Assembly: GCF_025398255.1 (NCBI RefSeq)
Contig: NZ_JAODNW010000025.1
Location: 1-48,200, forward strand
DNA from: Chelativorans intermedius
GTDB lineage: Bacteria > Pseudomonadota > Alphaproteobacteria > Rhizobiales > Rhizobiaceae
Direction of reading: 5' to 3'
Length of the DNA: 48,200 nucleotides
In this document: positions 1-48,200 of the stretch, piece by piece
Layout: the number at the start of each line of letters is the position of its first letter
How positions within the stretch are numbered: position 1 is the first letter of the stretch
Notes under the pieces: model-generated
What the model was told of the DNA's origin: nothing
What the model saw: only the letters and a program-made list of their open reading frames with translations
Databases searched by the model: none
Program-made: the position numbers and the translations under genes

Positions 1-38
1 TCAGGGGCGGGTCGCTTCAACATGACCCAGTGAATCAA

Positions 39-67
39 AAACCCCCGGCCAAAGCCAGGGGTTTGTC
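39..67. terminator. Imperfect hairpin flanked by A and T runs
   Basis: Arms at 39-49 and 54-64 pair over 11 positions with one C-A mismatch and a 4-nt loop. The A run at 37-41 becomes a U run on the minus strand, so this hairpin can end the minus-strand lipid-transport operon whose last stop is at 126. On the plus strand only a short T run follows, so plus-strand activity would be weak. Confidence 0.55.
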
Positions 68-76
68 AGCGGTCTG

Positions 77-107
77 ACCCCGGGTCGCAAGACCCGGGGT
101 TTTTCTT
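77..107 (+). terminator. Strong Rho-independent terminator (plus strand)
   Basis: A perfect 10-bp stem (ACCCCGGGTC at 77-86, GACCCGGGGT at 91-100) closes on a GCAA tetraloop and is followed by TTTTTCTT. It would stop transcription entering from a plus-strand gene left of the window. Together with the hairpin at 39-67 it separates two convergent units. Confidence 0.8.
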
Positions 108-125
108 CGGGTCGACGGCGCTCGT

Positions 126-734
126 TCACATCACGCCGATAGACCAGTCGACGATTTCCACCGCCGCGCTCTGGAACGCGCGGTCGAGGGCCGCGACGAA
201 GGCACCGGCACCGCTGCCCACCACAGGCGCGGTGACCGTGAAGCTGCGCCCGGCGCGCACCACGCCGTTGCGATCATTGAGAACGCGGGCATAGAGCTCC
301 ACATGCGCGCGTTCACCACTGGTGCCTGCGCGGATTTCAAAGGTGCGGATGTCGACAATGACCTGATAGTCGATGGCCAGCCCCTCGCCCGGCCGGCCGA
401 CGCCGCCGATGCGGCCCGAGCGCTGATAGGCCTCTATCAGCCGCGCCTGAACAAGGCGCGGAAGACGGTCGGACCAACGCGCCCCGCCCAGAAGCTGCAC
501 CGTGCCATCGGCCGCGCGCACCACCAGATCCTGCCCATCCAGAATCTTCAGCGCCGAGGGTTCGGGCACCAGAATCTGCGTGCGCGAAAGACGCCGGCCG
601 GAATCCGGCGGCATGGGCGCACTGATGTCATACGCGTCTACCGGCGGCGGCCCGAATCCCGGAATGGCGGCACACCCGCCAAGCAGGAGCCCTGCCAGGG
701 CAAGCCCTCCGATCGAAGAACCCCTCAAACTCAA
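126..734 (-). CDS. ABC-type transport auxiliary lipoprotein (PqiC/DUF330-like)
   Basis: A 202-residue lipoprotein, last gene of the Mla-type operon. The N-terminus has a short hydrophobic stretch and a lipobox (LLLGGC) with the acylated Cys near residue 21. The rest matches the ABC_trans_aux family, outer-membrane-anchored partners of MCE transport systems. The start is a TTG at 732-734: no ATG is available before an in-frame stop upstream, and a GGGAG Shine-Dalgarno lies 7 nt ahead of it. By context it is the periplasmic or outer-membrane component working with the MlaD protein encoded just upstream; its exact role is inferred from the family. Confidence 0.85.
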   Translation of the reverse strand: MSLRGSSIGGLALAGLLLGGCAAIPGFGPPPVDAYDISAPMPPDSGRRLSRTQILVPEPSALKILDGQDLVVRAADGTVQLLGGARWSDRLPRLVQARLIEAYQRSGRIGGVGRPGEGLAIDYQVIVDIRTFEIRAGTSGERAHVELYARVLNDRNGVVRAGRSFTVTAPVVGSGAGAFVAALDRAFQSAAVEIVDWSIGVM

Positions 735-804
735 ATGAAACTCCCAAATTTAAAAGGATTGCCTTTAAATTTCCGTTTCCTTCTTGCGAACCCGTGTCGG
801 CTTG

Positions 805-2181
805 TCAACGCCGCACGCGGCCGTCATAGCGGCGGATCGTGCCTTCACCGCCGGTGATGATACGCTGCGGATTCTGCTCGAAATCGCTGACGGCCTGCTC
901 GATGCGGTTGATCGAGCGGCGTGCGTCGATGACCAGCGCCTCGACATCGCGCAGCCCCTGGCCGGAGAAACGCGCCAGCCCGTCGGTGATCGTGCCGATG
1001 CGGGCGTTGAGCGTGTCGGCCACCTGGCGGAAGGATTGCAGCGTGGCGCGCGCCTCGGCCACCAGCCCCTCCCCGTCGCCGCTGCCCAGCATTCCGTCCA
1101 GCTTGGCCAGAACGCCGTCGATGCGGGTCGAGGCTTCGTTGAGCCGGCTGGCAAGCTGGCTGGCATCGGTGATGATCTGGTCGATGTCCTGCGTCCTGCG
1201 GCCGACCGCCTCGCTCACCCGTGCGATATCGCTCGAAGCGCGGTCGAGGCGTTCACTGGCTTCGGCGAAATTGTCGACCGCGGCGGAGACGGACTCGGCG
1301 TTGATGCCGGCCACGATGCCATCGACCCGCCCGAGCGTGCGGTTGGCATTCTCGGAGAAGGTGTTCAGGGCGGTCACCGTTTCCTGAACCCCGGTGACGA
1401 TGCCATCGAGGCGTCCACCAGCGTCGGCAAGCTGCTGGGTGAAGCGGTCGACATTCTGCATCACTTGCGCAACCTGCTGCCGGTCGACGGAGTTCAGCAG
1501 CCCCTCGGCCGCTTCGAGGGTGGAGTCGAGGCGGCCGGAGACGGCCGTGAGCGTGGTGGAAAGCTCGCTCACGCTGGCGAGGAACCGGTCGATCCCGTCG
1601 GAGTTCTTCGCCAGTGCATCGGAGAAGGTCTCAACATTCACCAGAGTGCGCGTCAGCGGCCCCCGCGCATCCGACACGAAGCCTTCCAACTCGCCGATCA
1701 TCGTGTCGGCGCGCGTGAGAACGCTTTGCGTCGTCTGCAGAAGATTTGTGACCGCCGAGGGACTGGTGTCGATGGTCACGATGGTGCCCTGTTCCTCGGC
1801 CTGTTCAAGAAGATTGGGCTCGTTGGGGTCGCCGCCCGTCAGCTCGATGCTGGCCTGGCCGGTCAGCCCGGCAAGGCCGACATCCGCGCGCGTGGAGCGG
1901 CTGATCGGCGCCTGCTTTCGGTCCACCTCGGCATCGGCGACGGCATATTTCGGGTTGTCCGGGTCGACATAGACACGCAGGACATTGCCCACCCGGACAC
2001 CGTTGAAGAGCACGGCGCTGCCGCGGCTGAGCCCTGCCGCCGAGCCCATGATGCGAAAGCGCAGCGGTGTCATCTCGCTGCGGTCACCAATGCCCGCCGC
2101 CCAGTAAATGAAGCCGAAGGCCGCGAGAACCGCCAGCACCGTAAACAGCCCAACGACAACATAATTGGCTTTTGTTTCCAT
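805..2181 (-). CDS. MlaD family MCE-domain protein
   Basis: A 458-residue substrate-binding component of a phospholipid/lipid ABC transporter at the inner-membrane periplasmic face. One N-terminal membrane anchor (about residues 8-30) is followed by a single MCE domain (about 38-115). A long helical C-terminal region rich in heptad-like repeats then resembles the needle-like extension of long MCE proteins. It is much longer than E. coli MlaD (about 180 residues), as is common in alphaproteobacteria. It starts 17 bp after the mlaF stop, so the two are co-transcribed. Whether it moves phospholipid outward or inward cannot be read from the sequence. Confidence 0.9.
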   Translation of the reverse strand: METKANYVVVGLFTVLAVLAAFGFIYWAAGIGDRSEMTPLRFRIMGSAAGLSRGSAVLFNGVRVGNVLRVYVDPDNPKYAVADAEVDRKQAPISRSTRADVGLAGLTGQASIELTGGDPNEPNLLEQAEEQGTIVTIDTSPSAVTNLLQTTQSVLTRADTMIGELEGFVSDARGPLTRTLVNVETFSDALAKNSDGIDRFLASVSELSTTLTAVSGRLDSTLEAAEGLLNSVDRQQVAQVMQNVDRFTQQLADAGGRLDGIVTGVQETVTALNTFSENANRTLGRVDGIVAGINAESVSAAVDNFAEASERLDRASSDIARVSEAVGRRTQDIDQIITDASQLASRLNEASTRIDGVLAKLDGMLGSGDGEGLVAEARATLQSFRQVADTLNARIGTITDGLARFSGQGLRDVEALVIDARRSINRIEQAVSDFEQNPQRIITGGEGTIRRYDGRVRR

Positions 2182-2198
2182 ACTTTAAGGCTCTTTTC

Positions 2199-3020
2199 TC
2201 ATGCATCTTCCGAAGGGACGATGCGTCGCGCCCGCTTACCCCTGAAATAGGATTTCACCCATGGCTCGTCGCACTGCATCATGTCCTGCGCCGTGCCCTC
2301 CACGAGTACACGTTTCTGGCCGAGCACGGCAATGCGGTCGCAGGCGGTCAGCAGGCTGTCGAGATCGTGGGTTACCATATAGACGGTCAGGCCCATCGTA
2401 TCGCGCATCTTGATGACAAGCTCGTCAAACTCGGCTGCGCCGATCGGATCGAGCCCGGATGTCGGCTCGTCGAGAAAGACGATGTCGGGATCGAGCGCCA
2501 GCGCCCGCGCCAGCGCCGCCCGCTTGATCATGCCGCCGGAAAGCTCGGAGGGATACTTGTTGGCCGCCGCACGCGGCAGCCCCACCAGCTCGACCTTGAG
2601 CAGGGCAAGCTCATCCATCAGCTTCTTGGGCAGGTCGATATATTCGCGCATGGGCACCTGGATGTTCTCCAGGACGGTAAGGGCGGAGAACAGTGCCCCA
2701 TGCTGGAACAGCACGCCCTGGCGCATGTCGATCAGCATGCGCTCCTGATCGGAAAGTTCCGCGAGGTTCCTTCCGAACATGCGAATGGTGCCGCTGGCTT
2801 TGGGTACAAGCCCGAGGATGGTGCGCAGAAGCACCGATTTGCCAGTGCCCGAGGCTCCGACAAATCCCAGGATCTCGCCGCGATAGACGTCGAGCGAAAG
2901 GTTCTCCAGCACCGTGTTGGTGCCAAAGCGCACGGTCACCCCCTCCGCCTGGAGGATGATGTCATCCCCGCCTGCCGGCGCCTGCCGCGCCGCCTCGTTG
3001 TCATGCTGGTGCTCGGTCAT
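2199..3020 (-). CDS. mlaF: MlaF-type ABC transporter ATP-binding protein
   Basis: A 273-residue cytoplasmic ATPase of the Mla lipid transporter. Walker A is GASGTGKS at 55-62, the Q-loop Gln is near 106, the signature LSGGM is at 160-164, and Walker B (IVFLDEP) is at 180-186. The ATG at 3018-3020 overlaps the mlaE stop by one base (TGATG), which indicates translational coupling. The C-terminal tail beyond the ATPase core is typical of the MlaF/Ttg2A group. It should pair with the MlaE permease encoded immediately upstream. Confidence 0.93.
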   Translation of the reverse strand: MTEHQHDNEAARQAPAGGDDIILQAEGVTVRFGTNTVLENLSLDVYRGEILGFVGASGTGKSVLLRTILGLVPKASGTIRMFGRNLAELSDQERMLIDMRQGVLFQHGALFSALTVLENIQVPMREYIDLPKKLMDELALLKVELVGLPRAAANKYPSELSGGMIKRAALARALALDPDIVFLDEPTSGLDPIGAAEFDELVIKMRDTMGLTVYMVTHDLDSLLTACDRIAVLGQKRVLVEGTAQDMMQCDEPWVKSYFRGKRARRIVPSEDA

Positions 3021-4213
3021 CAGAAATCAATGGCTGCGTAGAAAATGGCAAACAGGCCGTCGACCACGATCACGACGAAGATGGCCTTCACCACGGATGT
3101 TGTCACCTGCCTGCCCAGCGATTCGGCGCTGCCGCCCACCTTCATGCCTTCCACGGAAGCGATGACGCCGATGATCAATGCCATGAATGGGGCCTTGATG
3201 AGGCCGGAAAAAATGCTCGTCAGGTCAATGGCGTCGCGCAGCCGGTCGATGAAGGTCGACGGCGCGATGCCTGAATAAAGCCAGGAAATCCCCATGGCGC
3301 CGCCAAGGGCGGCGAAATTGGAGATGATGGTCAGACACGGCAAGGCGATGACGAGCGCCACCATGCGCGGAAACACGAGAACGCCCACCGGATTGAGGCC
3401 GATCACGGTCAGCGCGTCCACCTCCTCCCGCATCTTCATCGAGCCGATTTCGGCCGTGATGGCGCTGCCGGAGCGGCCGGCGATCATGATTGCCGTCAAC
3501 AGAACGCCCAGCTCGCGCATCACGAGGATGCCCACCAGGTCAACCACGAAGATCTCGGCACCGAAATAGCGAAGCTGGAAGGCACCCTGCTGGGCAATGA
3601 TGGCGCCCACGATCGCCGACATCAGAACGATGATGGGAATGGCGCCAACGCCCATGCGGTCGATCTGATGGATGATGGCTGCAGGGTTGACCGCATGTTT
3701 GCGGCCAAGCTTCATCTGCGCCCCGCTGACCGTCGCCCCCAATATGTGCAGGCCGTAGAGAATGTCGTTCAGCGCGTCATGGACGGAGCGTCCGACAGCC
3801 GCGAAGAGACCGATGAACCAGGAGCCGCCGCGCGACTCGGGCGGGGCCTCCGGCGCCTCGGCAATCGGCATGACCGCATCGAGAAGGATGGTGGCGGCGC
3901 TCGACTCCCCGCTCACCGAGACCGTGGCGCCGCGCCGCTTCTGGTCGGCAATCAGCCGGCCTACAAGCCACGCACCGGCGGTGTCGAGATGGCGTATCGC
4001 ACCGAGGTCCAGATCGAGACGTTTTTCCTCGCTCCTGAGGAGCTCGCGGATACGACCGTCAACCTCACCCACGGTGCGCGTCGTCCAGTCACCGGAAAGC
4101 CGGCACGTCAACACGCCGTCATCCCGCGTGCAATCAATGCGCGCCGGTTCCGCCTTCTCCTGCACGGCCGTGCCGCCTGCTTGCCTCGAGGCTCCGAACA
4201 CCATAAGCGTCAT
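3020..4213 (-). CDS. mlaE: MlaE family permease with N-terminal STAS domain
   Basis: A 397-residue integral membrane permease of the Mla lipid transporter. The first about 120 residues form a cytoplasmic STAS-like domain. The MlaE permease fold with its multiple membrane helices follows (about 140-395). E. coli has the STAS function as the separate protein MlaB; here the two are fused, as is usual in alphaproteobacteria. ATG codons at 4213 and 4204 are both possible starts. Neither has a convincing Shine-Dalgarno, so the N-terminus is uncertain by a few residues. First gene of the operon, divergent from the epimerase gene at 4304. Confidence 0.9.
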   Translation of the reverse strand: MTLMVFGASRQAGGTAVQEKAEPARIDCTRDDGVLTCRLSGDWTTRTVGEVDGRIRELLRSEEKRLDLDLGAIRHLDTAGAWLVGRLIADQKRRGATVSVSGESSAATILLDAVMPIAEAPEAPPESRGGSWFIGLFAAVGRSVHDALNDILYGLHILGATVSGAQMKLGRKHAVNPAAIIHQIDRMGVGAIPIIVLMSAIVGAIIAQQGAFQLRYFGAEIFVVDLVGILVMRELGVLLTAIMIAGRSGSAITAEIGSMKMREEVDALTVIGLNPVGVLVFPRMVALVIALPCLTIISNFAALGGAMGISWLYSGIAPSTFIDRLRDAIDLTSIFSGLIKAPFMALIIGVIASVEGMKVGGSAESLGRQVTTSVVKAIFVVIVVDGLFAIFYAAIDF

Positions 4214-4303
4214 CCATAAAGGCTGGTGCGTGCAAAGAAAACTACTTCTGCCTGTAAAATCCGTGCATAACGCCACCAGCGGGCGCAACAAAGCGAGGTG
4301 ATC

Positions 4304-5284
4304 ATGGCTCCTGCCCTGGCCGTCGAGATCGAGCGTTTTCCCATAGCCGGCGTCTTCCGCATCGCCCGCGGTGCGAAAACCGAGGCGCAGGTGGTCACCT
4401 GCACCCTCACCCAGGAGGGAGCCACGGGCCGCGGCGAATGCGTGCCCTATGCCCGCTACGGGGAGACCGTGGAAAGCGTGGTAGCACAGATCGAGGCCAT
4501 GCGCAGCGCCGTGGCGGATGGCATAGACCGTCAGGCGCTGATGAAGCTCATGCCGCCCGGTGCGGCGCGCAACGCGCTCGACTGCGCGCTCTGGGACCTG
4601 GAGGCCAAACGCACGGGCCGGCGTGTCCAGGAAACACTCTGTCCTGCCCCGCGCGCACTGACCACGGCACAGACCATCTCCCTCGGTACGCCCGAGGAAA
4701 TGGCAGCCCAGGCACGCGCCCACGCGGACAGGCCGCTTCTGAAGATCAAACTGGGCGGCGAGCACGATGCCGCCTGCCTGCGCGCGGTGGCCGAGGCTGC
4801 CCCCGGCAGCCGGCTGATCGTCGATGCGAACGAGGGCTGGCGGCCAGACAGTCTTGCCGAGAATCTGCACGCTGCAGCCGGTTGCGGCGTGGCGCTCGTC
4901 GAGCAGCCGCTGCCGGTCGGGGAGGATGCAATCCTGCGCGAAATCGAGCGGCCGGTGCCTGTCTGCGCCGACGAGAGTGTGCATACGGCAGAGGATCTGT
5001 CGGCTCTCGAAGGGCTCTACGACGCGGTGAACATCAAGCTTGACAAGGCAGGCGGCCTGACGGCGGCGCTCATCCTGCGCGAACGGGCGCGCGAACGGGG
5101 TTTTTCCATCATGGTGGGCTGCATGGTGGGCACGTCGCTTGCCATGGCGCCGGCGGTCCTGCTGGCGCAGGAGGCGGAATTCGTCGACCTGGACGGGCCG
5201 CTTCTTCTTCGGCATGACCGCTCGCCCGGCCTCGTCTATGACGGCGCACGGGTTTCTCCCCCATCGCCGGCATTGTGGGGATAG
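4304..5284 (+). CDS. Dipeptide epimerase / N-acyl-amino-acid racemase-like enolase-superfamily enzyme
   Basis: A 326-residue member of the mandelate racemase/muconate lactonizing group. The pattern fits L-Ala-D/L-Glu epimerase: general bases K149 (in KIK) and K245 (in NIK), and metal ligands D174, E200 and D223. The spacing K149-D174 (25) and D223-K245 (22) equals that of the known dipeptide epimerases. It probably acts on murein-derived dipeptides; the related N-acetyl-D-glutamate racemase (DgcA) is an alternative. The ATG at 4304 is preferred over the GTG at 4298 because GCGAGG (4293-4298) is then a properly spaced Shine-Dalgarno. Confidence 0.85.
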   Translation: MAPALAVEIERFPIAGVFRIARGAKTEAQVVTCTLTQEGATGRGECVPYARYGETVESVVAQIEAMRSAVADGIDRQALMKLMPPGAARNALDCALWDLEAKRTGRRVQETLCPAPRALTTAQTISLGTPEEMAAQARAHADRPLLKIKLGGEHDAACLRAVAEAAPGSRLIVDANEGWRPDSLAENLHAAAGCGVALVEQPLPVGEDAILREIERPVPVCADESVHTAEDLSALEGLYDAVNIKLDKAGGLTAALILRERARERGFSIMVGCMVGTSLAMAPAVLLAQEAEFVDLDGPLLLRHDRSPGLVYDGARVSPPSPALWG

Positions 5285-5297
5285 CGGCAGGCCGGTT

Positions 5298-6113
5298 CTA
5301 CGCCGCCTTTGCAGTTTCGCCTTTCACCGGCGGCAGGGGCCGCTCCTGCAGGGCCGCGGGCTGGGCAATCTCGGTCCAGGTGATGATCTCGAAACTGCCG
5401 TCGAAATTCTCCACGAGTGCCGTGCAGCTTTCCACCCAATCGCCGGTGTTCATGTAGTGAACGCCCATGATCTGCTCGATGGCGGCATGGTGGATGTGCC
5501 CGCAGATGACGCCGTCCACCTCGGCACGGGCGGCCTCCTGGGCGAGCAGGTTCTGAAAGGAACTGATGAATTTCACCGCCTTCTTCACCTTCACCTTGGC
5601 CCAGGAGGAAAAGGACCAGTACGGTCGACCAAGGAGCCTGCGGACAGCGCCCACCACGCGGTTGACGACGATGGCGGCGTCATATGCCTTGTCTCCCAGA
5701 TAGGCGAGCCAGCGCGCATTGTGCACAACGGCATCGAACTGGTCGCCGTGGAGAACGAGAAAGCGCCGTCCGTCCGCCGCCTCGTGAATGACGCGGTCCG
5801 TCACCACGATGCCGCCGAAATGCACCCCCTGAAAGGGGCGCAGAAACTCGTCGTGATTGCCGGCGATGTAGAACACCCTGGCGCCCTTGCGCGCCTTGCG
5901 CAGGAGCTTTTGCACCACGTCGTTGTGGGCCTGAGGCCAGTGCCATGAACGCCTGAGCCGCCAGCCATCGACGATATCCCCCACCAGATAGATGGTGTCG
6001 GCGTCGTGATGGCGCAGAAAATCCACCAGAAACTCGGCCTTGGCGGGCCGCGAGCCCAGATGGATGTCGGAAAGGAAGATGGTGCGGAAGGTGCGCGGCG
6101 CGGTGGCAGGCAT
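5298..6113 (-). CDS. LpxH-like metallophosphoesterase (UDP-2,3-diacylglucosamine diphosphatase family)
   Basis: A 271-residue calcineurin-like phosphoesterase with the full metal-binding set: D16/H18 (SDIHLG), D46 (GDIVDG), N86/H87 (GNHDE), H122 (LHGDQ) and H206/H208 (GHIHH). This family is usually annotated as UDP-2,3-diacylglucosamine hydrolase, which makes lipid X for lipid A synthesis. Alphaproteobacteria commonly use the unrelated LpxI for that step, so the physiological substrate here is open. It converges on the epimerase gene with 13 bp between the stops. Confidence 0.8.
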   Translation of the reverse strand: MPATAPRTFRTIFLSDIHLGSRPAKAEFLVDFLRHHDADTIYLVGDIVDGWRLRRSWHWPQAHNDVVQKLLRKARKGARVFYIAGNHDEFLRPFQGVHFGGIVVTDRVIHEAADGRRFLVLHGDQFDAVVHNARWLAYLGDKAYDAAIVVNRVVGAVRRLLGRPYWSFSSWAKVKVKKAVKFISSFQNLLAQEAARAEVDGVICGHIHHAAIEQIMGVHYMNTGDWVESCTALVENFDGSFEIITWTEIAQPAALQERPLPPVKGETAKAA

Positions 6114-6238
6114 CTCGTCGTCCCATGCGGTGGCTGTCGCCGCTGCTATGACCAGATTCCTGTCACAGCCATGTGACGGTTGCCAGGCGCTGGCGGCGGG
6201 AGTAGACGATCACCAGTCTGAAGCAATCGGGGAAGACC

Positions 6239-7018
6239 ATGGATCTCGGCATCAGGGGCAGGAATGCAATCGTCTGTGCATCCAGCAAGGGGCTGGGCCG
6301 GGGCTGCGCCCTGGCACTGGCGGAGGCCGGCTGCAATCTCGTCGTCAATGGACGCGATCCCGACGCCCTGAAGGCAACAGCGGAAGAAATCCGCACGCGC
6401 TACGGCGTCGTCGTCACCGAGGTTGCCGCCGATGTCTCGACGCCCGAGGGCCAGGAGGCACTGCTTGCCGCCTGTCCGCAACCGGACATCCTCGTCAACA
6501 ACAACGGCGGTCCGCCGCGCCGCGATTTCCGCGAGCTCACGCGCCAGGCGATCCTCGACGGCGTGACGCAGAACATGGTCACGCCGCTGGAGCTCATTCA
6601 GGCCACCATCGACGGCATGGCAAGCCGCGGCTTCGGGCGCATCGTCAACATCACATCGCTCTCGGTCTACATGCCCATTCAGGGTCTCGATCTCTCCTCG
6701 GGCGCCCGGGCGGGGCTCACGGCGTTTCTGGCCGGCGTGGCGCGTGGTGTGGCCAGCCGCAACGTCACCATCAACAACATCCTGCCGGGCAAGATGGACA
6801 CCGAACGGCTGAGAAGCGGCATTCGCTATGGCGCGGAGAAGGCCGGCGTGAGCTATGAGGAGGAAGCGCGACGCCAGACGGCGGAGATTCCGGCCGGCCG
6901 CTTCGGCACGGCGGAGGAGTTCGGCCGCGCCTGCGCCTTCCTGTGCTCGGCCCATGCCGGCTACATCACCGGCCAGAACCTGCTTCTCGACGGCGGGCTT
7001 TACACGAGCGCCTTCTGA
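6239..7018 (+). CDS. SDR family protein with altered catalytic residues
   Basis: A 259-residue short-chain dehydrogenase/reductase fold, by sequence close to 3-oxoacyl-ACP reductase-like SDRs. The nucleotide-binding motif reads ASSKGLG at 14-20, NNNG lies at 87-90 and the catalytic Ser is near S140. At the usual YxxxK position the sequence is SSGAR (153-157), so the catalytic Tyr and Lys are replaced by Ser and Arg. A conserved SDR subgroup has this LSxGARAGL pattern, so this is probably not random decay. It may bind nucleotide without classical SDR chemistry. It is followed 54 bp later by a fumarylacetoacetase-family gene, and the two may be one catabolic unit. Confidence 0.85.
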   Translation: MDLGIRGRNAIVCASSKGLGRGCALALAEAGCNLVVNGRDPDALKATAEEIRTRYGVVVTEVAADVSTPEGQEALLAACPQPDILVNNNGGPPRRDFRELTRQAILDGVTQNMVTPLELIQATIDGMASRGFGRIVNITSLSVYMPIQGLDLSSGARAGLTAFLAGVARGVASRNVTINNILPGKMDTERLRSGIRYGAEKAGVSYEEEARRQTAEIPAGRFGTAEEFGRACAFLCSAHAGYITGQNLLLDGGLYTSAF

Positions 7019-7072
7019 AATCGTTGAGCCGCGCTTGCGGCCATCCACCTCAAACAACAGGGAGAGAGAAAC

Positions 7073-7915
7073 TTGAAACTCTTGCGGTTTGGCAACAAGG
7101 GCGCGGAAAAGCCGGCTGTCCTGCACACCGACGGCACGATCCGCGACGTCTCTTCGCTGGTCGGCGACTTCACGCCCGAGACGCTGTCGCCGGCGCTGAC
7201 ACGCATTCTCGCATCCGCAGACATCGGCAGCCTGCCTGAAGTGCCCTCGTCCGTGCGCATCGGCGCACCGCTTTTGCGCACCGGCCACTTCATCGCCATC
7301 GGGCTCAACTATGCCGACCATGCCGCCGAGTCCGGCCTGCCGGTGCCCAGCGAGCCGGTGGTCTTCTCGAAGGCGCCGAGCTGCCTTTCGGGTCCGAACG
7401 ACGACGTGATGCTGCCCAAGGGCTCGGAAAAGACCGACTGGGAGGTGGAGCTGGCCGTCATCATCGGCGAGCGCTGCGACTATGTGGAGGAGAAGGACGC
7501 CCTGTCCCACGTCTTCGGCTATGCCGTCTGCAACGACGTCTCCGAACGCGAGTACCAGACGGAGCGTGGCGGCCAGTGGGTGAAGGGCAAGAGCGCTCCC
7601 ACCTTCGGTCCGCTCGGTCCCTGGCTGGTAACGACCGACGAGATTGCCGATCCCCAGAACCTCGACATGTTCCTGGATGTCAATGGCGAGCGTCGCCAGA
7701 CGGGCAACACGAAGACGATGATCTTCTCCGTTGCGCAGATCGTCTCCTATCTGTCGCGCTTTATGGTGCTCGAACCCGGCGACGTGATCACCACCGGCAC
7801 GCCGCCCGGCGTCGGCCTTGGCATGAAGCCGCCGGTCTATCTGAAGGCTGGCGACGAGATGCGGCTCGGGATTTCCGGCCTCGGCGAGCAGCGCCAACGG
7901 GTCGTCGCACGCTAA
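7073..7915 (+). CDS. Fumarylacetoacetate hydrolase family protein
   Basis: A 280-residue single-domain FAH-fold protein. After a variable N-terminal part (1-70) comes the core with GLNYADHA, the metal-binding segment DWEVELAVIIGE, and the C-terminal GDVITTGTPPGVG motif. Relatives hydrolyse or decarboxylate small acyl-pyruvates, 2-keto-3-deoxy acids or oxaloacetate. The start is a TTG at 7073 behind a strong GGGAGAG Shine-Dalgarno; the resulting MKLLRFG N-terminus is typical. The substrate cannot be assigned from sequence alone. Confidence 0.87.
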   Translation: MKLLRFGNKGAEKPAVLHTDGTIRDVSSLVGDFTPETLSPALTRILASADIGSLPEVPSSVRIGAPLLRTGHFIAIGLNYADHAAESGLPVPSEPVVFSKAPSCLSGPNDDVMLPKGSEKTDWEVELAVIIGERCDYVEEKDALSHVFGYAVCNDVSEREYQTERGGQWVKGKSAPTFGPLGPWLVTTDEIADPQNLDMFLDVNGERRQTGNTKTMIFSVAQIVSYLSRFMVLEPGDVITTGTPPGVGLGMKPPVYLKAGDEMRLGISGLGEQRQRVVAR

Positions 7916-7949
7916 GAGGACGACGTTTCCCAGAGCACGGACAGTAAAA

Positions 7950-10274
7950 ATGGCACCAAGGACACCGGCGAAGGGCGGCGGCTCGGATCTCGACGAGGCT
8001 GCTCTCTTCTTCCACCGCTATCCGGTGGCGGGAAAGCTTGAGATCCAGCCCACCAAGCCGCTCGGCAACCAGCGCGACCTCGCCCTCGCCTATTCGCCGG
8101 GCGTTGCCGCACCCTGCCTGGCCATTCGCGACAATCCGGGCGCTGCCGCCGACTACACCGCGCGCGCCAATCTGGTGGGCGTGGTTTCCAACGGCTCGGC
8201 GGTGCTCGGCCTTGGCAACATCGGGCCGCTTGCCTCCAAGCCGGTGATGGAGGGCAAGGCCGTCCTGTTCAAGAAATTTGCCGGCATCAACGTCTTCGAC
8301 ATCGAAATCGACGCGCCGGATGTCGACTCGATGGTCGAAACCATCGCCGCGCTCGAACCCACCTTCGGCGGCATCAACCTGGAAGACATCAAGGCGCCGG
8401 AGTGCTTCGAGGTGGAGGAACGGCTCAAGGAGCGCATGGGTATCCCCGTCTTCCACGACGATCAGCACGGCACGGCCATCATCGTGGCGGCGGCGATCCT
8501 CAACGGGCTGGAGCTTGCCGGCAAGGACATCGCCCGGGCGAAGATCGTCACCTCCGGCGCGGGCGCGGCCGCCCTTGCCTGCCTCAATCTCCTCGTCTCG
8601 CTCGGCGCACGCACGGAAAACATCTGGATCACGGACCGTTTCGGTGTCGCCTGGCGCGGGCGCACGGAAGAGATGGATCGCTGGAAGGAGCCCTATCTCA
8701 AGGACACCGAGGCGCGCACACTAGCCGATGTGATCAGCGGGGCGGATGTCTTCCTCGGCCTCTCCGCGGGTGGCGTCCTCAAGCCCGAGATGCTTAAGGA
8801 GATGGCCGAGCGGCCACTGATACTCGCCCTTGCCAACCCGGTGCCGGAGATCATGCCAGAGGCGGCGCGCGAGGCGCGGCCGGACGCCATGATCTGCACC
8901 GGTCGTTCGGACTATCCCAACCAGGTCAACAATGTCCTGTGCTTCCCCTATATCTTCCGGGGCGCGCTGGATGCCGGCGCCAAGGCCATCAACGAGGAGA
9001 TGAAACTGGCGGCGGTACGCGCCATCGCTGCCCTGGCCCGCGAGGAGCCTTCCGACGTCGCCGCCCGCGCCTATTCCAGCGAAACACCGATCTTCGGGCC
9101 GGATTTCCTCATCCCCTCGCCCTTCGATCCGCGGCTCATCCTGCGCATCGCCCCGGCGGTGGCGAAGGCGGCGATGGACTCGGGGGTGGCCAGCCGGCCC
9201 ATCGAGGACATGGAAGCCTATCTCGACCGGCTGAACCGCTTCGTTTTCCGTTCCGGCCTGGTGATGAAGCCGGTCTTCTCCGCGGCGAAGCAGGCCGGCA
9301 GCAAGCGCGTCATCTATGCCGACGGGGAGGATGAGCGGGTGCTGCGCGCCGCTCAGGTGGTGCTGGAAGAAGGGCTCGCCCAGCCGATCCTCATCGGCAG
9401 GCCGCATGTGGTGGAAGTGCGGCTCAAGCGCTATGGCCTGAAGATAAGGCCCGGCAGGGACTTCGAGATCATCAACCCCGAGGACGACCCGCGTTATCGC
9501 GCCTATGTCGATCTTCTGATCCGCATTGCCGGACGTCGCGGCGTAACCACGGAGGTCGCCCGCACGCTGGTGCGCACCAACACCACGGTGATTGCGGCGC
9601 TGGCCATAATGCGCGACGAGGCGGACGCGATGATCTGCGGCCTGGAAGGCCGTTTCGAGCGCCACCTCCGATATGTGGATACCATCATCGGCCGGCGCGA
9701 AGGCGTGTGCGCCTTGTCGGCGCTGTCGATGCTGATCGCCCAAAGGGGAGTCACCTTCTTCACCGATACTCACGTCACGCTGGACCCGAGCGCCGAGGAG
9801 GTGGCGGAGATGACCGTGCTGGCGGCCGAGGAGATCCGCCGTTTCGGCATCGAGCCGAAGGCCGCACTGCTCTCGCACTCCGACTTCGGCTCGCGCGACA
9901 GCCCGAGCGCGCTGAAGATGCGCGAGGCTGTTGCCATTCTGCACCGTATCGCGCCCGACATCGTGGCCGACGGCGAGATGCATGGGGATTCCGCCCTTTC
10001 GGAGGGGCTGCGGCAACGCGTCTTTCCCCATGCCGCGCTCGAAGGCGAGGCCAACCTCCTTGTCTTCCCCAATCTCGATGCAGCCAACATCACGCTGACC
10101 ACCGTCAAGGCGATGACGGACGCCCTGCATGTCGGGCCGATCCTGCTCGGCCCGGCCCGCCCGGCGCACATCCTCACCCCTTCGGTGACGTCGCGCGGCG
10201 TCGTTAACATGACCGCTCTCGCCGCGGTGGAGGCGCTGCAGAACCGGGAGAATCAGCCCGCCCTGCCCGGCTAA
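7950..10274 (+). CDS. maeB: NADP-dependent malic enzyme with phosphotransacetylase domain
   Basis: A 774-residue fusion enzyme that decarboxylates malate to pyruvate with reduction of NAD(P). The malic enzyme part spans about residues 1-430, including SPGVAAPC, the substrate segment FHDDQHGTA and the dinucleotide fold [11 protein letters not shown] phosphotransacetylase-like domain (about 440-765) follows; in MaeB-type enzymes it is regulatory and binds acetyl-CoA. The length is full for the family. Rhizobia often have both NAD (Dme) and NADP (Tme) forms, and I cannot decide between them by eye. Confidence 0.92.
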
Positions 10275-10336
10275 CCGGCATTTAACGTCACAGGGCTATC
10301 CTTCCCGCCGTATCGAGATGCGCAGAGGAATGAGAA

Positions 10337-10681
10337 ATGTCGGGCAGGGCATGGTTTGCGGCGGGTGCCATGGCACACGCCATCCTCATTTCCATGACGC
10401 CACAAGCGGCAGGCCAGCAGAAGGGCTATACCATTATCGCCGGTGACGGCGGCAGCCAGGGCACCCCGCCGCCCATGGCCACCCGGTCGTCGATCCTGGA
10501 CCTGCGCGGCACGTCGCGACCGGTCGGCGATGAAGGGACAGCGGAGCAGATTCTCGAAGACACGCCTGCGCGTCCCATGGGAGAGGCCGAACGGCGCGTC
10601 AGGGTTGTCGGGCCAAAATTTTTTCCCGATCCAGAAGAGGCAATAGATCTGCGAGCTCCGGCCCGGAATCCCGTCCGGTAA
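10337..10681 (+). CDS. Small exported protein of unknown function
   Basis: A 114-residue protein I cannot assign to a family. The N-terminus looks like a Sec signal peptide (hydrophobic residues 5-20, likely cleavage around AAGQ at 24-27). The mature part is polar and Pro/Gly-rich and ends with the conserved-looking segment [24 protein letters not shown], 6 nt before the ATG, supports translation. Its 3-prime end overlaps the convergent gltX 3-prime end by 83 bp, which is unusual and leaves some doubt about where one or the other ends. Confidence 0.6.
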
Positions 10682-11972
10682 GCGCCAGCCGCAGCGGCTT
10701 GAACAACGCCCTGCCCCCGCGCCCGGTTTGCGCCTTCACGGCTCGCGTCCATTCATGCCAGGTCTGGTGGTTCCAGGGCTGTTCGGGCAGAAGGGCGAAG
10801 GCTGCGCGCAGGAAGGCGCGGTCTTCCTGCGAGAACGTTGCCGTTTCCGGCGGTCCTTCGGTGACGATGCGCCACCATTCCACGGCATCCGCCAGCGTTT
10901 CGATATTGCCGCGCACCGCGTTCCAGAAACTTTCCGCCCTGGGGCCTGCAATGCCCAACGCGGCAAGTCGTGCGGCGGCCTTCTCAAAAGGCATGGCATG
11001 AACGATGGAGCGGTTGAGCGCTTTCAGCTCGTCCACGTCGAACCGTGCCGGCGAGCGGGAGGTCGAAGCCGGATCGAATCTCCCGGCCAGCGCGTCCATA
11101 TCCTCGCACGCAGACACGGCCTGCGCAGTGCCGAGCAGAACGGCCAGCGAAGCGACCGCCATGGGCTCGATGCCAGCCTCGCGCAGGCCGGCCAGCGACA
11201 GCGCACCCGTGCGCTTGGAAAGCCCCTCGCCGTCCGCCGCGATCAGGAGGTTGTGGTGGCCGAAGGCCGGCGCCTGCGCGCCGAGCGCCTCGAACAGCGC
11301 GATCTGGGCGCCGGTATTGGTTATGTGGTCGTCGCCGCGGATCACATGCGTGATGCCAAGCGCAATGTCGTCCACCACGGAAGGCAGCGTGTAGAGGAAG
11401 GTGCCATCCTCGCGGATGAGAACGGGGTCGGACATCGACGCCAGATCCACGGTCTGCGGTCCGCGCACTACGTCCTCCCAGTGGATTTCCGTGCGCCGCG
11501 GCGAAAAGGGATCGTCGTCGAAATTGGGCAGCAGAAAGCGCCAATGGGGTTTTCGCCCTTCCGCCTCGAGCTGCGCACGCTCCCGATCGTCGAGCTTCAA
11601 CGCCTCCCGTCCATAGACCGGCGGCAGACGGCGCGACAGGCGCACCTTGCGCCGCCGTTCGAGCTCCTGCGCCGTCTCGTAGCAGGGATAGAGAAGGCCG
11701 CGTTCCCTGAGGCCGGCCGCGGCCTCCTCATAGCGGGCAAAGCGTTCCGACTGATGCACGACAAGATCCGGCTCGATGCCGAGCCAGCGCAGATCCTCCT
11801 CGATCGCCTCGGCAAATTCCCGGCGTGAGCGTGCGCTGTCGGTGTCGTCGAAGCGCAGGATGAAGCGCCCGCCGGCCTTGCGCGAAAACAGCCAGTTGTA
11901 AAGCGCGGTGCGCGCATTGCCGATATGGATGCGCCCGGTGGGAGACGGGGCAAAGCGAACGGTAACACTCAT
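10599..11972 (-). CDS. gltX: Glutamyl-tRNA synthetase
   Basis: A 457-residue class I aminoacyl-tRNA synthetase that charges tRNA-Glu, and in organisms lacking GlnRS also tRNA-Gln. The HIGH-type motif is HIGN at 16-19 and the KMSKS-type motif is LSKRT at 251-255. The C-terminal anticodon-binding region is of normal length. Alphaproteobacteria usually carry two GltX paralogs, so a second copy elsewhere is expected. It starts 6 bp after the stop of the upstream MFS gene, suggesting co-transcription. Confidence 0.93.
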
Positions 11973-11978
11973 GGCGCT

Positions 11979-13214
11979 TCAGCTAGCCGAGGCATATGGG
12001 CTTTGCAAGGCACGCGCCGCAAGTCTTCGCGAAACCGCCAGCATGAGGGCTGCGGCGGCAAGACAGTAGAAGCCCATGGCAGCAATCTGCAGCGGATAGG
12101 AGACGCCGAGGTCGATCAGATAGCCGGTCAGTCCCGGCCCCATGGCCGTTGCAAACACCAGGATGGCGACGGTAAGCGCGCGCACCGCGCCGAGATAATG
12201 CGTGCCGTATATCTCCGGCCACAGGGCGCCGAAAAGCGTCGAGGAACAGCCATAGGAGATGCCGAGCAACCCCATGAACGCAAATGCCGCCCATTGCCCC
12301 TCGAAAAAGGCAAGCACCAGGCAGGCCGCGCCGAGCGGCAGCAGGAAGCTCGGCAGAAGCGCCACGGCCGAGAAACGGTCGATGAGCTGGCCCGAGACCA
12401 GCGCGAAGGTCACCGTCATCGCGGCCATGAAGGTGAAAGCGGACGCGAAGACCTCGAGCGACCAGCCGCGCAGCTCCACCAGATAGACCTGATGGAAGAA
12501 GATGGTCGTCCCGATGAAACCCGGCGCCATCACCCCCAGCAGCAGCGCATAGAACAGGGGATCGCGGATCACCTCCGCCCGCGTCCAGTGGCGGGCGGCG
12601 GAAACGCGCGGTGGCGGATCGCTGGAGCGCGGCGCCCGCTCCACCGCCATCAACGCCGCAATCGCCGGCAGGGCGACGACCACCAGAACGGCGGCGGCCA
12701 CCAGCCAGCTGTTGCGCCAGCCGACGGCACCCGCCACGGCGACGAAGAGAAGTGGCAGCACAGCCTCGCCCGCATTGTGCCCCAGCGTGACAAGCGAGAC
12801 GGCGCGCCCCCGCTGGGCGGCAAACCAGCGGCCCATCGCCGTCAATGCGTTCTGCGTCATCATGCCCTGACCGAACAGGCGCAGCAGATAGATGGTCACG
12901 CACAGAACGATCACCGAGGAAGACAGCGCCATGGAAATGCAGGCAACGGCCAGCACCGGCACGACGATGAAGGTGACGGTCTTGACCGAGTGCCGGTCAA
13001 CGATCTGGCCGAAGCGCGGCAGCGTGAATGCGCTGGCGAGCGTTGCCAGCATGTAGATCATGCCGAAGGCACCATGCGAGAGGCCATATTCTGCGCGGAT
13101 GTCGCCTGCCGACAGGGAGATGAAGAATGTCTGTCCGAAGGAGGAGAAGAAAGTGAGCAGGAACCCGCCGGCGAGCCAACGGGCATTCTCGCGAAGGAAG
13201 AGCAGAAAGGACAT
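11979..13214 (-). CDS. MFS transporter (OxlT/monocarboxylate-type)
   Basis: A 411-residue major facilitator with about 12 hydrophobic membrane segments. Its pattern fits the oxalate-formate antiporter/monocarboxylate branch. The ATG at 13214 gives a start directly at the first membrane helix (MSFLLFLREN). Longer in-frame readings add Pro/Arg-rich sequence that looks non-coding. The Shine-Dalgarno is weak (AGAGAA). The substrate is unknown. It is placed directly upstream of gltX, which is probably incidental co-transcription. Confidence 0.82.
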   Translation of the reverse strand: MSFLLFLRENARWLAGGFLLTFFSSFGQTFFISLSAGDIRAEYGLSHGAFGMIYMLATLASAFTLPRFGQIVDRHSVKTVTFIVVPVLAVACISMALSSSVIVLCVTIYLLRLFGQGMMTQNALTAMGRWFAAQRGRAVSLVTLGHNAGEAVLPLLFVAVAGAVGWRNSWLVAAAVLVVVALPAIAALMAVERAPRSSDPPPRVSAARHWTRAEVIRDPLFYALLLGVMAPGFIGTTIFFHQVYLVELRGWSLEVFASAFTFMAAMTVTFALVSGQLIDRFSAVALLPSFLLPLGAACLVLAFFEGQWAAFAFMGLLGISYGCSSTLFGALWPEIYGTHYLGAVRALTVAILVFATAMGPGLTGYLIDLGVSYPLQIAAMGFYCLAAAALMLAVSRRLAARALQSPYASAS

Positions 13215-13378
13215 GTGTTTCTCTGATGAAGAGCGCCGGCCCGGATCTTTTCGGCCAGCGCCGCGCCGGACTCGGCGGGTCGGCGCGCATCCTAGGGCCT
13301 TGTGCGCGCGATGCAAGCCGATGATGCGCCCGACGGTACGCCAAAGTGGCGCGGCAGGGGGCGCAATCCGGTTGCCGG

Positions 13379-13396
13379 CCCGCCCTGCCGGGCGGG
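13379..13396. other. GC-rich hairpin between nadE and the MFS gene
   Basis: A perfect 7-bp stem (CCCGCCC / GGGCGGG) with a TGCC loop, about 40 bp beyond the nadE stop at 13436. No U run follows on either strand, so it is not a textbook terminator. It may slow polymerase or protect the mRNA end. The rest of 13215-13435 shows no gene. Confidence 0.35.
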
Positions 13397-13435
13397 ATGA
13401 CGGCATGGACACGGCTCCATCCCGCGTCCGAGGCG

Positions 13436-15112
13436 CTACGAGCGGTCCCGAAACCGGTTGGTGATGGGATAGCGGCGGTCGCGGCCGAAGTTCTTGCGCG
13501 TGATCTTCACACCCGGTGCTGCCTGCCGGCGCTTGTATTCGGCGACATAGAGCATGTGCTCGACGCGATGCACCAGCTCGCGGTCGTGGCCGCGCGCCAC
13601 GATCTCGTCGACAGCCATCTCGTTTTCCACAAGGCACTCGAGAATATCGTCGAGAACGGGATAGGGAGGCAGGGAATCCTGGTCCGTCTGGTTTTCGCGC
13701 AACTCCGCCGACGGCACCTTTTCGATGATGGAGACGGGGATGACCTCGCCGGAGGGTCCAAGCGCGGTGGGCGGCACATGCGCGTTGCGCCAGCGGGCCA
13801 GCGCATAGACCTGCATCTTGTAGAGGTCCTTGATCGGATTGAAGCCGCCATTCATGTCGCCATAGAGCGTTGCATAGCCCACCGACATCTCCGACTTGTT
13901 GCCGGTGGTCACGACCATGGAACCGAACTTGTTGGAGATGGCCATCAGCAGCGTGCCGCGGGCGCGGCTTTGCAGGTTCTCCTCCGTCACGCCTGCGCCG
14001 GTTCCGTCGAAGAGCCGGGCCAACGCTTCGGTGAAGCCCTCGACGGGAGGGGCGATGGGGACGATGTCATAGCGGCAGCCGAGCGCGCGGGCACAGTCTT
14101 CCGCGTCCTTGAGAGAGGCCTGCGAGGTGTAGCGATAGGGCATCATCACCGCCCTTACCCGCTCCTCGCCCAACGCATCGACCGCCAGCGCCGCACACAG
14201 CGCCGAGTCGATGCCGCCAGAAAGCCCGAGCACCACGTTCTTGAAGCCGTTCTTGTTCACATAGTCGCGCAGGCCCAGCATGCAGGCGCGATAATCGGCT
14301 TCCTCCTTATCGGGGATGACCGACATCGGCCCTTCATCGCACGACCAGCCGTCGCCCTCACGCCGCCAGGTGGTAACGACAACCGTTTCCTCGAACTGGC
14401 TCATCTGGAAGGCCAGCCGCTTTTGCGCCGAGATGGCGAAAGAGGCGCCGTCGAAGACCAGCTCGTCCTGACCGCCCACCATGTTCGCGTAAAGAAGCGG
14501 CAGGCCGCTTTCGATCACCTGCCGGATGGCAACCTGGTGGCGCACCTCCAGCTTGCCGCGATAATAGGGAGAGCCGTTGGGCACCAGGAGGATCTCGGCG
14601 CCGGACTCGGCCAGCGTCTCGCACACGCCAAGGTCTCCCCATATGTCCTCGCAGATGGGGATGCCGAGGCGCACGCCGCGGAAATTGACCGGACCGGGCA
14701 TGCTGGCACCGGGTTTGAAGACCCGCTTTTCATCGAACTCGCCGTAATTCGGCAAATCGATCTTGTAGCGCTCCGCGATCATCTTGCCGCCATCCAGGAG
14801 CACGATGGCATTGTGGATGCCTGAAGGACGGGAAAGCGGCGTGCCGATGGCGACCCCCGGGCCACCATCGGCGGTCTCCTGCGCGAAGGCGTCCACCGCC
14901 TTCTCGCAGGCTGCCACGAACGCGGGCTTGAGAACCAGATCCTCCGGCGGATAGCCGGCGATGAATAGCTCGGTAAACAGCACCAGATCGGCGCCCTGCC
15001 GGGCGGCGTCGGCGCGCGCCTCGCGGGCCTTGGCGAGATTGCCGTTGATGTCGCCCACCGTCGGATTGAGCTGGGCAACGGCGATGCGGAGAGTATCGGG
15101 AGCCACGTTCAT
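13436..15112 (-). CDS. nadE: Glutamine-dependent NAD+ synthase
   Basis: A 558-residue enzyme making NAD from nicotinate adenine dinucleotide, ATP and glutamine. An N-terminal nitrilase-type amidase domain contains the Glu in FTELF (E48) and the nucleophile in GIPICEDIWGD. The C-terminal NAD synthetase domain carries the ATP-pyrophosphatase P-loop LGLSGGIDSA (near 290). The ATG at 15112 is chosen because AGGAG lies just upstream; the reading could extend to 15166 but adds sequence without family character. It follows the hemerythrin gene by about 50 bp. Confidence 0.93.
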   Translation of the reverse strand: MNVAPDTLRIAVAQLNPTVGDINGNLAKAREARADAARQGADLVLFTELFIAGYPPEDLVLKPAFVAACEKAVDAFAQETADGGPGVAIGTPLSRPSGIHNAIVLLDGGKMIAERYKIDLPNYGEFDEKRVFKPGASMPGPVNFRGVRLGIPICEDIWGDLGVCETLAESGAEILLVPNGSPYYRGKLEVRHQVAIRQVIESGLPLLYANMVGGQDELVFDGASFAISAQKRLAFQMSQFEETVVVTTWRREGDGWSCDEGPMSVIPDKEEADYRACMLGLRDYVNKNGFKNVVLGLSGGIDSALCAALAVDALGEERVRAVMMPYRYTSQASLKDAEDCARALGCRYDIVPIAPPVEGFTEALARLFDGTGAGVTEENLQSRARGTLLMAISNKFGSMVVTTGNKSEMSVGYATLYGDMNGGFNPIKDLYKMQVYALARWRNAHVPPTALGPSGEVIPVSIIEKVPSAELRENQTDQDSLPPYPVLDDILECLVENEMAVDEIVARGHDRELVHRVEHMLYVAEYKRRQAAPGVKITRKNFGRDRRYPITNRFRDRS

Positions 15113-15162
15113 GAGGCTCCTGTAGCTTGGCCTTCCGCGCCATGCAACACGCGCGGCAAGGC

Positions 15163-15750
15163 TCAACCGGCGAAGCCGTCTTCACCCCGCTCCAGCATCA
15201 GCGGGATGACAAGGTCTTCCTCATCGTCGAGATGGCGGGCGAGCATGGCGACAAGCCGCACATTCTCCTCGGCATAGGCATCGGCAGCGAAGCGCTGTCG
15301 GTCGGCATCCTGCCGAAGCGCCAGCAGGAGCTCGCGCGCCCTTTCGCCATTCCTTTCCAGCGCCTCGTGGATGATGTGATGGTCACTGTCGAGAATGTCG
15401 AAGCCCCGCTGCAGTCTCGGCTCCGCCCTTGCGAAGACGGGGAAATAATGAAGATCCTCCACCTGATGGTGGCCGTGAAGCTGCTGCAGGAAGAAGCGCA
15501 AACGGGGCGCGAACCACTGAGCGAACGAGGCTGGCGGCAGCCTGCCTTCACGGTAGTCGTCCACCCCGCGCCGCAGCATGCCGCCCAGCTCCCGGAACAT
15601 GTCGTGCCTTTGCAGCCAGAATTGCGCCATCTCGTCCAGATTCGCATGGCTGCCCCACGTCTCGCGCGGATATCTCCGAACCAGAAAGCGCAGATCCTCG
15701 GGCAATTGCCGGCGGTTTTCGAGATGAAGCGCTGGCGGCAGGTCGGTCAT
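15163..15750 (-). CDS. Hemerythrin HHE domain protein
   Basis: A 195-residue alpha-helical protein with the HHE cation-binding pattern. His/Glu clusters occur in LQQLHGHHQVED, in DSDHHIIHEALE and in LARHLDDEEDLVIP, consistent with a four-helix bundle binding a di-iron centre. Relatives sense or bind O2 or NO, or help in iron-sulfur repair. The length is normal for a stand-alone protein. It sits between the GFA-family gene and nadE on the same strand; this grouping does not reveal a pathway. Confidence 0.85.
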   Translation of the reverse strand: MTDLPPALHLENRRQLPEDLRFLVRRYPRETWGSHANLDEMAQFWLQRHDMFRELGGMLRRGVDDYREGRLPPASFAQWFAPRLRFFLQQLHGHHQVEDLHYFPVFARAEPRLQRGFDILDSDHHIIHEALERNGERARELLLALRQDADRQRFAADAYAEENVRLVAMLARHLDDEEDLVIPLMLERGEDGFAG

Positions 15751-15768
15751 CGTCGATCGCTTCCACTC

Positions 15769-16185
15769 CTAGCCGGCCACGGGCACCGAATCCGTGGAAC
15801 GGGCATATTGCGGCAGGCCGTCGGCGATTTCGTAGTAATCGCCCTTGTCGTCAACGAAGATATGGGCCTCGGGTTTCAGCCCGCTTGGCTGGTCGAAGCT
15901 GCCAGCCATGACCGAGGTTCTGTCCGCCCCGTTGCGCTTCCAGAAAAGGGCCGAACCGCAGGTGCGGCAAAAGCCGCGCTTGGCGAAGTCCGAAGCCGCA
16001 TACCAGGTGAGATTGTCGGGACCCTCGATCTCGAGGCATGCATCATCGACATCCGTGGCGGCATAGAAATGGCCGGACTGCCTGCGGCACTGCGAGCAAT
16101 GGCAATAGACGACGCCGCGCAGGGCGCCGTGCGTGCGAAAGCGCACCGCCCCGCAAAGGCAGCTTCCCCGTTTCGTCTGCGACAT
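15769..16185 (-). CDS. GFA family zinc protein
   Basis: A 138-residue glutathione-dependent formaldehyde-activating (GFA/CENP-V) fold. Zinc ligands are seen as CLC at 9-11, the YCHCSQC cluster, and FCRTCG further on. Despite the family name most members have no proven formaldehyde activity. The ATG at 16185 follows a clear GGAGG. Its Shine-Dalgarno region directly abuts the terminator that ends the DAHP synthase transcript, so it must have its own promoter or depend on read-through. Confidence 0.87.
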   Translation of the reverse strand: MSQTKRGSCLCGAVRFRTHGALRGVVYCHCSQCRRQSGHFYAATDVDDACLEIEGPDNLTWYAASDFAKRGFCRTCGSALFWKRNGADRTSVMAGSFDQPSGLKPEAHIFVDDKGDYYEIADGLPQYARSTDSVPVAG

Positions 16186-16198
16186 GGCAATCCTCCAG

Positions 16199-16230
16199 AA
16201 AAAAACCCCGCCACTATGGCATGGCGGGGT
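16199..16230 (-). terminator. Rho-independent terminator after the DAHP synthase gene
   Basis: A perfect 9-bp stem (ACCCCGCCA at 16205-16213, TGGCGGGGT at 16222-16230) with an 8-nt loop. On the minus strand it is followed by seven U residues (A run at 16199-16205). It lies 69 bp beyond the stop at 16299 and just ahead of the GFA-gene Shine-Dalgarno. Confidence 0.85.
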
Positions 16231-16298
16231 GGGCTCTTGAAACGCAAAGCGCTGAACGCTGCGATCAACAATGCCTGACGACGGGGGCAGGCCCTGTC

Positions 16299-17675
16299 CT
16301 AAACGGCAGCAACCTTCCGTGCCGGCTGCGCGGCTGCGTCCTTCTTGAGCAGCTCGGCCACCAGGAAAGCAAGCTCCAGCGCCTGGTCTGCATTCAGGCG
16401 CGGGTCGCAGTGCGTGTGGTAGCGGTCGGAAAGATCGTCGGCCGAGATGGCGCGCGCGCCGCCGGTGCATTCGGTGACGTTCTTGCCCGTCATCTCGATG
16501 TGGATGCCGCCCGGATGTGTGCCTTCGGCGCGATGCACCGCAAAGAAGGTCTCCACCTCCTTCAGAATGCGGTCGAAGGGCCGGGTCTTGTAGCCATTGA
16601 GCGAAATGGTGTTGCCATGCATGGGGTCGCAGGACCAGACCACCTTGCGGCCCTCCTTCTCCACCGCCCGCACAAGCCTCGGCAGGTGCTCGCCGACCTT
16701 CTCGGCACCAAAGCGGGCGATCAGCGTCAGCCGGCCCGGCTCGTTCTCCGGATTGAGCAGGTCGATCAGGCGCAGAAGGCCGTCCGGCTCAAGCGAAGGA
16801 CCGCATTTCAGGCCGAGCGGGTTCTTGACGCCCCGGCAATACTCCACATGCGCGTGATCGGGCTGGCGCGTGCGGTCGCCGATCCAGATCATGTGGCCGG
16901 AGGTGGCATACCATTCGCCGGAGATGGAATCGACGCGTGTCAAAGCCTCCTCATAGCCGAGAAGCAGCGCCTCGTGGCTGGTGTAGAAATCAGTCTCGCG
17001 CAGCGAAGGATGGCTTTCGGCGTTGATGCCGATGGCGCGCATGAAGTCCATCGACTCGGTGATGCGGTCGGCCAGCGCCTTGTAGCGCTCACCCTGCGGG
17101 CTGTCGGAAATGAAGCCCACCATCCACTTGTGCACGTTCTCGAGATTGGCGAAACCGCCCTGGGCGAAGGCGCGCAGGAGGTTGAGCGTGGCCGCCGACT
17201 GGCGATAGGCCATCTCCTGGCGCGCCGGATCCGGAAGCCGCGACACCTCGTCGAAACCGATGCCGTTGATGATGTCGCCGCGGTAGGAAGGCAGCGTGAC
17301 TCCGTCCTTCGTCTCCGTGTCGGAGGAGCGCGGCTTGGCGAACTGGCCGGCTATGCGGCCCACCTTCACCACAGGCTGGGCGCCGGCGAAGGTCAGCACC
17401 ACAGCCATCTGCAGGAAGACGCGGAAGAAGTCGCGGATGTTGTCGGCCCCGTGCTCGGCAAAGCTCTCCGCGCAGTCGCCGCCCTGCAGCAGAAAGGCTT
17501 CTCCATTGGCCACGCTGGCAAGCTGCCGCTTCAGCTTTCTGGCCTCACCCGCAAAAACCAGCGGCGGATAGGTGGCCATGCGCGCCTCGACCTCGGCCAG
17601 CGCCACCTGGTCCGGATAGTCCGGCACCTGGCAGATTGGCTTGTTTCTCCACGAACTCGGCGACCACTTCGTCAT
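16299..17675 (-). CDS. Class II 3-deoxy-7-phosphoheptulonate synthase
   Basis: A 458-residue DAHP synthase (plant/AroH-II type), the first step of the shikimate pathway. Family signatures include [15 protein letters not shown] near the start, the [11 protein letters not shown] motif, [11 protein letters not shown], and the metal/substrate segments [13 protein letters not shown] and CDPMHGNT. The ATG at 17675 gives the usual MTKWSP start; an ATG four codons earlier (17687) is also possible. A strong terminator follows the gene. Confidence 0.93.
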
Positions 17676-17818
17676 GTCCACACCCATAGGCTTTGCGTCC
17701 CCGGCAGGCCCGTGCCGGCCGGAAAGCGGCTATTTAGCGGAAGCTGTCCCCCGATACTACCCCGCTTTTGCCCGGCCGGCGACGGAAATCGGCAAAAGGC
17801 GCGCCGCAAGCCGGTCCC

Positions 17819-19201
17819 TCAAAGGCGCTGCCCGTTCTTCACCCGGTAGCTCGGTTCATACATCGTCACCAACTCCTCGGCGGCGGTGGGGTGGACGGCC
17901 ATGGTGCGGTCGAACGCGTCCTTCGTCAGGCCCGCCTTGATGGGGATGGCGAGAAGCTGCGCCATCTCGCCCGCATCCGGCCCCAGGATATGGGCACCGA
18001 CAACGCGGCGCGAGGCCGCATCGACGACCAGCTTCATGATCATCTTCTCCTGTCTGCCGGAGAGCGTGTGGCGCATCGGCCTGAAGCTGGCCCGGTAGAC
18101 CTCCAGCGCATCGTAGCGCCTTGCCGCGTCCTCCTCGCTCAGGCCCACCGTGCCGATCTCCGGCTGGGAGAAGACGGCCGTGGCGATGTTCTCGTGGTCG
18201 ACTTCGGTCGGGTTGTTCCTGAATGCCGTCTCGATGAAGCACATGGCCTCGTGTATGGCGACCGGCGTGAGCTGCACGCGGTCTGTGACGTCGCCGATTG
18301 CCCAGATGTTCTCGACATTGGTGCGCGAGTAGCTGTCCACCAGGATCTCTCCCCGGGGTCCTGTCTTCACGCCGGCCGCCTCCAGTCCCAGATCCTGGGT
18401 GTTGGGAATACGGCCGATGGCCAGCATCACCTGGTCGAAGGTCATGGTCGCGCCGGATTTCAGCCTCGCATCCAGCCGCCCGTCGCTGCGCTTTTCCACG
18501 GCCTCCAGGATATCGTGGCAGAGAATGCGGATCCCCTTGGCCTCCATTGCCTCGTGCACTCCGCGGCGCAGGTCGCCGTCGAAGCGGCCGAGGATCTCCT
18601 TGCCGCGATAGATCAGCGTCGTGTCGACGCCGAGACCATGGAAGATGTTGGCGAACTCGACCGCGATATAGCCGCCGCCCTCGATGGCAATCGCACGCGG
18701 AAGCGCGGCAAGGTCGAAGGCTTCGTTGGAGAAGATGCAATGCTCGTGCCCCGGCAGGGCCTTGTGCGGATTCGGCCGCCCGCCAGTGGCGATGAGTATC
18801 TTCTCCGCCGTCAGCGTTTCATCGCCGACGCGCACCGTGTGCCGGTCGACGAGCACGGCCCTCCCCTCGATGATCCGCGCGCCGGCATTCTTCAGCCCTT
18901 TGCGATACAGCCCTTCGAGACGGGCGATCTCCCGATCCTTGTTGGCCACGAGGGTCGGCCAGTCGAAACGCGGCTCGCCGGGCGACCAGCCATAACCCAC
19001 CGAATCCTCGAAATGCTCGCGAAACTGGGAAGCATAGACGAACAGCTTCTTCGGCACGCAGCCGCGAATGACGCAGGTGCCGCCGAAGCGGTATTCCTCC
19101 GCGACCGCCACACGCTTGCCCATGGCCGCGGCAAGGCGCCCTGCCCTCACGCCGCCTGAGCCGCCGCCGATGACAAAGAGATCGAGATCGAAGTCCGCCA
19201 T
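17819..19201 (-). CDS. gor: Glutathione-disulfide reductase
   Basis: A 460-residue flavoenzyme that reduces GSSG with NADPH. The FAD-binding GGGSGG motif is at 12-17 and the redox-active disulfide is C43/C48 in GGTCVIRGC. A second dinucleotide fold (GGGYIAVEFA) lies mid-protein, and the C-terminal active-site His is in HPTAAEE. Length and motifs match alphaproteobacterial GR rather than lipoamide dehydrogenase or mercuric reductase. It is a separate unit: a terminator lies between it and the preceding DUF2059 gene. Confidence 0.93.
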   Translation of the reverse strand: MADFDLDLFVIGGGSGGVRAGRLAAAMGKRVAVAEEYRFGGTCVIRGCVPKKLFVYASQFREHFEDSVGYGWSPGEPRFDWPTLVANKDREIARLEGLYRKGLKNAGARIIEGRAVLVDRHTVRVGDETLTAEKILIATGGRPNPHKALPGHEHCIFSNEAFDLAALPRAIAIEGGGYIAVEFANIFHGLGVDTTLIYRGKEILGRFDGDLRRGVHEAMEAKGIRILCHDILEAVEKRSDGRLDARLKSGATMTFDQVMLAIGRIPNTQDLGLEAAGVKTGPRGEILVDSYSRTNVENIWAIGDVTDRVQLTPVAIHEAMCFIETAFRNNPTEVDHENIATAVFSQPEIGTVGLSEEDAARRYDALEVYRASFRPMRHTLSGRQEKMIMKLVVDAASRRVVGAHILGPDAGEMAQLLAIPIKAGLTKDAFDRTMAVHPTAAEELVTMYEPSYRVKNGQRL

Positions 19202-19257
19202 GCTGTCCTGTCCATGGTTCTGCCTGCAATGCCACCTTCAGCTATGGGATGCGCAAT

Positions 19258-19287
19258 GAAAAGAAAAGCCCGGCGCGCGCGCCGGGC
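19258..19287 (-). terminator. Rho-independent terminator after the rpiA-DUF2059 unit
   Basis: A perfect 20-bp self-complementary GC-rich palindrome at 19268-19287 is followed on the minus strand by TTTTCTTTTC. It lies 35 bp beyond the DUF2059 stop and ahead of the gor start. Confidence 0.75.
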
Positions 19288-19322
19288 CATCGAATTGCGT
19301 TCAACAATCCGTTTGCTGCCGC

Positions 19323-19874
19323 CTACTGGCCGGCGCCGGGCTCCGCCCCCGTTTCGCCCTCGGCAGGCGCCTGGGCGCCACTGGCCGCCTGCAGCTGCTC
19401 GCCGACGGCGTTTGCGAGATCGCGCACCAGACCGCGCTGCCATATCTCGGCCGCCTGCAGCACTTCCCGCGTGACGATCGGGCCATCGGAGAGAAGCTTC
19501 TTGCCGGCCGGCGAGGTGTAGAACTCGGTGATTGCGCTGAGATCCTCCTCGCTGAAGACCCGCGCATAGGCAAGCGCGGCCTCCCGCTCCAGGTCGGCGC
19601 GGCGACTCGCCAGCTCAAGCGCCTTCTGGTCGACGGTGGCGTTGATGAGTTCCACCATGTTGGGGCTCTGCTGGATAAGCTCCGCCTTCAGCCGTTGCGC
19701 GGCCTGCGGCAGGATCGCGTCGAAATCGTTGGTGGCGGCAATCGCGTCGATGGCGGCATAGGCCGCCTTCAGATGCGAATCAGAAATCTCCTGAGCCGTT
19801 GCCCGCATCGAGAAGGCGGTGAGAGCCATTGCGGCGGTGAGCGCAACAAGGCGGGCGCATCTTGCCAGTTTCAT
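19323..19874 (-). CDS. DUF2059 domain exported protein
   Basis: A 183-residue predicted periplasmic protein. A signal peptide (hydrophobic residues 8-22, likely cleavage after ATA near 28) precedes an all-helical DUF2059 domain (about 60-160) with the family-like segment LSAITEFYTSPAGKKL. The C-terminal tail is Ala/Glu/Gly-rich and low-complexity. The ATG at 19874 follows AGGA. It lies 31 bp downstream of rpiA and is probably co-transcribed. Its function is unknown. Confidence 0.85.
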   Translation of the reverse strand: MKLARCARLVALTAAMALTAFSMRATAQEISDSHLKAAYAAIDAIAATNDFDAILPQAAQRLKAELIQQSPNMVELINATVDQKALELASRRADLEREAALAYARVFSEEDLSAITEFYTSPAGKKLLSDGPIVTREVLQAAEIWQRGLVRDLANAVGEQLQAASGAQAPAEGETGAEPGAGQ

Positions 19875-19905
19875 TGTCGGTCCTGCTCCGTTTCTCGGGT
19901 TCTTG

Positions 19906-20610
19906 TCAGCTTTGCGCGTCGATTGTCCTGATGCCGTCTCGGCCGGCCAGGATGGCCAGGCTCGCAAGCCCGATGAAGAGGCCGTGCTCCACGACACCGG
20001 GAATGGCGTTGAGTTCGTCAGCGAATGCTCTTGTCGCCGGAATACGGCCAAATGATGCATCGACGATGTGGTGGCCGCCATCGGTGACGAACGGTTTCCC
20101 GTCCGCCATGCGCAGCCTGATCTCGCCGGTCAACCCGAAGCGCCGGCCGGCTGCCTCGATGGCCAGCATCGTGGCGCGCAGGCCGAAGGCATTGACCTCG
20201 ATGGGCAGCGGAAAGCGGCCGAGCGCCTCCACGAGCTTGCTTTCGTCGGCAATGACGATCATGCGGCGGGATGCCGCGGCAACGATCTTCTCGCGCAGAA
20301 GCGCCCCGCCGCCGCCCTTGACGAGCGCCAGACCGGGGCCGATCTCGTCGGCGCCGTCCACAGTGAGATCGAGCTCCGGCGTTTCATCCAGTGTGGTGAG
20401 CGGCACACCGAGTTCGCGGCACAGCGTTTCCGTGCGGATGGAGGTGGGAACGCCGACGATCTCAAGCCCCTCGGCCACCCTGGTTGCCAGCAGACGCACG
20501 AACTCCTCCGACGTGGAGCCGGTGCCCAATCCCAGCTTCATGCCGGGCTCGACATTTGCGAGCGCCGCACGCGCGGCCTCGATCTTCAGCGCTTTGGTGT
20601 CCTCAGTCAT
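19906..20610 (-). CDS. rpiA: Ribose-5-phosphate isomerase A
   Basis: A 234-residue enzyme interconverting ribose 5-phosphate and ribulose 5-phosphate in the pentose phosphate pathway. It has the phosphate-binding LGLGTGSTS near 26-34, the catalytic DGADEIG segment, and [11 protein letters not shown]. The length is normal for RpiA. It is divergent from gph with a 100-bp shared upstream region. Confidence 0.94.
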
Positions 20611-20710
20611 CTTGCCTCGAGCGTTTTGGCATGCTTCCTAACTTTTTTCGCCGCGGCCGGCAAATGCCTTTCACGCCGGCAATCCTCCGCACCGTGCCAA
20701 GGGGAAACGG

Positions 20711-21406
20711 ATGACCGCACCCATCGTCGTCTTCGATCTCGACGGAACGCTCGTCGATACAGCGCCTGACCTGCTCGACAGTCTCAACCACTGCCTGCAG
20801 AGCGCCGGCGAGCCAGCAGTGAACCTTGGGGATGTCCGCCGCTTCGTGGGCTCGGGAAGCCGCGCCATGATCGCGCGCGCCTTCGCATCACGCGGCAAGA
20901 CGCTGCCCGACAGCGACCTTGATTCCCTCCAGGCGCTTTTTCTGGAGCACTACGAGGCGGGCATCCCGGGGCGCTCGCGCCCGTTTCCCGGCGTACTGGA
21001 AGCGCTCGACCGCCTGCGCCGGGCCGACTTCAAGGCAGCGGTGTGCACCAACAAGCACGAACGGCCGGCGCGACGGCTTCTGGAAGGGCTCGATATAGCC
21101 GGGCATTTCGAGGCCATCAGCGGCGGCGACACCTTCACCTACAGGAAACCCGATCCGCGGCATCTGCTCGACACGATCGCGCAGGCCGGCAGCGCCCCGG
21201 GACTTGCCGTCATGGTCGGCGATTCGCGGGCCGACATCGACGCGGCCAAGGCCGCCGGCATTCCCGTCGTCGCGGTGGATTTCGGCTACACCGACCGTCC
21301 CGTGCACCTGTTCGAGCCGAGCCGCGTCATCTCCCACTTCGATGCCCTCACCGTGTCGCTTGTGGAAGAACTCGTGGAAGCGGCTGCCGACCAAACGGCG
21401 TCTTGA
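20711..21406 (+). CDS. gph: Phosphoglycolate phosphatase
   Basis: A 231-residue HAD-superfamily hydrolase that removes phosphate from 2-phosphoglycolate, a product of DNA repair or oxygenation. The catalytic motif FDLDGTLVDT is at 8-17. A helical cap follows, then motif III around KPDP and the metal-binding GDSRADIDAA. Gph is favoured over other HAD phosphatases by overall pattern, but substrate assignment within this family is never certain from sequence. tRNA-Val follows 55 bp after the stop. Confidence 0.85.
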   Translation: MTAPIVVFDLDGTLVDTAPDLLDSLNHCLQSAGEPAVNLGDVRRFVGSGSRAMIARAFASRGKTLPDSDLDSLQALFLEHYEAGIPGRSRPFPGVLEALDRLRRADFKAAVCTNKHERPARRLLEGLDIAGHFEAISGGDTFTYRKPDPRHLLDTIAQAGSAPGLAVMVGDSRADIDAAKAAGIPVVAVDFGYTDRPVHLFEPSRVISHFDALTVSLVEELVEAAADQTAS

Positions 21407-21461
21407 CTTCCGCGCCGGCCACCCCTTATATCGCCGCGCGCTCGGCATTGACCGGTCGGGC

Positions 21462-21536
21462 GGGCGCGTAGCTCAGCGGGAGAGCACACCCTTCACACGG
21501 GTGGGGTCGTAGGTTCAATCCCTACCGCGCCCACCA
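21462..21536 (+). tRNA. tRNA-Val (anticodon CAC)
   Basis: A complete cloverleaf. The acceptor stem is GGGCGCG (21462-21468) with CGCGCCC (21526-21532). The D-arm stem is GCTC/GAGC. The anticodon stem is CACCC/GGGTG around the loop TTCACAC, with CAC at 21494-21496. The T-arm is GTAGG/CCTAC with loop TTCAATC. The discriminator A is followed by an encoded CCA at 21534-21536. All stems pair fully. It reads GUG codons. Confidence 0.97.
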
Positions 21537-21617
21537 CTTCCAAGAGGACCCAAGGGAGCGCGGCAGCAAGGCTGCTGTTTCACGAGCCAGTCAATGCAAT
21601 CCTGAAAGCGACCCATC

Positions 21618-23072
21618 GTGCACGCCTCGGTCGTCAGAGCGTCAGCCTTCGTGGCATCCATCTTTGCGCTGTATATCGCGGGGGCCATGCTCGTCCCGGC
21701 GGCGGTCGATCTCTACTACGGCCACAGCGACTGGCAGGTCTTTGCCGTCTCCGCCTTCACGACAGGCGCAGTGGCGCTGACCGTGGCGGCCGCCACGCGC
21801 GACCGAACGCCCATCCGCTCCACCCGGCTGGCCTTTCTCGTGGTGGTGACCTTGTGGCTCACTGTCGGGCTGATCGGCGCCCTTCCCCTCTATGCCGCCT
21901 CGCTCAATCTCGATTTTGCCAGCGCGGTGTTCGAGTCGGTCTCGGCCGTCACCACCACCGGCTCCACTGTCATTACCGGGCTCGACGATCTGCCGCCCGG
22001 CATTCTGCTGTGGCGCTCGATCCTTCAATGGATCGGCGGGCTGGGTGTCATCGCGCTCGGCCTGTTCTTTCTGCCGATGCTGAATGTGGGCGGCTTCTCC
22101 TTCTTCCGCATCGAATCTTCCGACATCGAGGATCGGCCCTTCGAGCGACTGTCGAGCTTTCTTCACGCGCTGGTGGGCATCTATGTGGTGCTCACCGCCC
22201 TGTGCGCCATCTCCTATGCCGCGGTGGGCATGCGCACCTTCGACGCGGTCAACCATGCCATGACGACGGTGGCAACGGGCGGCTTCTCCACCCACGATGC
22301 GTCGCTCGGCTATTTTCAGAGCGATGCCGTGCTCTGGATCAGCACCGTGTTCATGATCCTGGGGGCTTTGCCCTTCTCCATCCTTATCCTTCTGGTGGTG
22401 CGCGGCCGGCTGGACGCCCTGCGCGACCCGCAGATTCGCCTCTTTCTCGCCTATGTGATCGCCTTCGTGCTGGCGCTCGCCATGCACCGGCGCATCGTGG
22501 ACGGCACGCCCTTCGGCGAGGCGCTCACCAGCACGACCTTCAATCTGGTTTCCATCATCACCACCACCGGATATGCCAGCGAGGACTACACGCTATGGGG
22601 GCCCTTCGCCGTCACCGTGTTCTTTTTCGCCACGTTCCTCGGCGGCTGCTCGGGTTCCACCTCGGGCGGGATAAAGGCCTATCGCTTCCTGATCCTCGCC
22701 CGCATGCTGCAGAACGGCCTGCGAATGCTGGTTTACGGACGCTCGGTGCAACCGCTGCGCTATGGAAACCGTACGGTGGACGAGGAGATGCTGCGCGCCA
22801 TCACGCTCTATGTGATCGGCTTCATTCTCGTTTGGGTGGCGGTGACGCTGGCGCTTGCCGCCGGCAATCTGGATATGACGACCGCGATCACCGCGTCGCT
22901 GACGGCGCTCACCAATGTCGGCCCCGGGCTCGGCCCCATTGTCGGACCTGCCGGCAATTTCGCCTCGCTCAGCGACTACGCAAAATGGATCCTGTCGGTC
23001 ACCATGCTGCTCGGGCGGCTGGAGATCCTGGCCGTGCTCGTCATCCTCACACCCACATTCTGGCGCAACTGA
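21618..23072 (+). CDS. trkH: TrkH family potassium uptake protein
   Basis: A 484-residue membrane protein, the ion-conducting subunit of a Trk/Ktr potassium channel. It shows the four pore repeats with filter-like segments: [28 protein letters not shown] and [10 protein letters not shown]. About ten membrane helices are visible. The start is a GTG at 21618 with little Shine-Dalgarno, so the N-terminus is uncertain. No TrkA NAD-binding subunit is nearby. It meets the L,D-transpeptidase gene tail-to-tail with one base between them. Confidence 0.9.
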
Positions 23073-23073
23073 A

Positions 23074-24957
23074 TCAGCTTCCCGGCGCGCGTGTCTCCTC
23101 GACACTTGCCAGAGCCTTCTTCAGGCGCTCGTCGCGCCCATAGGTGTCGGGGTGGTAGCCGACCGCCCCCGAAGCCTCAGGCCAGGCGGTAAAATAGCCG
23201 ACATAGACGGGGATCTTCTGCGGCACGTTGCGCCGTCCGTTGCGGCCTTTGGCAATTTCGCCGGCCACCTCGTCCTCCGAGGTGCGCAGCACGGCTGCCG
23301 CCATGGCACGCGGATTCTCCAACCGCACACAGCCGTGGCTATAGGCACGGGTGTCGCGGGCAAAGAGCTGCCTGGCCGGCGTGTCGTGCATGTAGATACT
23401 GTGCCGGTTGGGGAACATGATCTTCAGCTCCCCGAGCGCATTCTGCGGACCAGGCTTCTGGCGAACGCTGAAGGGGATATTGCTGCCATAGCGTCCCCAG
23501 TCGACCGAAGTCGAGGAGACGCGCTGGCCGCGCGAATTGAACACCTCGTAGCCCGCCCGGTCGAGATAGCCGGGGTCGCGCCGCAGTCGCGGCAGCTTCT
23601 CATTGACGAGGATCGAGCGCGGCACGCCCCAATAGGGATTGAACTCCACATATTCGATCTCGTCGTAGAAGAAGCTCGTCTGGTTGGACGGGCGCCCAAC
23701 CACGGTGCGCATGGAAAGCTTTTCTTCCCCATTCTCGATGAAGCTGGCAGTGAAGGAGGCGGCGTTGATCATCACCCGCGTGCTGCCGAGATAGGAAGGC
23801 AGCCAGCGCAGGCGTTCCATCGCCAGCAGCACTTTCTCGATGCGCGCCTGTTTCGATTCCCCGGCAAGCGCGCCAACCGTCTGTCGGCCGACGATCCCGT
23901 CGGGATTGAGATCGTGCCGCTTCTGCGCCGCCTTGATGACCGGCACGAGCTCCCGCGCATAAGTTTCGCTGCCGGCATGGGCAAGCAGCAATGCGCCGTG
24001 CTCGGCGCGGAAGTCGTCATCGGCATCGCGCTCGATGATGCGCAGGATCTTGGGAAACTCGGGGTGGCTGTCGCCGGGGCGCACGAAGGTCTTCGGGTCG
24101 ACGACGATTTCCTTTTCCGGGCTCTCCCTGAGCGCCCTCAGCTCCTCGCGGAGGCGGGCATAGAGCGCGTTTCGCGGCTGCAGAGAAAGCAGATACGCAT
24201 CGGGCTTTGCGGTGCGCGAAAGGATATCGAGGACGCGCGCCTCCTCCAGAGGCTTTGCGGGCAGGTCGTGATAGCCGGAGAGCTTGTTGGGGTCGACCCG
24301 GCCGAGCCTGGCGTCGCGCGCATAGCGCAGGGCGCGCGCCGAAAGCGTCATCTCGAACTGCATGGCCGCCCGGCGGTACTTCTGCGGCTCATCGGGCGCG
24401 CCAGCGGCCGGCGGCAAGCTCACGGCATAGTCCGCCTCGGAGAGCCCATGGGAGGCGGCATCGTTCAGCACCTCCAGCACTGCGCGCGCCCGCTCGTTGG
24501 GTCCTTTGTCGTCAATCCAGACGAATTCCGGCTGGCGCGTGTAGTGGTCAAGGAGCGCTGCAGCAATCTCCTTCTCGGCGGAAAGGTCGAACCCTTCCAG
24601 TTCGCCGAGCGCGGCGCGGAAGGATGCGCTGCCTGCCCTGCCCTCAAGCGCGGCGGCAAGAGCGGCAAAATCCACCTTCGTCAGCGCCTCCGCGCGGTAG
24701 GTATAGAAGGACGGCGCGGAGACCTTCGGCAGCGGCTTGCGCGGCGCCTCCTCATCGCGGCGCCTGGCCTCGCCCTGCTGTTGCCGGCTGGCGGGGACAT
24801 CCGGGCCCGGCCTGTAGATGCGCTGCCTGTCGCCGCCATTGCCGAACAGGATGTCGAAGAGATAGCGCTCGGCATTGGCGGGGGCTGCCGTCGCGCCCAT
24901 CGCGACGGCAAGGGCCAGCACCGAGAGGCCGCTGCGTTTTCCGAAGCTGATCGTCAT
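23074..24957 (-). CDS. L,D-transpeptidase (YcbB-like)
   Basis: A 627-residue periplasmic peptidoglycan cross-linking enzyme that forms 3-3 links. It has a signal peptide (hydrophobic stretch about 10-25), an N-terminal scaffold domain and a peptidoglycan-binding-like region (about 310-330). The YkuD catalytic domain carries SHGCVRLEN with nucleophile C543. The ATG at 24957 follows AGGGGTGA; the open frame extends further upstream but the signal peptide fixes this start. Such enzymes contribute to polar growth cell-wall chemistry in Hyphomicrobiales. Confidence 0.92.
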   Translation of the reverse strand: MTISFGKRSGLSVLALAVAMGATAAPANAERYLFDILFGNGGDRQRIYRPGPDVPASRQQQGEARRRDEEAPRKPLPKVSAPSFYTYRAEALTKVDFAALAAALEGRAGSASFRAALGELEGFDLSAEKEIAAALLDHYTRQPEFVWIDDKGPNERARAVLEVLNDAASHGLSEADYAVSLPPAAGAPDEPQKYRRAAMQFEMTLSARALRYARDARLGRVDPNKLSGYHDLPAKPLEEARVLDILSRTAKPDAYLLSLQPRNALYARLREELRALRESPEKEIVVDPKTFVRPGDSHPEFPKILRIIERDADDDFRAEHGALLLAHAGSETYARELVPVIKAAQKRHDLNPDGIVGRQTVGALAGESKQARIEKVLLAMERLRWLPSYLGSTRVMINAASFTASFIENGEEKLSMRTVVGRPSNQTSFFYDEIEYVEFNPYWGVPRSILVNEKLPRLRRDPGYLDRAGYEVFNSRGQRVSSTSVDWGRYGSNIPFSVRQKPGPQNALGELKIMFPNRHSIYMHDTPARQLFARDTRAYSHGCVRLENPRAMAAAVLRTSEDEVAGEIAKGRNGRRNVPQKIPVYVGYFTAWPEASGAVGYHPDTYGRDERLKKALASVEETRAPGS

Positions 24958-25053
24958 GAAATCACCCCTGCAATCGTCCCGCCCCGCAATGGCAATGCTG
25001 GACTTCGCCGACCACTCCCCCGAATAGCCGGAAAGAATCCACCAATCGTTAAG

Positions 25054-25059
25054 ATTATA
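25054..25059 (-). promoter_or_regulatory. Candidate -10 box for the L,D-transpeptidase gene
   Basis: On the minus strand these bases read TATAAT, a perfect -10 hexamer, about 97 bp upstream of the ATG at 24957. The sequence 17 bp further upstream (TTACGC) is a poor -35, so the call rests on the -10 and position only. Confidence 0.35.
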
Positions 25060-25114
25060 TCGGCTCGGTGAAGAGAGCGTAACCGGCGGCCGGGTTGCCC
25101 TCACGCCCCCTTCT

Positions 25115-26044
25115 TCACGAAGTCGTGATCGCTACACGTCCCCGCTTCGCCGGCGTGCCAAGCCCCGCGGCAAAGGCGGCCACCTGTTGCACCGCGCGCG
25201 GATCGGAAAGGATGCGCCGGTGGCCAGCGCCGGCAATCCAGCGGCGCTCGACATGCGGGCCGGCAGCGGCGATGGCCTCGGCATCGGCGGGCGGCACCTC
25301 GCGGTCGTCCGGCGCATGGAGAACAAGCGCGGGAACGGCAAGGCGCCTCATCTGGGCGGCGACGGAGAATGTGGAGAGAGGGGCGCCCGTGATCCGCTCC
25401 ACCTCGGCATTCAGGGCCGCGCGCGTGCGCCGGCCAAGCCGGCAGCGATCCGCGAAGACCTGAAACACCTCCTGCATCGAATTGGGAGCGGCAATCAATA
25501 CCAGGCGATCGACCGCGAGTGGCGCAAGACCGGCCACCGCGCCCGCGGCTGCGCTGACGACCACCGCCCCGCCGAACGAATGGCCGACAGCGAGGGAAAA
25601 CGGGCCGAGCCAAAGTTGCGCCGTGCCCACCGCGGCCACGGCCTGCGCCATGTTGAGCCGGCGCCCCGGCGAAGCGCCGTGTCCCGGCAGATCCAGCGCC
25701 ACCACGCGCATCCCCTGCCCGCGCAGCGCCTCGATGATGGCTTGCAAGTGCTCGGTGCGCGATCCCCAGCCATGCACCACCAGCGCCGTCGCCCACCCCC
25801 TGCCGCCCGCTGCCGGGCGGAACTCGTGGCAGACGAAATCCCCATATGCGCTGGTCAGCCTGTGCTTGCGCGCCTGCGCCATGAACGGCCTGGCCGCGCG
25901 CACCGCCTCGCGCGCACGCTGCGAGGCGCGGGCCGGATCGGGCGTGCGGCAGAACAGGGCGAAGGCGGCGCGTCCCGCCAGACGTGGCGCAAACGTCTCT
26001 GCTGTGCAAAATAGTCCTGCAAGAAGCGGCAAGGGCCAGGACAT
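25115..26044 (-). CDS. Alpha/beta hydrolase
   Basis: A 309-residue alpha/beta-hydrolase fold protein. It has the oxyanion region VVHGWGS, the nucleophile elbow GHSFGG, the acid in LHAPDDREVP and the catalytic His in GAGHRRIL, so the Ser-Asp-His triad is intact. The N-terminus is hydrophobic and may be a membrane anchor. The ATG at 26044 follows GGAGT. Two further ATGs (26071, 26077) lie inside the operator/promoter region and are unlikely starts. It is divergent from the MarR gene, which probably represses it. The substrate is unknown. Confidence 0.85.
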   Translation of the reverse strand: MSWPLPLLAGLFCTAETFAPRLAGRAAFALFCRTPDPARASQRAREAVRAARPFMAQARKHRLTSAYGDFVCHEFRPAAGGRGWATALVVHGWGSRTEHLQAIIEALRGQGMRVVALDLPGHGASPGRRLNMAQAVAAVGTAQLWLGPFSLAVGHSFGGAVVVSAAAGAVAGLAPLAVDRLVLIAAPNSMQEVFQVFADRCRLGRRTRAALNAEVERITGAPLSTFSVAAQMRRLAVPALVLHAPDDREVPPADAEAIAAAGPHVERRWIAGAGHRRILSDPRAVQQVAAFAAGLGTPAKRGRVAITTS

Positions 26045-26061
26045 TATGAGGACTCCATTCA

Positions 26062-26075
26062 GTTCAACCATGAAC
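26062..26075. promoter_or_regulatory. MarR-type operator, copy 1
   Basis: GTTCA-N4-TGAAC, a perfect 5-bp inverted repeat. It differs from copy 2 at 26082-26095 in one base only. It lies at the expected transcription start of the hydrolase gene, so a bound repressor would block that promoter. Confidence 0.6.
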
Positions 26076-26081
26076 ATTATA
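26076..26081 (-). promoter_or_regulatory. -10 box of the hydrolase promoter, between the two operators
   Basis: Read on the minus strand this is TATAAT. A TTGCCG -35-like hexamer lies at 26104-26099 with a 17-bp spacer. The predicted start is near 26069, ahead of the Shine-Dalgarno and ATG of the hydrolase gene. The plus-strand TATAGT at 26078-26083 could serve the marR gene as a leaderless transcript. Confidence 0.5.
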
Positions 26082-26095
26082 GTTCAAGCATGAAC
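26082..26095. promoter_or_regulatory. MarR-type operator, copy 2
   Basis: GTTCA-N4-TGAAC again, 20 bp (two helical turns) from copy 1. It covers the ATG of the marR gene (26090-26092), so occupancy would also block marR itself, as expected for autoregulation. Confidence 0.6.
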
Positions 26096-26542
26096 AAGCG
26101 GCAAGAGCTCCCCTGGGACAACCCGCGCTTTCGCAACTGGATCGCGGTGATCCGAGCCGAAAAGGCGGTGATGCGCGTTCTCTCGCGCGCCTTGGCTCCG
26201 CTTGGCCTGAAGGTGGCGCAACTCGACATCCTCATGAATCTCTACCGCCATCCGGGCACCTCGCAGCACGAATTGGCACGGCGGCTTCTCGTCGGCCGTT
26301 CCAACATCACCATGCTGCTGCCGCAGCTCGAAAAGCAGAATCTGCTGCGCCGCGAGGGCGACGAGAAGGACAGGCGCGTCATGCGCCTTTATCTCACCGA
26401 AGAGGGCGAGGCGCTGCTGATGAAGGCACTCGCGGTCTACACCGCGCTCATCGACCGTGTCATGGCGCAATCAAGCCCGGAAACCTGCGATGCCATCGGC
26501 GCGCATATGCGCCGCATCGTCGAGGCACTGGAGGAGGAATAG
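26090..26542 (+). CDS. MarR family transcriptional regulator
   Basis: A 150-residue winged-helix regulator. The DNA-binding part spans about residues 40-110, with LARRLLVGRSNITMLLPQLE as the recognition helix region and REGDEKDRRVMRLYLTEEG as the wing. The length is normal for MarR. The proposed ATG lies within the second palindromic operator and has no Shine-Dalgarno, which suggests a leaderless mRNA. Divergent arrangement with the hydrolase gene and the paired operators indicate control of both genes, relieved by an unknown ligand. Confidence 0.9.
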   Translation: MNKRQELPWDNPRFRNWIAVIRAEKAVMRVLSRALAPLGLKVAQLDILMNLYRHPGTSQHELARRLLVGRSNITMLLPQLEKQNLLRREGDEKDRRVMRLYLTEEGEALLMKALAVYTALIDRVMAQSSPETCDAIGAHMRRIVEALEEE

Positions 26543-26550
26543 AGGCGACG

Positions 26551-27183
26551 TTACCACATGGTCTTTGCGGCGCGCGCCGGCCATTCGGCATCGTAGGTCG
26601 CGCCATCGATGTCGCCGCCACTAAGCTGAGCCAAGATGTCACCCGGAGTGGGCAGCAGTGTCGCATCCGCCTGCGCATCCATTGACCACAAACGAGAACG
26701 CTGGATTGCCCGTGCACACTGGAAATAGATGCTTTCCACATGGATGACGATGACAGAGCGCGGTGACTTTCCCTCCGTGGCAAGGGAGAGGCAGAGGGCC
26801 GGATCGGCGGAAAGATGGGCACGACCGTTCACGCGCAATGTCGTGCCGGATCCCGGCACAAGGAAAAGCAGGCCGACGCGTCCATCGCGTACGATGTTCC
26901 TCAGCGAATCGACACGGTTGTTGCCGCGCCGATCGGGCATCATGAGCGTGCGTGAATCATGGATATGCACGAAGCCGGGCCTGTCGCCGCGCGGCGAACA
27001 GTCGAGCCCTTCCGGCCCGGCAGTGGCCAGCGCCACGAAAGGCGAGGCCCGGATGAACGCCTCATAGCAGGGGATGATGTGGTCGATCTCTTTGACAAGG
27101 GCTGTCCGGGCGGGTCGGCCATAAAGGGATTCCAGCTCCTCAACCGTTTCGATCCGTCCCTGCTTCCCCGCTTCAGCGTTCAC
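26551..27183 (-). CDS. PPOX-type FMN-dependent flavoprotein
   Basis: A 210-residue pyridoxamine 5-phosphate oxidase-fold protein resembling the MSMEG_1061 family. It has the split-barrel segments PFVALATAGPEGLDCSPRGD and VGLLFLVPGSGTTLRVNG. Such proteins usually bind FMN (or F420 in actinobacteria) and reduce small molecules; it is not the vitamin B6 enzyme PdxH. The start is a GTG at 27183 with AGGGA upstream, overlapping the DUF971 gene by 11 bp. It converges on marR with 8 bp between stops. Confidence 0.83.
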   Translation of the reverse strand: MNAEAGKQGRIETVEELESLYGRPARTALVKEIDHIIPCYEAFIRASPFVALATAGPEGLDCSPRGDRPGFVHIHDSRTLMMPDRRGNNRVDSLRNIVRDGRVGLLFLVPGSGTTLRVNGRAHLSADPALCLSLATEGKSPRSVIVIHVESIYFQCARAIQRSRLWSMDAQADATLLPTPGDILAQLSGGDIDGATYDAEWPARAAKTMW

Positions 27184-27526
27184 GGCTCATTCCCTTTTCC
27201 TCCAACGCGCGCAGATAGTCCCGCCAGCGCCGCTCGCGTTCGCGGCCCAGCGTGGCCAGATAGCTCCAGGTATAAAGCCCCGTCTCGTGGCCATCGTCGA
27301 AGACGATGCGTACCGCGTAGTTGCCCACCGGCTCGATGCGCGCGATGGCCACATCCTTCTTGCCGGCGACGGTCACGCGCTGATCGGGCGAATGGCCCTG
27401 CACCTCCGCCGAAGGCGAGAGAACGCGCAACATCTCGGCGCTGAGCGGCATCGACGCCTCGCCGTCGAAGGTGACGGTGAGCAGCTTCCGATCCTTCGAA
27501 ACACGCAGTTCCGTGGGTGGTTTCAT
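27173..27526 (-). CDS. DUF971 domain protein
   Basis: A 117-residue protein of the gamma-butyrobetaine hydroxylase N-terminal-like (DUF971) family, with the typical GNYAVRIVFDDGHETGLYTW segment. Stand-alone members are often linked to iron-sulfur or molybdenum-cofactor gene sets. Here it lies about 170 bp from moaA, transcribed divergently. It overlaps the downstream PPOX gene, so the two are an operon. The biochemical role is unknown. Confidence 0.87.
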   Translation of the reverse strand: MKPPTELRVSKDRKLLTVTFDGEASMPLSAEMLRVLSPSAEVQGHSPDQRVTVAGKKDVAIARIEPVGNYAVRIVFDDGHETGLYTWSYLATLGRERERRWRDYLRALEEKGMSRER

Positions 27527-27695
27527 CGCAGCCTCCGCGCAACCCCTACGCCATGATCGCAGCGCTTGGAAGGGCCACCGTGCATCGCCTGCATTGCCTC
27601 CTGCCGCGGCACGGTGCTAGCGTGCGCATCGGGCATTGAAAATCCAGACCGCGCAGCCACATTCAGGGTTCGGGCTCGCACGGGCAGGAGGCAGG

Positions 27696-28703
<1,008 letters not shown>

Positions 28704-28747
28704 CAACGTTTTTGTCCGCCTGGCCGATTGCCTTGCACGCGTTTCGA

Positions 28748-28766
28748 TCATAAGCAAAGCTTATGA
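28748..28766. promoter_or_regulatory. Palindrome upstream of the Bcr/CflA gene
   Basis: TCATAAGC-AAA-GCTTATGA is a perfect 8-bp inverted repeat with a 3-bp centre, in an otherwise GC-rich 170-bp gap between moaA and the efflux gene. It looks like the binding site of a dimeric regulator. No regulator gene is adjacent to name it. It could also form a small RNA hairpin. Confidence 0.4.
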
Positions 28767-28873
28767 AATCCGCTGCGACACGCGCCTTGCCGGCACCGGG
28801 GGCGGTTCCGCAAGCGAGAGGAGGATGCGTGCGGCCATTGCGGCCGACATGTCAGAGGATCCCGTAGCAGACG

Positions 28874-30079
28874 ATGACCGCCCGTCCCTTCGACAGCACC
28901 ACTCCGCCGCACATCCTGACCCTCGTCATCGCGGCGGCAACGGCCTCCGTCTCCATGAATGTCTTCCTGCCGTCGCTGCCGGGCATGGCAAGCTACTTCA
29001 ACGCGGACTACGCCATCGTGCAGCTCAACGTCTCGCTCTATCTGGTGGCCACCGCCGTGCTGCAACTGGGGATCGGCCCTGCCTCGGACCGTTTCGGCCG
29101 CCGTCCGGTCATGCTGTTCAGCTTCGCCGTTTTCATTCTCAGCACGCTGGCGGCCATTCGCGCGCCGACGATCGAGGCGCTTTTGCTGTGCCGCGTCTTG
29201 CAGGCGTTTTCGGCGGCCGGCATGGTGCTGTCGCGCGCCATCGTGCGCGATACGGTGGGTGCAGACGAAGCGGCGAGCCGCATCGGCTACATCACCATGG
29301 GCATGACGGTCGCCCCCATGGTCGGCCCGATGATCGGCGGTATCCTCGACGAGCTTTATGGCTGGCAGTCCACCTTTCACCTGATGCTCGCTTTTGGCGT
29401 GGTTGCCTTTCTCGTGGTCTATCTCGACCTCGGCGAGACCAACGCCCATCGCTCGGCCAGCATGACGCGCCAGTTCCGCAACTACCCGGAACTGTTCTCG
29501 TCACACCGCTTCTGGGGCTACTCGGCCACCGCCGCCTTCACCTCCGGCGCCTTCTTCGCCTTTCTCGGCGGCGGGCCTTTCGTGGCGACGCGGCTTCTCG
29601 GGCTTTCGCCGTCCGCCTATGGTCTCTATTTCGCTGTCATCACCGTCGGCTATGCGCTGGGCAACTTCCTGTCCGGGCGCTATTCGCGACAGGTCGGCAT
29701 CAATCGCATGATGCTCGCCGGCAACCTCTTCGCCGTGATCGGAACCGGCCTGTCCATCCTGCTGTTCCTTCTCGGTTGTTTTCACCCGCTGTCGCTGTTC
29801 GGTCCCACCTTCTTCGTAGGTCTGGGCAACGGCATCGCGCTGCCCAATGCGAATGCCGGCGTGGTCAGCGTGCGGCCGCATCTGGCCGGCTCGGCCTCGG
29901 GGCTGGGCGGCGCGCTGCAGATTGGCGGAGGTGCCGCACTTTCCGTCCTCGCCGGGGCTTTCCTGACCGATGAGTCGGGGCCCTATCCGCTGCTTCTCGT
30001 CATGTTCTTCTCCTCCCTTTGCGCCGTGCTGACCACGCTCTATGTCATACAGGTCGCCCGGCGGAAGGGCGCGCTTTAG
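28874..30079 (+). CDS. Bcr/CflA family multidrug efflux MFS transporter
   Basis: A 401-residue 12-helix major facilitator. The DHA1 Bcr/CflA character is seen in the DRFGRRPVML loop between helices 2 and 3 and in the RAIVRDTVG segment in the first half. Relatives export drugs or small sulfur compounds by proton antiport. The ATG at 28874 has only a weak Shine-Dalgarno. It is embedded between moaA and mobA, and mobA starts 10 bp after its stop. Confidence 0.88.
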   Translation: MTARPFDSTTPPHILTLVIAAATASVSMNVFLPSLPGMASYFNADYAIVQLNVSLYLVATAVLQLGIGPASDRFGRRPVMLFSFAVFILSTLAAIRAPTIEALLLCRVLQAFSAAGMVLSRAIVRDTVGADEAASRIGYITMGMTVAPMVGPMIGGILDELYGWQSTFHLMLAFGVVAFLVVYLDLGETNAHRSASMTRQFRNYPELFSSHRFWGYSATAAFTSGAFFAFLGGGPFVATRLLGLSPSAYGLYFAVITVGYALGNFLSGRYSRQVGINRMMLAGNLFAVIGTGLSILLFLLGCFHPLSLFGPTFFVGLGNGIALPNANAGVVSVRPHLAGSASGLGGALQIGGGAALSVLAGAFLTDESGPYPLLLVMFFSSLCAVLTTLYVIQVARRKGAL

Positions 30080-30089
30080 GAGGAGCATA

Positions 30090-30701
30090 ATGGGCGAGCG
30101 CATCGCGGGCGTCATCCTGGCCGGCGGGCGCGCCACGCGCATGGGCGGTGGCGACAAGTGCCTGCGTCTGCTTGGCGGAAAGCCGCTGCTGGCCCATGTG
30201 GCCGCACGGCTTGCCCCCCAGGTCGATGCGCTCATTCTCAACGCCAACGGCACACCGGAACGCTTCGCAGCCTTCGCCCTCGACGTGGTGCCGGACATTT
30301 TGCACGGCGTCGGCCCTCTGGCCGGCGTGCTGACGGGAATGCGCTGGGCGGAAGAGCGCGGCTTTTCCGGCATCGCCACGGCGGCGGCCGATTCGCCCTT
30401 CTTTCCTCGCGATCTCGTCTTCCGCCTGCAGGCGGCAAGCGATGGCATGCGCCGCATCGTTCTGCCGCGCTCGGGCGGGCACCCTCACCCCACCTTTGCC
30501 CTTTGGCCGGTGGCCCTTGCAAATGATCTGGAGGGCTTTCTCGATGTCGAAGGCCCCTCCTCCATGCGCGCCTTCGCAGGCGGGCGCCACGAGCCGCAAA
30601 TGGTGGATTTCGCCATTGACGGAGACATTGACCCGTTCTTCAACATTAACACGCAGGACGACCTGCGCAGAGCCCAACGCCTGGCGGAGACCTTGCGATG
30701 A
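30090..30701 (+). CDS. mobA: Molybdenum cofactor guanylyltransferase MobA
   Basis: A 203-residue nucleotidyltransferase that attaches GMP to molybdopterin to make the bis-MGD precursor. The GTP-binding N-terminus is ILAGGRATRMGGGDK, followed by GKPLLAHV, with the metal site around ADSPF. The ATG at 30090 has an excellent TAGGAGGAG upstream. It overlaps mobB by 4 bp. Bis-MGD is needed by DMSO-reductase-family enzymes such as nitrate reductases and formate dehydrogenases; none are in this window. Confidence 0.92.
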   Translation: MGERIAGVILAGGRATRMGGGDKCLRLLGGKPLLAHVAARLAPQVDALILNANGTPERFAAFALDVVPDILHGVGPLAGVLTGMRWAEERGFSGIATAAADSPFFPRDLVFRLQAASDGMRRIVLPRSGGHPHPTFALWPVALANDLEGFLDVEGPSSMRAFAGGRHEPQMVDFAIDGDIDPFFNINTQDDLRRAQRLAETLR

Positions 30702-31210
30702 CACACCGCGTTTTCGGAGTGACGGGCTGGAAGAACTCCGGCAAGACGACGCTGACCGTGCGCCTGGTGGCCGCTTTTGCCGAACGGGGCCTGAAGGTGG
30801 CAACGGTCAAGCACGCTCACCACAGCTTCGACATCGACCAGCCCGGCACGGACTCCTTCCGCCATCGCCAGGCCGGTGCAATGGAGACCGTCATCGTCTC
30901 CAGCCGGCGATGGGCGCAGATGCACGAACTGGCAACCGGAGAGCAGGAGCCTTCGCTTGCCACCGTGCTCGCCCGCATTTCACCCTGCGACCTGGTGCTG
31001 GTCGAAGGCTACAAGAACGAGGCGCACCCCAAGATCGAATGCCGGCGAAAGGAGGCGCGCGACCAAACGCCCCTCGCCGGTTCCCTGCCGGGGATCGTCG
31101 CCATCGCCAGTGACGAGGCCGACCGGCAGGAGGCCGGCTTGCCCTTCTTCTTCCTCGACGACATACCAGGCATCGCCGGCTTCATCCTGTCCCATCTCGG
31201 CATGGAATAG
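30698..31210 (+). CDS. mobB: Molybdopterin-guanine dinucleotide biosynthesis protein MobB
   Basis: A 170-residue P-loop GTPase that assists MobA. Walker A is GWKNSGKT at 10-17, followed by the family-typical VKHAHHSFDID and VLVEGYKNEAHPKIE. It starts inside the mobA stop (ATGA overlap), so the two are translationally coupled. Confidence 0.93.
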   Translation: MTHRVFGVTGWKNSGKTTLTVRLVAAFAERGLKVATVKHAHHSFDIDQPGTDSFRHRQAGAMETVIVSSRRWAQMHELATGEQEPSLATVLARISPCDLVLVEGYKNEAHPKIECRRKEARDQTPLAGSLPGIVAIASDEADRQEAGLPFFFLDDIPGIAGFILSHLGME

Positions 31211-31339
31211 CCGCGGATTGTCTGCAGATAACAGCGCTTTACGGCTTGCAATTCTATCGCGAAGGGTGGGAATATCGCGCCTCAAGCTCCGCATCCGGCT
31301 GGAAAAACGCGGAGCGGACGAGAACAGAGAGGAACACTT

Positions 31340-32125
31340 ATGCGTATTACACGGCGTATTGCACTTGGCCTGTCGGCGGCGGCACTGGCAGTAGCGGCGG
31401 GCGCGGCCACGGCGCAGGAAAAGATGCAGATCCGCATCGGCACGGAAGGGGCCTACCCGCCCTTCAACAATCTGACGGCCGACGGTCAGCTCGAGGGCTT
31501 CGACATCGACATCGCCCGCGCCCTGTGCGAGGAAATGAACGCCGAATGCACCTTCGTGACCCAGGACTGGGACGGCATCATCCCCGCCCTTCAGGCCGGC
31601 AAGTTCGACGCCATCATCGCCTCCATGTCGATCACCGAGGAGCGCAAGCAGCAGGTCGACTTCACGGAGAAGTATTACAACACCCCGCCGGCGCTGGTGG
31701 TGATGAAGGATTCCGACATCACGGGCGTCACGGCGGAAGACCTCGCCGGCAAGGTGATCGGCGCCCAGGCGGCAACCACCCATGCCCAGTTTGCCGAGGC
31801 GAGCTTTCCCGACAGCGAGGTGCGGGTTTATCCCACCGCCGAGGAATACAAGCTCGACATGGCCAATGGCCGGCTGGATGCCGTTCTCGACGACGTGATC
31901 GTCCTGCAGGAGTGGCTGGACACGCCCGATGGCGAGTGCTGCAAGGTGCTCGATACACTGAAGCCTGTCGAGGAAATCTACGGCGAGGGTATCGGGATTG
32001 CGGTGCGCAAGGGCGAAGACGAGCTGCGCGAGAAGTTCAACGCCGCGATCCGCGCCATCCGCGAAAACGGAAAGTACAAGGAAATCAACGACAAATACTT
32101 CGCCTTTGACGTTTATGGCGAATAG
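31340..32125 (+). CDS. Polar amino acid ABC transporter substrate-binding protein
   Basis: A 261-residue periplasmic binding protein of the Lys/Arg/Orn-His family (SBP_bac_3). The signal peptide has a hydrophobic core at about 8-24 with AxA cleavage near 24-26. The mature start RIGTEGAYPPFN and the GFDIDIARALCEEM segment are classic. GAGAGGAA precedes the ATG. It is followed by a hairpin and two permease genes, so this is an importer operon. The exact amino acid cannot be read off. Confidence 0.92.
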   Translation: MRITRRIALGLSAAALAVAAGAATAQEKMQIRIGTEGAYPPFNNLTADGQLEGFDIDIARALCEEMNAECTFVTQDWDGIIPALQAGKFDAIIASMSITEERKQQVDFTEKYYNTPPALVVMKDSDITGVTAEDLAGKVIGAQAATTHAQFAEASFPDSEVRVYPTAEEYKLDMANGRLDAVLDDVIVLQEWLDTPDGECCKVLDTLKPVEEIYGEGIGIAVRKGEDELREKFNAAIRAIRENGKYKEINDKYFAFDVYGE

Positions 32126-32151
32126 TGCCGGCAAGGGTATTTCCAGAAGGG

Positions 32152-32177
32152 AGCGGCGGAATCCCATTTCCGCCGCT
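32152..32177 (+). other. Intercistronic mRNA hairpin in the ABC operon
   Basis: A perfect 10-bp stem (AGCGGCGGAA / TTCCGCCGCT) with a 6-nt loop, 27 bp after the binding-protein stop and about 95 bp before the first permease. Only a short TTTC follows, so it is probably not a full terminator. Such hairpins after binding-protein genes commonly stabilise the upstream mRNA and lower permease expression. Confidence 0.6.
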
Positions 32178-32272
32178 TTCCACAATCGCAGCGCGTCCGG
32201 CATGCGCGGGCCCGCCAGGGCCTGACGCTCGATAAAACAATCAGGGGGCGCGCCAGGGGGAACGGCTGAACG

Positions 32273-32986
32273 ATGGATGGCATTCTCACGCTTCTGAGCT
32301 TCGGCCCGCAGGGCTGGGGCGACCAGATTGCCGCCGGCGTGGTCGTCACCGTGTCGCTGGCACTCGCCACGCTGCCGCTCGGGCTGGCCATGGGTTTCCT
32401 GGTGGCACTCGGCAAACGCTCCGACGATGCGCTCATGCGCCTGGCCGCCAACATCTACACCACGATCTTCCGCGGCCTGCCCGAACTTCTCACCCTGTTT
32501 CTGGTCTTCTACGGCGCACAGATCGCCGTGCAGCAGCTCATGCGCTTCGCCGGGGCGGAATCGGGCATCGAGATCAACGCCTTCGTGGCCGGCATGGTGG
32601 CGCTGGGCGTGGTTTTCTCCTCCTATGCGAGCGAGGTTTTCCTTTCCGCCTTCCGCGCCATTCCCGACGGCCAGTATGAAGGAGCCTACGCCATCGGCCT
32701 TTCGCGGTGGCGCACCATGCGGCTCGTCATCCTGCCGCAGCTTGTCCGCCTCGCTCTGCCGGGCCTGTCCAATCTCTGGCTGATCCTGTTGAAGGATACG
32801 GCGCTGGTCTCCGTCATCGGGCTGTCGGACATTCTGCGCCAGGCGGGCATCGCCGCGCGCGTGACCAAGGAAGCCTTTCTGTTCTTCGGCGTTGCCTGCC
32901 TGCTCTATCTGGTGCTGGCCATGCTGTCTTCCATCGTGTTCGCAGCCATCGAGCGGCGCGTATCGGCCGGCGGGGTGATGCGATGA
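32273..32986 (+). CDS. Amino acid ABC transporter permease (HisQ-like)
   Basis: A 237-residue inner-membrane permease of the polar amino acid family, with about five membrane helices. The cytoplasmic EAA coupling loop is recognisable as GAYAIGLSRWRTMRLVILPQ. It follows CAGGGGGA. Its stop overlaps the next permease start (ATGA). It should form a heterodimer with that permease. Confidence 0.9.
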   Translation: MDGILTLLSFGPQGWGDQIAAGVVVTVSLALATLPLGLAMGFLVALGKRSDDALMRLAANIYTTIFRGLPELLTLFLVFYGAQIAVQQLMRFAGAESGIEINAFVAGMVALGVVFSSYASEVFLSAFRAIPDGQYEGAYAIGLSRWRTMRLVILPQLVRLALPGLSNLWLILLKDTALVSVIGLSDILRQAGIAARVTKEAFLFFGVACLLYLVLAMLSSIVFAAIERRVSAGGVMR

Positions 32987-33813
32987 GCCTGTCAGGCACC
33001 TCTTCCAGCGCCGAACTGCCGCCGCCCGTTCCCGCCAGAAGGTGGAGCCGCACGCGCCTGGCCGGTGCGCTGCTGCTTGGCCTGTGGGCGCTTTTCGGAA
33101 TCGGCATCGTTCTCTTTCTGGTGCGGGCGTGGAATCCCGATCTCTTCTGGCGGTATGCGCCAAACTACCTCTCGGGCCTCTGGATAACGGTCAAGCTTGT
33201 CGTCATCTCCATCGTGGTGGGGGCGCTCCTGTCGGTCCCCGTGGCGCTCGGACGGCGCTCGAAACACAAGGCGATAGCCACCCTCGCCTATGCCTATGTC
33301 TATTTCTTCCGCGGAACACCGCTGCTGGCGCAGACCTTTCTCGTCTACTACGGCCTCGGTTCCTTCCGGCCCGAGCTGCAGGCCGTTGGCCTGTGGGGCT
33401 TTTTTCGCGAGGCGTGGTATTGCGCCATTTTCGCCTTTTCCCTCAACACCTCGGCCTATCAGGCGGAGATCCTGCGCGGCGCCTTCGAGAGCGTCGGGCG
33501 CGGCCAGTGGGAGGCGGCGGCGGCCCTCGGCCTGTCGCGCTGGCAGACCGTCTACAAGATCATCCTTCCGCAGGCCGCGCTCGTGGCCCTGCGACCCTAT
33601 GGCAATGAGGTCATCCTGATGTTGAAGGCGTCGGCCATCGTCGCCATCATCACCGTGTATGACCTCATGGGCGAGACCAGGCGCGCCTATTCACGCACCT
33701 TCGATTTCCAGACCTATATCTGGGCCGCCCTCATCTATCTGGGGATCGTGGAGGCGTTGCGCATGACGATCGACCGTATCGAACGCCGGTTGACACGGCA
33801 TCTGCGTCGGTGA
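32983..33813 (+). CDS. Amino acid ABC transporter permease (HisM-like)
   Basis: A 276-residue permease, partner of the preceding one. It has a Pro-rich cytoplasmic N-terminus, about five to six helices, and an EAA loop reading EAAAALGLSRWQTVYKIILP. The ATG at 32983 overlaps the previous stop. No ATP-binding protein gene follows. The next gene is a dehydrogenase, so the transporter must borrow an ATPase encoded elsewhere. Confidence 0.9.
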   Translation: MSLSGTSSSAELPPPVPARRWSRTRLAGALLLGLWALFGIGIVLFLVRAWNPDLFWRYAPNYLSGLWITVKLVVISIVVGALLSVPVALGRRSKHKAIATLAYAYVYFFRGTPLLAQTFLVYYGLGSFRPELQAVGLWGFFREAWYCAIFAFSLNTSAYQAEILRGAFESVGRGQWEAAAALGLSRWQTVYKIILPQAALVALRPYGNEVILMLKASAIVAIITVYDLMGETRRAYSRTFDFQTYIWAALIYLGIVEALRMTIDRIERRLTRHLRR

Positions 33814-33861
33814 ACCCTGACGATCCCCCACCCCACCCGAAAAGAGCGGAGGAAAAGCCGA

Positions 33862-34737
33862 ATGGCGAAGGTCGCATTCATCGGACTCGGCATAATGGGC
33901 TATCCCATGGCTGCCCATCTCAAGAATCGCGGCGGCCATGACGTGACCGTCTACAACCGCACCGCCGCCAAGGCGGAGAAATGGGTGGCAGAGCACGGCG
34001 GCGCCATGGCTCCCACGCCGGCGGAAGCGGCCCGGGACAAGGACTTCGTCTTCGCCTGCGTGGGCAACGACGACGATCTGCGTTCCGTCACGCTGGGCGA
34101 GGACGGTGCATTCGCCGCCATGAAGGCCGGCGCCGTGTTCATCGACAACACCACGGCATCCGCCACCATCGCGCGCGCGCTGGCCAGCGAGGCGCAGAAG
34201 CGCGGGCTCGGCTTCATCGACGCGCCCGTCTCGGGCGGTCAGGCCGGGGCGGAGAACGGCGTTCTCACCGTCATGTGCGGAGGAGACCAGGCCACCTTCG
34301 ACAAGGCGAAGCCGGTGATCGAAGCCTATGCCCGCATGGTGGGCCTGATGGGGCCGGCCGGAGCCGGACAATTGACCAAGATGGTCAATCAGATCTGCAT
34401 CGCCGGCCTCGTGCAGGGACTGGCCGAGGGCATACATTTCGGCAAGAAGGCGGGCCTCGACATCGAGAAGGTGGTGGAGGTCATTTCCAAGGGGGCGGCC
34501 GGCTCATGGCAGATGGAAAACCGCTACAAGACCATGAATGCCGGCCAGTACAATTTCGGCTTCGCTGTGGACTGGATGCGCAAGGATCTCGGCATCTGCC
34601 TCGCCGAGGCCAACGAGAACGGCGCCAAGCTGCCGGTCACGGCGCTGGTGGACCAGTTCTATAAAGAGGTACAGGAGATGGGCGGCAGGCGCTGGGATAC
34701 CTCCTCGCTGCTGGCCCGGCTCGAACGGAAAGGCTGA
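33862..34737 (+). CDS. NAD(P)-dependent beta-hydroxyacid dehydrogenase (3-hydroxyisobutyrate dehydrogenase family)
   Basis: A 291-residue enzyme. The Rossmann motif is GLGIMG at 8-13, the substrate-binding PVSGG is at 122-126, and catalytic K173 with N176 lies in LTKMVNQ. Members oxidise 3-hydroxyisobutyrate, tartronate semialdehyde or related acids, or reduce glyoxylate/succinic semialdehyde. GCGGAGGAAAAG precedes the ATG. Its position directly after an amino-acid importer suggests a role in catabolising the imported compound, but this is inference. Confidence 0.88.
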   Translation: MAKVAFIGLGIMGYPMAAHLKNRGGHDVTVYNRTAAKAEKWVAEHGGAMAPTPAEAARDKDFVFACVGNDDDLRSVTLGEDGAFAAMKAGAVFIDNTTASATIARALASEAQKRGLGFIDAPVSGGQAGAENGVLTVMCGGDQATFDKAKPVIEAYARMVGLMGPAGAGQLTKMVNQICIAGLVQGLAEGIHFGKKAGLDIEKVVEVISKGAAGSWQMENRYKTMNAGQYNFGFAVDWMRKDLGICLAEANENGAKLPVTALVDQFYKEVQEMGGRRWDTSSLLARLERKG

Positions 34738-34756
34738 GGAAGGGGAGGAGGAAAAG

Positions 34757-35308
34757 GTGACGGCTCTGCGCTTTGCGCCGGTTACCGCCGACACCTGGGC
34801 CGATTTCGAGGCTTTGTTCGAATCTCCGGGCGCACCGAAATATTGCTGGTGCATGGCGTGGCGGGACATGCCCGACCGGCAGGCTGCAAGCAATGCGGAG
34901 AGGAAGCAGGCGCTGAAATCCCTTGTCGATGCCGGCACGCCAGTGGGCCTGCTCGCCTATGCGGGCGATGAGCCGGTGGCCTGGTGCTCCGTGGCACCGC
35001 GCAACAGCCTGCGCAGGCTGTCGCCCTGGCAGGACGAAGCCGAACGGGACGTGTGGGCGATCGTCTGCTTCTTCATCCGCAGGGACCATCGCCGGCAGGG
35101 GCTCGCCTCCAGGCTTCTCGATGCCGCCGTGGAGCATGCCTTCGCTTGCGGGGCGCAGGCCGTCGAGGCCTCTCCGGTGGACCCCGACTCGCCGAGCTAC
35201 CGCTTCATGGGCTTCCGCACCATGTATGCCAGGCGCGGGTTCCGCGAGATCGGGATGGCGGGATCACGCCGCCACGTCGTGCGGCTGGAGCGGGAGCAAC
35301 GCGCATGA
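34757..35308 (+). CDS. GNAT family N-acetyltransferase
   Basis: A 183-residue acetyl-CoA-dependent acyltransferase fold. The CoA-binding segment is RRDHRRQGLASRLLDAAVEH. An N-terminal Cys/Trp patch (YCWCMAW) and the C-terminal YRFMGFRTMYARRGF are also visible. The start is a GTG at 34757 with AGGGGAGGAGG just upstream. It overlaps the next gene by 4 bp (ATGA). The substrate is unknown. Confidence 0.85.
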   Translation: MTALRFAPVTADTWADFEALFESPGAPKYCWCMAWRDMPDRQAASNAERKQALKSLVDAGTPVGLLAYAGDEPVAWCSVAPRNSLRRLSPWQDEAERDVWAIVCFFIRRDHRRQGLASRLLDAAVEHAFACGAQAVEASPVDPDSPSYRFMGFRTMYARRGFREIGMAGSRRHVVRLEREQRA

Positions 35309-35865
35309 AGCCGCATATCCGGGCCGTTCTTGCCGCGCTGGCTGCATCCCTGGCGATCCCCGGAGCTCAGGCAACGGAGGGAATGAGAATCGGATGGCAG
35401 GATCTTCTGCCGCCTGGGAGCAGCGCTTCCGCCACGCAGAAGATCGCATCCAGGCCCAAACCGCAAAACACGGACGTCGCGCTGACCACGGCCCTGGACG
35501 GCGAGATTGTCGAGATCTCTGGCTATCTCCTTCCTGCCGACCGCGAGGGCGATCTGGTCTATGCGTTCATGCTGGTGCCGCGTCGCGGCGCCTGCTCCCA
35601 CATGCGGCAGCCGCCGCCTGCCCAGGTGGTGCGCGTGGTGCCGGAGAAGCCCTACAGGCTCTCCATGAACTACGAGCCGGTAACTGTCAGCGGCAGGCTC
35701 GGTGTGGGGCTGGAGAAGACACAGCTGTTCATCCTCGACGGCGTGGCGGTCATCGAGTCCGGTTACCGCCTGAGTGCAGCGCGCGTCTTCCGCACCGCCA
35801 TGGAAAGCGGCACGTCGCCCTCGCGCACACCGTGGGGCTTTCTGAAAGGCGCGCCGGGCGGTTAG
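35305..35865 (+). CDS. DUF3299 domain exported protein
   Basis: A 186-residue predicted periplasmic protein. A signal peptide (about 1-22, cleavage near AQA) precedes a DUF3299 domain with the family features DGEIVEISGYLLP, FMLVPRRGACSHMRQPPPAQ, and a C-terminal GVAVIESGYRLSAARVF. Such proteins often accompany ABC or copper-related systems, but the function is not established. Translation is coupled to the GNAT gene. Confidence 0.82.
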   Translation: MKPHIRAVLAALAASLAIPGAQATEGMRIGWQDLLPPGSSASATQKIASRPKPQNTDVALTTALDGEIVEISGYLLPADREGDLVYAFMLVPRRGACSHMRQPPPAQVVRVVPEKPYRLSMNYEPVTVSGRLGVGLEKTQLFILDGVAVIESGYRLSAARVFRTAMESGTSPSRTPWGFLKGAPGG

Positions 35866-35870
35866 CCATC

Positions 35871-36362
35871 TCACGCCGTGGTGTGGGCGGGCTCCTTGTC
35901 GAGCACCAGATAGTCGAGCGGCAGCTCGGTGGTGTACTTGATCTGCTCCATGGCGAAGGAGGAAGAGACATCGCGGATCTCGATCTTGGAGATCAGCTTC
36001 TTGTAGAAGGCGTCATAGGCCGCGATGTCGGGAACCACCACGCGAAGAAGATAATCCACGTCACCGCTCATTCGGTAGAACTCCACGACCTCGGGAAACT
36101 CCTTGATGACCTCCGCGAAGCGACGCAGCCATTCGTGGCTGTGCGCGTTCGTGCGGATGGCGACGAACACCGTGACGCGGGCATTCACCTTGACGGGATC
36201 GAGAAGCGCCACGCGGCGGCGGATCACCCCCTCCTCCTCGAGCTTCTGGATGCGCCGCCAGCAGGGCGTGGTCGACAGGCCCACTTTCTTGGCGATGTCT
36301 GCCACGGCGAGCGTGGCGTTTTCCTGCAACAGGCGCAGGATCTTGCGGTCGAGACGGTCCAT
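35871..36362 (-). CDS. Lrp/AsnC family transcriptional regulator
   Basis: A 163-residue regulator. The N-terminal HTH (DRKILRLLQENATLAVADIA, recognition helix around STTPCWRRIQKLEEEGVI) is followed by a RAM ligand-binding domain (about 70-150). The ATG at 36362 follows GGAGTAGG. The family usually responds to amino acids and binds its own upstream region. The amino-acid importer lies about 2 kb away, but a link between them is speculative. It converges on the DUF3299 gene with 5 bp between stops. Confidence 0.9.
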   Translation of the reverse strand: MDRLDRKILRLLQENATLAVADIAKKVGLSTTPCWRRIQKLEEEGVIRRRVALLDPVKVNARVTVFVAIRTNAHSHEWLRRFAEVIKEFPEVVEFYRMSGDVDYLLRVVVPDIAAYDAFYKKLISKIEIRDVSSSFAMEQIKYTTELPLDYLVLDKEPAHTTA

Positions 36363-36420
36363 TCGGCCTACTCCGATTGGAAATTTATTCCACAACTTGC
36401 GTATCTCTCCACCGATTTCA

Positions 36421-36433
36421 AGAAAAATTTTCT
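36421..36433. promoter_or_regulatory. AT-rich pseudo-palindrome upstream of the Lrp gene
   Basis: AGAAAAATTTTCT is a 13-bp palindrome around one base in a markedly AT-rich tract (36388-36450), 59 bp upstream of the Lrp-family ATG. Lrp-type proteins prefer such sites and often autoregulate, so this is a candidate own-operator. Confidence 0.35.
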
Positions 36434-36472
36434 CAAGGAAGATTCACGGCGTTTGAGCAGACCGCGCGACCG

Positions 36473-37087
36473 TCAGATTCTCTTTTGTATCTCTTTCTTA
36501 AGAAAGGGCAGCAAATCCCTCTCAAACCATGAATTTTTCTTCATCCATGCCGTGTTTCGCCACGAAGGATGCGGCAGAGGCAGATGGTGCGGGCCGTCGC
36601 CGGCAGCAAAGATCGCCTTCCAGTTGCGCACCGTTTCGGTAAGGCTGGGCGCGCGCAACCGCTGCATGTGCCATGCCTGGGCGTATTGCCCAACCACGAG
36701 AACCAGCTCGATTTGCGGCATGGCGGCCAGAAGCCGCGCACGCCAGGCCGGCGCACATTCGCGCCGCGGAGGCAAGTCGCCGCCCCGCGCATCCTGGCCG
36801 GGAAAGCAGAAGCCCATGGGGATGACGGCAAAGCGCCCGGGATCGTGGAACACCTCCCGGCTTACCCCCAACCAGTCGCGCAAGCGGTCGCCGGAGCGGT
36901 CGTCGAACGGCAGGCCGGATTCATGCACCCGCGTGCCCGGCGCCTGGCCGGCGACGAGGATGCGCGCGCGCCGCGATGCCGTCACAACGGGGCGCGGCTC
37001 GTGCGGCAATGGTGCACCCAGCGGGCGGTCGCGGCACAGCCGGCAGGCGTGGATTTGCTCCACAAGCGTCTCAAGCGCCTCTGCCAT
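36473..37087 (-). CDS. Uracil-DNA glycosylase family protein
   Basis: A 204-residue UDG-superfamily protein. CRLCRD (C15, C18) is N-terminal. Motif 1 is GQAPGTRVHESGLPFDDRSG, and the C-terminal LPHPSWRN is the motif 2 equivalent. A family-4/5-type iron-sulfur enzyme would carry four Cys ligands; only the first pair is obvious. The gene may therefore belong to the SUDG/MUG-like branch and its base specificity is uncertain. It is followed upstream by the GST gene on the same strand with 12 bp between them. Confidence 0.82.
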   Translation of the reverse strand: MAEALETLVEQIHACRLCRDRPLGAPLPHEPRPVVTASRRARILVAGQAPGTRVHESGLPFDDRSGDRLRDWLGVSREVFHDPGRFAVIPMGFCFPGQDARGGDLPPRRECAPAWRARLLAAMPQIELVLVVGQYAQAWHMQRLRAPSLTETVRNWKAIFAAGDGPHHLPLPHPSWRNTAWMKKNSWFERDLLPFLKKEIQKRI

Positions 37088-37099
37088 GGGGGCGGCTGT

Positions 37100-37711
37100 T
37101 CAGGCTGCGGCGCTGGGTCTTGCGGCCACCGCGTCATACCAGCGCTTCAGATGCTTCAGCTCGGCGGGCATATCAATGCGCGCAGGCTTCATGAACTGTA
37201 TGGCTACAAGGCCCGTGATGTCGGCAATGGTGAACGCCTCGCCGGCGATGAAGGGGCGCTGCGCAAGCTCCGAATCGAGGAAGTACAGAAACGCCACGGC
37301 CTTTGGCTTGTTGGCCTCGCCCCATTCCGGCACCTGCGGCACCTCCCAGCCCTTCATCGCCGGGTGAAGGTGGCGGAAGGCCGCGGCAACGGTCATGAAA
37401 AGGCCGTGCTCGACGCGCCTTTGCCACATCTCCACCTGCGCCCTGCCGACCGCCCCGCGGCCGAACAGCGCCGGCTCGGGCTGTATCTCCTCGAAATAGC
37501 GGCAGATCGCGACGGACTCGGTCAGCACCGTGCCGTCGTCGAGCTCCAGCACCGGCAGGCGCCTGAGCGGGTTGAGGCGGGCGAGCGCCTCGCTGCGGTG
37601 CTCCATCGCGGCCATGTCCACGGGCTGAAGCGGCACTTCGATCCCCTTCTCCGCGAGGAAAACGCGCACCCGCCGCGGATTGGGTGCCCTGCCTCCGTCA
37701 TAAAGCTTCAT
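37100..37711 (-). CDS. Glutathione S-transferase family protein
   Basis: A 203-residue GST. The N-terminal thioredoxin-like domain has the RLPVLELDDGTVLTES motif (cis-Pro and the glutathione-binding Glu/Ser). The C-terminal helical domain includes FIAGEAFTIADITG. The ATG at 37711 follows a near-perfect AAGGAGGTGG. The start overlaps the end of the upstream nuclease gene by 14 bp. Confidence 0.9.
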   Translation of the reverse strand: MKLYDGGRAPNPRRVRVFLAEKGIEVPLQPVDMAAMEHRSEALARLNPLRRLPVLELDDGTVLTESVAICRYFEEIQPEPALFGRGAVGRAQVEMWQRRVEHGLFMTVAAAFRHLHPAMKGWEVPQVPEWGEANKPKAVAFLYFLDSELAQRPFIAGEAFTIADITGLVAIQFMKPARIDMPAELKHLKRWYDAVAARPSAAA

Positions 37712-38342
37712 CGCCACCTCCTTCCCTTTCCTCGGGGCTCCAGTGTTGCCGGATGAGCCGCCGCAGAACCTCCAGCACCCAGGCCACCGGATCAGGCCGC
37801 TTTTCCTCGCTGCCCTGTCGCGCCGCCCGCCATTCCTGCGGCCTCTGAAACGTTCCCGCCCACAGCCCCAGCCTCGCCCGCCGCGCCTCCGCCTCGGCTG
37901 CCTGATAGTCACCGTAGGCGATTGCCCAGCCGGATTCCACCATGGCAAGGCCGAGGTCGCGCCCTCCCGCCTCGCAGCAGGCAACCAATCGGCCATAGCG
38001 GTCGCGCTCGTGGCCCCGGCAGGTCACCGCACGCCCTTCGGCAAGCATCGCCAGCGCCTGGCGGGCGCGGCGGCCGCAGGCATAGGCCCGTCCCGCCCGG
38101 CTGCATGTCTGCGCGTATTCCGGCGCGTCGATGCCGGCGATGCGGAAGCGCTCGCCGGCCAGCGTCAGGCTGTCGCCGTCGGCGACCGTCGCCTGGCCGC
38201 TCACCTCCCGCACCATCCCCTGCCCCAACAAGCCTGCGGCCAGCACCAGAAGCGCCAGCAGTGCCGCGGCACCCGCCCAATCGCCAAAGCGACGCCAATG
38301 CCGCATGGGGCGGCGGCGCCCTCTTCCATAGCGCACGCTCAT
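37698..38342 (-). CDS. Membrane-anchored thermonuclease (SNase-like) family protein
   Basis: A 214-residue protein. The Arg-rich cytoplasmic N-terminus is followed by one membrane segment (about 24-44) and a staphylococcal-nuclease-like OB-fold domain (about 50-150). That domain has TVADGDSLTLAGERFRIAGI, IDAPEY and ERDRYGRLVA. The protein is likely anchored in the inner membrane with the nuclease domain outside. An alternative ATG at 38306 would shorten the N-terminus by 12 residues. It overlaps the GST gene, indicating one transcript. Confidence 0.85.
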   Translation of the reverse strand: MSVRYGRGRRRPMRHWRRFGDWAGAAALLALLVLAAGLLGQGMVREVSGQATVADGDSLTLAGERFRIAGIDAPEYAQTCSRAGRAYACGRRARQALAMLAEGRAVTCRGHERDRYGRLVACCEAGGRDLGLAMVESGWAIAYGDYQAAEAEARRARLGLWAGTFQRPQEWRAARQGSEEKRPDPVAWVLEVLRRLIRQHWSPEEREGGGDEAL

Positions 38343-38388
38343 GGGTTGAAGGGTCTCTTAATCATTCTTGCGTAGTTTGCGTGAGCAA

Positions 38389-39936
38389 ATGGCGGGAATG
38401 AAGCAGCCGATGGCGCTCCGGGACAGCGAAACGGTGGACAAGTTCATTGTCGACCGCACAAAGCCACATCGCAACAGCGATGTGGCGCGAGCGGTGCGGC
38501 GCACGCGCGAACGTCTGTCCCAGGCAGCCGGCAATCCCGCCTTCGACCGCGAGATGCTGAAGATCCATGCCAGCGCGATCCGGGGCAGCACGCCGGCGGT
38601 GCTCCTTCTGGTGCTGGTGGTCGGCCTGGTGGGTTTCGCCGCCGGCATGGGCCGCGAACTGCTTGCATGGATGCTGCTGACCGGCGCCGGCTATTGCGCG
38701 CTCTACTTCCTTGCCCGGTGGACGGACAGGGCCGCGCCGGCACAATTGCAAGAAAAGGCGCTCAAGCGCCGTTTCTTGGCTCTCCATTTCGCAAGCGGCA
38801 TGGGCTGGGCCTATTTCGTCCTTCTCGACTGCGCCAGCTGCGCGCTCGGCCACATTCCCCTCATCACCGCCATCATCCTTCTGATGATCATCGCTGCCAC
38901 TGCGCTGATTGCCGCATCCCTGCGCGGTGCGCTGGTTACGACCTTCGCCGTGCCGGTGGCCGCCTATGCCGCGCTCCATATCAGACCGCCGCTTGCCGTC
39001 GAGCCGATCATGGCGGTGCTGCTCATCCTCTCCCTGCCCTTCTTTTCCTACGTGGCCCATCATCGCAACCGGGCGGCGGTGCTGCTTCTGTCCTACCGCA
39101 GCGAGAAGGACGCGCTGATTGCCGAGCTGGAGACAGCCAAGGCCGTTTCCGACGAGGCACGGCGGCGCGCCGAGGAGGCGAATCTGGCCAAATCCCGCTT
39201 TCTGGCCTCCATGAGCCATGAGTTGCGCACGCCGCTCAACGCCATTCTCGGCTTCTCGGAAGTGATGGCAAAGGAGGTTCTGGGCCCCATCGAGAACGAA
39301 ACCTATCGCGAATATGCCAGGGACGTGCACGAATCGGGCCGCCACCTGCTCGACCTCATCAACGAAATTCTCGACCTGTCGCGCATCGAGGCCGGCCGCT
39401 ACCAGTTGAACGAGGAGCCGCTGGTGCTTTCCGACGTGGTGCAGGAATGCTGCCGCATGATGGAGCTCAAGGCGCGCGCCAAGGACATACGCCTCGTGCA
39501 GCAGGTGGAGCCGACCCTGCCGCGGCTTCTGGCGGACGAGCGCGCGATACGCCAGATCTGCCTCAACCTTCTCTCCAATGCCGTCAAGTTCACCCCGTCT
39601 GGTGGAGAAATCCGCGTGCGCGTCGGCTGGACGGCGGGCGGCGGTCAATACATCGCCGTGCGCGACAATGGGCCAGGCATTCCAGAAGACGAGCTGCCGG
39701 TGGTGCTCGCGGCCTTCGGCCAGGGCTCCATCGCCATCAAGAGCGCCGAGCAGGGCACGGGGCTCGGCCTTCCCATCGTGCAGGGCCTGGCCAATCTTCA
39801 TGGCGGAGTCCTCGAGTTGCGCTCCAGGCTGCGGGAAGGCACCGAGGCGATTGTCGCCTTCCCGCCGGCGCGCGTGCTCGAAGAGCTGCCCGCCATTCCC
39901 GCCGAGGAACACGCAGGCAGGCAGCAAATCGCCTGA
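38389..39936 (+). CDS. Membrane sensor histidine kinase (orphan)
   Basis: A 515-residue kinase. An N-terminal cytoplasmic part precedes about five to six membrane helices (about 55-220) and a coiled-coil linker (about 225-265). The HisKA domain carries phospho-acceptor H277 in SMSHELRTPLNAILGF. The HATPase_c domain has NLLSNAVKFTP, DNGPGIP and GTGLGLPI. No sensor domain beyond the membrane region and no response regulator gene is adjacent, so its partner is elsewhere. The H-box resembles the DivJ/PleC/PdhS group of cell-cycle kinases. The ATG at 38389 is favoured over a TTG at 38368 and an ATG at 38398, without a clear Shine-Dalgarno. Confidence 0.87.
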   Translation: MAGMKQPMALRDSETVDKFIVDRTKPHRNSDVARAVRRTRERLSQAAGNPAFDREMLKIHASAIRGSTPAVLLLVLVVGLVGFAAGMGRELLAWMLLTGAGYCALYFLARWTDRAAPAQLQEKALKRRFLALHFASGMGWAYFVLLDCASCALGHIPLITAIILLMIIAATALIAASLRGALVTTFAVPVAAYAALHIRPPLAVEPIMAVLLILSLPFFSYVAHHRNRAAVLLLSYRSEKDALIAELETAKAVSDEARRRAEEANLAKSRFLASMSHELRTPLNAILGFSEVMAKEVLGPIENETYREYARDVHESGRHLLDLINEILDLSRIEAGRYQLNEEPLVLSDVVQECCRMMELKARAKDIRLVQQVEPTLPRLLADERAIRQICLNLLSNAVKFTPSGGEIRVRVGWTAGGGQYIAVRDNGPGIPEDELPVVLAAFGQGSIAIKSAEQGTGLGLPIVQGLANLHGGVLELRSRLREGTEAIVAFPPARVLEELPAIPAEEHAGRQQIA

Positions 39937-39945
39937 AAAGACATC

Positions 39946-40878
39946 TCAGCCGGCGCGCCTGCGCTTCACCTCCGCCATGCCGAAGGCCACTTCGCCGGCG
40001 GCCTTCATCAGCCCTGCCGCCAGCGCCGCCCCCGTTCCGTCACGCCCGCCGGTCCCCAAGGCAAGAAGCGGCGGCAGACCGAGGCGGGCGGCCACTTGGC
40101 CGTGCGGCTCGCCGTGCACATCGGCAACCCTGCAGTGCGCAAGGCTGGCAGGATTGAGCGCGTGGAGAACGGCTGCCGCCGCCATGGCCGGCAAGCCGTC
40201 GAGAAGCACGGCCACCTTCTGGGTGCGCGCCGCCAGGATGGCGCCGGCAAGCGCGGCAATCTCGCGTCCTCCCAGCCTGCGCAGCGCCTCCAGAGGGTCG
40301 GCCAGATGGCCGGCATGGTGGCGAAGCGCCTTCCCGATCAGCACACCGTCTTCGCCCCAGGCCTCTCCCTCGATGCCGCCAAGAGCGCTCAACACCGCCT
40401 TGGCCGGCAGGTCGGATGAGCCGCCCACGGCGCCGAGGCACAGAAGATCCGCGCCCAGCGCCACCGCCTCCATGCCGAAAGCCATGGTGGCCGCCGCATC
40501 CCGCTCGTTGAGGGCTGCTTCCTCGGTGATGTCGCCGACGGGCACATCCAGCGCGAGGTCGAAGACATTGAGCCCGAGCCCGCCGGCGGCGCACAGATGG
40601 CTGATGGGGGCGGCGCCTGCGGCGATGGCCTCCACCCCGGCGCGCACCGCCGCCGCCGGTTCCTCGATGCCCTGGTGCCGCACCACCGCATGAGTCCCGG
40701 CAAAAAGGGCGACAACCGGCCGCGTCACCCGCGCCGGCGCATGTCCGCGGACGGCGGCCAGCCACGCAGCCAGCGCCTGAAGGCCGTCCATGCCGCCCTG
40801 CCCGCCCATGCCGTCGAGAGAAGGCAATTGGCGTGCAAGGTTGCGAATGTCGTCAAATGGCAGGCCGCTGGTCGTCAT
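39946..40878 (-). CDS. cobT: Nicotinate-nucleotide-dimethylbenzimidazole phosphoribosyltransferase
   Basis: A 310-residue enzyme that activates dimethylbenzimidazole for the lower loop of cobalamin. CobT features are visible: VVALFAGTHAV, GDITEEAA, and a C-terminal LPPLLALGTGGRDGTGAALA. It is somewhat shorter than the usual roughly 340 residues because the N-terminus is compact. The ATG at 40878 follows GGGAGA. No cobalamin riboswitch was recognised in the 112 bp upstream. It converges on the kinase gene with 9 bp between stops. Confidence 0.87.
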   Translation of the reverse strand: MTTSGLPFDDIRNLARQLPSLDGMGGQGGMDGLQALAAWLAAVRGHAPARVTRPVVALFAGTHAVVRHQGIEEPAAAVRAGVEAIAAGAAPISHLCAAGGLGLNVFDLALDVPVGDITEEAALNERDAAATMAFGMEAVALGADLLCLGAVGGSSDLPAKAVLSALGGIEGEAWGEDGVLIGKALRHHAGHLADPLEALRRLGGREIAALAGAILAARTQKVAVLLDGLPAMAAAAVLHALNPASLAHCRVADVHGEPHGQVAARLGLPPLLALGTGGRDGTGAALAAGLMKAAGEVAFGMAEVKRRRAG

Positions 40879-40990
40879 GGTCGCTTTCTCCCGAAACCGG
40901 CCGTGGCATAAAGCGGAAGGCAGCGCCTGGCAACGGTCAGGAGGCTTGTCATTGCATGCGGGCGGCCCCATCTGGAGCGACAGGACAGGA

Positions 40991-41230
40991 ATGAAGGACG
41001 CGATGGAATCTCCCTGTATTCTCGTCTGTTCGATCGACGAGGCGAGCGGCTATTGTTTCGGCTGCGGGCGCACGCGCGCCGAGATCGGCGCCTGGTCCGC
41101 CATGACGCCCGCGCAGCGGCGCGCCGTCATGGAGGTGCTGCCGGCCCGCCTTGCCACGGTGGAACGCAAGCCCCGGCGCGAGACGCGGCGCCGGCGGATG
41201 GCGCGCGAACGCGCGGCCGGCGCGGACTGA
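40991..41230 (+). CDS. DUF1289 domain protein
   Basis: A 79-residue protein with the DUF1289 cysteine pattern C9-x3-C13 and C22-x2-C25 (SGYCFGCGRTRAEI), probably a metal or Fe-S site. A basic Arg-rich tail follows. The ATG at 40991 is preceded by AGGACAGGA. It sits 3 bp ahead of the aspartic protease gene and divergent from cobT, an arrangement I expect to be conserved in related genomes. The role is unknown. Confidence 0.85.
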   Translation: MKDAMESPCILVCSIDEASGYCFGCGRTRAEIGAWSAMTPAQRRAVMEVLPARLATVERKPRRETRRRRMARERAAGAD

Positions 41231-41233
41231 ACC

Positions 41234-41935
41234 ATGCAGTTCTTCTGGATTCTCATCGCCGTTCTGGCCGCCGGCCTTCTTCTGCTCATCGCCAATCACG
41301 ACAGCGGCCAGGTGTTCGGCATCGAGAACGACGCCTTCGCCTCCCTACTGCATATGAGCCTGTGGCTGTCCGTGCTGGTCGTCGGCCTTGTCTTCTCGGT
41401 CAGGCGGCGCTCGGCGGCCATGCGCAACTTCGCCTTTTGGCTCATCATCCTTCTCGTGCTGACGACCGGCTATCAGTACCGCTACGAGCTGCAGGACATG
41501 GCGAGCCGGCTGACAGCCGGCCTCGTGCCCGGCAGTCCCATGACCATCTCCTCGGCAACCGGCGGGCAGGCGGTGATGCTGGACAAGTCTTCCAATGGGC
41601 ATTTCGAGGTGCGCATGCAGGTGAATGGAACCACGGTGCGTGCCCTGGTCGACACCGGCGCCTCGGCGACCGTGCTTTCGGCCGCGGATGCCCGGCGCGT
41701 CGGAATCGCGGTCGAGGATCTGCGCTTTTCCGTGCCCGTGATGACGGCCAATGGGCGCGCTCATGCGGCCCGCGCCAGGGTCGACACGCTCGCCATCGGC
41801 CCCATCGAACGCACGCAGGTGCCGGTTCTGGTGGCAGAACCTGGGCGGCTGGAGCAGACCTTGCTCGGCATGCAGTTCCTGAGCAGCCTGTCGGGCTTCG
41901 AGATGCGCGGCGACCGCCTGATACTGCGGGACTAG
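41234..41935 (+). CDS. TIGR02281-type clan AA retropepsin-like aspartic protease, membrane-anchored
   Basis: A 233-residue protein. Three hydrophobic segments (about 4-20, 41-56, 67-80) precede a single retropepsin-like domain with the catalytic Asp in ALVDTGASATVLS (D140). A single Asp motif means it must dimerise to be active, as in retroviral proteases. Start and stop are tightly packed: the upstream gene ends 3 bp before, and the stop overlaps the convergent TauE/SafE gene by 4 bp. Confidence 0.88.
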   Translation: MQFFWILIAVLAAGLLLLIANHDSGQVFGIENDAFASLLHMSLWLSVLVVGLVFSVRRRSAAMRNFAFWLIILLVLTTGYQYRYELQDMASRLTAGLVPGSPMTISSATGGQAVMLDKSSNGHFEVRMQVNGTTVRALVDTGASATVLSAADARRVGIAVEDLRFSVPVMTANGRAHAARARVDTLAIGPIERTQVPVLVAEPGRLEQTLLGMQFLSSLSGFEMRGDRLILRD

Positions 41936-42753
41936 AGAAGGCTCCAGAAGAAGCGCGCCGAGACGAACAGCGCGAAGCAGCCGAAGCCGATCTCCAGATG
42001 ACGCTTGTCGAGCGCATGCGCAATGCGCACGCCAAGGGGGGCCACCAGCAATGTGATGGGGATGACCAGAAGCACGGCGATCCAGTTGACATAGCCCGTG
42101 GAGGCGACGGGCAATTGCGCAAGGCCCCAGCCGGCCCACATGTAGCCGAGGAAACCGGGGACGGAGATCAGCACGCCCACGCCGGAGGATGTGGCCACCG
42201 CCTGATGGATGGGGCGGCCGAACAAGGTCATGAAGGTGTTGTTGAGGATGCCGCCGCCAATCCCCATGAGCGTGGAAAGATAGCCGATGACGAAGCCCAC
42301 GAGGGAGCGCACGGGATTGCCGGGAATCTCCTCGCCGATCTTCCAGCCTTTCCTGTTGAACAGAAGCTTCAGCCCCACCAGAAAGAGGATCGCGGCAAAG
42401 ACGGCGCGCAGCCCGGCGCTGGAGATGAAGGCCGCCGTGAGCGAGGCGGCCACCACGCCGGCGGGCACGGCGAGCACGAAGCTGCGCAGAAGCTCCATGT
42501 CCACGGCCCCGCGCAGGAAATGCGCCCGGCAGGAACGCAGGGAGGTGGGCACGATGATGGCAAGGGAAGACCCGACCGACAGGTGCATTCGCACCGATTC
42601 GTCAACACCCAGAAGCCCGAAGACCTGATAGAAGACCGGCACCAGAACGGCACCGCCGCCAATGCCGAATATGCCCGCCAGCAGCCCTGCCACAACACCG
42701 GCCGCCCCTATGGCCAGCGCAAAACTCGCGATCTCGCTTGCCGGCAAATCCAT
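41932..42753 (-). CDS. TSUP (TauE/SafE) family permease
   Basis: A 273-residue membrane protein with about eight helices and the two repeated TauE/SafE halves. Each half has a GIGGG-type loop: GIFGIGGGAVLVP and LMGIGGGILNNTF. Family members export sulfite, sulfonates or other small organic anions; the substrate is not defined here. Confidence 0.87.
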   Translation of the reverse strand: MDLPASEIASFALAIGAAGVVAGLLAGIFGIGGGAVLVPVFYQVFGLLGVDESVRMHLSVGSSLAIIVPTSLRSCRAHFLRGAVDMELLRSFVLAVPAGVVAASLTAAFISSAGLRAVFAAILFLVGLKLLFNRKGWKIGEEIPGNPVRSLVGFVIGYLSTLMGIGGGILNNTFMTLFGRPIHQAVATSSGVGVLISVPGFLGYMWAGWGLAQLPVASTGYVNWIAVLLVIPITLLVAPLGVRIAHALDKRHLEIGFGCFALFVSARFFWSLL

Positions 42754-42822
42754 CCCCGCCCTCTCCTCATACCTTGTCGGGAGATTGGCTAGCGCGCCGC
42801 GCGTCCAAAGTAAATTGCCGCC

Positions 42823-42836
42823 AGCCGCAAGCGGCT
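42823..42836 (-). terminator. Weak terminator-like hairpin at the dusA stop
   Basis: AGCCG-CAAG-CGGCT forms a 5-bp stem overlapping the dusA stop codon. On the minus strand it is followed by an A/T-richer tract (AATTTACTTT) rather than a clean U run. Termination would be inefficient. Confidence 0.3.
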
Positions 42837-43842
42837 AGGCCACGGCCTCGCGCTCCGGCAGCCCGACGGCGGCGAGCGCATCTCGCAGCACATCGGCGCC
42901 GGCTCCCGGCCGCGTGGCCCGCGTGGACAGGATCTGCCGAAAGCGTCGCGCCCCCGGTTGCCCGTGGAAGAGCCCCACCATATGGCGCGTGATGTGGGAA
43001 AGCCGGCCACCAGCCGCGATATGACGCTGGGCATAGGCTGCCATCGCCTCGACAACGGCAGCCGGATCGGCCCTGCGACGCTTCTCGCCGAACAGGCGCT
43101 GATCGACATCCGCAAGCAGTGCCGGGGTGTGGTAGGCAGCCCGCCCCATCATCGCACCGTCGAGCCGGAGGAGGTGCGCCTCAACCTCATCCAGACTTTG
43201 AATGCCGCCATTTATTCCTATGAATTTGTTTGGGTATTTTTCTTTCAGGCGATACACGCGCCCATAGTCGAGCGGCGGTATCTCTCGGTTCTCGCGCGGG
43301 CTCAACCCCGCCAGCCACGCCTTTCGCGCATGCACCCACAGCGCATCCGCGCCGGCGGCAAAGACCGCCTCGGCAAGCCTGTCGAGCGCCTCCTCCGGGT
43401 CCTGGTCGTCGACGCCGATACGGCTCTTGACCGTCACGGGAACCTTGACGCGCTCCTTCATCGCCGCCACGCACGCACCCACCAGATCCGGCGTCTTCAT
43501 CAGACAGGCGCCGAAGGTTCCCGACTGCACCCGGTCGGAGGGACAGCCGACATTGAGATTGATCTCGTCATAGCCGAAATCGGCGCCAATCGCCGCCGCC
43601 CGGGCCAGCTTGGCAGGTTCGGATCCGCCGATCTGCAGCGCCACGGGATGCTCCACGGCATCGAAGCCCAGGAGCTTCTCCCGCTCCCCGTGGATGACGG
43701 CATCGGCCACCACCATCTCCGTATAGAGCAGCGCCCGTCTGGTAAGCTGGCGATGAAAGAAACGGCAATGCCGGTCCGTCCAATCCATCATCGGGGCGAC
43801 GGCGAATATTTTCTCTTTGTTTTTCAATGATTTATGATACAT
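42835..43842 (-). CDS. dusA: tRNA-dihydrouridine(20/20a) synthase DusA, with foreign-looking 5-prime end
   Basis: A 335-residue FMN enzyme that reduces uridines in the tRNA D-loop. Signatures are VAPMMDWTDRH near 14-24, the catalytic LNVGCPSDRVQSG, and VTVKSRIGVDD. From codon 13 onward the sequence is GC-rich host-type. Codons 1-12 are AT-rich (7 G/C in 36 bases, including four AAA and one ATA) and encode a Lys-rich leader. That change, with an integrase gene head-to-head, suggests a mobile element recombined into the 5-prime end of dusA and supplied new first codons and a new promoter while keeping the gene intact. Confidence 0.9.
   Translation of the reverse strand: MYHKSLKNKEKIFAVAPMMDWTDRHCRFFHRQLTRRALLYTEMVVADAVIHGEREKLLGFDAVEHPVALQIGGSEPAKLARAAAIGADFGYDEINLNVGCPSDRVQSGTFGACLMKTPDLVGACVAAMKERVKVPVTVKSRIGVDDQDPEEALDRLAEAVFAAGADALWVHARKAWLAGLSPRENREIPPLDYGRVYRLKEKYPNKFIGINGGIQSLDEVEAHLLRLDGAMMGRAAYHTPALLADVDQRLFGEKRRRADPAAVVEAMAAYAQRHIAAGGRLSHITRHMVGLFHGQPGARRFRQILSTRATRPGAGADVLRDALAAVGLPEREAVA
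43770..43810. other. Putative island attachment junction (attL) in dusA
   Basis: This covers the codons of the conserved APMMDWTD segment and the abrupt change from GC-rich to AT-rich sequence at about 43806/43807. dusA is a reported recurrent integration target of a tyrosine-integrase family. The crossover is inferred: no second copy of this sequence was found inside the window, so the core cannot be delimited. Confidence 0.5.
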
Positions 43843-43868
43843 TTCGATGGCCTGAACCGTGAACGAAC

Positions 43869-43957
43869 TGTACGGAATTGGATCATTTTGTACGGATTTG
43901 TACCGGTTTTGATCTCTTGGTGTACGGAAATTGTACGGATTTCGGAAGCTGTACGGA
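43869..43957 (+). repeat. TGTACGGA direct repeats between dusA and the integrase gene
   Basis: Exact TGTACGGA starts at 43869, 43889, 43921, 43932 and 43950, with a variant TGTACCGG at 43899. Most are followed by A/T-rich trinucleotides. Start spacings are 20, 10, 22, 11 and 18 bp, so most lie close to the same helix face. All are in the same orientation and end 3 bp before the integrase ATG. They fit integrase arm-type sites or binding sites of an excisionase or repressor. They also cover the region that must hold both the integrase and dusA promoters. Confidence 0.75.
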
Positions 43958-43959
43958 AC

Positions 43960-45054
43960 ATGGCGACCATAGTCAAAACCAAAGAGGGAACCTGGCGAGC
44001 GCTCGTTCGCCGAAAGGGAAAATATGCATCGCAGACGTTCCGTCTCAAGTCCCTCGCCAACGAGTGGGCGATAGAAACAGAGCGCTTGATCGACATTGGT
44101 GGCGAACCAAGTCATCGGCAAATTCGAGATGCCAAGACTATTGCCGATCTCGTTGACCTGCACGTCTCGGACCTCCACGAGGTCGGGCGTCCCCTCCGAC
44201 GTTCAAAGCAGGCTGTCATGGAAGCTTTGAAACGTGATCTGGGCACCACCCGGATTAAACGTCTCGACCGCGCGGCTATCATAAAATACGGCCAGCGTCG
44301 TGCGAAACAGGGAGCGGGTCCTGTTACCCTTTCCGTTGACCTATCCTATCTTCGGACAGTTCTAACGCACGCAGCTGCAGTTCACGGAATATCGGTCGAC
44401 ACCGAAAGCGTCCGCCTCGCCCGGGCCGCCCTCACCCGGCTTGGCCTCGTCGGCCGATCATTCGAGCGAGATCGGCGCCCTACCGAAGACGAGATCGATG
44501 CGCTGCTCGATTACTTCGACAATAAGTCCAACACGATCATTCCAATGGGTCGGATCGTCCGTTTTGCGATCGCCACAGCCATGCGCCAGGAGGAAATCTG
44601 TAAAATCGATTGGAGCGACGTCGATCTCAAGAAGCGCGTGGTGCTCATCCGCGACAGGAAAGATCCGCGCCGCAAGGATGGCAACCACCAAAAGGTCCCC
44701 CTCCTCAACCTTGCAGGTTTTGATGCATGGCACCTTCTTCTTGAACAAAAGGTGCTAACCGGTGGGAAAGGCCGTTGTTTTCCCTATCACCACAAATCGG
44801 TTGGCACGGCGTTTCGACGAGGAAGAAAGGAACTCGGCATTGAGGATCTGCGCTTTCACGACCTGCGCCATGAAGCCACAAGCAGGCTATTCGAGGCAGG
44901 CCTGACGATTGAACGCGTCGCGCTGGTAACCGGGCATCGGGATTGGAAAATGCTCCGGCGGTACACCAACCTCAAACCCGAGGATCTGCATCAGCTGCAG
45001 ACGTCAAAGCAGGCCTCCGAGGAGGAGTTCTTCCGAATGCTCGCGGAGGACTAG
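43960..45054 (+). CDS. int: Tyrosine-type site-specific integrase
   Basis: A 364-residue recombinase. The N-terminus (1-50) looks like a small arm-binding domain, and the core-binding SAM-like domain spans about 55-145. The catalytic domain has the full set: R209 (AMRQEEI), K234, H300-x-x-R303 (HDLRHEA), H326 (VTGHRD) and nucleophile Y335. The ATG at 43960 gives the family-like MATIVK start; the open frame runs further upstream through the repeats but without gene-like character. Lower GC than the host genes. It should integrate and, with a recombination directionality factor, excise the island. Confidence 0.92.
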   Translation: MATIVKTKEGTWRALVRRKGKYASQTFRLKSLANEWAIETERLIDIGGEPSHRQIRDAKTIADLVDLHVSDLHEVGRPLRRSKQAVMEALKRDLGTTRIKRLDRAAIIKYGQRRAKQGAGPVTLSVDLSYLRTVLTHAAAVHGISVDTESVRLARAALTRLGLVGRSFERDRRPTEDEIDALLDYFDNKSNTIIPMGRIVRFAIATAMRQEEICKIDWSDVDLKKRVVLIRDRKDPRRKDGNHQKVPLLNLAGFDAWHLLLEQKVLTGGKGRCFPYHHKSVGTAFRRGRKELGIEDLRFHDLRHEATSRLFEAGLTIERVALVTGHRDWKMLRRYTNLKPEDLHQLQTSKQASEEEFFRMLAED

Positions 45055-45527
45055 GTCTGGTTGCGGGGGCTGTATCATCTTTACCTGCGACCGACCTCTC
45101 CGCTTCATCCCATGCTGCTCCTGATGGGGACAGCGCTTCTTCACCAAATATTCGCACAGCAGCGTAGGAAATAGACCCGAGATACGGCTTCACACGCGGC
45201 GCTATTTAAACAATCCCACCAACACTAAAATAGCGGGGATGCTGAGGTAGGGCAGCTTAAATGGGCCCGTCGCTCTCGGTCAGTGCTATTCACACCTTGC
45301 ACCACAAGCTTGGCCTCGGTCCCAATCGCCACGACGTATGTCATCGGAAGCAGGAATGTCGACATCGCCGACATCATGACAAGCTGGGGCCTACTCCATC
45401 AGAAGCATAAAGCCGTCCGATCGGCAGTGCCAGCGTATTGGCAAGGAGATTGGGCATCCGATGCGACGAATCGGATAAGACCGCGGTCTTCGTCAATCAC
45501 CGCAGAGAATCGTCATAGCCTACCCAC
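45055..45527. other. 473-bp non-coding stretch within the island
   Basis: No convincing gene is visible on either strand. Candidate sites are an 8-bp inverted repeat CGCTATTT/AAATAGCG (45200-45207, 45228-45235) and, close to the next gene, the inverted repeats listed separately at 45428-45490. The octamer palindrome CCGATCGG is at 45417-45424. It may hold the promoter of the 787-residue gene. Short open frames here have no recognisable features. Confidence 0.5.
45428..45490. promoter_or_regulatory. Cluster of inverted repeats upstream of the HTH-recombinase gene
   Basis: Three perfect inverted repeats lie in 63 bp: TGCCA-N6-TGGCA (45428-45443), ATCCGAT-N7-ATCGGAT (45456-45476) and, directly adjoining, the uninterrupted palindrome AAGACCGCGGTCTT (45477-45490). 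The last ends 37 bp before the ATG at 45528. The downstream protein has an HTH domain, so autoregulation is plausible. They could also be recombination sites. Confidence 0.4.
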
Positions 45528-47891
45528 ATGCCTGACCTTCCGCATACCAAACTGCTTGCCCGCAAGATCTCCGATTTCTGCCGCCTCCGTGTCGATCCCG
45601 CATTGCCCCCGCGGGACAGCACACGGATCAAAGAATTTCTCCTCTGCCTGATCGCCCAGTCGCAAACACCGCCTCGCAAGGTGCGTGGCTACGATTGGGA
45701 TGAAATCGCTCTTCAATGCGGCCTTGACAGGGATGTCCTTCGGGGCGCGAGAGCGGTGATCGAACCGGCATTCGACGCAATCGTCCGGAATACGAAAAAC
45801 CCTACCAATCGCCCTTCCGCCAAGATCCGAACGACAGAGGATTCCAAGCCGCGTCCGCGACGCGGCCGTCCTCCGCGACAGCCAGTGGAAAAGCCAAGCG
45901 CTGCCGCGCACATTGACGCGACGGATCGATCAGAACGGCAGCCCGCAACGAACCGGCGGAAGCCCGGCATCAAGCCGCGCGCGATCGAGGAGTTCCCAAC
46001 ACCCCTCTTCGATGACTGGCTCGACCCACCAACCTTTCGGGAGGCACTGGAGCTGCACATGCGTCGCCACGGCGACAGCTATTGGCATCTCCACCGTGCC
46101 GTCGTTCGCGATGACGAAAAGTTCGACCATTCCACGATCCGCCACTGGCTGCAGGGAACGAAGGCGCCCCGCAGCGTTGCAAGCATGGAAGTTCTCGGTC
46201 GCGTTGAGCGCCGCTATCGCCTCCCGGCGGGCTATTTCAAAGCAAAGCTCCCGCATCAGACGCGGTCGACCTCTGGCTACGTCCTCGACGATATCGCTCC
46301 GGCCGAGCGACGGCGGCTCGCCTGGCACCTGCCTGACGATTTCAACACACGCCCCCGCCAGGAACAGGAGGAAATCCTTGAATGGGTTCAGCGCGTCATC
46401 ATCAGGGGCTCAACAGACTACAGGCGGTTCCAGGCGGCCGCGATGAAGCAGCGCTACGCAATCCGTTTTCCAGGGATCGCATACGGTCAGTCTGACGCTG
46501 CGGATTGCCACCGAAACAAATACGAGGAGCAGGACGAAGACAGCACTTCCTTCACCGATCCGGATCTGCGGTCCGGCGTCATCGATGCTCCACCCGTCCT
46601 CGCCATGGAAATGGCCGAACTCATCCGGTTCAAGACCGCAACGCTCACCGCATTCGGTCTGCAGCGGAATGGTGTCTGGGGCGAGGAGACCGCATCGCAG
46701 AAGGTTGAGCATCTCGGCCTGATGTTCGGGGCATTGGCCGCCCATCCGCGCGGCCCGGTCCGCGGCTACGGCGTGCCGCTGCAACACCTGACCTTCGGCC
46801 TTCTCGTTTTCCCCTCCATCTGGGACTGGTATGTGCAATGGCGCGAAAGGCGGCGTGGCTTCTATACGGCCTGGGAGGTGGACATGCTGCGCATTTCGCT
46901 CGCCCTCACCCGGAGGGAAACGGGCTGGCTGCGGCAGCATCCTCGTCTCGGATCACGGCTCCGGCCGATCGAAGGACTGATTACGCAGGCGGACATCGAC
47001 CGCGCCTGTGCCGACTGGGACGATGCCTGCGACGTCTATTTCAAGCATGCGTCCTCCCGCGCGAGGGAGATCCAGCGTGTCGCACGGGTGCATCGTGACC
47101 CGTTCGAGCCAATCATGCCGGTATTGGAGGCCGAAAGCCCGGTCGGTGAATATCGGAAGATCACGGAAGAGATCCTCCGGCTCATGCCGGACGAGCGGCT
47201 CTATCGTCGCCCGGCGGCGGAAGCTGCCCGATCATTCCTGATGCTGCGCTTCGGGCTGCACCTTGGATTGCGGCAGAAAAACCTGCGTCAGTTGATGGTC
47301 TGCGAACGCGGGAAACTGCCGCGATCCGAGCGGCAGCTGGCTGACATGAAGCGCGGCGAGATCCGATGGAGCGAACGAGACAATGGCTGGGAAGTGCTGA
47401 TCCCGTCGGTCGCCTTCAAGAACGCCAACTCGTCCTATTTCGGGAGCAAGCCGTTTCGACTGATCCTCCCTGACCTCGGCGGCCTCTACGATCACATCGA
47501 GGCCTATATCGACCGGCATCGGCGTGTGCTTCTCGGGGGTGCCGAGGATCCAGGCACATTCTTCGTCAAGACGGTGAAGACGACGAGCAAGGACGCTTCG
47601 TACGATCAGAACACATTTTATGAGGCCTGGCGCCTGACGATCCAGCGATATGGAATCTATAACCCCTACACGGGACGGGGCGCGATTCCCGGTCTCCTCC
47701 CTCACGGCCCACATAACGTCCGCGACGTGCTGGCGACGCATATTCTCAAGCAGACCGGTTCCTATGAGCAGGCGAGCTATGCCATCCAGGACACCCCTGA
47801 TATGGTCGCGCACCACTACGGTCGTTTTCTGCCGCAGGACAAGGCGGCTCTCGCTGCGCGGATTTTGAACCAGGTCTGGGAAGCGGCGTAG
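45528..47891 (+). CDS. Large HTH-tyrosine recombinase-like protein (787 residues)
   Basis: I do not recognise this as a named family. An N-terminal region (1-85) has a possible HTH around YDWDEIALQCGLDRDVLRGA. A basic Pro/Arg linker (86-150) is followed by an XRE-like HTH (about 165-237, STIRHWLQGTKAP). A long helical middle (250-555) could be the core-binding part. The C-terminus (560-787) reads as a tyrosine-recombinase catalytic domain: R582 in LGLRQKNLRQL, K631, H729-x-x-R732 (HNVRDVLATHI) and candidate nucleophile Y764 (AHHYGRF). The usual second His (GH) is absent; IQDTP stands there. It is about twice the size of ordinary integrases. The ATG at 45528 has no good Shine-Dalgarno. Confidence 0.7.
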   Translation: MPDLPHTKLLARKISDFCRLRVDPALPPRDSTRIKEFLLCLIAQSQTPPRKVRGYDWDEIALQCGLDRDVLRGARAVIEPAFDAIVRNTKNPTNRPSAKIRTTEDSKPRPRRGRPPRQPVEKPSAAAHIDATDRSERQPATNRRKPGIKPRAIEEFPTPLFDDWLDPPTFREALELHMRRHGDSYWHLHRAVVRDDEKFDHSTIRHWLQGTKAPRSVASMEVLGRVERRYRLPAGYFKAKLPHQTRSTSGYVLDDIAPAERRRLAWHLPDDFNTRPRQEQEEILEWVQRVIIRGSTDYRRFQAAAMKQRYAIRFPGIAYGQSDAADCHRNKYEEQDEDSTSFTDPDLRSGVIDAPPVLAMEMAELIRFKTATLTAFGLQRNGVWGEETASQKVEHLGLMFGALAAHPRGPVRGYGVPLQHLTFGLLVFPSIWDWYVQWRERRRGFYTAWEVDMLRISLALTRRETGWLRQHPRLGSRLRPIEGLITQADIDRACADWDDACDVYFKHASSRAREIQRVARVHRDPFEPIMPVLEAESPVGEYRKITEEILRLMPDERLYRRPAAEAARSFLMLRFGLHLGLRQKNLRQLMVCERGKLPRSERQLADMKRGEIRWSERDNGWEVLIPSVAFKNANSSYFGSKPFRLILPDLGGLYDHIEAYIDRHRRVLLGGAEDPGTFFVKTVKTTSKDASYDQNTFYEAWRLTIQRYGIYNPYTGRGAIPGLLPHGPHNVRDVLATHILKQTGSYEQASYAIQDTPDMVAHHYGRFLPQDKAALAARILNQVWEAA

Positions 47892-48070
47892 GCGGCTTCG
47901 GGCAAGCCGGTGGTAAGCAGCTGCGCCGCATACGAAGCTCGTAAGTTGCCCAGGATGCAAATGGGTTTGACCATCATCTCGGACAGGAGAAAGCTCAGTC
48001 AACGGACTTAGGAGTTCGATTCCTTCATGACACCACGTTGGCACGGCCAGTATAGGGCCGGAAGCGGAAT

Positions 48071-48200
48071 TGACCTGCCCCCAAGAAACTGGGCCATTCA
48101 AAAGGAGAGTTTGTTCTCTTAACGTTCGAAGCAACAAGGAGAACAGACGATGCGCAAATCACGTTTCACCGAAGAACAGATTGTCGGGATCCTGCAGGAG
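48071..48200 (+). mobile_element. IS3-family insertion sequence, left end (cut by window end)
   Basis: The putative left terminal inverted repeat begins TGACCTGCCCCCAAG at 48071 and is followed about 80 bp later by the first transposase frame. The right inverted repeat and target duplication are outside the window. The 179 bp between the 787-residue gene and this point show only a small hairpin (47893-47909) and no gene. Confidence 0.65.
48150..48200 (+). CDS. IS3 family transposase OrfA (partial, 5-prime end only)
   Basis: The first 17 codons read MRKSRFTEEQIVGILQE, the characteristic N-terminus of the HTH-containing OrfA of IS3-family (IS407-like) elements. AAGGAGAAC lies 6-14 bp upstream of the ATG. 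OrfB and the rest of OrfA are beyond the window, so integrity cannot be judged. Confidence 0.85.
   Translation, partial: MRKSRFTEEQIVGILQE

Follow-up and report, generated by a model that had tools for sequence, protein, structure and literature searches.

P0001, a 787-aa protein encoded in a 48,200-nucleotide stretch of Chelativorans intermedius DNA (the whole stretch is called the window below), probably belongs to an undescribed family of large recombinases that drives, or marks, an integron-like cassette system in a Rhizobiaceae clade. Sequence comparison shows the family with its catalytic residues, the site and its orientation, the exchange inside the site, and the contents of the cassettes. 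We suggest that each cassette would start with a right arm, GGATTCGAACCnnCGACCC, carry one to several genes, and end with a left arm, and that neighboring cassettes would have a crossover segment, CTTGA(A/T), in common, with nearly all sites oriented like the recombinase gene. Strand exchange within CTTGA(A/T) would insert, remove, or swap cassettes. The recombinase gene would itself be cassette-borne, in many cases together with a toxin or TA gene that would make its loss costly. We infer that the P0001-family enzyme performs the exchange, that its HTH may read the site or autoregulate the recombinase gene, and that the toxin may stabilize the cassette.

P0001 and its relatives

The gene was defined by ORF translation and alignment as follows:

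45528..47891, + strand: P0001, a 787-aa XRE-HTH/tyrosine-recombinase-like protein

A preliminary description of this DNA had proposed an ORF of 787 residues here, with R582, K631, H729, R732, and Y764 as recombinase residues. The ORF is real and intact, beginning with ATG and containing no internal stop, and all five residues lie where they had been placed. No family in Pfam, PHROGs, or NCBIfam matched P0001 at E ≤ 1. A search of the PDB with the protein returned chance-level chains only (E 0.38 and above), and a search of the PDB with its C-terminal alignment returned no recombinase (E 0.059 and above).

The P0001 gene is single copy in the C. intermedius genome. By tblastn, relatives occur in 208 plasmid records, 177 of them from Rhizobium, Sinorhizobium, or Agrobacterium, and in none of 50,697 phage records. 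Matches were also found in 38 of 199 Rhizobiaceae genomes, many of them mere fragments, and in 8 of 398 genomes from a phylum-wide sample. A pattern scan of species-representative genomes yielded 460 stretches that encode relatives; the best 80 of these 460, labelled alphaproteobacteria or just "Proteobacteria," entered our locus set, to which five viral-contig loci were added. The 90 long loci considered below are L021–L110. More distant relatives lie on plasmids of Thermus thermophilus, T. aquaticus, and two Deinococcus strains. Among the 40 plasmid copies listed, the annotation is "hypothetical protein" or there is no feature, and we found no account of the family or of the cassette system in open-licence papers. 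P0001 and its relatives form a family of large, apparently undescribed tyrosine recombinases.

Two further observations concern these plasmids. On the Thermus and Deinococcus plasmids (L134, L139, L140, and L141), the homolog overlaps a large protein directly behind it, which in Thermus is annotated as a toprim-domain protein and is followed by ParA. Several S. meliloti plasmids (e.g., H81–H88) carry a scrap of the recombinase C terminus, from about residue 730 to 785 at about 77% identity, which is mostly unannotated.

A putative tyrosine recombinase domain with Asp at box III

The C-terminal features of P0001 are listed with their conservation in a 59-row alignment; the domain itself was placed by hhalign against integrases:

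47160..47888, + strand: divergent tyrosine-recombinase catalytic domain, about residues 545–787 (start approximate)
47271..47273, + strand: R582 codon, box I Arg (59/59)
47418..47420, + strand: K631 codon, presumed catalytic Lys between two predicted strands (59/59)
47712..47723, + strand: H729-x-x-R732, box II (H729 57/59, R732 59/59)
47790..47792, + strand: D755, at the place of box III His/Trp (59/59)
47817..47819, + strand: Y764, presumed nucleophile (59/59)

A smaller alignment of 54 rows (A2) has R582, K631, R732, and Y764 in 54/54 rows each and H729 in 53/54. The 59-row version adds two Thermus, two Deinococcus, and one genome of the same order; R582, K631, R732, D755, and Y764 are present in all of its rows, and 23 of its 787 columns are invariant. 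The usual GH motif had been reported as replaced, and QD indeed stands in its place (residues 754–755). By alignment count, the spacings H729–D755 (26) and D755–Y764 (9) are the same as those of H-(G)H-Y in the neighboring integrase. Box II of a Thermus homolog reads HSLRHIVAT.

We compared the domain by hhalign with integrases. With close relatives only, the comparison gave E 0.0038 (Prob 8.7); with two distant relatives added, it gave E 1.3e-4 (Prob 54); and with five distant relatives it scored 40.6 over 178 collinear columns (E 8.8e-5, Prob 60). As a calibration, 56 other ORF families of the loci were compared as well, the highest of which scored 26.9 over 34 columns (E 0.0068). Two AF2 models had mean pLDDT values of 63 and 60, with low confidence in the catalytic part, and Foldseek searches with both of these low-confidence models gave no match at E ≤ 0.001. 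The predicted secondary structure, likewise of low confidence, follows the order expected: a helix, R, strands flanking K, more helices, HxxR, Y, and a last helix. Because its profile aligns with ordinary integrases over this length, we take the C-terminal domain for a divergent tyrosine recombinase in which Asp replaces the box III His; this replacement of box III His/Trp is also why we describe P0001 as a divergent branch.

With the tyrosine recombinase superfamily (PF00589; Xer, Cre, and phage integrases), P0001 shares R, K, HxxR, and Y in order, the 26 and 9 spacing from HxxR through box III to Y, and the low-confidence order of helices and strands. It differs in having Asp where the superfamily has box III His or Trp, in lacking a Pfam match, and in carrying more than 500 N-terminal residues with an XRE HTH where the superfamily has a short arm-binding domain. 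An excerpt of PMC8138268 describes simple and arm-binding-domain recombinases, none of them built like P0001.

Of the two HTH modules proposed for the protein, one is supported and the second was not borne out:

46020..46232, + strand: region aligned with the XRE-type HTH of a Thermus homolog, about residues 165–235 (AF2 blocks with pLDDT 74–91)

The aligned segment of the Thermus homolog matches HTH_31 at 6e-9. P0001's own sequence has no Pfam HTH match, and support for the HTH comes via the Thermus homologs. Residues 1–90 of P0001 are helical in the AF2 model, with good confidence. The family layout comprises an N-terminal helical domain, an XRE-type HTH, a middle region, and a divergent catalytic domain with R-K-H-R-D-Y. 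P0001 had also been considered as an integrase-derived regulator, a reading that we do not favor, since conservation is higher in the catalytic part than in the HTH part. A dual role, recombinase plus regulator, is possible.

A T-arm-like site bounds cassettes in a Rhizobiaceae clade

Seven ORF families supply a gene ≤600 bp upstream of the recombinase in 35 of the 90 long loci: HNH_2 nuclease (12), HipA (9, in two families), PIN (5), Fic (5), DUF1403 (2), or DUF1612 (2). Several of the seven families are also found downstream or farther from the recombinase. In many related pairs of loci, the alignment that holds the recombinase spans the toxin-type genes plus the recombinase and then ends abruptly. 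PIN units have a shared alignment from about -1290 to between +34 and +94 (87–95% identity), and HNH/HipA units have one from about -2715/-2778 to +103 (85–96% identity). The shared alignment is longer in other related pairs, reaching up to 16 kb in group A, one of the groups without the site described next.

Cassettes in the Rhizobiaceae clade are bounded by a repeated, single-orientation site, GCCTTGAAnGGATTCGAACCnnCGACCC, which became visible solely via closely related pairs; its motif occurs at both ends of both aligned unit types (PIN and HNH/HipA). We scanned 91 sequences (the 90 loci and the window; 1.84 Mb) on both strands with a hand-made consensus, which matched 65 times versus 8 times in a single shuffled set. 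With the recombinase gene excluded, 56 matches had the orientation of the gene ("+") and 5 the opposite one ("-"). A scoring matrix trained on the "+" matches of the same loci gave, at ≥11 bits, 81 "+" and 18 "-" matches after 13 that overlap tRNA genes were set aside; the weakest of these matches are noise, the window's one "+" match included, and a few "-" matches resemble tRNA pieces. The site consensus is CGCCTTGAAnGGAnTCGAACCnnCGACCC.

The right arm of the site resembles a tRNA T-arm. The motif might therefore be decayed tRNA-gene debris at tRNA-integrating islands, with the apparent cassettes being ordinary genomic islands, and true tRNA genes do score with the matrix, as seen in the 13 matches that overlap ARAGORN tRNAs and in the tRNA-like "-" matches. 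However, ARAGORN called no tRNA at the 81 "+" sites, and the CTTGAA segment lies outside the T-arm. We consider tRNA debris a very improbable explanation and continue with the site as a cassette boundary.

In 15 of the 90 long loci, the site lies 39–122 bp past the recombinase stop. These 15 sites have a left arm of about GTCGTCTYCGC in common, whereas the left arm is variable in 51 other sites; the right arm is the same in both sets. The constant left arm behind recombinase genes may reflect common descent. When the 15 recombinase-side sites were folded as RNA, long hairpins formed beside the core and not across it.

By eye, a long hairpin lies between the stop codon and the site in at least 8 of these 15 loci, and hairpins without an obvious T-run were seen just past the stop in L086, L070, L097, L095, L082, and L104. 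An att site embedded in the 3' end of the recombinase gene was considered and rejected, synonymous conservation having no sharp peak there. A search for conserved noncoding words downstream of the gene in all clades found none above shuffles.

Related plasmids differ by cassettes that break at the site core

On plasmid pAtBbcg2-2 of A. pusense (L133), four same-direction sites bound [HTH+PIN+recombinase], [VapBC], and [hypothetical+VapC]. Other cassettes free of a recombinase carry ParE/RelB (L078), OmpW (L078), Fic (L065), a VOC gene (L132), ParE with a weakly matching ParD (L088, 0.68 kb), or a REase-ARP nuclease with DUF2726 (L070).

Comparison of related plasmids places the exchange within the site. 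First, an alignment of pAtC58 (L128) with Kin001 (L135), at 96.6%, runs into the site as far as ...ACCTTGAA/...TTTAGACCTTGAA, beyond which the two diverge. Second, 1D1478/12D13 (L136/L137) share 99.1/98.4% identity with pAtC58 over the 5.9 kb that follow CCTTGAA but differ from it ahead of that point; in L136 and L137, agreement starts at another site likewise. These alignments indicate that related plasmids exchanged partners exactly inside CTTGAA. The same modules also appear between other neighbors: strain MWF001 carries the VapBC cassette (L143, 95.7%), and Shinella oryzae carries the VapC cassette (L142, 95.4%). Both copies are flanked on either side by a site, and the breaks fall at the core.

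A two-cassette query matched 52 records, and among the 40 listed, 35 matches end inside the query. The ends of 21 of these 35 fall in 26- and 36-base windows round the two cores, which make up 62 of 1881 query bases (3.3%); the windows were chosen once the ends were known, and the records are non-independent. A second moved-cassette query (L088) found one record. Single-module cassettes of 0.7–0.9 kb, flanked by sites on either side, are found in several plasmid settings, which again argues against tRNA debris.

The plasmid setting raises another explanation, that the protein, by analogy with Cre or the XerD-like CDS5 near repABC, is a plasmid stability recombinase that resolves multimers at a site beside its gene, and that this gene and the adjoining TA modules belong to one maintenance region. 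In the excerpt of PMC10194956 used here, CDS5 of pSmeLPU88b near repABC is a Cre-like XerD; rhizobial plasmids, TA genes nearby, and a tyrosine recombinase are common to such repABC-linked recombinases and to the P0001 system, and the excerpt mentions no cassette sites for CDS5. We found repC at most about 46 kb from the recombinase gene on 9/9 plasmids tested, namely those behind L021–L025 and L111–L114, a set that left out plasmids fetched later, pAtC58 among them. TA neighbors fit a stability function too, as do both Thermus homologs, which lie on 11–13 kb plasmids two genes before a ParA gene. Yet partner exchange at the site is not resolution, recombinase-free cassettes lie between different neighbors, one copy is in a one-contig 5.0-Mb genome, and fragments and multiple copies occur. 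We regard plasmid stability as quite unlikely to be the role of the family and retain cassette exchange.

The site tracks one clade of recombinases

In a tree of 82 recombinases, the site is present at 29 of 45 loci in one clade (SH-aLRT 89) and at 0 of the 37 loci elsewhere in the tree (Fisher 8e-11, without correction for relatedness). Group A accounts for 15 of the 37 site-less loci and comprises 11 from Rhizobium, Ensifer, or Sinorhizobium, 3 from Rhizobiales, and one viral contig. Most members of this site-less group come from the same genera of hosts as the loci with sites, so site presence is not explained by host alone.

The association recurs at the genome level. Under strict search filters, a strong site is present in 27 of 199 Rhizobiaceae genomes (best E ≤ 1e-5, a threshold chosen with the list in view), and a recombinase match is found in 16 of these 27 versus 22 of the 172 others (p = 5e-7). 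Eleven strong-site genomes have no recombinase match, one of which (G128) has an N-terminal scrap in a second search. Because of these 11 genomes, another enzyme could act at the sites, or the sites could be relics.

In the window, an integrase lies upstream of P0001, which Pfam searches identify together with a Dus gene:

42835..44178, - strand: Dus gene (Dus 1.3e-78)
43834..45054, + strand: ordinary integrase beside dus (PF00589 1.2e-24), not a constant partner

The preliminary description was right that a dus-linked integrase lies upstream. It had suggested checking whether homologs always sit next to a dusA-type integrase; this did not hold, as ordinary integrase-like ORFs (15 in all, detected with an HMM of seven integrases) are in the fetched flanks of 14 of the 90 long loci. 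Nor did the proposed tie to that integrase, since among 14 loci compared at the DNA level the integrase-gene order is common to L028 alone, a close relative.

An ordinary integrase or a chromosomal recombinase, for example, might nevertheless move the cassettes, with the P0001-type protein as a passenger or regulator. Such a division of labor would accommodate the 11 genomes without a recombinase match and the HTH domain, and the recombinase activity of the family is a prediction. Against it, the 15 loci described above have the site immediately after the recombinase gene, the site tracks one recombinase clade, ordinary integrase-like ORFs are near so few loci, and the 23 invariant columns include the catalytic residues. 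We judge the involvement of another enzyme unlikely and keep the P0001 family as the candidate. The evidence for a cassette system in the Rhizobiaceae clade is good, and that for the P0001 family as its putative enzyme is suggestive but indirect.

The window's own clade and group A

In the window's clade (L026–L038), we found no consistent T-arm-like site near the gene. The window's best site score is 3.4 bits downstream, with none upstream; the 95% point of random 400-base pieces is 7.2 bits. Single matches above 7.2 bits occur in L028, L029, L035, and L038 (7.8–16.4 bits) and disagree in place and strand. Across the C. intermedius genome, the site model gave weak matches (best E 0.0015), which we take for putative tRNA genes. 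A reverse-strand look-alike near 48004–48031 was dropped as a site at 0.2 bits. The window's copy is assigned to the enzyme family, and a cassette context for the window would follow from its relatives.

P0001 had been proposed as a second recombinase that acts on another site. For the family, this proposal is supported by the invariant catalytic residues, the canonical spacing, the collinear integrase profile match, and the related clade's own site; that site was found in the related clade and not in the window's clade.

What the window shares with its closest relatives is the gene plus 64–210 bp of upstream sequence and at most 64 bp after it. L028 also shares the dus/integrase side with the window, in separate alignments. 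One upstream element was read by eye in the upstream sequences:

45468..45479, + strand: GAATCGGATAAG, the first part of which is conserved in the window's clade

By eye, GAATCGG is conserved in this clade about 55 bp before the start codon; it may belong to a promoter/operator or be a clade-specific site. At the contig end, an ORF starts at window positions 48150–48200 that resembles an IS3-family OrfA.

Group A has no T-arm-like site. A palindrome similar to GCGGAAATNATTTCCGC lies about +15 after the recombinase in this group and again 7.5–9.2 kb upstream; pairs of such palindromes were seen in 8 loci (L044, L046, L048, L053, L055, L062, L066, and L075). The module between them holds an AAA ATPase, an M41-like peptidase, and further genes. 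The palindrome may be group A's site or a terminator. In 12 group A loci, the gene of a second large recombinase-like protein of about 740 aa, with DUF6538 and a weak Phage_integrase match (e.g., L062:12382–14604, - strand), converges on the family gene; hhalign of this DUF6538 protein against the P0001 family gave no useful similarity.

Comparison with known systems and implications

Integrons are the standard example of cassette shuffling, and their attC core consensus is GTTRRRY...RYYYAAC. The P0001 system has several integron features: same-orientation arrays of small cassettes with one or few genes, TA modules included (here in the Rhizobiaceae clade only); exchange within a short conserved segment; a tyrosine recombinase encoded with the system; and a constant arm at the recombinase end with variable arms elsewhere. 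On the comparative evidence, the P0001 family would work like an integron recombinase. It differs in its recombinase, which is of another family (787 aa, XRE HTH, box III Asp) and has no NCBIfam integron-integrase match at E ≤ 1, whereas the neighboring integrase matches the integron-integrase model weakly. It also differs in its site, GCCTTGAAnGGATTCGAACC as opposed to the integron consensus. Unlike in integrons, the recombinase gene is itself part of a cassette and points the same way as the sites; certain genes within cassettes are reversed (Fic in L128 and L065); and cassettes are single as well as arrayed. Because there is no IntI profile and the site is another, we do not count the cassette system among the integrons.

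Tycheposons are tRNA-associated elements with tyrosine recombinases that use real tRNA genes. Recombination at a tRNA-like sequence and cargo exchange are common to both systems, whereas ARAGORN finds no tRNA at the sites described here.

A broader reading, which we hold to be about evenly balanced, is that this is a second gene-cassette system, independent of integrons, in which a giant HTH-tyrosine recombinase with box III Asp captures and shuffles TA, defence, and other genes at T-arm-like sites. The recombinase would itself be a toxin-locked cassette, clades (the window's included) would use different sites, and the enzyme family would extend to Deinococcota plasmids.

The same logic with another enzyme and another site would suggest that cassette shuffling evolved more than once. 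The Asp at box III poses a new catalytic question, and with a site, an enzyme, and natural cassettes down to 0.7 kb in hand, the system is directly testable. It would assign a function to many "hypothetical protein" genes and would help explain the spread of TA and other genes among rhizobial and Agrobacterium plasmids.
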